A stretch of 37,769 nucleotides of DNA from Bacillota bacterium. Lineage in GTDB: Bacteria > Bacillota > DTU025 > JANLFS01. This document shows positions 1 to 37,769 of the stretch, piece by piece. A model generated the notes under the pieces. It was given only the letters and a program-made list of their open reading frames with translations, ran no database searches and was not told where the DNA came from. Each line of letters begins with the position of its first letter. Within the stretch, counting starts at the first letter, position 1. The translations under genes were made by a program, and so were the position numbers. The stretch spans positions 1 through 37,769 of the forward strand of contig JANLFS010000008.1 of NCBI GenBank assembly GCA_024655925.1, written 5' to 3'.

Positions 1-828
1 CCTTCCGGTTCACCCCCACACGCGTGGGGACAACCCATCTATCCACCTCCCGAGATGTGCTTTATTCGGTTCACCCCCACACGCGTGGGGACAACGCGAC
101 GTGAGTGCGCCGGACTGGGACGTCGCGTAGGTTCACCCCCACACGCGTGGGGACAACAGAACCGCGTTCACCATGGCCTCGCGCGTAGCCGGTTCACCCC
201 CACACGCGTGGGGACAACAATTGGACTGCCTCGCCCAGCCCCCCACAGAGCGGTTCACCCCCACACGCGTGGGGACAACATTGCGATTACCTCCTTCGGC
301 CCCCATCATCGCGGTTCACCCCCACACGCGTGGGGACAACTAGAACCGGTGGAGCGCCTCCCGCTGTTCCATCGGTTCACCCCCACACGCGTGGGGACAA
401 CATCTACTCGAAGGAGGCCGTCGAGGGTGTCATCGGTTCACCCCCACACGCGTGGGGACAACTAGCCTGCCGTGATAGTGGCGGCCTGACTACTCGGTTC
501 ACCCCCACACGCGTGGGGACAACAGTTCCGGCCCCGCGTCCTCAAACATGAGGAACGGTTCACCCCCACACGCGTGGGGACAACGGAGGATGTCAAAGCT
601 CATGGGTATCGCTGAGCGGTTCACCCCCACACGCGTGGGGACAACCAGACATCTCCGCGGGCGACGGCGGGCGCGGCCGGTTCACCCCCACACGCGTGGG
701 GACAACACCTGGGCCGCGGACACGAACTATTTCTATGGCGGTTCACCCCCACACGCGTGGGGACAACGACGGTCTCTTCGACCCGGTTCGATACGACTTC
801 GGTTCACCCCCACACGCGTGGGGACAAC
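1..828 (-). CRISPR. Type I-E CRISPR array, 14 repeats, continues beyond window start
   Basis: Fourteen identical 28-bp repeats start at 7, 68, 130, 191, 252, 313, 374, 435, 496, 557, 618, 679, 740 and 801, with 13 complete spacers; bases 1-6 belong to a further spacer. On the minus strand the repeat begins GTTGTCCCCAC, has a CCCCAC/GTGGGG stem around GCGT, and ends GGGTGAACC. This matches the I-E pattern in which Cas6e cuts 3' of the stem to leave an 8-nt 5' handle, here GTGAACC plus G. I therefore read the array on the minus strand, the same way as the cas genes, with its leader-proximal end at 828. In 13 of 14 repeats the next minus-strand base is G, so the repeat behaves as 29 nt with 32-nt spacers (period 61). 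The exception is the spacer at 96-129, which is one base longer and starts with T. Confidence 0.98.
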
Positions 829-846
829 ACTGGACTTTGCTGGGCC

Positions 847-1119
847 TTATGGAATCCGAACTAGCCGAAGTCCCTCGAAGTCCACGATCATCCGGCGGCA
901 ATCTCCTGCGAGGCGAACGTCGAACCCCTGTTCGTTGTTAGTGTTCCAGGCCATGATACAGCCACCGTCTCGTGCATAGCGGCAAGCTCTTTCCCAAAGC
1001 TTATCACGAACCAGTGCGGACGGGGAACCGACGAAGACACCCGCCTTGATCTCCAACATCCAGCGGGTGAGCTCCCCGCGGAGTGACACGGGAACCCTCT
1101 CCAACACCATTACGATCAT
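847..1119 (-). CDS. cas2: Cas2e, CRISPR adaptation protein
   Basis: This 90-residue protein is a Cas2 of the I-E (CT1978) branch, the dimer that bridges two Cas1 dimers in the spacer integrase. Family hallmarks visible are the N-terminal strand followed by VPVSLRGELTRWMLEIKAGVFVG with the usual spacing, then MAWNTNNEQGFD, and the C-terminal DFEGLRLVRIP, which aligns with the natural end of E. coli Cas2, so the gene is complete. Its ATG overlaps the cas1 stop (ATGA, 1116-1119), which implies translational coupling. The stop codon at 847-849 is only 18 bp from the first repeat at 828, so any leader or array promoter would have to lie in the 3' part of cas2, or the array is read through from the operon. 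Confidence 0.96.
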   Translation of the reverse strand: MIVMVLERVPVSLRGELTRWMLEIKAGVFVGSPSALVRDKLWERACRYARDGGCIMAWNTNNEQGFDVRLAGDCRRMIVDFEGLRLVRIP

Positions 1120-2069
1120 AACTTGCTCTCCTCCCCGGCCCCTGGATCGGCGTAATTATGGCCACCTTGCAGTTGACCTGCGCGAGGATCCCACAAGGCA
1201 CCAGGCACGGCCGGATCGTGGGTGTCACACGGCTCAGCGGTACTCTCATCGTGTCCAAAGAGAGACTCCAGATCTTCCACTATCCGTGCGAGGAGTCTCA
1301 TGCGCACGAAGTTATCCCGACACATCTTCCTCACGGTTGTCTCCACCGGCATCTCGCCGGATGCCACTGCCGCAAAGGCTGCAGGTATCGTGGTCCCGAC
1401 CTTGTATAGGTCCGCGATGTCGTAGACGAATGAAAGCTGTCGACCAGTGTGAATGAACCCCAGGGCAGGTGAGTATCCTAGCGAGACTATTGCCGCATGA
1501 CACAGCCCGTAAAGGCAGGAATTGGCGGCGGATAGCGCTCGGTTGACCGGATCCGCATCGCTCCACTTCGTACGATCGTATGAGCGCCCAGTCCATGGCA
1601 CGCCCGTCTCTCTGCTGGCCTGGGCATAAGCCTCACGCACTCTGACTCCTTCACGTCCTCTCAGTTGCTGAAGCGTAATCCCCTCCGGCAGGGGCTCGGG
1701 GAACCTCATAGCGTACAGCTTAAACACCATCCTCATATGCGCCTCGGGGTCGGAGTACACTGCCACCTGCCTCAACAGGGAAGAGGAAGATCTGGTCTCG
1801 CCAACGCCTTGAGCATAAACCCTCACACCCTGTTCACCAGTCCATAGCACGCTGCACCCGCATTCAGCGAGAGTGCTTATTGCCGCATGTGTGATGCTCG
1901 TCCCGGGGCCGATCATGAGCAGAGCCAGGTTTGCGCATGGTACCGGCACGCGGCCATCTGCATCGTGAATCGCTATGGCCTTATCTTCCCGATCCACCTT
2001 GCAGTGCTCCACATATAGATACGTCCAGCTATCTCTGAGTTTGGGTAGCTCACGGAAGTCCTGCACCAT
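1116..2069 (-). CDS. cas1: Cas1e, CRISPR integrase
   Basis: Cas1 is the metal-dependent integrase that inserts spacers with Cas2. Counting from the start chosen here (317 aa), the metal ligands are E140 in LRGREGVRVR, H207 in GFIHTGRQLSFVYDIADLY and D217 in the same motif, matching E141, H208 and D221 of E. coli Cas1. An ATG also exists at 2081, but it is itself part of the purine-rich stretch GGAGGGAAGG that makes a good ribosome site for the ATG at 2069; nothing like a ribosome site precedes 2081. The C-terminal tail after about residue 290 is low in conservation, as is usual. A 108-120 bp gap separates it from cas6e, the only real gap in the operon, but I see no convincing promoter there. 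Confidence 0.97.
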   Translation of the reverse strand: MVQDFRELPKLRDSWTYLYVEHCKVDREDKAIAIHDADGRVPVPCANLALLMIGPGTSITHAAISTLAECGCSVLWTGEQGVRVYAQGVGETRSSSSLLRQVAVYSDPEAHMRMVFKLYAMRFPEPLPEGITLQQLRGREGVRVREAYAQASRETGVPWTGRSYDRTKWSDADPVNRALSAANSCLYGLCHAAIVSLGYSPALGFIHTGRQLSFVYDIADLYKVGTTIPAAFAAVASGEMPVETTVRKMCRDNFVRMRLLARIVEDLESLFGHDESTAEPCDTHDPAVPGALWDPRAGQLQGGHNYADPGAGEESKL

Positions 2070-2189
2070 CCTTCCCTCCATTCATCAGTGGCGGGGACGC
2101 CCATCTCTTAGAGGGTGCCCCTCCCACCACTCCCTGGTTCAGGGCGACTGGAAGCGGTACCGGAAGTTGCAGCGACGGGATCATGCCCG

Positions 2190-2900
2190 CTACCTGGGTG
2201 GAGCGACGGTGAGCAGGCCGAAGCCGTATGCCTTTCCGCTGCCGATGCCGCGTGTGAGAGTAGTGCGGAACTTGTCTTCATTGGTGATGCGGAGATGTCC
2301 CTCGAAGAACACCGAACCGTAAGTCAACTTGGCCTCACCCCTTTGCCCATAGACTCTGGGTTCGGGCCTTGTGTCGACGTCTGGCACGTTTGTATCCACC
2401 CTGACGCTCATAAGCTCGTAGCCACTTTCTTCTCCTTTCCGCCGCAGCCAGGCAATCTGCTCATCGGGCCGCGTGATAAACACTCGGTGACCGTTTCCGC
2501 GGGTGCCCGCGAGGCGCTCAGCCTTGCTCGCCGTGCCGGTTTTGCGAGTGGGATTAGCCCGCAGGGCGAAGGCCAACACCATCCCTGTGTGGAGTTGAGC
2601 GTATGCCCGGCTGAGTTCTTTGCACGCCGGGTTCTCCACATCGCAGTCTCCCATAAGATACCCCGACGGCAGCCTTGTCCAATCTGGCCGTTCGGCCGAT
2701 TGGACGTAGACCTTCGGGCAGCCAGTCTGTCGGTCGGTCTCGAGCCTGTAGAGAATACCGAAGGAGTTTCTAGAACCTCCGTCCGGGCCACGCGCCTCAC
2801 CAAAAGCGCGCAGCAGTGTGCGGTGCATATCGTGGCAGTCCGAAAGGTCGCGTCGAACCTCCCGGCTTCTAGCATCAAGGATCAGGCGTGAGAGATACAT
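2190..2900 (-). CDS. cas6e: Cas6e, crRNA-processing endoribonuclease
   Basis: Cas6e (CasE/Cse3) cuts the repeat RNA at the 3' base of its hairpin and stays bound to the crRNA 3' end within Cascade. The 236-residue protein has the family N-terminus MYLSRLILD, the DCHDMHRTLLRAF segment whose H26 is at the position of the catalytic histidine of the Thermus enzyme, and the C-terminal glycine-rich loop GIGSGKAYGFGLLTVAP typical of the second ferredoxin-like fold. It overlaps the end of cas5e by 19 bp, so the two are probably co-translated. Cas6e should also be able to process the degenerate repeat at 10071-10099, since that keeps most of the stem. Confidence 0.95.
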   Translation of the reverse strand: MYLSRLILDARSREVRRDLSDCHDMHRTLLRAFGEARGPDGGSRNSFGILYRLETDRQTGCPKVYVQSAERPDWTRLPSGYLMGDCDVENPACKELSRAYAQLHTGMVLAFALRANPTRKTGTASKAERLAGTRGNGHRVFITRPDEQIAWLRRKGEESGYELMSVRVDTNVPDVDTRPEPRVYGQRGEAKLTYGSVFFEGHLRITNEDKFRTTLTRGIGSGKAYGFGLLTVAPPR

Positions 2901-3607
2901 GTCTCACCCTCCTCGGACTCACCTGGGAAATCGGCCCATAGCACCCTTACGCGGCGACTCTCATACATCCGAGCGGGGTTGGTCCTGATGCGGTCTGGAC
3001 GGACGGCTTCCCCTAGTGGATCCTCCATCACGCAGCGCAGACGGGCCGGATATTCCCTGAGCGTAGCTCGGCCCTCCCAGCGCCATGGATGCCGGCGCAA
3101 GGCGTCTTCTAGGTTCGCGTACTCGTAGCTTAACCCTTCGAACACAGGCCGCGTTGGCACACAGGACTTGCGTCCCAGGTATATCGGCCATTTCGGCGCG
3201 AGCAGAGCCGACCTACACCTGAAGAGAAGCTCAGCGGGTCCACTCAGGATCGCCAGGAACGCAGCGTCTTGAAGGTAGGAGCGGGGCGAGATGATTGTAG
3301 AGGGGTCGTCAGGTGTGCCTTTCACTCCGCCGCCTGCCATCGGTATTGTACCTGTGATCGTATGGAAGTCCACCAACTTGCGTCCTTCACATTCCACGCG
3401 TATGCCCAAGGTCAGTTCGGAATCTAGCTCTTCGAGACGCCTGTCGTACATGGGATAGCCCAAGGCGCATCCGAGCAAGCCAATCACGCCGGACTTAGAT
3501 GGTTCGTCACCACTGTCGCGCACGTCCCATCGGGACCGCAGGCCCCACGATTGTAGAGGTCCTTCCAGGCGGAGCAGTAGCAGAGGCTGTCCGGGCACTT
3601 CCATCAC
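2882..3607 (-). CDS. cas5e: Cas5e, Cascade 5'-handle-binding subunit
   Basis: Cas5e (CasD) caps the 5' handle of the crRNA in Cascade and contacts Cse1. The 241-residue protein carries the expected N-terminal RRM-like LLLRLEGPLQSWG, then PSKSGVIGLLGCALG, the central RSYLQDAAFLAIL, and PIYLGRKSCVPTRPVF, which are diagnostic for the I-E form. Length and motif order are normal. Its start overlaps the cas7 stop by 4 bp and its end overlaps cas6e by 19 bp. The first two residues are both Met; the second could be the true start without changing the family assignment. Confidence 0.95.
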   Translation of the reverse strand: MMEVPGQPLLLLRLEGPLQSWGLRSRWDVRDSGDEPSKSGVIGLLGCALGYPMYDRRLEELDSELTLGIRVECEGRKLVDFHTITGTIPMAGGGVKGTPDDPSTIISPRSYLQDAAFLAILSGPAELLFRCRSALLAPKWPIYLGRKSCVPTRPVFEGLSYEYANLEDALRRHPWRWEGRATLREYPARLRCVMEDPLGEAVRPDRIRTNPARMYESRRVRVLWADFPGESEEGETCISHA

Positions 3608-4788
3608 CTCGCCAGAACCTGACCCAGGGCAGCCAGGAGATCATCCATCGTATCGCAGCCAGTAGTGCCGGTTACCTGGATATCCCGCGTGCAGAACCAC
3701 AAGCGAGGATCTGCTTCCAGAGAGAACTTGCGAGTCAACAATTCGCAATGTTCAACAAACTTCCGCAGGCTGTCCCCCACCAAGTCAACGTCGTTCTTCG
3801 CCCGCGCAGGGCTTACAAACGCGTTGGCGTAACTTACAGGCGTCTGATGCGGTCGCACCTCCACCAGGACCGCGTCAGGCAACTGGTGTGCCGCAAATGT
3901 GTTCTGCTTGCCCGACGGTGTTGTGAAAACCGCGGCACGTAGGAAGGCGGGGATTACTTTCGCTGCGATCGTCCTGGCATCGGCTACAGCTTCCCTATGA
4001 GCCGCCTTCTCGCGCTCACTGGCTCTGGTTTCTGGTTCCGGACCGGCGAGGTTTTGAACGAAAGCATCGTAATCGATGGAGAAGTACTTGTAGTAGCAGG
4101 CAGAGTTGAACTCTATGTCGCCTATCATGCCTGCTCCGGCATCATCCTCTTCCTCTCCCAAACCGAGGAGGTCGTCAACCGCAGTGAAGTAGTCGAATTC
4201 GTGGTCCATGCGGTGAGTGGAGATGGCGTGAGCGACCTGCACCGCAGCCTGCACATCGCGGAACGCCTCCGATGTGATCATCCGGCCGAACAGACCGATG
4301 TCCGGGGTGATCGGCCTCCATCCTTTGAGCGCGGCCTCGGCCTGCAAGTCCTTCGCGCTCAACTTGGCCATATCTTCCGCACTTCCAGCTGTGCTTGCTT
4401 TCGTAAACAGCACCTCAGCCACCGCTTCGATGTCTTGCGGCGAGAGAAACATCACCTGCGCTGTCTTGCCGTCCTTCTGTTCTTTGCCGTCCTTGTTGCC
4501 GAAACCAGTTGCCTTGGCCGCCGCAACCTCCGCCAGGGCTTCATCAATCCCCCGCGCCAGAAGGATTTCCTTGACCTTGTGCGGCAGCTTTCGAGTGCGC
4601 AGCCCAAGGTCGATTCCTCCGATCTCTTCAGTGAACAGCGGGGAGGTCCGGATGCTGCGCTTCAGGCACTGGCTTGAGATCCTCGCTCGCCTCACTCCTC
4701 CGAAGATGCAGTCCTTTGGGCTACCAGAATCATCCCGGTTGAGGTTGCTCGGGGCATGGTTTTGGAGAAGATGGAACTCCAACAACAT
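3604..4788 (-). CDS. cas7e: Cas7e, Cascade backbone subunit
   Basis: Cas7e (CasC/Cse4) forms the six-copy backbone that holds the crRNA guide. The N-terminus HLLQNHAPSNLNRDDSGSPK followed by FGGVRRARISSQCLKRSIR is the signature of this family. At 394 residues it is some 30 longer than E. coli CasC (363); the middle region around residues 110-240 contains acidic, low-complexity stretches (LLGLGEEEDDAGAG) that probably account for this. It overlaps cse2 by one base and cas5e by four, within an otherwise gapless operon. Confidence 0.96.
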   Translation of the reverse strand: MLLEFHLLQNHAPSNLNRDDSGSPKDCIFGGVRRARISSQCLKRSIRTSPLFTEEIGGIDLGLRTRKLPHKVKEILLARGIDEALAEVAAAKATGFGNKDGKEQKDGKTAQVMFLSPQDIEAVAEVLFTKASTAGSAEDMAKLSAKDLQAEAALKGWRPITPDIGLFGRMITSEAFRDVQAAVQVAHAISTHRMDHEFDYFTAVDDLLGLGEEEDDAGAGMIGDIEFNSACYYKYFSIDYDAFVQNLAGPEPETRASEREKAAHREAVADARTIAAKVIPAFLRAAVFTTPSGKQNTFAAHQLPDAVLVEVRPHQTPVSYANAFVSPARAKNDVDLVGDSLRKFVEHCELLTRKFSLEADPRLWFCTRDIQVTGTTGCDTMDDLLAALGQVLAR

Positions 4789-5357
4789 CAGGAATTACCT
4801 CCCTTTGTGTTCTGAGAGTCTGAAGTCTCCTCAGGCAGTCTGCCGTAGTATGACCGGGCCCACTGTTTGCGCACGTGCTTGCTGGCGCTCATCCATCGCA
4901 GCAGGTGGCGAAGGAGCACAGCCCAGTCCACGCCAACCTCTTCACTTGCGGCCAAGCGCACACACTGCCGCAGCCTGTAGGCCATCTCGCCGCCACCCGG
5001 GCGGAATCCGTCGACCAGGTCAAACTCACTGTCCAGGAGAATCGCCATGCGCCGGTCCACACTCTCCCGTCCTGTCTTGACCCTCACAGCCCGCATCGTG
5101 GCGCCAAAATCCTTCTCGGGCTTGTGGTCATTGAGCCCATATAACGTGGCCAGGAGGAAGTACAGCTCTTCGTCCCGCTCCGGCACACCCAGGGGGAGAA
5201 GCCGGTAAAACAGCCCTGCGGCATTCCTGGTCTCGGCCAGGGTACGGCCAGCGTTGCGCCGAAGGATGGCGAGATCGCCTCGGTCCAGCTTGGCCAATCG
5301 GCTCACGAAGACATCCACATGATCTGTGGTGGGTTCAGTCGCAATTGCCTCACTCAC
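4788..5357 (-). CDS. cse2: Cse2 (CasB), Cascade small subunit
   Basis: This 189-residue, mostly helical, basic and charged protein sits between cse1 and cas7, the invariant place of cse2 in I-E operons. Cse2 is present as a dimer on the belly of Cascade and stabilises the R-loop. Recognisable family features are the N-terminal FVSRLAKLDRGDLAILRRNAGRTLAE helix pair, FYRLLP, and the C-terminal WAVLLRHLLRWMSASKHVRKQWARSYY. Its start overlaps the cse1 stop by 4 bp. Assignment rests on both sequence and context. Confidence 0.93.
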   Translation of the reverse strand: MSEAIATEPTTDHVDVFVSRLAKLDRGDLAILRRNAGRTLAETRNAAGLFYRLLPLGVPERDEELYFLLATLYGLNDHKPEKDFGATMRAVRVKTGRESVDRRMAILLDSEFDLVDGFRPGGGEMAYRLRQCVRLAASEEVGVDWAVLLRHLLRWMSASKHVRKQWARSYYGRLPEETSDSQNTKGGNS

Positions 5358-6943
5358 GACGCCTGCCTCCCTTTGCGCTTAGACTGAGATTCCTGCTTCT
5401 CTCTCGGGCCATAGAGCGCCCTGTACACGCCGAGCTCGTAGGAATCCCTCGCCGCCACCTGACGGCGCAGCTCCTGGGCGTTGGCGTCCAACCCCTCCAG
5501 ATGGCGGTCCAGCACCTCCCTGCCGTGCCGTCGCAGGATCGTCCTCCACTCCTCCAGCAGAGCAGGAAATGCCTCAGGATCCGAAGCATCCAGGTCCGGC
5601 AACTTCAGCATGTACTCCGCTTCGAAGCAGGGGCGCAGACCTGCCCAGAACTCCCGCTCGGCGGACTCTATGAGCCCTTTGAAGGCCTGAGTGTTGCTCT
5701 TACCCTCTCGGGGATAAGCCATCTTCATCGCCCGTCCGACCAGGTAGCCAACTGTCTCAGCCATCTCGAGCCCTGTTTGGATTCTGGCGCCAGCTCCTGG
5801 CGTCTCGGCCACCTGGGTGGGCAACGATAGCCGCTCACATTGCCACTCGAAGATCTTCATCTTGAGGTCGGTGCGCACACCGAATACCTCCAGATCGATG
5901 ACTGAGCGACAGTGAGGCAGCGCTCCCATCTCTAGCAGATCCACGTACTGCTCCACCACTTGCGGCCTCTGGAAGCGAACCTTGCCGCGTTCGCTTTCAT
6001 ACTCATGCCTGCGCAGAAAGGCCACGGGTCCTATGTCGCGCCACAGTTCCCGTCCCTCCCGCGGGCGAAGCGGAGACTGCCCGTTTGCGTCGATCCTGTA
6101 GGCAACCTGAGGGTCCGTCCAGCCTCCTCCATACTTGAACCCGAAGCTAAAACGCATCTGACGTACCAAAACGTCAGAGTACTGACCGGAGTACGTGCAG
6201 ACTCCGCCCTCGCTCGGAATTAACCTGATCTGGCGGGGACGCCAGGTCAGGCCCTCCAGCAATGAAGTACAACGTGCCTCCTGCCTGGGCTTCACCGGCC
6301 GCTCCGTTCGCCACGCCGGTGGCTCGTCCCCCTCCAGCTCGGGGATGGGGAGCACACAGCAGTTGAGGACTATGGTCTCGAACAGGGTGGTCCCTTTGAC
6401 CAAAACATACCAGGGCGGAGCCCCGTTGACGCTCGGTGAGTACCCGGCTCCACCTGCCGTCATGAACGGCGGAATGGCCAACAGCCCTCGCGCACATACC
6501 GCTGGAGCGAAGGCTTGAGCCGCGGGGTCAAGATGATGGAAATGAGTGGTGAACGATCCCGAGGGCAGGTGCTGGAACAGTTTGTTGATACACTCAGTGC
6601 CGGCTTCACCTTCGACTAGGGGTTGCATGAACGGGTGCTCCGGGTGAAACAGGTCGAACCGGCTCCTGCCGACCAAGTCGATGTAAGCTCGGATGCGTTC
6701 GGGTTCAAAACCGCCGGTGCGCAGAAGGTCCTCGATCTGCCAGATCTCCTTGAGACTGTAGGCATCCATGACGAAAGCGATCAAGAACCGGTATATCCCG
6801 AGTTGCACCGACGGCGCCGGCTCGACAAGCCCGGCTAGTTCGTGCGCAGCTTCAAGCAAACCCACGACCCCGTATTGACCAACACTCCCATCCATCCGCG
6901 CGGCGGGAATCCACCGTTCGACCAAGAGATCGAACGAAGCCAA
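5354..6943 (-). CDS. cse1: Cse1 (CasA, Cas8e), Cascade large subunit
   Basis: Cse1 reads the PAM, starts R-loop formation and recruits Cas3. The 529-residue length and the opening FDLLVERWIPAARMDGSVG, followed by a helical N-terminal region and the HPFMQP loop near residue 100, match the YgcL/Cse1 family; the C-terminal part is a charged four-helix bundle as expected. The start at 6943 lies 6 bp downstream of the cas3 stop, again indicating one transcript. No defect was seen. Which PAM it prefers cannot be read from the gene, but the G at the start of nearly all spacers fits a PAM ending in G, as in the AAG of E. coli. Confidence 0.95.
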   Translation of the reverse strand: MASFDLLVERWIPAARMDGSVGQYGVVGLLEAAHELAGLVEPAPSVQLGIYRFLIAFVMDAYSLKEIWQIEDLLRTGGFEPERIRAYIDLVGRSRFDLFHPEHPFMQPLVEGEAGTECINKLFQHLPSGSFTTHFHHLDPAAQAFAPAVCARGLLAIPPFMTAGGAGYSPSVNGAPPWYVLVKGTTLFETIVLNCCVLPIPELEGDEPPAWRTERPVKPRQEARCTSLLEGLTWRPRQIRLIPSEGGVCTYSGQYSDVLVRQMRFSFGFKYGGGWTDPQVAYRIDANGQSPLRPREGRELWRDIGPVAFLRRHEYESERGKVRFQRPQVVEQYVDLLEMGALPHCRSVIDLEVFGVRTDLKMKIFEWQCERLSLPTQVAETPGAGARIQTGLEMAETVGYLVGRAMKMAYPREGKSNTQAFKGLIESAEREFWAGLRPCFEAEYMLKLPDLDASDPEAFPALLEEWRTILRRHGREVLDRHLEGLDANAQELRRQVAARDSYELGVYRALYGPREKQESQSKRKGRQAS

Positions 6944-6949
6944 TGCCTA

Positions 6950-9640
6950 TCACTCTCCCCTCTTCAACAATACGCCGTGATCCGGATTATCCCGAATGAC
7001 AACGGACTCAGCGCCTCTTCTCCCTCTCCATTCACCTCCTCGTAGGCGCAACACGTACTGACCAGGCAGCCATGATGGGCCAGGTTCGGGCAACGTGAAG
7101 CCTTCCTCGGCTGCTACTCCCGTCCACCAATAGCGCGGAAGGCTGACTGAGTTCATCATGATCTCCGCCAGGACTCTTCGCTCTGGCGCGCGGGAACTGG
7201 CCAATTCTTCAGCAAGGGCCGTGCCTTCAAGAAGCAGGACCGACATAGTGTCGTCCCCGAGTCTGGTCCGGGCCCGGAAGTACGATGCAGCACCACTCTC
7301 CTCTTCGTCGAAAGCACCCAACCGCAGTTGCGCCAACCTGAACTCTCTTGGGTTCGGTTCAGGAATAAGGTACTTCCTGGCCTCGTCGGCCTCCCGTTCG
7401 TCTTCCGACAGGCTCTCCTCCCGGCGGAAATCCTCCTCATTGCTTACCAACTCCGCCCCTTCGGCCCATGGTCTTCCATCGTAGACGCCCTCGATCATGG
7501 GGCGGATATCATCAGGGAGCACAATCATCTCACGGGTCACGAGCGCAGCCATGGTCTTGAGCAACACGAATCGCTGGTAGACCCGCTCTGTCTTTCCCAG
7601 CACAGGGGGTATGCAGGCCTCTGGCCATGCCACATGCAGTCGGGCCTCGTCTCCAGTCGGTCTCTGGGCGCGTGAGTGTCGATGCTCGCGCCCTACTCGC
7701 TGCAGGAGTAGGTCCGCCGGCGGTAGCTCCGTGATCATCTCGTCGAAGTCCACGTCCGCGCTCTGTTCCACAACCTGTGTGGCCACGAGAATTGCCCTCC
7801 GTGGCCGCGGAACATAACCGGGCTCGTCCTCGTTAAGCAAGCTTCTCTTCCCGAAGAGTCGGACCACCTCTTCCTCGATCTCCCGGCGGCGGCAGGCCCG
7901 GAAACGTGCGTGGAATAGAAGTAGCCGGCAGGAATCATCAGGCCGCATGCGCCCCTCAATGGCCTGGAACACCCGCTGCGCCGTGTCGACTGTGTTGACC
8001 AGTACGCAGAGACAACCACCTTGTGCCACCAGATCTAGCGCCAGCGACGCCAGCTTCTCCGGGTTCTCGAGAAATCCGGGGTAGCGGTGCACCCTAATGT
8101 GTCTGCGACGGCGTTCGCCCGCTACCTCGTGTTCCGCAGTTTCGCCCGAACTACTGACCGTCGTTACCAAAGGATAGGGGGCGTATTCACCGGGGAAGCG
8201 AGACGTGTAGTTAGCTTCTGGGGCATAAGCCTCCACCAGGGCCCGGCGTCTGGCCTCTGGAAGCGTTGCGGAGAGCAGGATTACTGGTATCTGGAGTGCC
8301 CGGCACCAGCGCAACAGCCGCGTGAGGATGCGTGACATGTATGGGTCGTACGCATGGACTTCGTCCACGATCAGAACCTTGCCCGACAACCCGAACAGTC
8401 GCAAGAACCCGTGCTTGACATGAAGGACACTGAAGAGCGCCTGATCGATTGTTCCGACACCATACGGCGCCAGAAGACTTCTTTTCTTCGGTCGAAACCA
8501 TTCGAGAGCCAAATGTGACTCGTCTTGAGAGCCCCCAGATAGCCCCGGTGCGACAGACGGCACCGCCGCATCCTCGCCAACCAGCCAGGCTTGTCCATGT
8601 ACAAGACGCGCTCCTGCGGCCAGTTCAGGGTCACGATCCTTGAGAAAAGCTTTGACCCGGTCGAACATCTGGTTGCCAGTCGCTGCAGTGGGCAGAGCGA
8701 CGTACGTGCCATTGTGCCCTCTGGCGCCCCATTGCGTCGCCAAATAGACAGCAGCCTCGGTCTTCCCTTCGCCCATAGGAGCCTCTATGATCCATAACCC
8801 AGGCCCAGCATCCGTCCGGGCCAGTTCCTCGCAGCGTCTCTGCACGGGACGGGCCTTATCGATGCGGAGCGTCCTCCACGTGTGCAGGAAGGGCTCACCT
8901 TCCCGCCATGGGTTGGTAATGTCAAGCCCTAACTTCTCTATCGCTTCCATGGCGACCAAAGCGCTTTGCGGGGCGTAATCCTCCACGTCAGCGGTGTACA
9001 CTCTGCGAGGAAAGAGCTCTTGGTTCGATGCGATCCAGTCGCTCCAAACGAGCAACCCCGACAGGAGCAAACCGAATACACTGTGGTCAACCTCGACCGG
9101 TCGCCAATCACGCGGGGCAAGAACCCTTCGAACAATCGCCTCGAGCTCGCGTCTGAGTGCCTCCCATGTATCATGCTGAAACTCAGGCTCTTCCGGTGCG
9201 GGGGCACCGAAATCCCCATGATGCCCGCGAAGTGCCTGCCCAACCGTGCGTGAAAGCTGAACCGGCAATCCGAGATCACTCATGAGGAACTTCTGGACCC
9301 ACAGGGCGCTCAAGCCCTCATGGCGGTAATCCCTGTCCTGTACTACACACGACAGACCTCGCTCCTTCAGAGGCATTATGTACTGGTCCGGGCCCCGACC
9401 TTGAAAGTCATGGTGGCATTTTCCGATATCATGCAATGCAGTGAAGTACGCAAGCCACGCTGGCAGCACATCAGTGGGGCACCCAATCGCCGCGCCGGCC
9501 CTGGCCGCCGTTGCCGCGAAGGCAGAGGTCTTTACCAAGGCCTGAGTCACATTTCCGACATCGATGAGGTGACAGGGTAGCGGATGAAAGGGGGCCGTCT
9601 TGGCCCAGAGTCTGAATACCAGTGAGTGTTCCGCGATCAT
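6950..9640 (-). CDS. cas3: Cas3, HD nuclease-helicase
   Basis: Cas3 is recruited by Cascade and degrades target DNA 3'-5'. From the start chosen (896 aa) the HD nuclease domain has HD at residues 70-71 (LHDIGKCHHDF) and GHHGDFG at about 139-145. The superfamily-2 helicase follows with Walker A GEGKT near 290, DEVH near 426, SAT near 457, a late motif ATQVVEQSADVDFD, and QRVGREHRHS. The ATG at 9640 is preceded by GGGGAGG at 7-8 nt; the frame stays open to 9697 but without a ribosome site. This is the first gene of the operon. Its roughly 540-bp upstream region contains the promoter candidate and the degenerate repeat described separately. Confidence 0.97.
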   Translation of the reverse strand: MIAEHSLVFRLWAKTAPFHPLPCHLIDVGNVTQALVKTSAFAATAARAGAAIGCPTDVLPAWLAYFTALHDIGKCHHDFQGRGPDQYIMPLKERGLSCVVQDRDYRHEGLSALWVQKFLMSDLGLPVQLSRTVGQALRGHHGDFGAPAPEEPEFQHDTWEALRRELEAIVRRVLAPRDWRPVEVDHSVFGLLLSGLLVWSDWIASNQELFPRRVYTADVEDYAPQSALVAMEAIEKLGLDITNPWREGEPFLHTWRTLRIDKARPVQRRCEELARTDAGPGLWIIEAPMGEGKTEAAVYLATQWGARGHNGTYVALPTAATGNQMFDRVKAFLKDRDPELAAGARLVHGQAWLVGEDAAVPSVAPGLSGGSQDESHLALEWFRPKKRSLLAPYGVGTIDQALFSVLHVKHGFLRLFGLSGKVLIVDEVHAYDPYMSRILTRLLRWCRALQIPVILLSATLPEARRRALVEAYAPEANYTSRFPGEYAPYPLVTTVSSSGETAEHEVAGERRRRHIRVHRYPGFLENPEKLASLALDLVAQGGCLCVLVNTVDTAQRVFQAIEGRMRPDDSCRLLLFHARFRACRRREIEEEVVRLFGKRSLLNEDEPGYVPRPRRAILVATQVVEQSADVDFDEMITELPPADLLLQRVGREHRHSRAQRPTGDEARLHVAWPEACIPPVLGKTERVYQRFVLLKTMAALVTREMIVLPDDIRPMIEGVYDGRPWAEGAELVSNEEDFRREESLSEDEREADEARKYLIPEPNPREFRLAQLRLGAFDEEESGAASYFRARTRLGDDTMSVLLLEGTALAEELASSRAPERRVLAEIMMNSVSLPRYWWTGVAAEEGFTLPEPGPSWLPGQYVLRLRGGEWRGRRGAESVVIRDNPDHGVLLKRGE

Positions 9641-9786
9641 GGAACGGCCTCCCCGAAGTTGTCTTCCTGTTTGAATGGTATCACTGCCTTCCGGCACGTT
9701 TGTGTCATTTACTTAACTTGCCACGACAGCTGATTCCAGTCGGCGACCCGATCGAGCATGAACAAGTCATGCTTCCAGCTTATGGT

Positions 9787-9796
9787 CACAATCCTT
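9787..9796 (-). promoter_or_regulatory. Candidate seed-match target of the CreR-like RNA in the cas3 leader
   Basis: The minus strand reads AAGGATTGTG here: AAG, a known I-E PAM, then GATTGTG. These seven bases are identical to the first seven bases after the 8-nt handle of the degenerate repeat at 10071-10099. Beyond position 7 only scattered bases match. The site lies between the proposed cas promoter and the cas3 start, where Cascade binding would block transcription. The chance of an AAG plus 7-nt match in some 700 positions is below one in a thousand by simple counting, though I searched for it after seeing the repeat. Confidence 0.45.
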
Positions 9797-9830
9797 TTGC
9801 GGCAGCAGCAGACTCGAGGGATCGGTGTAA

Positions 9831-9870
9831 TCTATAATCCAACAACGTTCTCTTGTACATTGTTAAACAA
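9831..9870 (-). promoter_or_regulatory. Candidate cas operon promoter with a palindrome just upstream
   Basis: On the minus strand TGTACA (9854-9859) lies 17 bp from TATAGA (9831-9836), each agreeing with 4 of 6 consensus bases, in an AT-rich patch of an otherwise GC-rich window. Transcription would start near 9824, about 185 bp before the cas3 ATG. Directly upstream is the palindrome TTGTTTAACAA (9860-9870), a possible operator. The plus strand also shows TATAAT at 9833-9838, but with no matching -35 element. This is inference from motif shape only. Confidence 0.45.
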
Positions 9871-10018
9871 CCGCTTGTGAATTCCTGCCTAACCATGGGA
9901 ATTACTGTAAGACTGAAAGCAATGGGATAACAGCCAGCGCGGCATCGGAAGGTAGCGAAGACATGTTCTCTGGCAAGACAGGCGGGTTTTGACGTGCGTG
10001 TTCAGGAGTGGCGACTGG

Positions 10019-10099
10019 AAAGAAAAGCACAGGGTGAGAGGGGACCGTTCCCGGTACCAGCGGCACAATCACTTTCACCGCCACACCCGTGGGGACAAC
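10019..10099 (-). ncRNA. CreR-like degenerate repeat and pseudo-spacer upstream of cas3
   Basis: Bases 10072-10099 match the CRISPR repeat at 24 of 28 positions. On the minus strand the element begins GTTGTCCCCACGGG, keeps the hairpin with one mismatch, and ends GTGAAAGT in place of the handle GTGAACCG. The following sequence (10070 downward) starts GATTGTGCCGC, contains a GGAA-loop hairpin, and runs into a T-rich stretch at 10019-10028. Published cas-regulating RNAs (CreR) have this form: a degenerate repeat and pseudo-spacer that guide Cascade to a cas promoter with partial pairing, giving repression without cleavage. I found no clear second repeat and no clear promoter for it. It could instead be a relic of an old array. 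Confidence 0.55.
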
Positions 10100-10183
10100 C
10101 TCTGCAGGCCGGCGAGCTTGCAGCCGACAACCAGAGCGGGGGATCAACGACCCACCGAGCTCCCCCGCCACCCCCCTACATCT

Positions 10184-10885
10184 TCAGAATTCGCCGCCCA
10201 GCGCCCAATCTACTGCGGCCTCGGCGTGTATCCTTGTTGTATCGAAGACAGGCACCGGGGCGTCTGCCGCCCCGACCAGCATCGAGAGCTCCGTGCACCC
10301 GAGCACGATGCCTTGAGCGCCCGACGCGGCCAAGCCGGCCATTATGCCCCGCAGGGCCATGCGGGATGACTCTCGTACAATACCCCTGCACAGCTCCCGG
10401 AAGATGATGTCGTTCACTATTTGCCGGGCCTCGGGACCCGGGGTCATCACCCGAAGTCCGCGACGGGCAGCGAGGTGCCCCGCGTAGAAATCCTCCTCCA
10501 TAGTGAACCTCGTTCCGAGCAGGCCCACACGTTCGACGCCTTGGGCTTTGACCCTTTCCGCTGTTGCGTCCGCAATGTGGAGGAGTGGTATGGTGACCGC
10601 GGCTTCGATCACGTCCGCCACCTTGTGCATGGTGTTCGTAGCAAGGACCAGGATCTCGGCCCCAGCCCTCTCCAGGCCCTTGGCCACCTGCGCGAGTTCA
10701 GCACCGACCTGGTCCCATTCCCCCGCCGCCTGCAATCTCTCCATCCTCGCGAAGTCCACACTGTACATGATGCACTCCGCGGAATGCAGGCCTCCGAGTC
10801 TGTGCCGCACAGCCTCGTTGATGATCCTGTAGTATTCTGCGGAGGATTCCCAGCTCATCCCGGCGATAAGCCCGATCGTCTTCAT
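10184..10885 (-). CDS. ygeA: YgeA-like amino-acid (Asp/Glu) racemase
   Basis: This 233-residue protein belongs to the PLP-independent aspartate/glutamate racemase superfamily and aligns along its whole length with E. coli YgeA. Seen are MKTIGLIAGMSWESS, RLGGLHSAECIMYSVDF, ATNTMHKVAD, LLGTRFTMEEDFY, GCTELSML and VFDTTRIHAEAAV. The first catalytic cysteine of the superfamily is replaced by Thr in ATNTMHK, while the second is kept in GCTE. This is the natural state in the YgeA subgroup and not a defect. The ATG at 10885 has GGGAGGTG at good spacing; the open frame extends to 11050 without support. Substrate range cannot be told. It is likely transcribed alone, divergently from the small gene at 11031. 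Confidence 0.9.
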   Translation of the reverse strand: MKTIGLIAGMSWESSAEYYRIINEAVRHRLGGLHSAECIMYSVDFARMERLQAAGEWDQVGAELAQVAKGLERAGAEILVLATNTMHKVADVIEAAVTIPLLHIADATAERVKAQGVERVGLLGTRFTMEEDFYAGHLAARRGLRVMTPGPEARQIVNDIIFRELCRGIVRESSRMALRGIMAGLAASGAQGIVLGCTELSMLVGAADAPVPVFDTTRIHAEAAVDWALGGEF

Positions 10886-10971
10886 GGCCCACCTCCCGTT
10901 GTCCCACACGCCAGCCGCCAATGGTGCAGGCACAGTACCCACCCGACCGCTGTTTGCCTCTGGGAATCCTG

Positions 10972-10999
10972 TTCCACAACCGTGCAGTCTCCGTATACT
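10972..10999 (+). promoter_or_regulatory. Candidate promoter for the small protein gene
   Basis: TATACT (10994-10999, 5 of 6 consensus) is preceded at 16 bp by a weak TTCCAC. It lies 32 bp before the GTG start at 11031 and points at that gene. The 145-bp space to ygeA is the only room for promoters in both directions; nothing clear was seen for ygeA. Confidence 0.35.
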
Positions 11000-11030
11000 G
11001 ATTAGTGTGGTGAGCGGGAGGGGGTGTCGC

Positions 11031-11285
11031 GTGGCGCAGCAGCCCACCAAGCCTGACAGTTCGGGACAGTTGGCCGCCTTACAGATAGAGACTGCCGGGG
11101 CTTGGACAATCGTGCTTGGTAGCTTCCTCCAGGCCCTGGGTCTACAGCTCTCCCTGGAGGGAGCTAGCGCTGACGCTCAGCAGCTGGAGGAGATAAAGAA
11201 CCAGATCAAGCTGCTCTGGATTCAGCTAGAGCATCTCAGGCTGCGCATGGACCAGATGGAGCTCTTCCTCTACAAAGACCGTTAG
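11031..11285 (+). CDS. Small helical protein of unknown function
   Basis: I do not recognise this 84-residue protein. It starts with GTG at 11031 preceded by GGGAGGGGG at about 6 nt; the frame is open further upstream but would run through the ygeA start region. A short polar N-terminus is followed by a hydrophobic stretch (AGAWTIVLGSFLQALGLQLS, residues about 23-42), then a helix with heptad-like spacing (QQLEEIKNQIKLLWIQLEHLRLRMDQMELFLY) that probably forms a coiled coil. This suggests a small membrane-associated or oligomeric protein. It ends 59 bp before the convergent degV gene, with short direct repeats between. Confidence 0.7.
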   Translation: MAQQPTKPDSSGQLAALQIETAGAWTIVLGSFLQALGLQLSLEGASADAQQLEEIKNQIKLLWIQLEHLRLRMDQMELFLYKDR

Positions 11286-11353
11286 CGGGCGTGCTGGCCG
11301 GACTACCCCTCTATCGGGCGTGCTGAGCGTGCGTGTCTACCTGACTATCCCTC
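11286..11353. repeat. Short imperfect duplication between convergent genes
   Basis: CGGGCGTGCTG occurs at 11286-11296 and 11315-11325, and GACTA(C/T)CCCTC at 11301-11311 and 11343-11353. The second copy covers the last codons and stop of degV, so this looks like a partial duplication of the gene end. No function is evident. Confidence 0.5.
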
Positions 11354-12199
11354 GTACGCCGGGCACCACGCGACGCCGATTGAACCAGGCCCAGTATGAG
11401 TGCCCACCACCGGACCACATTTGGAGATGAAGACTTCGGCACACACAAACCTTCGCTCTACCTCGGCCTTCCACTCCTTGGCACGATCAGGGGAATCCCC
11501 GTGGATCACTGCGACATGAAGCGGCTTTCGCGAACCCACCCATTGCGACATGAGTTCCATGACGCGAGGTAGAACCCTGCCTGCTCCTCGAACCCGGTCG
11601 ACCGGAATCACTTCTCCTTCGCCCAGGGAGATCACAGGCTTGATGGAAAGCAGCCCACCCAGGAGGGCCGATGCCTTGCCTATCCTTCCGTTCTTCTCGA
11701 GGTACCGGAGTGTGTCGACAGTGAAGAGGAGTTTCACGTTGTCCATGAAATGGCGGACGACGCGGCGAATCTCGTTGAGTTCCCGGCCTGCCGCGACCGC
11801 TCTGGCCGCAGCCAGGGCCACAAATCCTTGGCATGTGGAGGCCTGACCGGAGTCGATGACCTCGATCGCGGATGACCCCAGGGTCTCCCTGGCTATGAGG
11901 GCGCTCTGGTAGGTTCCACTCAGCTTTGATGACACATGGATGGAGATGATATGGTCGTAATTTTCCAACATTCGCTTGTAGACCGCGAGGAAGCTAGCGG
12001 GAGACGGCTGAGAAGTCGTCGGCATAACGTCGGACGTCTTGAGCTTCTCGAAGAACTCCTCAGTAGTGAGGTCGACTTGATCCTTGTAGACTTCGTCCCC
12101 GAACAGGACCGAGACGGGGACTACCTCTATGTTGTTTTCGCGATACAAGTCCTGAGGGAGGTCCGCAATACTGTCGGTAACCACGCCTATCCTTGCCAT
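11345..12199 (-). CDS. DegV family fatty-acid-binding protein
   Basis: DegV (FakB-like) proteins bind a fatty acid and, in Bacillota, may present it to the kinase FakA. The 284-residue protein has the N-terminal VTDSIADLP, the MPTTSQPSPASF loop, ISIHVSSKLSGTYQSA, VIDSGQASTCQGF and a central LFTVDTLRYLEKNGRIGKASALLG, all standard. The ATG at 12199 begins MARIGVVTDS, where the family starts, with GAAGGGAAG upstream; the frame is open to 12265 but the extra 22 residues look unlike the family. No fakA-like kinase is nearby. It has its own promoter at 12270-12298. Confidence 0.93.
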   Translation of the reverse strand: MARIGVVTDSIADLPQDLYRENNIEVVPVSVLFGDEVYKDQVDLTTEEFFEKLKTSDVMPTTSQPSPASFLAVYKRMLENYDHIISIHVSSKLSGTYQSALIARETLGSSAIEVIDSGQASTCQGFVALAAARAVAAGRELNEIRRVVRHFMDNVKLLFTVDTLRYLEKNGRIGKASALLGGLLSIKPVISLGEGEVIPVDRVRGAGRVLPRVMELMSQWVGSRKPLHVAVIHGDSPDRAKEWKAEVERRFVCAEVFISKCGPVVGTHTGPGSIGVAWCPAYEG

Positions 12200-12269
12200 C
12201 GTGATCTTCCCTTCGCAGCACATGCCTCGGCGGCACGTTTGTTCTTCGGCCCAATAGTTTGACATTCAA

Positions 12270-12298
12270 ACAATATCCTAGTGCTCTCCGGTTGTCAA
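12270..12298 (-). promoter_or_regulatory. Promoter of degV
   Basis: On the minus strand a perfect TTGACA (12293-12298) is followed after 17 bp by TATTGT (12270-12275). This is the best sigma-70/sigma-A type promoter in the window and sits about 70 bp before the degV ATG. Confidence 0.7.
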
Positions 12299-12424
12299 GG
12301 GCAGTCTTAATGAACGTCTTTGGGCGCACAATCGGGCCGTGATGCCGCAACTGTGGTCCCGCCAGCTCTCACCAGGAAGTCTCTCTCCTCCCACCGAGAC
12401 CCGCGCCGTATCCCCGGAGGCCTG

Positions 12425-12433
12425 TGCTAAGAT
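12425..12433 (+). promoter_or_regulatory. Candidate extended -10 for the PrcB-LysM gene
   Basis: TGCTAAGAT gives a TGn motif followed by TAAGAT (4 of 6 consensus), ending about 36 bp before the likely start codon. No -35 element is evident, which is tolerated with an extended -10. Confidence 0.3.
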
Positions 12434-12468
12434 GATGGTAGACGCTCTGTCGAAGGAGGATGACCCGT

Positions 12469-13425
12469 TTGCGAAGGGTTTGCATCGTAGCTGCAGTCGT
12501 CGCCGCCAGCGTGCTCGGAACAGTGGCGCCGCCCGCAGGGGCTGTGGGATTACTCGCCTCGCCATGGGACCGTGCCGAGCTCGAGGCGATTCAGGCCGAT
12601 GTCGGCCTTGGGCATCACTCCTGGCGGCTTGATCCGGAGCAGGTGGCGCGGGCCTGGGGCGTGAGGCTTGGCTTCTCCCCAGAACACGATCAATTCAACA
12701 TCTTGCCTTCGAAACCGGGCATCCCGGGGCCCGACGGGCCCACGGTAGATGTTCAGGTGCTCCACGGACAAGAAGTCCATGTCATGACCTTGGTGCAACC
12801 TCTCGGGCCTGGGCCGGATAAGATATGGGTGGTGGAGTCCGTGACGCGCGTCCCAGACGCCACCGTCCTCTATGCATCACAGGGTCCTCTCGAAGACTCC
12901 TGGATCGGTGCCAGGCCGCGTGTGAGGTTCTACGTCTCCGGCAGGTTCATGGGGCCGGATTTCGACCCCAACACTCAAGTGGGCCTAGTCGCTGACCTCG
13001 GTGAACGTCCTACCGGAGGTTATTCGATTGGTATTCGCAATATTATCCTGCGAGGGCGGACTGTCACAGTCACAGTCTGGGTTTCCAACCCTAAGCCCGG
13101 AGACATGGTCGTTCAAGCCCTGACCCGTCCACTTGCATACGCAGTGATCAATAAGGAAGACCTCCCGAAGGGCTCGGTCACATTCGAGATCAGGAGGGCA
13201 GACGGCGCGGAGTGCGGCGAGTCAAGGACCTTGGTGAACGACCTCGGGTCCTACACCGTCAGGCCCGGTGACTCGTTCTACCGGATAGCCTCCAGATTCG
13301 ACATGCCACTCTCCAAGCTTCTCTCGTACAACGAGGGCGTAGACCCGCTCAACCTGCAGGTGGGGCATGAGGTCATGCTCGAGCCGGTGCTCGCCATGAG
13401 CAACCTCGCCATACGTCGTGATTAA
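12469..13425 (+). CDS. Secreted PrcB-domain and LysM protein
   Basis: The N-terminus (RRVCIVAAVVAASVLGTVAPPAGAVG) is a signal peptide with an alanine-rich cleavage site. Around residues 160-240 is a PrcB-like domain, recognised by GERPTGGYSIGI, ILRGRTVTVTVWVSNPKPGDMV and TRPLAYAVI. Residues about 260-310 are a LysM domain (YTVRPGDSFYRIASRFDMPLSKLLSYN...VGHEV), which binds peptidoglycan. It is therefore an exported wall-associated protein; the PrcB domain has been linked to protease complexes, but no protease gene lies here. An ATG at 12460 abuts AAGGAGG with no spacing, so I prefer the in-frame TTG at 12469, nine bases downstream of GGAGG. An extended -10 (TGCTAAGAT, 12425-12433) lies upstream. 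Confidence 0.85.
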   Translation: MRRVCIVAAVVAASVLGTVAPPAGAVGLLASPWDRAELEAIQADVGLGHHSWRLDPEQVARAWGVRLGFSPEHDQFNILPSKPGIPGPDGPTVDVQVLHGQEVHVMTLVQPLGPGPDKIWVVESVTRVPDATVLYASQGPLEDSWIGARPRVRFYVSGRFMGPDFDPNTQVGLVADLGERPTGGYSIGIRNIILRGRTVTVTVWVSNPKPGDMVVQALTRPLAYAVINKEDLPKGSVTFEIRRADGAECGESRTLVNDLGSYTVRPGDSFYRIASRFDMPLSKLLSYNEGVDPLNLQVGHEVMLEPVLAMSNLAIRRD

Positions 13426-13610
13426 CCTGTGGACCAATACACCGGTGGATCAGGGGTGGGTGGTCGAACCGGGGACCTGCCCGGCCCAGATGCCTGCCCA
13501 CTCTCGATCTCTGCACAGCCGCGGGACAGTTCCTTCCGCCCGCCTGCGCCGAGCAGGATCGGGCAGGCCCGCAGCGAATGTACGCTGGATAGCGTCCAGG
13601 TTATGAACCG

Positions 13611-14798
13611 ATGGGGGATGCCGAATTGGAGACATGCAACGGTTTCGATTCTAGACTCCGCAAGATGCTCGACTCCATCGTGGTGGACCCTGTGGCGAGG
13701 GAGAAAGGCCGGAACCGGATATCGCGGGTTCTGGGTGGAGAGGACGTGGACTGCCTTCCGATCGTGTGCGGCATCCCGTCTCTGGGGCAGACAGGGTGTT
13801 CCCAGTACTCCTTCAAGGAGCAGTTCGAAGACGGGGCAAAAATGCTCATTGAGCACATCCCGGCCATGGCAATGGCCGCGGCGTCCGGAGCAGATGGGGT
13901 CGTCTGCATGAGGCCCAACTTCGGCGTGGTCTTCATGCCCGCTCTTTTCGGTCTCGAGTGGGAGTTCAGAGATGGCGCGTGGCCCTGGCCCGCAGGGCAC
14001 ATGTCCCGCGAGCAGTTGGAGCCACTGCTGGAGCCCGAATCAAGGGCAGATCTCATGCGGTCGCTCCAGGGCCGGGACCTCATGGCCCGCGCCGCGGACT
14101 ACGCCCGGTACTTCGCGGAGCAACTGGGAGATAGAGCTCGGGTATACCTGCCCGACACTCAAGGGCCGTTCGACCTCGCGCACTTGTTACGAGGGAACGA
14201 CCTCTTCCTGGACATGTATGACGATCCCGAGTTCGTGCACGATCTCATGGCCCTGGTGACTGATGTGTTCATTGAGATCACTAGGACGCTCAAGCGGGTG
14301 CTCGGCGAGGCTGACACTGAGTGCTACCATGGGCACGGGATGTCCAGCGGGATATACATGTCCAATGGTGGAACGAGACTCTCGGAGGACACGGTCACGT
14401 TGCTCTCCCGCCGGGACATCGACGAGTTCGTGATCCCTTATACTGAGCGCGCCCTCGCGGCGTTTGGCGGGGGGTTCGTCCACTACTGCGGAACCAACCC
14501 CGGGTTCTTCGACGCCCTTCTCGAACTGGATCTGGTCCGCGCCATAAACCTCGGCAACCCGGAGATGCACGACATGCCCTCGATAATCAGTAAGCTAATG
14601 GACCGGGGCCGTGCCTACTTTGGTCCGATTCCGCTCGAACCCGGTGAGGGTCTCCGGGCATATCTCTCCCGGGTCGCCCGCCTGACCGGCGGGGAGAAGC
14701 GGGGCCTGGTGTTCGTTCCAGATCCCGCAGTGTATGAAGAAGCTGCTCCCGACATTGTGGTTTCGGAGTGGCGAGAGGTACAGGCCTCCTTGAGATGA
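13611..14798 (+). CDS. UroD/MtaA-like protein (uroporphyrinogen decarboxylase superfamily)
   Basis: This 395-residue protein has the (beta/alpha)8 UroD fold as used in corrinoid-linked methyltransferases such as MtaA and CmuA. Seen are RISRVLGGEDVDCLPIV near residue 37, the PDTQGPFDLAHLLRG segment, and FVHYCGTN near 286, whose H-x-C resembles the zinc-binding motif of the methyltransferase branch. True heme-pathway UroD motifs are absent, so uroporphyrinogen decarboxylase is unlikely. No corrinoid protein or RamA-type activator gene is adjacent, so the methyl acceptor is unknown. It is convergent with the activase operon, whose genes are often found in similar anaerobic settings. The ribosome site is weak and the exact start is uncertain. 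Confidence 0.8.
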   Translation: MGDAELETCNGFDSRLRKMLDSIVVDPVAREKGRNRISRVLGGEDVDCLPIVCGIPSLGQTGCSQYSFKEQFEDGAKMLIEHIPAMAMAAASGADGVVCMRPNFGVVFMPALFGLEWEFRDGAWPWPAGHMSREQLEPLLEPESRADLMRSLQGRDLMARAADYARYFAEQLGDRARVYLPDTQGPFDLAHLLRGNDLFLDMYDDPEFVHDLMALVTDVFIEITRTLKRVLGEADTECYHGHGMSSGIYMSNGGTRLSEDTVTLLSRRDIDEFVIPYTERALAAFGGGFVHYCGTNPGFFDALLELDLVRAINLGNPEMHDMPSIISKLMDRGRAYFGPIPLEPGEGLRAYLSRVARLTGGEKRGLVFVPDPAVYEEAAPDIVVSEWREVQASLR

Positions 14799-14885
14799 GT
14801 CTTCTCACGTGCGCGGGCTCGCCCTCCCGGGGTGATCCCTTTCACAGGTCCTCCTTCCCCGGGGGGACGTCCCTTCCCCGGGTCG

Positions 14886-15932
14886 CTAGCGTCCGGCGGC
14901 GGACTCGAGCTCGCCCGAGGGGCAGGACAGGCCAGACATGGGCGACGGATCCGGCGGTCCGGGTGCGACGGGCCGGGCCTCCTCCCATTTTCCGCACTTG
15001 CCGCCCCATCTGGCGATGAGAGCTGAGTCCCTTGAGATCTCGACGATCTCGCACATGTTCGGGCAGTCAGTGCACTCACGGGACCTTGCTGAGAAGTCGT
15101 GGTCAGGCACGACCCATCCAGCGAACGAGGTTCCGCCTGTGGCGCGCCCGGATCTCACGTGCCTTTTTGCGAGAATGGCAGCGCCGATCGCCCCCATGAC
15201 ATCAAACCGTGGGGGGACCGTCACCGGCATACGGAGAGCTTCCTCAAACGCCTGTCGCATGCCCGCGTTGGCTGCCACCCCACCTTGGAACACCACAGGC
15301 GCATGGATCTCTTTCCCCTTGCCGACGTTGTTGAGGTAGTTTCTCACCAGCGCCTCGCACAGGCCGCGTATGATATCGGGCAGGAGACATCCTACCTGCT
15401 GCTTGTGGACCATGTCGCTCTCCGCGAACACCGCGCATCGCCCGGCTATCCTCACCGGCGCCTCCGATGCAGCCGCGAGTTCACCGAACTTCTCCACCGG
15501 CACCCCCAACCGCTCCGCCTGGTGCTCGAGGAACGACCCCGTCCCTGCAGCACACACCGTGTTCATGGCGAAATCTACAACCACGCCGGACCGGAGCAGG
15601 ATTATCTTGGAGTCCTGTCCTCCAATCTCGATCACTGTGCGGACATCCGGAACTTCCTTGAGCGCGGCGACCGCGTGTGCGGTGATCTCGTTCTTCACAA
15701 CGTCAGCCCCGACGAGCACGCCAGCCAGGCGCCGTCCTGAACCGGTGGTGCCCACACCGGCCACTTCGAACCCTGGCACGGACCGTCTGAGTATCCTGAG
15801 CCCCTCCTGCACTGCATCTATGGGGCGTCCCTGCGTACGAAGGTACAGTGACTCCACAACTTCCTCATCTTCGGACAAAAGCACCAAATTGGTGCTCACC
15901 GATCCAACATCTACTCCGAGGTACCCGCGCAT
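14886..15932 (-). CDS. BadF/HgdC-type ATPase, acyl-CoA dehydratase activase-like
   Basis: Members of this ASKHA-fold family use ATP hydrolysis to push an electron from a [4Fe-4S] cluster at their dimer interface to a low-potential partner such as 2-hydroxyacyl-CoA dehydratase. Seen in order: YLGVDVGSVSTNLVL (phosphate 1), GTTGSGRRL, IEIGGQDSKII (phosphate 2), NTVCAAGTGSFLEHQAERL with the first cluster cysteine, GRCAVFAESDMVHKQQ with the second, and FQGGVAANAGM. An added C-terminal segment holds CTDCPNMCEI and GGKCGKW, possibly a further metal site. The ATG at 15932 has AGGAGG nine bases upstream and overlaps the end of the previous gene by 22 bp. It is last in a four-gene operon. Confidence 0.92.
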   Translation of the reverse strand: MRGYLGVDVGSVSTNLVLLSEDEEVVESLYLRTQGRPIDAVQEGLRILRRSVPGFEVAGVGTTGSGRRLAGVLVGADVVKNEITAHAVAALKEVPDVRTVIEIGGQDSKIILLRSGVVVDFAMNTVCAAGTGSFLEHQAERLGVPVEKFGELAAASEAPVRIAGRCAVFAESDMVHKQQVGCLLPDIIRGLCEALVRNYLNNVGKGKEIHAPVVFQGGVAANAGMRQAFEEALRMPVTVPPRFDVMGAIGAAILAKRHVRSGRATGGTSFAGWVVPDHDFSARSRECTDCPNMCEIVEISRDSALIARWGGKCGKWEEARPVAPGPPDPSPMSGLSCPSGELESAAGR

Positions 15933-17041
15933 GCCGCCTCGCCTCCTGCCGCACGTGATTCGCATCTGACCGCGAGCAAATCCACGAAAGCTTCCAACCT
16001 GGTCATGAGTCCAGCATCTCCAGTATGCTCGTCAAAGACGCACGACATGATTGGCATTCCCTCATGTTCTGCAACAGATGGAAGGATGCTCTGGGCAACT
16101 ACCTCAGGCATGCACGTGAAAGGGGCAAGGTGGACCACACCGTCCACTCCGTCTCTCGCCATCTCCACTGAGCAAGCTATGCTCTCGAGGCCATGCCCTC
16201 CCACCGCGTGGTTCAGGTAAGGGCTTGCGAAACGCGTGCGGTCCGGCTTGCCGGAGGGGTGTAGGATGTCGAGATAGACGTTCTCCCGGACCCACCCGCT
16301 GAATGTGATGGGCCTGACAACCTCAGCTCCTAGCTCACCGAGTTTCTCCGCGACCCCCAAGTTCACAAAGGGCTCCAGGACGACGTACACCTCACCCACC
16401 ACGCCCACGCGCAGGCTCCGGGATTCGCCCGGGCTCCACGGGCGCGCGCACCTTTGAATGGCATGTAATCCTTCAGCCGTCGCCTCCCTGACTTCCCGTT
16501 CAGAGTCTGCCGCGTCCAACCGTGCGAGTGCTCCTGCCAAGGCTCTCGTAACCGACCCGCGCGTTGCCTCACGCGCCCGGGTGACCAGGGCCGCCTGTTC
16601 CAGCCTGTCGAGGCTGCACGCCTTCAGCCACGCTCGCTTGACCGCAGACACTATCCGAACCAGTCCGGAGCGTCCGGCAAGAGTGCGAAGGTCCCGGAAG
16701 AACTCACGTGGGTAGGCTCTTGGCGGCTCGAGTGCAATGAGCTTCACCGAGTGCCCCAGGTCGCGCAGGATCTCCCGCTGCAGCTCGCAGTAATAGCCGA
16801 ATCTGCAGGGCCCGATCCCGCCTGCCATCATGAATGCGTCTGCCCCAAGCTCGATGGCTTCGAGGAAGTTGCCGACGGTAACCTTGAGCGGCAGGCAGGC
16901 AAATTCGGGGGCATGAAGAGCGCCGCGCTCCAGCGTCCGTCTGGTCGTGGGTGGAGGCACCAGAACCTCAAGACCGAGGGATCGGAGGAGTTCACCCAGG
17001 GGAATATACATGTTGCCCAGATGGGCAAAGGAAAGCTTCAT
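15911..17041 (-). CDS. HgdB-like acyl-CoA dehydratase-related protein
   Basis: This 376-residue protein is related to the 2-hydroxyglutaryl-CoA dehydratase/double-cubane-cluster family and to the C-terminal parts of very large activase proteins. Candidate cluster cysteines are in FACLPLKVTVGNF (about residue 49), GPCRFGYYCELQ (about 79-85), APFTCMPEVVAQS and SCVFDEHTGDAGLMTRLEAF. The last motif is shared almost exactly with the next gene (NIDEHTGEAGLITRLEAF), so the two are paralogous in their C-terminal halves. It overlaps its upstream neighbour by 4 bp (ATGA) and the activase by 22 bp, so all are probably one complex. The substrate is unknown. Confidence 0.82.
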   Translation of the reverse strand: MKLSFAHLGNMYIPLGELLRSLGLEVLVPPPTTRRTLERGALHAPEFACLPLKVTVGNFLEAIELGADAFMMAGGIGPCRFGYYCELQREILRDLGHSVKLIALEPPRAYPREFFRDLRTLAGRSGLVRIVSAVKRAWLKACSLDRLEQAALVTRAREATRGSVTRALAGALARLDAADSEREVREATAEGLHAIQRCARPWSPGESRSLRVGVVGEVYVVLEPFVNLGVAEKLGELGAEVVRPITFSGWVRENVYLDILHPSGKPDRTRFASPYLNHAVGGHGLESIACSVEMARDGVDGVVHLAPFTCMPEVVAQSILPSVAEHEGMPIMSCVFDEHTGDAGLMTRLEAFVDLLAVRCESRAAGGEAACAGTSE

Positions 17042-17976
17042 CTAGTCCCCGCCCTCCAGCCCGCCGTGTCCATAAACGCCTCAAGCCGGGTGATCAGCCC
17101 GGCCTCGCCTGTGTGCTCGTCTATGTTCAGAAGAAGGAACGGCATTCCTGAGTGCCGGCTCGCTTCTCTGCTCACAAGTTCCGCCACGAAGGACTCGGGA
17201 CCGCACCCAAAAGACGTGAGGTACACGATCCCATCGACCTCGGATGTCTCAATCCACCTGACCGCAGCGCCGAGAAGCTTCTCCGCGAGTGTCCAAAAGA
17301 GTCTTTTCCGGCCTTTCCGTGCCCATCGGACCACCTCGGGCGCGGGGTAATCATCCGCGGTGACCGGGCGCGCCCCGAGCGTCCTGAGCTTGTCCAACAG
17401 GTTCATGCTGACGAAGGCGTCCTTGAGGTTGTAGGGGTGACCGAGGACCCCTACCCTCACCTGGCCCGTGGCAGCCTCGTCCGCCTCGGACAGCACCTCA
17501 GCCGGTTGGGCCTCGCAGCCCATGCGCCGAAGTCCACGACGGAAGGCACGAATCGTCTCATAGGGTCCGGCCCCGAACTCCCTGCCGAGACGGAGCAGGT
17601 TGCCTGCGAACGGGAAATCTCCTCGGGACCGGTCCACACAGGTATCGATCACCCGGGACTTGCACTGAAGCCGAGCGCGAACCATGTCAGGAAGGCCCAT
17701 CATCTTCGGACAGATGAATGACCTTCTCTCCACACTGACCACTCTGGGCACAAAGAGGGCGTCTACCCTGCCGTCGAGGTAGGCGGCGTGGCCCATGAAC
17801 ACCTTCACGGGCAGGCACACCTCGTCGACGCAGGACTTCACGCCCAGGTCGACGATGGCCTTGTTCGTCGGAGGCGACACCACGACCCGGACCCCGAGCG
17901 TCTCAAGAAACTCCTCCCATAGAGGGTAGAACTCGTAGTAGAGCAACCCGCGGGGAATGCCCACACTGATTGCCAT
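17038..17976 (-). CDS. DUF2229-type acyl-CoA dehydratase activase-related protein
   Basis: The opening VGIPRGLLYYEFYPLWEEFLETLG is typical of DUF2229, normally found inside giant (about 1,400 aa) activase fusions. Here it is a free 312-residue subunit. Conserved cysteines include SCVDEVCLPVKVFMGH (residues about 48-53), FICPKMMGLPD, and TSFGCGPESFVAELV, with IDEHTGEAGLITRLEAFMD near the C-terminus. It begins 13 bp after the aldo-keto reductase stop and overlaps the next gene by 4 bp. It likely carries or helps build the Fe-S cluster reduced by the ATPase; this is inference. Confidence 0.85.
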   Translation of the reverse strand: MAISVGIPRGLLYYEFYPLWEEFLETLGVRVVVSPPTNKAIVDLGVKSCVDEVCLPVKVFMGHAAYLDGRVDALFVPRVVSVERRSFICPKMMGLPDMVRARLQCKSRVIDTCVDRSRGDFPFAGNLLRLGREFGAGPYETIRAFRRGLRRMGCEAQPAEVLSEADEAATGQVRVGVLGHPYNLKDAFVSMNLLDKLRTLGARPVTADDYPAPEVVRWARKGRKRLFWTLAEKLLGAAVRWIETSEVDGIVYLTSFGCGPESFVAELVSREASRHSGMPFLLLNIDEHTGEAGLITRLEAFMDTAGWRAGTR

Positions 17977-17989
17977 CGCGCATCACTTT

Positions 17990-19138
17990 CTACAACTGGC
18001 GCGCCTCTCCCAGGGCCTTGTGGACTTCCTTCAGCAACTCCACCACAGGCAGATGCTGTGGGCAAGCTCGCTCGCAGTTGCCGCACGCCACGCACGCGGA
18101 CGCGTCTTTGCCCGACTTGGAGATCAATTCGTAGATCCGCGCCGAATCCCGGGACGCATTGAACACAAATGCGTCATTATATAGGGTGAAGAGATCGGGG
18201 ATCGGTAATTCGTTGGGGCATGGCATGCAGTACCCGCACTCGGTGCACCCGATTTTGACCCGCCCTTGGAAGATCTGTCTTGCCTTGGCGAGCGCGGCGA
18301 GTTCGTCCGCGGTCATCGACCCCGGCTCCGCCTCCGAGGCAATCCTCAAGTTCTCGACCACCTGGCCCATCGTGCTCATTCCGCTCAAGACCACGGACAC
18401 TTCCGGCCGGTTCAGAACCCACCTCAGTCCCCATTCGGCAGGGGACCAGTCGGTCCGAATCTGCTCCATCTCAGCTTTGACTTCAGCCGGAAGGCCTGAC
18501 GCCAGCTTGCCGCCGCGCAGCGGCTCCATGACCACAACAGCCAGGCCCCGGGAGGATGCGTACTCCAGTCCTCTGACTCCAGCCTGGCACTCCACGTCCA
18601 CGTAGTTCAGCATTATCTGGCACAGACTCCAATCGTAGGAGTCGACAACGGACTTGAAAAGGTCGAAGGTGTCGTGGAACGAGAAACCGGCGAACCCTAT
18701 GCGCCCCCGGGAGAGTTCGCGGTCGAGGAACTTCCTGACCCCCAGGCCGCGCAGTCTCTCCCAAATGGACTTGTTGAGCGAATGCAGCAGGTAGCAGTCG
18801 ATCCGGTCGGTCTCGAGCCGGTCGAGCTGCTCGTCCAGGTACCTGGTGAAGTCGTCCGAGGTCTTACACAGCCAGGTCGGAAGCTTGGTCGCCACCCGAA
18901 CCTGTTGCCTGTATCCGCCTCCGAGCGCCCGGCCGACCAGGCCCTCGCTCTTGCCACGGTGGTAGTTGTAGGCTGTGTCCAGGTAGTCGACACCGTGATC
19001 TATGGCGTACCGGATCATCCGGACGGCCTCATCCTCGTCGATGGAATCGGGATCTCCCGCAACAACCGGCAACCTCATGCACCCGAAACCGAGTACCGAG
19101 ACCTCGAATCCACACTGCCCGAACTGCCTGCGCTTCAT
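17990..19138 (-). CDS. Aldo/keto reductase with C-terminal [4Fe-4S] ferredoxin-like domain
   Basis: Residues 1-290 form an aldo-keto reductase barrel: MKRRQFGQCGFEVSVLGFGCMRLP, the catalytic YLDTAYNYHRG (Asp, Tyr), ATKLP and YLLHSLN follow the family order. Residues about 300-375 hold cysteine clusters GCTECGYCMPCPNELPIP and ACVACGNCERACPQHLPV, a ferredoxin-type end found in the YccK-like clostridial subgroup. It may pass electrons between NAD(P)H-linked chemistry and Fe-S carriers. First gene of the operon with the DUF2229/HgdB/activase genes. The start at 19138 has AGGAGGAT close by. Upstream lies the HEARO-like element. Confidence 0.93.
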   Translation of the reverse strand: MKRRQFGQCGFEVSVLGFGCMRLPVVAGDPDSIDEDEAVRMIRYAIDHGVDYLDTAYNYHRGKSEGLVGRALGGGYRQQVRVATKLPTWLCKTSDDFTRYLDEQLDRLETDRIDCYLLHSLNKSIWERLRGLGVRKFLDRELSRGRIGFAGFSFHDTFDLFKSVVDSYDWSLCQIMLNYVDVECQAGVRGLEYASSRGLAVVVMEPLRGGKLASGLPAEVKAEMEQIRTDWSPAEWGLRWVLNRPEVSVVLSGMSTMGQVVENLRIASEAEPGSMTADELAALAKARQIFQGRVKIGCTECGYCMPCPNELPIPDLFTLYNDAFVFNASRDSARIYELISKSGKDASACVACGNCERACPQHLPVVELLKEVHKALGEARQL

Positions 19139-19200
19139 CGACCATCCTCCTCGGTGCCTCTGGACACATATCTTCCACGCTACCCAACCACCAGACTACG

Positions 19201-19523
19201 CGGCGTCGGGAGCCCCTGCCTTCAGACGTGGGGAGGAGACGCCGCTTCCCCTCTTCTGGGCATATTCGTATCCATCGGCTTTTTGAAGCAGCCGCAGGCA
19301 CTTTGGATGCACGTCGAAGCCGTTCAACTTGAAGCTCGGCCTATGCCGGACGGCTATCCGACCGGTATGCCTGTTTAATGCCGGGCGACAGGGCCTGGAA
19401 CTGGCACGCATCCCAGGGTGTCGTGACCTGAATAACGCAGCCCGATGGCCTTACGGCCGATGAGCTGAGGCTGGTCAGCTCCAGGCTTGCTTACCGCAAC
19501 CCCCCCCGGCTTTAGCCGTGGGG
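19201..19523 (-). ncRNA. HEARO/IscB-type omega-RNA-like structured element, no nuclease gene
   Basis: On the minus strand this stretch holds hairpins in series: CCCCACGGCT/AGCC-GGGG (19503-19523), GAGCTGA/TCAGCTC (19462-19481), GGCC-gtaa-GGCC (about 19447-19458), then a GACACC...GGGATGC motif, TTAAACAGG (about 19372-19380), and a final large hairpin with GCGGCGTC/GACGCCGC arms (19200-19207 and 19238-19245) around CCCC/GGGG. From memory this order resembles IscB/IsrB omega RNAs, in which TTAAACAGG follows a GACACCGG...ATGCC segment and a CCCC/GGGG hairpin precedes the nuclease ORF. No IscB ORF follows; the next gene is the aldo-keto reductase. An IS200/IS605 end remnant or a structured 5' leader are alternatives. 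Confidence 0.5.
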
Positions 19524-19598
19524 TAGCTGACACACATTCCAAGCTCTTCCGGCCTGCGCCACGCGAGACAAGTCCGGAAGCGAATGACCGCCGAGACC

Positions 19599-19607
19599 AT
19601 TTTATCA
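19599..19607 (-). promoter_or_regulatory. Extended -10 upstream of the structured element
   Basis: The minus strand reads TGATAAAAT: TGn followed by TAAAAT (5 of 6 consensus), in a GC-rich setting. Transcription from about 19592 would read through the structured element and into the aldo-keto reductase operon. No -35 is clear. The rest of 19524-19771 shows nothing else I can support. Confidence 0.4.
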
Positions 19608-19771
19608 CATCCACATCGGAGCCGGACAGGATGGGCCTGGGTCGGGCAGGAAGCCCCGGGACGATTAAGGCTTGCCTTTCTGTATCACGGCAGAAGCGGA
19701 CCACGAGGACATAACCAGGAGATACTTGTGGGACTCACAGACGCATAGGCTTTCATACGGGAGGGATCCCA

Positions 19772-20678
19772 CTGAGACACTTCCAGACCGGGGTTCTCCT
19801 TGCACTTCTCTCCGCCGCCGCTTTTGGGTCTCTTCCTGTCCTGACTGTGTACGCCTACCGGGCGGCGCTACTGTCCTGACCTTGCTCTTCCTGCGGTTCG
19901 GCATTACCGCCCTGGTTTTTTCCGTACATGGCTTCACACATGGCCGAATTCCGCCTGACTCCGGGGGACTTGCTGACACTGTTCTTGCTTGGTAGGGTAG
20001 GCTACACTCTTCAGTCCGGGTTCTTCCTTTCATCAGTCAGGTTCGTTCCCGTCTCCCTGGCATCCCTTCTTTTCTGCACATACCCCGCTCTTGTGTCCGT
20101 GCTCGCCTTCCTCACCAGGGGTGACAAGATGTCCCCTGGAGAACCGGCCGCACTAGGCCTCTGCGCGACGGGACTGGCCCTGGTACTGGGTACGCCCGTC
20201 GACACGCTGGACTGGCGCGGAGTCGCCCTGCCCCTCTCAGGCACCCTGACCTACGCGTGTTACATTGTCGTCGGAAGCAAGGTGGTGACCAAGGTCCCGC
20301 CTCGGGCCGCAAGCGCCTTCGTGGCGTGATCCGCCGCGGTGGTTCTGCTCCTCGCAGGCCGGTTCACCGGCACCCTTCACTTCATGCTGGATACCTCCGG
20401 GTGGGTCGCGGTGATCCGCGTCGTGGTACTGGGACCGGTGGTCCCCATGATCGCGTTCTTCCGCAGTCTCGAGCTCATAAGCGCCACGCGCACGTCCGTG
20501 CGGAGCATGGTAGAGCCGCTGGTCACTTTTGTCCTCGCAGGTGTGCTCTTCAACGAGCGAGCCACAGCCCTGCAAGGAGTGGGGGTAGTCTTGTGCATCG
20601 CAGGCATGATGACCGCGGCCAGGTTGCGAGAAGGCAAGCCATCACGTCGCTCGAGAAAGCGGCTACCTCTTGCTCGAC
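19772..20678 (+). pseudogene. Broken EamA/DMT-family transporter
   Basis: Joined across frames the translation is an EamA drug/metabolite transporter with ten hydrophobic segments: HFQTGVLLALLSAAAFGSLP, then ATVLTLLFLRFGITALVF, then MAEFRLTPGDLLTLFLLGRVGY, VSLASLLFCTYPALVSVLAFL, and finally VEPLVTFVLAGVLFNERATALQGVGVVLCIAGMM. Damage: the first codon is CTG after GGGAGGG; one G is missing near 19864; one T is extra in the T-run near 19919; an in-frame TGA at 20327-20329 interrupts AFVA-SAAVV; and no stop precedes the convergent garR gene. Both frameshifts are single-base homopolymer changes, so sequencing error cannot be excluded for those, but the TGA and lost start argue for a pseudogene. 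Confidence 0.8.
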
Positions 20679-20699
20679 GGGCCGGCAACAAGCCGGCCC
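20679..20699. terminator. Strong hairpin between convergent genes
   Basis: GGGCCGGC (20679-20686) and GCCGGCCC (20692-20699) form a perfect 8-bp stem with a 5-nt loop, six bases past the garR stop and at the natural end of the broken transporter. No U-tract follows on the minus strand; on the plus strand TTTCTT comes about 11 bases later. It probably ends or protects transcripts from both sides. Confidence 0.55.
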
Positions 20700-20704
20700 G
20701 ACAA

Positions 20705-21598
20705 TCAGGCTTTCTTCACCTCCACACCTGCGAGCTTCTCAAAGAACGTGGCCACAGCCCCGTGGTCCAGATCGCCTTTCCCCTCGGCCCGGAGTGCCTG
20801 GAAGACTTGCATGACCAGGCCGGTAAAGGGCAAGGGCACCCCAACGTCCTTCCCCGTGGCGAGCGCATTCGCTAGGTCCTTTATGTGCAGGTTGATCCGG
20901 AAACCGGGGGCGAACTTGCGCTCGAGGAGCAGGGGAACCTTGGCGTCCATCACATTGCTGCCGGCCAGGCCGCCCCTTATTGCCTGATAGATCGCTTCCG
21001 GATCCACTCCTGCCTTTGTTCCCAGCGCGAATGCCTCGCCGACCGCGGCTATGTTCAGGGCCACAATGATCTGGTTGCACACCTTGGTGGTGTTGCCTGC
21101 GCCAATGTCTCCCACTCGGACGACGGACTTGCCCATTGTCTTCAAGATATCCAGGCACTCCTGGAAGTCGGCCTCATCTCCACCGACCATGATGGAGAGG
21201 GTGCCCGCAACCGCTCCCGGCTGCCCTCCGCTGACAGGGGCCTCCAGCATCCTGACCCCCCGTGCCTTGGCGGCCTCCGCAACCTCCTTGGATGTCGCGG
21301 GGGCGATCGAACTCATATCGATAATGATCGACCCAGGCCGGGCGCCTTCGAGCACTCCGCCCGGTCCCATGACCGCCTTGCGGACATCAGGGGAATCCGG
21401 AAGCATGGTGATGATCACGTCGCTCCTGCTCGCCACATCCGCGCAGGACGCCGCAGTCTCAGCGCCGTCCTTGACTATCTCGTCCAGGACGTTCTGGCGG
21501 AGTTCGTATGCCACCACTGGGTACCCGGCCCGGAGCAGGTTGCGGCACATGGGTAGTCCCATAACGCCCAATCCAATGAACCCAATCTTCTTCTTCAA
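20705..21598 (-). CDS. garR: 2-hydroxy-3-oxopropionate reductase / beta-hydroxyacid dehydrogenase
   Basis: The 297-residue protein is a beta-hydroxyacid dehydrogenase: Rossmann motif IGFIGLGVMGLPMCRNLL, substrate loop EAPVSGGQPGAVAGTL, catalytic lysine in GAGNTTKVCNQI, and FRINLHIKDLANAL. The closest functional class is tartronate semialdehyde reductase (GarR/GlxR) or 3-hydroxyisobutyrate dehydrogenase; the sequence cannot separate them with certainty. It starts with TTG at 21598 preceded by AGGAGG at 7 nt. No glyoxylate carboligase or glycerate kinase is next to it, so the pathway is unclear. Genes on either side are unrelated. Confidence 0.88.
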   Translation of the reverse strand: MKKKIGFIGLGVMGLPMCRNLLRAGYPVVAYELRQNVLDEIVKDGAETAASCADVASRSDVIITMLPDSPDVRKAVMGPGGVLEGARPGSIIIDMSSIAPATSKEVAEAAKARGVRMLEAPVSGGQPGAVAGTLSIMVGGDEADFQECLDILKTMGKSVVRVGDIGAGNTTKVCNQIIVALNIAAVGEAFALGTKAGVDPEAIYQAIRGGLAGSNVMDAKVPLLLERKFAPGFRINLHIKDLANALATGKDVGVPLPFTGLVMQVFQALRAEGKGDLDHGAVATFFEKLAGVEVKKA

Positions 21599-21814
21599 CT
21601 TCGAACCTCCTACATCGTGTTATGGTGCTGGTGGATTCCGAAGCGGCCCATGAGTTCGTAGAATTCTCACATTCTCACCTCAGGGGTCCAGGTTGTCCGG
21701 CTCTCACTCAGTTTTCGCCGCCCTATCCGGTTACACCTGCGGGAGGCGATCCAATCTTGGACTCTTCCCGCCTGCCGCGTCAGCGAGGCATCGCTCATTT
21801 GCCGCTCTCTGGCC

Positions 21815-22948
21815 CTACCCCCTGCCGAACAAGAACCACGTTACCAGGAGGTATAGGCCGACTATCATGATGGATTCGATTCCAAGGTTTCCAACTTTTC
21901 GCCGGGACCGATAGAAGAGACCGATCAGGACTACGGCGCTCATGAGAAGGGCGAACATCGCCGCAACCGCGTGGGCCTGACTTACGGCGGTCAGCAGGGG
22001 CCCGGGGCGGTGGGCAGCGTCCGCGAAGAAGAGAACAGCCATATTGAACAAGTTGCTCCCCAGGGCGTTTCCGAGAGCCAGGTTGATGGCGCCGATGTTG
22101 GCAGCCGCTATGCACGTGGTCATTTCAGAGGGGGAGGTGGCCGCCGCGACCAGACCCGATTCGACGAAACCAGCCGACAGGCCAGTCTGCTGGACTATGC
22201 CTTCGGCGGATCGGGTCAGAAGAGTTCCCGCGACTACTATCACGGCCGCCCCTCCAACGAAACCCGCGGCGGCCTGCCCAAGGCTCCGCACTTTCTTAGG
22301 AGAGGGCTCGTGCGGTTCTTCTCCTCTTTCTGGCTGACCTGCCGCATCAGTCGCACGCATGGATGATTCCTGCGCAGGCGCTCCCCGTCCAGAGTTCCCC
22401 TGCCTCGGTCGGGTCTGCGGCCGGGCTTCAAACGCATTGAGAAGCCAGGAGCCGAAGACGTAGATCGCGAGGATCGCCAGGGCGTCCACGCCGGCCCCGA
22501 GGACTTCGAGGTCGAGCCGAAGGAGAATTCCCAAAGCCGCCAAAACCATCAGAAGCATCCCAACCGCCGCCGAGAGAAGATGACCCGGAGCGGCGTCGTG
22601 AATGATTGACCTCTTCCTATACACAGCGTCCGCCAGGGCTATGGTCATGATGTTGAAGAGGTTGCTTCCGAAGAGGTTGCCCGCTGCTATTTCGGGCAGA
22701 CCGACCCTCGCCGCGCTGACGGAGGCGACCATTTCCGGAAGGGAAGTCCCCGCGGCGAGGAGTATCCCGCCGACCCCCACGGCGCCCAGACGCGTGCGCG
22801 CGGATATCGCTGCCCCGCCTGGATGTCTGTGCCTGACGGTACCGCCCAGACGCGTGCGCGCGGATATCGCGTCAGCCGCTCTGGTGAGGGCCAGCCCGGC
22901 ACCTATTATGGCTACGCCGCTTGTGATGAAGGCCAGATACGCGTTCAA
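21815..22948 (-). CDS. CaCA-family sodium/calcium exchanger-like membrane protein
   Basis: Two halves with opposed alpha-repeats are visible: LAAGTSLPEMVASVSAA ... GNLFGSNLFNIMTI and VAAATSPSEMTTCIAAAN ... GNALGSNLFNMAV, the ion-binding signature of the calcium:cation antiporter superfamily (YrbG-like). The halves are joined by a charged loop (about residues 175-220). A -10-like TATAAT at 23001-23006 and the GGGAG before TTG at 22948 favour that start; the open frame to 23017 would begin before the predicted transcript. Just before the first alpha-repeat there is a 20-residue in-frame insertion ending in a second copy of AISARTRLG, caused by the 28-bp duplication at 22783-22870. Function of the protein after this insertion is uncertain. 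Confidence 0.85.
   Translation of the reverse strand: MNAYLAFITSGVAIIGAGLALTRAADAISARTRLGGTVRHRHPGGAAISARTRLGAVGVGGILLAAGTSLPEMVASVSAARVGLPEIAAGNLFGSNLFNIMTIALADAVYRKRSIIHDAAPGHLLSAAVGMLLMVLAALGILLRLDLEVLGAGVDALAILAIYVFGSWLLNAFEARPQTRPRQGNSGRGAPAQESSMRATDAAGQPERGEEPHEPSPKKVRSLGQAAAGFVGGAAVIVVAGTLLTRSAEGIVQQTGLSAGFVESGLVAAATSPSEMTTCIAAANIGAINLALGNALGSNLFNMAVLFFADAAHRPGPLLTAVSQAHAVAAMFALLMSAVVLIGLFYRSRRKVGNLGIESIMIVGLYLLVTWFLFGRG
22783..22870 (-). repeat. Exact 28-bp duplication around 32 bp: possible off-target CRISPR spacer unit
   Basis: Bases 22783-22810 and 22843-22870 are identical over exactly 28 bp (flanking bases differ on both sides) and are separated by 32 bp unrelated to the flanks. 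The resident array uses 28-bp repeats and 33-bp spacers including a leading G. Here the insert also begins with G on the minus strand. Integration by Cas1-Cas2 duplicates the repeat and leaves a spacer between copies, so this is the expected scar of integration outside the array. Aligned in register the 28-mer shares a CCnCGCG core with the true repeat but little else. The net 60-bp gain keeps the reading frame. Confidence 0.55.
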
Positions 22949-23000
22949 GGATCCCGACTCCCTTCGTCGCGCGGGCAGAGATGGCATCGCCCTTCTTTGT

Positions 23001-23006
23001 ATTATA
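23001..23006 (-). promoter_or_regulatory. -10 element of the antiporter gene
   Basis: The minus strand reads TATAAT, a perfect -10, about 50 bp before the TTG start at 22948. A matching -35 was not found. It shares the divergent region with the liv operon. Confidence 0.4.
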
Positions 23007-23126
23007 ACGCAGGACATCGGTCGACTCTGGCGAATACCTTACCCAGGTCGTGGCTGTTCGGAGGTAACGTGTTGCTTACATGGGAACGCCTCCCAGCCAA
23101 CAATAGGATTAGGAGGTGTCGGTCGA

Positions 23127-24284
23127 ATGATGAGAAGTCGGTCGAGCTTGTTGCTGGTCGCGCTCTCGCTGGTCCTCTCACTGTCAGCTGGCCATTCTCT
23201 TGGTGCCCCGGAACCCATCAAGATCGGGCTTCAAGCCCCTATCACCGGGCCGTGGGCTTACGAAGGCGAGATGGCCCGAAACTGCGTCCAGATCGTGGCG
23301 GACGAGATCAACTCCGCCGGGGGCATAGCAATAGGAGCTGTCAAGCGGCCTGTTGAGATCGTTCTCGGCGACGACCAGGGTTCTCCCAGGCAAAGTGCCT
23401 TGGTAGCCCAGCGGATGCTGAGCGACAAGGTCGTCGCGGTAATCGGGACCTACGGTTCATCCATCACAGATCCGGCGTCCACCATCTACGAGCGCGCCGG
23501 CCTCGTGAACATCGCCTACGGTTCCACCGCCGAGAAACTAACCGAACAGGGGCGGAAGTTCTTCTTCAGGACCTGTTTCAGAGACGACAGGCAAGGAGCC
23601 TTCTTTGCCGCGTTCGTCAACGATACCCTGAAGGCCAAGCGTGTCGCGATTCTTCACGACAACACCACTTTCGGCAAAGGCCTCGCTGAGGCAGCCAGGC
23701 GTCCGCTTCTCGAAGCCAAGAAGGCCGACCTTGTGTTCTACGATGCGGTGACACCAGGCGAGCGTGACTTCACCGCGATCCTCAGCAGGATGCAGAAGTC
23801 CAACCCTGAGGTAGTCTACTACACTGGGTACTATGCGGAGGCAGGTCTCATCATCCGGCAGATGCGCAACCTTGGGATCAAGGCCACTTTTGTCGGGGGC
23901 AACGCGGCGATCAACGACGAGTTCATCAAAATCGCAGGCCTGGACGTGGCCCGGGGTGCTCTCATGACGCAGGAACCCCTTCCAACAGACCTCAAGTACC
24001 CTGAGTCCAAGTCCTTCCTCGACGAGTACATACGCCGGCACAAGGAGCCGCCGAGCAGCCCGTGGCCTGTGTACGCCGCCGACGCGCTCAAAGTCATCGC
24101 GGCGGCCATCTCCGCCACCGGGTCCACCGACTCCAAAGTCCTCGCCGACTACCTCCACAACGATCTGAAGGACCTGCCGGGTATTACCGGCCCGATCTCC
24201 TTCGACGCGGTGGGTGATCGGGAGGGAGCGATCTATCTGGCGTACGAGGTCACTGCTGACGGGAAGTTCGTACCCCTCCAGTAG
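23127..24284 (+). CDS. livK: Branched-chain amino-acid ABC transporter, substrate-binding protein
   Basis: This 385-residue exported protein is a type I periplasmic-binding protein of the LivK/LivJ family. It has a signal peptide (MMRSRSSLLLVALSLVLSLSAGHSLG) without a lipobox cysteine, then IKIGLQAPITGPWAYEGEMARN, LVAQRMLSDKVVAVIGTYGSSIT, and a long pattern typical of PF13458. The ATG at 23127 follows AGGAGGTG by 8 nt; the long upstream open frame is on the antisense side of the antiporter and is not real. First gene of the five-gene liv operon. Ligand specificity (Leu/Ile/Val, other amino acids, amides or aromatic acids) cannot be told from sequence. Confidence 0.93.
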   Translation: MMRSRSSLLLVALSLVLSLSAGHSLGAPEPIKIGLQAPITGPWAYEGEMARNCVQIVADEINSAGGIAIGAVKRPVEIVLGDDQGSPRQSALVAQRMLSDKVVAVIGTYGSSITDPASTIYERAGLVNIAYGSTAEKLTEQGRKFFFRTCFRDDRQGAFFAAFVNDTLKAKRVAILHDNTTFGKGLAEAARRPLLEAKKADLVFYDAVTPGERDFTAILSRMQKSNPEVVYYTGYYAEAGLIIRQMRNLGIKATFVGGNAAINDEFIKIAGLDVARGALMTQEPLPTDLKYPESKSFLDEYIRRHKEPPSSPWPVYAADALKVIAAAISATGSTDSKVLADYLHNDLKDLPGITGPISFDAVGDREGAIYLAYEVTADGKFVPLQ

Positions 24285-24353
24285 CGTTTGTTCGAATGGA
24301 GGTGCATGCACGGGGGCCACGCTTTCGGGCGCCGGCCTCCGTGCTCCGACGAC

Positions 24354-25259
24354 ATGGTCTTCTTCCTGGAACAGTTGGTAAACGGCCTTACGGTCGGCGC
24401 CGTGTATGCCTTGGTCGCTCTGGGCTACACAATGGTGTATGGAGTCATGAGGCTCATCAACTTCGCCCACGGCGATCTATTCATGATCGGGTCCTACCTT
24501 GGGTTCACGATGCTCGTCTCCGTTTTTGCCGGAAGCAGAATCTCGCTTGGGCTGGCTCTGCTTGCAAGTATACTCGTGGCGTTGGCCGGGGTGGCGATTC
24601 TCGGCATGGCGGTGGAGCGCGTGGCATACCGACCCCTGCGCCGATCGAACAGGCTCACGGCAGTGGTCTCCGCCCTCGGGGCGGCGATCTTCCTGCAAAA
24701 TGCGGCAATGCTCATCTGGGGGGCCCGATATCAGGCCTATCCCCCTTGGGCATCCCCGGACGCGCAGTGGGTGGTTGCAGGCGTCCACATCAACCTCATG
24801 CAGATCCTGATAATGGCAACGTCTCTGGTCCTCATGATAGCGCTCTACCTGTTCGTCCAGCGAACGACGGTTGGGGCAGCGATCAGGGCCACCGCCATCG
24901 ACCATGACACCGCGAGGCTGATGGGCATCGATGTGGACCAGATCATCCGTCTGATCTTCCTCATAGGTCCTGCGCTTGGCGGGGTTGCTGGAGTGCTCTT
25001 GGGCCTCTATTACCGGCAGATTCACTTCACAGTTGGGTGGGCCTATGGCCTCAAGGCTTTCACCGCTGCGATCTTGGGTGGAATAGGCAACATACCTGGG
25101 GCGATGGTGGGAGGTCTCCTTCTCGGGATCCTGGAGATGCTCGGCGCTGGATACATCTCGGCCGCCTGGAAGGATGCATTCGTCTTTCTCATACTCGTCT
25201 TGCTTCTGATGTTCCGGCCCACCGGGCTCTTAGGTGAGCGCGTAGCGGAGAAGGTCTAG
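24354..25259 (+). CDS. livH: Branched-chain amino-acid ABC transporter permease LivH
   Basis: LivH is one half of the membrane channel. The 301-residue protein begins MVFFLEQLVNGLTVGAVYALVALGYTMVYGVM, which is where the family starts, and has about eight hydrophobic segments with the conserved RATAIDHDTARLMGIDVD loop that contacts the ATPases, followed by LGGIGNIPGAMVGG. The ATG at 24354 lacks a clear ribosome site; an ATG at 24306 lies only 3 nt from GGAGG and would add 16 unconserved residues, so the start is uncertain. It lies 69 bp after livK. Confidence 0.92.
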   Translation: MVFFLEQLVNGLTVGAVYALVALGYTMVYGVMRLINFAHGDLFMIGSYLGFTMLVSVFAGSRISLGLALLASILVALAGVAILGMAVERVAYRPLRRSNRLTAVVSALGAAIFLQNAAMLIWGARYQAYPPWASPDAQWVVAGVHINLMQILIMATSLVLMIALYLFVQRTTVGAAIRATAIDHDTARLMGIDVDQIIRLIFLIGPALGGVAGVLLGLYYRQIHFTVGWAYGLKAFTAAILGGIGNIPGAMVGGLLLGILEMLGAGYISAAWKDAFVFLILVLLLMFRPTGLLGERVAEKV

Positions 25260-25275
25260 GGACTTCCCACGGGAG

Positions 25276-26265
25276 GTGTTCAAGCTGCGTGAGTTCTGGA
25301 AGTCGTTGTCTGGATTCGAGCGAAAGTACTCCAGATGGCTCCTCACGGGGCTCATCGTGCTGGCCTTGGCCTTCCCACTCATAGCCAAAGACTACTGGGT
25401 GGATGTGTGCGTTTTCTGGGGTATCTACGTCCTCCTCGGACTGAGCCTCAACATAATCGTCGGTGAAGTCGGCCTCTTCAACATGGGCCACATGGCTTTC
25501 TTCGCCATAGGCTCCTACACCACCGCCATCTTAAGCGAGCGGTTCGGCATTTCCTTGTGGCTCCTTCTGCCCACAAGCGGCATAGTAGCGGGCCTTGCCG
25601 GGTATGTCCTTGCCCGCCCCATCATCCACCTTCGTGGCGATTACCTGTTGGTCGTCACCATCGGCCTGAACGAGATGATCCGGATCAGCCTGATCAACAA
25701 CCCTTGGGGCCTGACCGGCGGCCCAAACGGTCTGATCGTGCTCGACCAGTTCCGGTTCTTCGGCCGGGTGATCCAGAGCCCCACGGATTTCTACTACTTG
25801 ACCTGGGCACTGGTGGCCCTGACTCTTTGGGCCCTTACCAGGCTTCAACGGTCGAGAATCGGACGGGCATGGAACTACGTACGCGAAGACGCAGTCGCGG
25901 CGGAGGCCACAGGGGTGGACACCAGATGGGCAAAGCTGCTGGCGTTCACACTCGGGGCAGGAATCGCTGGGGCAGCCGGAACCATCTTTGCCACCAAGCT
26001 CGTGGTGATCTCCCCAGAGAGTTTCACCTTCATGGAATCGGTGATCCTCTTCTCCATAGTCATCCTGGGGGGAATGGGCTCGATCCCCGGCGTGATCCTG
26101 GGCTCTGGGGCGATGCTTGTCCTGCCTGAGCTCCTTCGCAATTTCGCCCAGTACCGGATGCTCTTTTTCGGGGCAGCGATGGTGCTCATGATGATCTTTC
26201 GGCCGCAGGGCCTATGGCCCTCCAGGCGCTGGACCACACAGCTAAAGGGGGGTAAGGAAGCGTGA
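25276..26265 (+). CDS. livM: Branched-chain amino-acid ABC transporter permease LivM
   Basis: The second membrane subunit, 329 residues. After a short charged N-terminus come repeated hydrophobic segments and the family motifs IVGEVGLFNMGHMAFFAIGSY, NPWGLTGGPNGL, the ATPase-contact loop RIGRAWNYVREDAVAAEATGV, and GGMGSIPGVILGSG. The GTG at 25276 overlaps the GGGAGG ribosome site, so initiation may really occur a few codons later. It starts 16 bp after livH and overlaps livG by 4 bp. Confidence 0.92.
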   Translation: MFKLREFWKSLSGFERKYSRWLLTGLIVLALAFPLIAKDYWVDVCVFWGIYVLLGLSLNIIVGEVGLFNMGHMAFFAIGSYTTAILSERFGISLWLLLPTSGIVAGLAGYVLARPIIHLRGDYLLVVTIGLNEMIRISLINNPWGLTGGPNGLIVLDQFRFFGRVIQSPTDFYYLTWALVALTLWALTRLQRSRIGRAWNYVREDAVAAEATGVDTRWAKLLAFTLGAGIAGAAGTIFATKLVVISPESFTFMESVILFSIVILGGMGSIPGVILGSGAMLVLPELLRNFAQYRMLFFGAAMVLMMIFRPQGLWPSRRWTTQLKGGKEA

Positions 26266-27068
26266 GCGAACCAGCATCCGGTGGAGCACTCCTCGAGCTC
26301 AGATCGGTGAGCAAGAACTTCGGGGGCCTGCGCGCCGTCAACCATTTCGACCTCGATGTCGCCGAGGGCAGCATAACCAGTCTCATCGGCCCAAACGGCG
26401 CGGGGAAGACCACGGTGTTCAACGTCATAACCGGAATCTACCGACCTGATGGCGGCCAGGTTACCTTTGCCGGGAAAGACATATCCGGGAGCCTCCCCCA
26501 TCGAGTGGTTGAGGCTGGGATAGCTCGCACTTTTCAGACCCTCCGTCTGTTCGAGAACCTCACGTGCTTCGAGAACGTCCTCTCTGGGCAGCACTGTAGG
26601 AGCCGCTCAGGAGTTCTTGCATGCATTTTCGGCACAGCCGCCAGGCGGCTTGAAGAACGGCAAGCCTACGAGGAGGCAGAGAGGTGCCTCCGCAAGATGG
26701 GGATCTGGTCCTACCGAGACGAACTCGCCCGGAACCTTTCCTATGGCGACAGACGGAGGCTTGAGATCGCCCGCGCGCTGGCCACTCGTCCACGTCTTCT
26801 GATTCTCGACGAGCCCGCTGGAGGCCTCAACGAGGAAGAGTCCGCCGAGTTGATGGACATCATCAGGGGCATTCGAGACTCCGGCATCACCGTCTTCCTG
26901 ATAGAGCATGACATGCAAGTCGTGATGGGCATATCTGACCTGGTAGCTGTCATGGAGAACGGGCTGAAGATAAGCGAGGGGACCCCCGCCCAAGTGCAGC
27001 AGGACCCTGCCGTAATCGAAGCCTATCTGGGTACGGACGACGACGAGCTGGGCGGTGATGACAAGTGA
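26262..27068 (+). CDS. livG: Branched-chain amino-acid ABC transporter ATPase LivG
   Basis: A 268-residue ABC ATPase with Walker A GPNGAGKTT near residue 43, Q-loop region TFQTLRLFENLT, signature NLSYGDRRRLEIARAL (LSYGD in place of LSGGQ, as is common in LivG), Walker B LLILDEPAGGLN and the switch histidine in LIEHDMQVVMGISD. It starts with GTG in a 4-bp overlap with livM (GTGA) and overlaps livF in the same way, so the three are translationally coupled. Confidence 0.95.
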   Translation: MSEPASGGALLELRSVSKNFGGLRAVNHFDLDVAEGSITSLIGPNGAGKTTVFNVITGIYRPDGGQVTFAGKDISGSLPHRVVEAGIARTFQTLRLFENLTCFENVLSGQHCRSRSGVLACIFGTAARRLEERQAYEEAERCLRKMGIWSYRDELARNLSYGDRRRLEIARALATRPRLLILDEPAGGLNEEESAELMDIIRGIRDSGITVFLIEHDMQVVMGISDLVAVMENGLKISEGTPAQVQQDPAVIEAYLGTDDDELGGDDK

Positions 27069-27805
27069 GCCTTCTTGAGATCCGCGAGGTCCGCATCGCT
27101 TACGGAAACGTGGAGGCGATCAAAGGCATATCCCTTACAGTGGAAGAAGGGGAGATAGTCACTCTCCTCGGGGCGAACGGGGCGGGAAAGACAACCACCC
27201 TTCGCGCGGTCTCCGGGCTGCTCAGGCCGAGGTCCGGCAGCATCAGGCTTCGGGATGACGAGATCAGCTCAATGCCTGCCCATCGAATCGTGGAGCGTGG
27301 AGTGGCGCACGTGCCAGAAGGCCGGAAGGTCTTCGGCACCCTGACCACCGAGGAGAACCTCAACCTGGGGGCTTACAGGCATCGGCACGACCCGGCGAAG
27401 GTCGCAGCAGGCCGGAAGCGTGTGTACGAACTCTTCCCCAGGCTGCTCGAACGGAGGAACCAGCTCGCGGGAACTCTCTCCGGGGGCGAGCAGCAAATGC
27501 TCGCCATAGGCCGCGGGTTGATGGCCGATCCCAGGATACTGCTTCTTGATGAGCCCTCGCTGGGCCTGGCGCCCAAGCTCGTGCAGGAGATATTCCGTAC
27601 TATCAGGGGGATCAATGCTCAGGGAGTGACCATCCTCCTGGTAGAGCAGAATGCCAGGCTGGCGCTTCGAGTGTCGCACAGGGCCTACGTCCTGGAAACC
27701 GGAAAGATAGTGCTATCAGGGCCTTCGCGCGAGCTTGCGAGCGATCCTCGGATCAAGCAGGCTTACCTTGGTGGGCGCCAGAGCACCCAGTCGGCAACCG
27801 AGTAG
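27065..27805 (+). CDS. livF: Branched-chain amino-acid ABC transporter ATPase LivF
   Basis: A 246-residue ABC ATPase with Walker A GANGAGKTT near residue 38, HVPEGRKVFGTLTTEENL, signature LSGGEQQMLAIGRGL, Walker B LLLDEPSLGLAP and VEQNARLAL, which distinguishes LivF from LivG. It starts with GTG overlapping the livG stop by 4 bp and closes the operon. Its end lies 20 bp from the convergent fusion gene; GGCC-atcac-GGCC followed by CCTTTT at about 27828-27846 may act as a terminator although it lies in the end of that gene. Confidence 0.95.
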   Translation: MSLLEIREVRIAYGNVEAIKGISLTVEEGEIVTLLGANGAGKTTTLRAVSGLLRPRSGSIRLRDDEISSMPAHRIVERGVAHVPEGRKVFGTLTTEENLNLGAYRHRHDPAKVAAGRKRVYELFPRLLERRNQLAGTLSGGEQQMLAIGRGLMADPRILLLDEPSLGLAPKLVQEIFRTIRGINAQGVTILLVEQNARLALRVSHRAYVLETGKIVLSGPSRELASDPRIKQAYLGGRQSTQSATE

Positions 27806-27825
27806 ATGAAAAGGTTCGGAGGGGT

Positions 27826-29487
27826 TCAGGCCATCACGGCCCCTTTTGCGTGTCGGCTGGTCCACTGCTTTGCGGTATTGCCTCGCGAGGCCTCCACGTA
27901 GTCCTCCCATTTGACGGGTGAGTCATGTTCCAGTGCAAACTGGGTCGCGCCATTTGCATCGACCACCACAAGGTGGTCCGCCAGGTTCAGGTAGCAGAAG
28001 TAGATGTCCTCAGTCTTCCGCGTTGTCGTCACTGCGCCTGCTGAGAACCTGATCTCCTTCTCACTGAGCGTGAGTTCACCGCGACCCAGCCTGGTCAAGC
28101 GTTCGGTAGACTCGATACGGAAGGCAGTGGCGGTTGTCGAGGCGTTGAGTCCGCCATCCATCGCCCCGCGCTCGAGGCGTCTTCTGAGCTGTAGGTGGTA
28201 GTCACGCTCCAGTGTTACCTCGCCTGTCTCCTTGTCCACGAATTCCAGTGCGCGAGAGATGCCCCAGGCGGCGCCGCACTTCCGGCAAACCAGCCCTTCC
28301 CTGGTCTCCTCAAGAGTGCGCACACCCCCACACTTCACGCAACCCCAGGCCACGGTGGTTATGCCGTGATGTCCGGCCAGTGCCCGCCGCGGTCGTGGGG
28401 GTTCGGCCACGAAAGAGAAGATTCTCTCCTCAATTGCCGCTCGGAGATCATGATATGTGGAGAAGTCGTCGGGGTTCAACCGGGGGAAGAACCGCACAGT
28501 GAGGTCGCTGATGGCGGGGAACGTAGACCATCTGGGCCAGACCTCATGCCCGCCGATGAGAGAAGCACACACAATGGGCGCGTTGCACCTGTGGAGGAAC
28601 TTGTATACTTCATCCCCGACGGCCACAGGCCCCCCATCCCAATTCCTGGCACCCTCAGGAAAGATCCCCACCATCTCGCCGGCCTCGAGATACCTGCGCA
28701 CAGTCCGTAGCGCACTGATGTCCCGGCTCCACCGCCGTTTGGGAAACGCGCCCATCAGTCGGAAGAACAGTCGAGTAATCGGGCTTCGGAACAGTTCGTC
28801 ACTGGCCATGAAATGAATGATTCTTGTAGAGTAGAGGCCGACGAGGAATGGGTCAAGCAGATTGACGTGGTTGCACATGACAACGCACTTGCCGTCTTCG
28901 GGCAAGTACTCCTGCCCTTCAACCCTGACCCTCCAGATGAACTTGAGAAGCACTTGCATAAACCCCATCACTAAGAGCAGAACCCAGTTCAGCTCCATAC
29001 GGTCATAGTACAAGGCCTTCCAGAGAGGCAGGATCATGGGGACCTGCCGCCGGTACTCCTCGTACTTCCGCCCGAACCTTCGCCTGAGTTCGCGATCCTC
29101 CACGAAGGTGACGTAGGCAAGAAAGGCCACGCCGACCAGTACAGCCTGGGCAACGAAGGCCAAAGACTCGCGTCTCAGCCCGATCCCGATCAGGAGGACA
29201 GTGTAACCCCAGTATACCGGGTGCAGGACAAACCGATATATGTACCGATCGACCAGGCGGACAGTGGGCCCCGCCGGCCATCGCTTGCCCAGGAACGAGA
29301 GGATCAAGTATCCACGGATCATGACATATGCCCCGAGAGGCACGAGGACTGTACCCGCCAGAGTGGCAAGCCCGGCCGACGTGAACTCCGGCAGCAGCGG
29401 CTCCAGGATGCGAGACAGCTTTGTCATGGTGGCCGGAAGAATGATCACGAAGAAAAGGGCCTTGGCCCAGAATGTTGCTCTCTTCAT
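27826..29487 (-). CDS. Methyltransferase-like / PlsC acyltransferase / zinc-ribbon fusion
   Basis: Three parts are visible in 553 residues. Residues 1-150 are a multi-pass membrane region ending RLVDRYIYRFVLHPVYWGY ... VEDRELRRRFGRKYEEYRRQVP, the pattern of the phospholipid/isoprenylcysteine methyltransferase (PEMT/ICMT) family. Residues about 170-370 are a PlsC-type acyltransferase with NHVNLLD (the HX4D motif), the FPEGARN motif and a lysine/arginine-rich surface. After residue 375 a zinc ribbon (CVKCGG ... CRKCG) leads into a beta-rich C-terminal domain I do not recognise. It probably modifies membrane lipids, perhaps lysophosphatidic acid. The ATG at 29487 has a weak GAAAGAAG site; the frame is open to 29631. 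Confidence 0.82.
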   Translation of the reverse strand: MKRATFWAKALFFVIILPATMTKLSRILEPLLPEFTSAGLATLAGTVLVPLGAYVMIRGYLILSFLGKRWPAGPTVRLVDRYIYRFVLHPVYWGYTVLLIGIGLRRESLAFVAQAVLVGVAFLAYVTFVEDRELRRRFGRKYEEYRRQVPMILPLWKALYYDRMELNWVLLLVMGFMQVLLKFIWRVRVEGQEYLPEDGKCVVMCNHVNLLDPFLVGLYSTRIIHFMASDELFRSPITRLFFRLMGAFPKRRWSRDISALRTVRRYLEAGEMVGIFPEGARNWDGGPVAVGDEVYKFLHRCNAPIVCASLIGGHEVWPRWSTFPAISDLTVRFFPRLNPDDFSTYHDLRAAIEERIFSFVAEPPRPRRALAGHHGITTVAWGCVKCGGVRTLEETREGLVCRKCGAAWGISRALEFVDKETGEVTLERDYHLQLRRRLERGAMDGGLNASTTATAFRIESTERLTRLGRGELTLSEKEIRFSAGAVTTTRKTEDIYFCYLNLADHLVVVDANGATQFALEHDSPVKWEDYVEASRGNTAKQWTSRHAKGAVMA

Positions 29488-29647
29488 CCGATCAACTTCT
29501 TTCAGACGAGCTGCATTGGTGGCATTCTCCGTTGAAGCACCTGTCTCCTGCTGGAAGCGAAGCAGCACGGTTCTCCCCGAGGCGATGGAGGACAAACTGC
29601 CCCGACGCAGAATGAAGCATACCATGCACAAGTAGGAGGCTGGTAGG

Positions 29648-30259
29648 TTGTCGTTTCGCAGGACGTTTCGAGGTTACGGATTGGTCTTCTTGGGATTCGG
29701 GATGATCTCCCTAGGACTCGCACTCATGCTCAGAAGCGATCTGGGTATGGGCTCGTGGGGAGCTTTCGAACAGGCACTCGCCCAACTGACTGGGATGACC
29801 TTCGGCCGCATATCCCAACTCGTTGGGTTCAGCCTCGTAGCTCTTGCGTTCTTCATGAGGATCCCGCCGACGGTGGTAACCCTTCTCAACATGATCTTCA
29901 TTGGGCTCTTCGCTGACTGGTGGCTCGCCTTGATTCCCGCGGCGCACGGGCTCTCAGGTCAGGTCCTTCTGTTCACTCTCGGTCTCATCATCTACAGCTT
30001 CGGCATTGGGGGATACCTTGCCGTGAACCTCGGGGCGGGGCCGCGCGATTCGATGATGCTCGGCCTCTCCCGGACGACCGGGATGAGCATGCGCGCGGCC
30101 CGCATAAGCGTGGATGTCTCTCTGCTCGTGGCGGCATGGCTCATGAGGGGTCCTGTGGGCGTGGGCACCGCCGCGATGGCTTTCGGGTCTGGGCCATTGG
30201 TACAGTTCTTCTTCATGAGACTGCGGGGACCCATCCGCGGATGGAGCGGCACGGCATGA
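29648..30259 (+). CDS. YczE/YitT-like integral membrane protein
   Basis: A 203-residue protein with about five to six hydrophobic segments. RSDLGMGSWGAFEQALAQLTGM near residue 28 and VNLGAGPRDSMMLGLSRTTGMSM near 125 form an internal repeat that is characteristic of the YczE/YyaS group of the YitT-related family. Members are annotated as membrane proteins of unknown role; in B. subtilis YczE affects surfactin and bacillaene production. The start is TTG at 29648, with AGGAGG eight bases upstream. It is divergent from the acyltransferase fusion with 160 bp between them. Confidence 0.82.
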   Translation: MSFRRTFRGYGLVFLGFGMISLGLALMLRSDLGMGSWGAFEQALAQLTGMTFGRISQLVGFSLVALAFFMRIPPTVVTLLNMIFIGLFADWWLALIPAAHGLSGQVLLFTLGLIIYSFGIGGYLAVNLGAGPRDSMMLGLSRTTGMSMRAARISVDVSLLVAAWLMRGPVGVGTAAMAFGSGPLVQFFFMRLRGPIRGWSGTA

Positions 30260-30343
30260 TACGGACTGAGCCCGCCGGAAGCCGTGGGACTTGAACCCCA
30301 GAGGATCTCGGGTCTTCCAGCTCCGAGGCGGATGCCCGCACCT

Positions 30344-31605
30344 TCAAAACACCGACAAGTACTGGTCGAGTTCCCACTTGTGCACCTGCGTGCGGTAGAT
30401 ATCCCACTCAATGGTCTTGGCCTCCACGAAGTGTTCGAAGGCGTGAGGGCCGAGGGTGTCCACCACGATCTTGTCTTTTTTCAGCTCTCTCACGGCCTCT
30501 TCGAGGCTGCCCGGCAGCGCCTCGATGCCCAAAGACGCGCGTTCCTTCACTGTGAGGGCGTATATGTTCTCAAAGGTGGCAGGAGGGGGCTCGATTCGAC
30601 TCTCTATCCCGTCCAGCCCTGACCTGAGCATCACCGCAAATGCCAGGTAAGGGTTGCACGCAGGATCCGGATGGCGAAGTTCGACTCGGGTTGCGCCGCC
30701 CCTTGCCGCAGGCACCCGCACCAGAGAACTCCGGTTGGCAACTGACCATGCGGCGTAGACTGGTGCTTCGTACCCCGGAACGAGACGTTTGTAGGAGTTC
30801 GCGAGCGGATTCGTCACCGCCGTCATCCCACATGCGTGCTTCATGAGTCCCCCAATGAAGTGGCGCGCGATCTCCGAGAGCTCATATTCGCCCGTGGGAT
30901 CGTAGAATACGTTCACCCCGTCCCGCTCAAGTGACATATGGGTGCGCATTCCCGACCCGTTGATCCCGATAATCGGCTTGGGCATGAAGGACGCGTGCAG
31001 GCCGCGCCTGCGCGCGGCCGTGCGCGTCACCACCTTGAAAGTGGCAACCCTGTCTGCCGTGGTCAGGGCGTCTGAATACCGGAAGTCGATTTCATGCTGG
31101 CCCGGGGCAACCTCGTGATGGGAAGTCTCGACGTCGGACCCCATCTTTTCGAGAGCGAGAACGATATCGCGTCGTGCTTCCTTCCCCCGTCTGCCGGGGC
31201 GAGATCGAAGTACCCTCCTCTATCATGGGTCACAGTGGTGGGCCTGCCCTCCTCATCCATCTTGAAGAGGAAGAACTCTACTTCCGGCCCTGTCATCATG
31301 GAGAACCCCATGTCCCGTGCCCGGGCCACCGCCCGTTTCAGTATGTACCTGGGATCACCCTCAAACGGCTTGCCGTCCGGGGTATAGACATCGCAGATCA
31401 ACCTGACAGCAAGATGCTCGCCGGACCAGGGGACTGTCACGAAAGTGTCACAGTCAGGCCGCAGGTACATGTCTGACTCCTGGATCCTCGTGAACCCTTC
31501 CACTGAAGACCCGTCGAACATGATGCCCCGGTCCAATGCCCTGTCGAGTTCGCGAACGGGAATGGTTACGTTCTTCGCGATCCCAGTGATAGTCCCTCGG
31601 CCAGT
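30344..31605 (-). pseudogene. glnA: Broken glutamine synthetase type I
   Basis: Glutamine synthetase sequence is spread over two frames. From 31605 it reads [33 protein letters not shown], then [18 protein letters not shown], and after a frameshift [66 protein letters not shown] and a normal C-terminus at 30344. One G is missing from the GGGGG run at 31194-31198; restoring it gives an unbroken frame. The first 25-30 residues are absent because the gene is joined directly to the truncated regulator upstream. The frameshift might be a sequencing error, but the N-terminal loss is not explained that way. Confidence 0.85.
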
Positions 31606-31796
31606 AATCTCCTTATGGACAACAGGCGCTCAATGTCCCCTCGGGAGTACTGGCGCCGATTCCCCTGGGTCCGGCGGGGAACAACTGGCCCTTTCTTCTC
31701 GTAGTACCGCACCTGTCGCAGAGAGAGTCCCGTCACCCGGGCCACGTAACCTATGGGGTAAACGGGTCCCAGATCCCTCGGGTCCTCGATGCCCAA
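31566..31796 (-). pseudogene. glnR: Truncated GlnR-like MerR regulator
   Basis: The protein begins at TTG 31796 (GGGAGGGG upstream) with [66 protein letters not shown], the complete winged-helix DNA-binding domain of GlnR/MerR proteins. After GLS it runs into sequence of glutamine synthetase in another frame and stops at 31566. The C-terminal third, which in GlnR is the regulatory tail that senses glutamine synthetase, is gone. GlnR normally sits upstream of glnA, so a deletion of the glnR end, the intergenic space and the glnA start explains the junction near 31605. The remaining domain might still bind DNA. Confidence 0.75.
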
Positions 31797-31861
31797 TCTA
31801 ACCCCTCCCGGTCTTCGGTCATATGAGCGGCCGGGGCATCGGAGACCCGACAAGCGGCCGC

Positions 31862-33658
31862 CTATACCAGGACTACTTTGTACTCTCGGAACCGTGTTTC
31901 CACCTGTACCAGATAGGCGAACAGCTGCGCAGGTCCCATCAGCTGCCCAAACCAGGCTGAGCCGAACGCCTGCGCATCTGTTCTGAGGACCTCGCCAACG
32001 GCAGCCGGGCCCACTATCTCATGGAGGCGCGAGGTCCGGTCCTCCATGATCCGCGCAGGCCGGTCCCGGACAGCTGTCTGGTAGGCCAGATTGTGAGTCT
32101 TGGGGTAAGGACTCTTGGGCCTGTTCAGAACATCGTCGGGGAGAACTCCAGAGAGCGCGCGCCGCAGGATTCCTTTTGGCTGTCCCCCCAGGCTCTTTTG
32201 TGTCCAGGGGATGTTCCATGCGTACTCCACCAGCCTGTGGTCGCAGTAGGGCACGCGGACCTCGAGCCCAGTGGCCATTGTCATCCGGTCCTTCCGGTCA
32301 AGAAGGGTCGGGAGGAAGCGTGTTGTGTTCAAGTAAGATACTCCCCTGACCCTGGCCTCTTCTGGAGATTCGCCGGGCAGGCGCGGAACCTCCGCGACGG
32401 CTTCACGGTACCGGTCCCGGGCGTACTCCTCCGCCCGGATATGCCTCCGCACTTCTTCTTTAGGAAGCCGAGCCCGGCTGGAGATCATTCTCGACCAGGG
32501 GAAGGTGTCGCCTGCAAGTGCGTCCTGATCCCGGAACCAGGGGTACCCCCCGAAGATCTCGTCCGCTGACCCACCGGACACGGCCACCGTGGCCCCGCGC
32601 TTCACGTGCCGCGCGAACAAGTAAGGACATGAATCCACATCCGCCATCCCAGGCACGTCCCTGGCTCTCACCGCTGCATCCAAGGGCTCAACGAATTCAG
32701 GAGTATCGATCCGGACTCTCTGGTGGACCGAGCCGAGGAATCCCGAGACTCGGTCCACCCATGGAGCATCGGTATCAGGTTGATATCGCTTGACCCGGAA
32801 GTTCAGGTCGTTGTCGACGTAGTCCACTGAGAAGGTATGAACCGGGCCCAGTCCCCGCCGACCGTAGGCCCGGGTGGCGAAGGCCGTGACCGCACTTGAG
32901 TCAAGTCCTCCGGAAAGAAGCGTGCACACTGGCACATCCGGCACGAGCTGGCGTTCAGCGGTGTCCTCCAGAAACTCACGGACCCTCCTCGCGTTGGTCC
33001 TGGCATCGTCGGTGTGGGGGTGGCTCTCGAGTGACCAGTGCCTCCTGTGGCGAGCGACTCCCCTCCCGTATTCCAGGGACCACCCCGGCTTGATCTCGGC
33101 AACTCCTCGAAACACCCCGTGACCCGGCGTCCGGGCAGGCCCTACGGCGAGCACCTCTGCGAGGCCTTCCGCATCCACCTCAGGCTTGATGTGCGGGTGC
33201 GCCAGGACCGCCTTGAGTTCCGACCCGAACACCAGGTAGTCACCTCGGTCCGCGTAGAACAAGGGCTTGACACCGAGTCTGTCACGGGCGAGAAAGAGGG
33301 TCTGTCGCGCGCAGTCCCACACCGCAAAGGCGAATATGCCGTTGAGCTTCTCGGGGCACCTTGAACCCAATTCCATATAGGAGACGAGAAGGACTTCAGT
33401 GTCAGACCGGGAGGTGAAAGTGTGCCCACGGGAGATGAGCTCGCGTCGGAGTTCGTCCGTGTTGTACAGCTCGCCGTTGTGCACGATCACGTAGACCGCC
33501 CCCGCACGCTCTCTCGCCATGGGCTGCCCGCCCCCTTCCGGGTCCACGACTATCAGGCGGCGATGTCCGAGGGCGGCCCGCGGCGAGAGTCAGATCCCCG
33601 AATCATCTGGACCCCGGGGCGCGAGAGACAACACCATTCGTTCCAAGGTGGCGCCCTC
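31862..33658 (-). pseudogene. asnB: Asparagine synthetase B lacking its glutaminase start
   Basis: From 33547 downward the frame encodes the rest of AsnB: VHNGELYNTDELRREL, SDTEVLL, FAFAVWD, RDRLGVKPLFY, then the synthetase domain with LLSGGLDSSAV (PP-loop), SGGSADEIFGGYPWF, DRMTMATGLEVRVPYCDHRLVEYAW and PKGILRRAL. Upstream the same frame continues as ATLERMVLSLAPRGPDDSGI, then TGA, then LSPRAALGHRRLIVV. The TGA (33579-33581 region) stands where a Trp is usual, the HRGPD motif has become PRGPD, and the first 20 or so residues with the catalytic Cys are missing. A synthetase fragment could still start at GTG 33547 or an internal ATG and use ammonia, but glutaminase activity is lost. Confidence 0.82.
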
Positions 33659-33736
33659 AAAGGTTGTGATATCATGATGTTGTATGATACGCGCCGGCCC
33701 GGGGTTGGTGTATGAGGATGTCATCTTTCTTCAAAC

Positions 33737-33765
33737 CTGACACCCATCTGACACGCACCTGACAC
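33737..33765 (+). promoter_or_regulatory. Three CTGACAC heptamers at 11-bp spacing
   Basis: CTGACAC occurs at 33737-33743, 33748-33754 and 33759-33765, on one face of the helix. Direct heptamers with 4-bp spacers are typical binding sites of OmpR/PhoB-type response regulators. They lie 119-147 bp upstream of nadE. A TATCAT-8-ATGATA inverted repeat also occurs at about 33669-33688. No other features are seen in the 33659-33874 gap. Confidence 0.4.
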
Positions 33766-33883
33766 CGGCCCGGCGGAACCCCGGGCACCGGGACTCTCGT
33801 GTCTCGGCGGCAAGAGGTGGAGGCAGCGCCTTCCGGTTGGCCTATGCTCCACCCGCCCGCAGTGGGAAGGAAGGATGAGATAT

Positions 33884-34639
33884 ATGGACGCTGGGAGAGT
33901 CGCAGAGGCTATATCGAACTGGCTTCGTGGCAAGGTTGAGCAGGCAGGATGCCGAGGCATGGTGTTCGGGCTGTCAGGTGGATTGGATTCGGCGGTCGTT
34001 GGAGCCCTGTGCAAGCGTGCGATGCCCGACGGCTGCCTGGGCCTGATAATGCCCTGCCATTCGGACCCCTCCGATGTCCGGGACGCCATCGCCGTGGCGA
34101 ATGCCTTCAATCTGACGGTAGAGACCGTCGATCTCGGGAAGGTGTATGACGAACACCTTGCGAATCTCTCGGCCCATCTCGCGTCGGCCGGACTCAGCTC
34201 GGACGATGCTCAACGCCGGCTGGCCGAGGCGAACCTGAAGCCCAGACTCCGCATGACCACCCTGTACTACTTCGCCAACAGCCTGAAATATGTAGTGGTG
34301 GGGACGGGGAACAGGAGCGAACTTACCGTTGGATACTTCACGAAATACGGGGACGGTGGTGTGGACCTGCTTCCCATCGGTGGGCTAGTGAAGACCCAAG
34401 TCCGGCAGTTGGCACAGCACCTTGGAGTGCCGGAAGTCGTGATTGAGAAGGCCCCTTCCGCCGGGCTGTGGGCCGGGCAAACTGATGAGGGCGAAATGGG
34501 GGTGACCTACCCCGAACTCGACCGGTATATCCTGACCGGGGAGGCATCCGGGGAGGTTCGCAAGCGGGTGGATCGGATGCACCGGGCGGCAGAACATAAG
34601 CTGCGGCTTCCCGAGATTCCTGAGTTGCCCTTGTCTTGA
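33884..34639 (+). CDS. nadE: NH3-dependent NAD+ synthetase
   Basis: NadE adenylates and amidates nicotinic acid adenine dinucleotide to NAD+. The protein (about 251 residues) has the PP-loop VFGLSGGLDSAVVGAL, NLKPRLRMTTLYYFAN, GTGNRSELTVGYFTKYGDGGVDLLPIG and PSAGLWAGQTDEGEMG, all family signatures. There is no N-terminal nitrilase domain, so it uses ammonia. An ATG at 33875 directly abuts GGAAGG; the in-frame ATG at 33884 has good spacing and is preferred. It is the only intact ammonia-using enzyme in a region where glnA and asnB are broken. Confidence 0.95.
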   Translation: MDAGRVAEAISNWLRGKVEQAGCRGMVFGLSGGLDSAVVGALCKRAMPDGCLGLIMPCHSDPSDVRDAIAVANAFNLTVETVDLGKVYDEHLANLSAHLASAGLSSDDAQRRLAEANLKPRLRMTTLYYFANSLKYVVVGTGNRSELTVGYFTKYGDGGVDLLPIGGLVKTQVRQLAQHLGVPEVVIEKAPSAGLWAGQTDEGEMGVTYPELDRYILTGEASGEVRKRVDRMHRAAEHKLRLPEIPELPLS

Positions 34640-34725
34640 ATCGCGCCGGGGCAGGGGGAGGACTCACGTGACAACAAGCCGGTCATGACCACAGTCACTC
34701 GGTGCAGCCCGCCAGTGCATGGGCA

Positions 34726-34751
34726 GCCGGGCGGCCTCCCAACCGCCCGGC
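34726..34751. terminator. Bidirectional hairpin between nadE and secreted protein gene
   Basis: GCCGGGCGG (34726-34734) and CCGCCCGGC (34743-34751) form a perfect 9-bp GC stem with an 8-nt loop between two convergent genes. No U-tract follows on either side, so it may terminate weakly or only stabilise ends. Confidence 0.5.
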
Positions 34752-34791
34752 CTAGGTCGCGCTGTTCGCCTTGCAGAGCGTTTCCTGAGAG

Positions 34792-35292
34792 CTACCACTT
34801 AGCCACGTCGTCGAGGTCGCACCAGTCCGTCGAGTCCACGTGGTACCACTTGATAACGTCGTTCTTGTTCGGGATCTTGATCATAAGATCCGACTCTCCG
34901 CACCACTTCCTGTTGACCGTCCTGTTCTCCACGAGGCGGATGTCGATCTGCTTGTTGATGAAGCCAGAACCAAGGTCCCAGTGGGCCCAGTTGGCCCAGT
35001 TCCAGTGATCTAGATTCCACGGGTTCGGGCCCAACTGGATTGTGGTTCCCTGCCCGACGCCGTTGATGTAGAGCTCCACGTTGGCGACTTTGTTTCCGTT
35101 TGTCATGTAGTAGACACGGTAGTAGGATCCAGTCGTGTTGGTCTTGAACCTGACATAGTCACCGTCGTGCAGGAAGAGTCCGCCTACGTAGGGGAATTCG
35201 CTTCCGCTCCAGCTCTTGCCCCTGAAGGTTGAGGCGCAGGCAACTCCGGTGAAGATGACGAGAACCCCGATAACCAAAGCTAGCCTTTTCAT
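34792..35292 (-). CDS. Secreted Trp-rich protein of unknown function
   Basis: I do not recognise the family. The 166-residue product starts MKRLALVIGVLVIFTGVACAST, a signal peptide with a possible lipobox-like VACA, so it is exported. The mature part has beta-type sequence with many aromatic residues (SEFPYVGGLFLHDGDYVRF, SYYRVYYMTNG) and an unusual tryptophan cluster WNLDHWNWANWAHWD, and ends with WYHVDSTDWCDLDDVAKW. Such a composition suggests a carbohydrate- or surface-binding jelly-roll-like fold, which is inference only. The ATG at 35292 has no ribosome site of its own and overlaps the stop of a 14-codon upstream reading frame (TGATG), so its translation is probably coupled. Confidence 0.65.
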   Translation of the reverse strand: MKRLALVIGVLVIFTGVACASTFRGKSWSGSEFPYVGGLFLHDGDYVRFKTNTTGSYYRVYYMTNGNKVANVELYINGVGQGTTIQLGPNPWNLDHWNWANWAHWDLGSGFINKQIDIRLVENRTVNRKWCGESDLMIKIPNKNDVIKWYHVDSTDWCDLDDVAKW

Positions 35293-35336
35293 CAGATACT
35301 TCGGCCGCGAACGCCCCTGCGCCAACGCCTGAGCAC
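35292..35336 (-). CDS. Arginine-rich 14-codon upstream ORF, coupled to the secreted protein
   Basis: GTG at 35336 is preceded by AAGGAGG (35347-35353) at 10 nt, the only strong ribosome site in front of the secreted protein gene. The frame encodes MLRRWRRGVRGRSI and stops with TGA that shares bases with the downstream ATG (TGATG). Five or six Arg codons follow one another closely. It may be a leader peptide that lets ribosomes reinitiate on the main gene. A GTG start in a short frame could also be chance. Confidence 0.4.
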   Translation of the reverse strand: MLRRWRRGVRGRSI

Positions 35337-35467
35337 GTGCGACCTGCCTCCTTTCATTGCTGATGCCCGATCCAATATGCACCACACTCGCGCCGAAGAC
35401 CACACAGCCCTGGACAGTCTCACCTGCCTTCCATGGAGCCGGGGAGTTCTGAGTGCAGAGATGGTCT

Positions 35468-35496
35468 ATCATATTAGACGTTTCGGGAATCAACAA
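35468..35496 (-). promoter_or_regulatory. Candidate promoter of the secreted protein gene
   Basis: On the minus strand TTGTTG (35491-35496) is followed after 17 bp by TATGAT (35468-35473, 5 of 6 consensus). It lies about 175 bp before the gene, leaving a long leader that contains the mini-ORF. Apart from this I see nothing in 35337-35653. Confidence 0.45.
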
Positions 35497-35653
35497 CACG
35501 ACAACCGTGAATGACGGGAGGTGTGCCGGATGTCGGCTGGCGGAAGAAGGCAGGGCCTGGGTGAGGTGCGGCGTTGGTCCCAATGCTGGCCACGAACGTA
35601 GCAGTCCCGTACTCCGACACGCAGGACATGCGGATACCCGTCTCCCGGCCTGA

Positions 35654-36496
35654 TCAGGCCGGATCGTCCGAGGCCTGAGGGAACGACCCCAGGACCCTGA
35701 CGGATGAGGCTTTCGTCTTCAGCTCCGTGAGGGCGGCCTGGCAGTCTGGATCGTCCACATGCGCGTCGATGTCGAGGAAGAACACGTACTCCCACGGCCG
35801 GCCCCGGCTGGGCCTGGATTCGAGTTTCGTCATGTTGATCTGCCTGTACGCAAACGCACCCAGGCACCAGTAGAGAGCTCCGGGCCTGTGCTCCGTTACG
35901 ATCACAAGGACAGTCTTGTTCCTCCGGCCTCGCGGCGCACTCCTGTGCCCAACCGCGTAGAATCTCGTCCGGTTGGACGGGTTGGTCTGAATACCCTCCG
36001 CCAGCACCGCAAGCCCATAGAGGCTGGCGGCTCGCCTGCTCGCAATGGCCGCAGCCCCTCGCATGCCAGCCTCCCGGAGGGTCCGGGCGCTGCCCGCGGT
36101 ATCGTACGAGGCAATGGCCTCGGCGCCAAGGTCGTTCAGGAACTGATCGCACTGCGCAAGTGCCTGGGGATGTGAGTACACTCTGCGGATTTCGGAAATC
36201 GACTCTCCCGGGAGGGCAAGAAGACAGTGGTTCACCGGAAGGATGACTTCCCCATACACTTGGAGGTTGTTTCTGACCAGGAGATCGTAGCTTTCGTTTA
36301 TGGACCCCGCAAGGGAGTTCTCGATGGGGATCAGCCCATCGGTTGCCGCGCCCCGGTTGATGGCGTCGAACACGGCCGCAAGTGTACGGCACGGGAGCGC
36401 TGTGCGGTTCACGCCGTCGATCTCCCCGAAGAATCTCACCACAGCTTCCTCGCTGTAAGCACCTGGCTCACCCTGAAAAGCGATTACTTGCTGCAT
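35654..36496 (-). CDS. pheA: Prephenate dehydratase
   Basis: This 280-residue enzyme converts prephenate to phenylpyruvate in phenylalanine synthesis. The catalytic PDT domain has IAFQGEPGAYSEEA, PIENSLAGSINESYDLL, RVYSHPQALAQC, AAIASRRAASLYGL and NRTRFYAVG (the TRF motif). It is followed by an ACT domain with RPGALYWCLGAFAYRQINMTKLESRP, the ESRP motif that binds Phe, so feedback inhibition is likely. There is no chorismate mutase domain, as is usual in Bacillota. The ATG at 36496 is preceded by GGGGGG; the frame is open to 36565 without support. It stands alone with its own promoter. Confidence 0.95.
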   Translation of the reverse strand: MQQVIAFQGEPGAYSEEAVVRFFGEIDGVNRTALPCRTLAAVFDAINRGAATDGLIPIENSLAGSINESYDLLVRNNLQVYGEVILPVNHCLLALPGESISEIRRVYSHPQALAQCDQFLNDLGAEAIASYDTAGSARTLREAGMRGAAAIASRRAASLYGLAVLAEGIQTNPSNRTRFYAVGHRSAPRGRRNKTVLVIVTEHRPGALYWCLGAFAYRQINMTKLESRPSRGRPWEYVFFLDIDAHVDDPDCQAALTELKTKASSVRVLGSFPQASDDPA

Positions 36497-36535
36497 ACCT
36501 TGCCCCCCTGACCCAGATTTGGGATCTTGGCAGCA

Positions 36536-36565
36536 AGTATACCACACCCGCCAGGTCCAGGTCAC
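36536..36565 (-). promoter_or_regulatory. Candidate promoter of pheA
   Basis: On the minus strand TATACT (36536-36541, 5 of 6 consensus) lies 18 bp from GTGACC (36560-36565, 4 of 6). It sits about 40 bp before the pheA ATG. No terminator-antiterminator or T-box structure was recognised in the short leader. Confidence 0.5.
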
Positions 36566-36826
36566 GGTTCAGAGGCGGTTCCGTTGGAGCAGTCCCAATT
36601 GATGGTTGATAGCCCTCGCGGCCATAGTAACATATGGATGTCGCCGGCCCGCACCGAAGGAGGTTGTCCCCGGAGGCACGCAAAGCCCGCGAGATCGGAT
36701 CATGCCCGGAGCTCGAGTGTGTGTGAAGCGCGGAATCGGGCACTGGCCAAGGCCTGAGAGACAAAGCCTGGGGCTCACGTGGACGACGCCCTCGTGAGTC
36801 CGACATTCCCACTCAGCAGCTCCTCT

Positions 36827-37633
36827 TCAACGATGGGGGATGAGTCTGATTTCGTAAACCCTGGGCCATAGCTTACCTGTGACAAATAGCCGGTCGCGGT
36901 CTTGGTCATAGGCAATGCCATTTAGGACATCGACATTGCGGCTCTGCCGGTGCGCTGGATCAAGTAATCCGGCCAAGTCGATCCATCCAGTGACATGCCC
37001 TGTACTTGGGTCGATGCGAACGATCAGGTCCGTCATCCATACGTTGGCCCAGATCTCTCCCTTGATGTACTCCAGTTCATTAAGGCGCGCTACAGGTCCC
37101 TCGAGGCTACGGACTGTGATCTTTCTCACAGGCCGAAAGGTTGTGGGATCCAAGTATGTCAATACCGGCGTGCCATCGCTCATGATGAGGTACTCTCCGT
37201 CAGTCGTGATCCCCCATCCCTCTGTGTGGTATGAGAAGTTGTCAACAAGGGCAAACGACTCTCTGTCATACACGAAGCCCTGCTGTTCTTGCCAAGTTAG
37301 CTGGATGATCTTGTCCCCGTATATCGCAATGCCTTCGCCGAAAAACCGACGAGGAAGATCCACCTCTTTCGCGATAGAGCCGTCTTCGAGCCGCACCTTT
37401 CGCAGCGATGAGCTGCCATGCAGTCCGGTCCCTTCATAGAGGTAACCATCGTGATACACCAAGCCCTGGGTGAAGGCTCCTGGGTCGTGAGGGAAGCTAT
37501 TGATGACTTCATAGCCATACCTAGGCTCGCTGTTTGCACCAAGGCTTTCTTCGCTGTACATTGCTCTGACCGAAACGGCCAGATAGGCCAAGGCGCAGAT
37601 CAGGAGAAAACCAGGGCTGAAGAGCTTGCGCAC
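36827..37633 (-). CDS. Glutamine cyclotransferase (glutaminyl-peptide cyclotransferase, beta-propeller type)
   Basis: The 268-residue protein has an N-terminal hydrophobic anchor or signal (FSPGFLLICALAYLAVSVRA) and the family pattern VINSFPHDPGAFTQGLVYHDGYLYEGTGLHGSSSLRKV, ... FFGEGIAIYGDKIIQLTWQEQQGFVYD, TEGWGITTDGEYLIMSDG, LNELEYIKGEIWANVW and NGIAYDQDRDRLFVTGK. Plant-type and bacterial members form N-terminal pyroglutamate on peptides; it acts outside the cytoplasm. The GTG at 37633 has GGGGGG at about 9 nt; an ATG at 37657 lacks a ribosome site. No other gene is seen in 37634-37769. Confidence 0.9.
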   Translation of the reverse strand: MRKLFSPGFLLICALAYLAVSVRAMYSEESLGANSEPRYGYEVINSFPHDPGAFTQGLVYHDGYLYEGTGLHGSSSLRKVRLEDGSIAKEVDLPRRFFGEGIAIYGDKIIQLTWQEQQGFVYDRESFALVDNFSYHTEGWGITTDGEYLIMSDGTPVLTYLDPTTFRPVRKITVRSLEGPVARLNELEYIKGEIWANVWMTDLIVRIDPSTGHVTGWIDLAGLLDPAHRQSRNVDVLNGIAYDQDRDRLFVTGKLWPRVYEIRLIPHR

Positions 37634-37769
37634 TGGAAACACCCCCCGGAACAACATCGCGGTGCGAGAGGACAACTCAAAGAGGCCTCTTCCCGGCAAC
37701 ATCCCGGGCGTGGGCGATGGCTGCACGGTGTGCTTTCAGTTCCAGAGTGTCATCGAGGGGAGGGAGCTC

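Follow-up and report, generated by a model that had tools for sequence, protein, structure and literature searches.

Evidence for natural off-target spacer integration by a resident type I-E CRISPR adaptation system in a Bacillota bacterium

How could a short stretch of a chromosomal antiporter gene come to be duplicated exactly, with a spacer-sized segment of unrelated DNA between the two copies? This question is raised by a 37,769-nt stretch of DNA (contig JANLFS010000008.1 of a Bacillota bacterium; hereafter the window), for which the original prediction had proposed an off-target integration by the Cas1-Cas2 proteins of a type I-E CRISPR system.

The scar in the antiporter gene

The duplicated sequence (CGCCCAGACGCGTGCGCGCGGATATCGC) occupies positions 22783-22810 and recurs without a mismatch at 22843-22870; the copies are separated by 32 bp (22811-22842). 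The edges are sharp, with repeat identity ending at both borders, and the 32 bp show no similarity to either flank; the arrangement first described for this site was reproduced in each of these respects. An exact 28-bp match at such spacing is not chance. The affected region comprises the following features.

21815..23017, minus strand: calcium/sodium antiporter (Na_Ca_ex, PF01699) with a 20-residue insertion just before the first alpha-repeat (domain match, alignment)
22783..22810, minus strand: copy of the 28-bp duplication (exact direct repeat), leader-distal if read on the minus strand
22811..22842, minus strand: 32-bp inserted spacer-like segment (minus strand GTACCGTCAGGCACAGACATCCAGGCGGGGCA), without counterpart in 31 aligned homologues (protein level) and unique in its own genome at up to 3 mismatches
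22843..22870, minus strand: copy of the 28-bp duplication, leader-proximal on the minus strand, with 13/28 in-register matches to the resident repeat

Translation and alignment bore out the claim that 20 codons had been added in frame ahead of the first alpha-repeat: the scar contributes a net 60 bp, in phase 0, to a protein of 400 residues. In the full alignment exactly 20 residues, at precisely the position of the scar, were missing as one clean gap from 31 of 31 homologues, and the best local alignments to homologues from the phylum begin only within or after the second repeat copy. When one repeat and the insert are removed, the protein reads LTRAADAISARTRLGAVGVGGILLAAGTSLPEM, which resembles the family sequence. 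The presumed ancestral form, lacking precisely 60 bp, is therefore borne out at the protein level, and the evidence indicates that the 60 bp is derived, having been inserted in this lineage; no close strain is available in which the exact DNA junction could be seen. Close relatives of the antiporter and of Cas1 were sought among genome contigs and none was confirmed, the peptide patterns used probably being too specific; a hand-made consensus peptide had no match in viral contigs. The added residues fall in a loop that precedes the first alpha-repeat, and the two signature motifs (GTSLPE and ATSPSE) have been preserved, from which we infer that the antiporter probably still functions despite the insertion.

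The scar is repeat-spacer-sized, as had been claimed, with respect to the 28-bp duplication, but its total of 60 bp is one base short of the canonical unit (28 + 33 = 61). A 28-bp target duplication is what off-target type I-E integration is expected to leave, and an insert of 32 bp is within the tolerated range of about 32-34 bp. Since only a multiple of three keeps the antiporter frame open, we infer that this insertion, of 60 rather than 61 bp, may have survived for that reason. The duplicated 28-mer is only 13/28 like the repeat, there is one insert only, and no sign of array growth is present. With up to 3 mismatches allowed, the rest of the genome contains no further copy of the 28-mer or of the insert.

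The resident type I-E locus and dispersed repeats

The window contains a complete type I-E locus, whose intact cas1e and cas2e ORF are situated 20 kb from the antiporter scar.

7..828, minus strand: type I-E CRISPR array of 14 repeats (GTTGTCCCCACGCGTGTGGGGGTGAACC, minus strand) and 13 spacers (12 of 33 bp, 1 of 34 bp); the contig ends inside or beside the array, so there are at least 14 repeats
847..1119, minus strand: cas2e-like ORF, 18 bp from the first repeat (translation, sequence resemblance, no HMM)
1116..2081, minus strand: cas1e, intact (TIGR03638, 374 bits, cut-off 215.6)
2190..2900, minus strand: cas6e/Cse3 (TIGR01907)
2882..3607, minus strand: cas5e (TIGR01868)
3604..4788, minus strand: cas7e/Cse4 (TIGR01869, PF09344)
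4788..5357, minus strand: cse2 (TIGR02548)
5354..6943, minus strand: cse1 (TIGR02547, PF09481)
6950..9697, minus strand: cas3 (PF18019, TIGR01587)

An array with 28-bp repeats, a period of 61 and spacers that begin with G was correctly recognised from the outset (12 of the 13 spacers are 33 bp long, and 12 of the 13 start with G on the minus strand). The argument that the antiporter insert likewise begins with G is accurate for the minus strand, but constitutes weak evidence taken alone. The sole 34-bp spacer unit (window 96-129) is also the sole one that does not start with G (TACGCG...), suggesting slipped integration or non-AAG capture. Comparison of the resident spacers with the genome stretches examined gave matches no better than chance.

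Within the order, Cas1 is seldom present (2 of 12 genomes), and the other Cas1 is only 32% identical. The 18-bp distance between cas2 and the array, in the same arrangement, is also found in two relatives (L166 and L169), which led us to reject an unusually short leader as the cause of loose targeting.

Besides the array, about ten solitary copies of the I-E repeat are dispersed in the genome. Four of them are exact, 9 of 10 keep the 29th base G, and their flanks are unrelated.

Positions: C5:29011, C23:21495, C104:4669, C159:3409, C10:30240, C25:15175, C43:21668, C83:10487, C80:10783, C14:35156
Loci: L275, L290, L292-L295, L297, L298, L300, L302

Several of these immediately precede terminator-like stem-loops; the C23 copy, which adjoins an N gap, could represent a collapsed array. 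Two orphan three-repeat mini-arrays, composed of diverged copies of the I-E repeat, are located away from cas genes (L089:10273-10422 in C35 and L185:6230-6380 in C83). Solitary repeat units are known from phages as RNA anti-CRISPRs (PMC10651486); those identified here may be RNA anti-CRISPRs, array remnants, or elements tied to loose targeting by Cas1-Cas2.

Sibling scars, their targets and their donors

The genome was scanned for near-exact direct repeats at spacings of 20 to 200 or 400 bp. The scan covered 2.415 Mb of the 3.213-Mb genome (a quarter was left unscanned), and CRISPR arrays, tandem arrays and repetitive proteins were excluded from the tally. Five further clean repeat-gap-repeat scars were found, in which 28-bp duplications surround 32-34 bp, giving totals of 60-62 bp (lengths below are duplication/insert).

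C35:18365, 28/33
C43:1672, 28/33
C81:1736, 27 exact plus one edge mismatch (last base), i.e. 28/33
C5:28867, 28 with one mismatch/34
C35:26887, 28 with one mismatch and one chance base/32

These totals bracket the unit of the resident array (61, with one of 62). When clean 28-base windows were arranged by spacing, the sole peak of the histogram was at 60-62; CRISPR mini-arrays, which account for part of this peak, were set aside. No other recurring size class was present in the scanned 2.415 Mb. Clean scars of the same geometry were absent from about 1.76 Mb of control DNA, made up of 1.31 Mb of viral and phylum loci (cas1 loci with arrays excluded) plus 0.45 Mb of Burkholderia/Sinorhizobium replicons, with the caveat that most of this DNA is of viral or megaplasmid origin and does not represent I-E-free genomes from the same phylum.

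Several other candidates were rejected. Those at L077:10027 (58 bp) and L072:16697 (62 bp) are diverged tandem duplications in which similarity continues through the gap, while L049:38 (21/39) and L118:3152 (18/30) do not fit the scar geometry and were left out of the count. The candidate at L036:17311 (C1) spans 10 Ns of a scaffold gap bordered by an 18-bp direct repeat, with the upstream flank also present as an inverted copy; it is an assembly artefact imitating a repeat-gap-repeat scar. The near-exact 62-bp tandem duplication at L072:16697 (C18) has unit ends that are mutually reverse-complementary (GACACTCGAGGTGTC and GACACCTCGAGTGTC), as if a palindrome had been flipped.

The sibling scars differ in their consequences for genes, two of the five being disruptive. 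At C35:18365, 61 bp split a gene for a substrate-binding protein, the halves of which match PF13458 positions 2-223 and 235-339, and at C35:26887 an in-frame 60 bp introduces TGA into a BTAD-type regulator (frame read by hand). The remaining three are at or just past stop codons: the C5 scar starts on the final stop-codon base of a WYL gene, the C43 scar is 17 bp past a stop codon, and the C81 scar straddles the recX stop, which is left intact. Such placements are what should be expected of the survivors of random insertion. An exact solitary CRISPR repeat lies 54 bp downstream of the C5 scar and shares its orientation (L046:8867-9038, i.e. C5:28867-29038).

Do the six target sites have anything in common? 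Each 28-mer was compared with the resident repeat GTTGTCCCCACGCGTGTGGGGGTGAACC in a gapless alignment, and the better orientation was taken. Altogether the six targets give 79 in-register matches, compared with 54.8 +/- 5.0 (SD) for random genomic sextets, of which 1 in 33,333 reached this value; under a stricter null model, with shuffled repeats, it was reached in 30 of 20,000 cases. Jointly, the targets resemble the repeat in register far above background. The resemblance of single sites is modest (P 0.015-0.09; P 0.04 for the antiporter site). The motif CC.C, at positions 8, 9 and 11, is present in five of the six (plus orientation assumed for C5), with a background of 5%, and G is the first base of all six 28-mers in the orientation suggested by the motif or the PAM, which at C35:26887 requires the second of two possible registers. 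For C43 the orientations conflict, the PAM implying plus and the best repeat match minus. G is also the preferred acceptor base of E. coli Cas1 (PMC4574026). AGT forms the end of the leader at the resident array and in relatives; no leader-like AGT precedes any of the six targets.

For two of the inserts a donor could be identified. The C43 insert corresponds, with 1 mismatch, to exactly 33 bp of the host chromosome (C71:15840-15872); the donor site reads aaa immediately followed by GAATCC, i.e. an AAG PAM whose G is retained as base 1 of the 33. This is the form taken by protospacers of the E. coli type I-E system, which are 33 bp long with the G of AAG as their first base, while spacer lengths range from 31 to 34 (PMC10011333). 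The C5 insert (34 bp) matches C40:1374-1407, inside an open gene, with 2 mismatches and with AAG on neither side. Naive adaptation takes self DNA, and AAG is found in at most half of such spacers (PMC10011333). No second copy of the inserts of both C35 scars or of C81 was found elsewhere in the genome. The anticipated donor with an adjacent AAG was accordingly recovered for a sibling and not for the antiporter insert itself, which has no significant match in its own genome (up to 3 mismatches), in phages or plasmids, or, as exact 20-22-mers, in viral contigs.

Origin and significance of the scars

The antiporter scar very probably results from a single off-target event in which the resident type I-E Cas1-Cas2 integrated a spacer at a repeat-like site, in nature. 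As far as can be judged from DNA and protein sequences, this proposal of the original prediction is supported by the absence of the 60 bp from homologues (at the protein level), by the five sibling scars and by a sibling protospacer with an AAG PAM, to which the 28-32-28 structure, a second host donor, the joint in-register similarity between targets and repeat and the intact cas1-cas2 locus may be added. Cas1-Cas2 loaded with a spacer-sized DNA fragment would engage a 28-bp chromosomal stretch resembling the CRISPR repeat. Each of the two 3' ends of the fragment would then be joined at one edge of this stretch, the two junctions being on opposite strands, and fill-in of the single-stranded gaps would duplicate the 28 bp on both sides of the insert. 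The responsible enzyme, the order of these steps and catalysis by Cas1-Cas2 at the antiporter site are inferred, in the absence of activity data. The weak points are the insert of 32 rather than 33 bp, the missing donor and the lack of an empty site at the strain level.

An alternative, which we consider improbable, is replication template switching or microhomology-mediated repair, in which a polymerase jumps to a donor for about 33 bp and returns upstream of its point of departure, thereby duplicating 28 bp. Two inserts are indeed templated from elsewhere in the genome, and the C43 donor and scar share 1 extra base upstream and 4 downstream, which might be read as microhomology; the C5 donor, however, has none at either edge. 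Template switching does not predict a constant 28-bp duplication with a 32-34-bp insert at six independent sites, nor the AAG PAM and the in-register resemblance to the repeat, and scars of other sizes do not recur in the scanned 2.415 Mb.

It is very unlikely that the scars are products of metagenome-type assembly. Caution is warranted by the single fragmented assembly (232 contigs), with N gaps elsewhere that are flanked by repeats, as at L036:17311. Nevertheless, all six scars are free of Ns and the antiporter frame remains open, and an assembler would not invent two inserts templated, with mismatches, from distant sites, or duplications of which 3 of 6 have diverged by one base.

Hardly any credence can be given to an ancient 60-bp tandem duplication whose second unit has diverged at 32 of 60 positions: the same genome does contain genuine diverged duplications, of 58 and 62 bp (L077:10027 and L072:16697), but they are similar through the gap, whereas the antiporter scar combines 28 bp of 100% identity with 32 bp unlike either flank, and there is no sign of a longer repeat in homologues. 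Equally little credence is given to a miniature transposable element whose target-site duplication would be unusually long, as the scars share only the general look of transposition (target-site duplication plus insert), the six inserts differ in sequence and lack shared ends, two are plain chromosomal DNA, and insertion sequences do not typically duplicate 28 bp of their target. Off-target integration by Cas1-Cas2 is by far the best of these explanations.

The process as such is already known. In the 2018 work of Nivala, Shipman and Church the off-target sites reportedly resemble the native locus, and a few putative natural cases, in Yersinia pestis and Sulfolobus islandicus, are said to have been noted. 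Spacer-sized inserts in non-array chromosomal DNA, at sites reportedly like the native locus, are common to that work and to the genome described here; the difference is that Cas1-Cas2 was overexpressed there, whereas here six scars occur in a single natural genome from an unrelated lineage, with two host donors and one insertion in frame within a gene. The view that E. coli type I-E Cas1-Cas2 can integrate outside arrays, on which the original prediction relied, agrees with in vitro data (PMC10011333; PMC8047081) and with non-array integrations obtained in vivo with the overexpressed enzyme, as far as these are reported by citing papers (Nivala 2018, Nat Microbiol 3:310, cited in PMC11788318 and PMC9456107). 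Canonical E. coli I-E acquisition shares the 28-bp target duplication, the insert of about 33 bp and the G of AAG kept first (PMC10011333); here, in contrast, the targets are not CRISPR repeats, there is no leader and the products are not arrays. Ectopic acquisition at CRISPR3 of Streptococcus thermophilus (PMC7999890; review PMC8047081) is comparable in that integration occurs away from the leader-proximal repeat, yet there it remains within the array, and here it is outside any array.

What is new is the occurrence of at least six scars in one natural genome, whose targets share a motif and for which two host donors and one PAM could be identified. Off-target spacer integration has so far been shown mainly with overexpressed enzyme. 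The scars provide a readable signature (a 28-bp duplication, a 32-34-bp insert, a repeat-like target, sometimes a host donor and once a PAM), with which a neglected question can be put to the test in any sequenced type I-E genome, namely how often, where and with what effects the adaptation machinery mutates its host; among the siblings, one scar already splits a transporter gene, another places a stop codon in a regulator, and others lie just beyond stop codons. We suggest, only tentatively and as a possibility that may well prove wrong, that Cas1-Cas2 acts in this lineage as a continuing natural mutagen, which writes fragments, some of them host-derived, at repeat-like sites, with about 2.5 scars surviving per Mb, and which disables some genes and lengthens the proteins encoded by others, and that the approximately ten solitary repeats may be linked to the same loose targeting.
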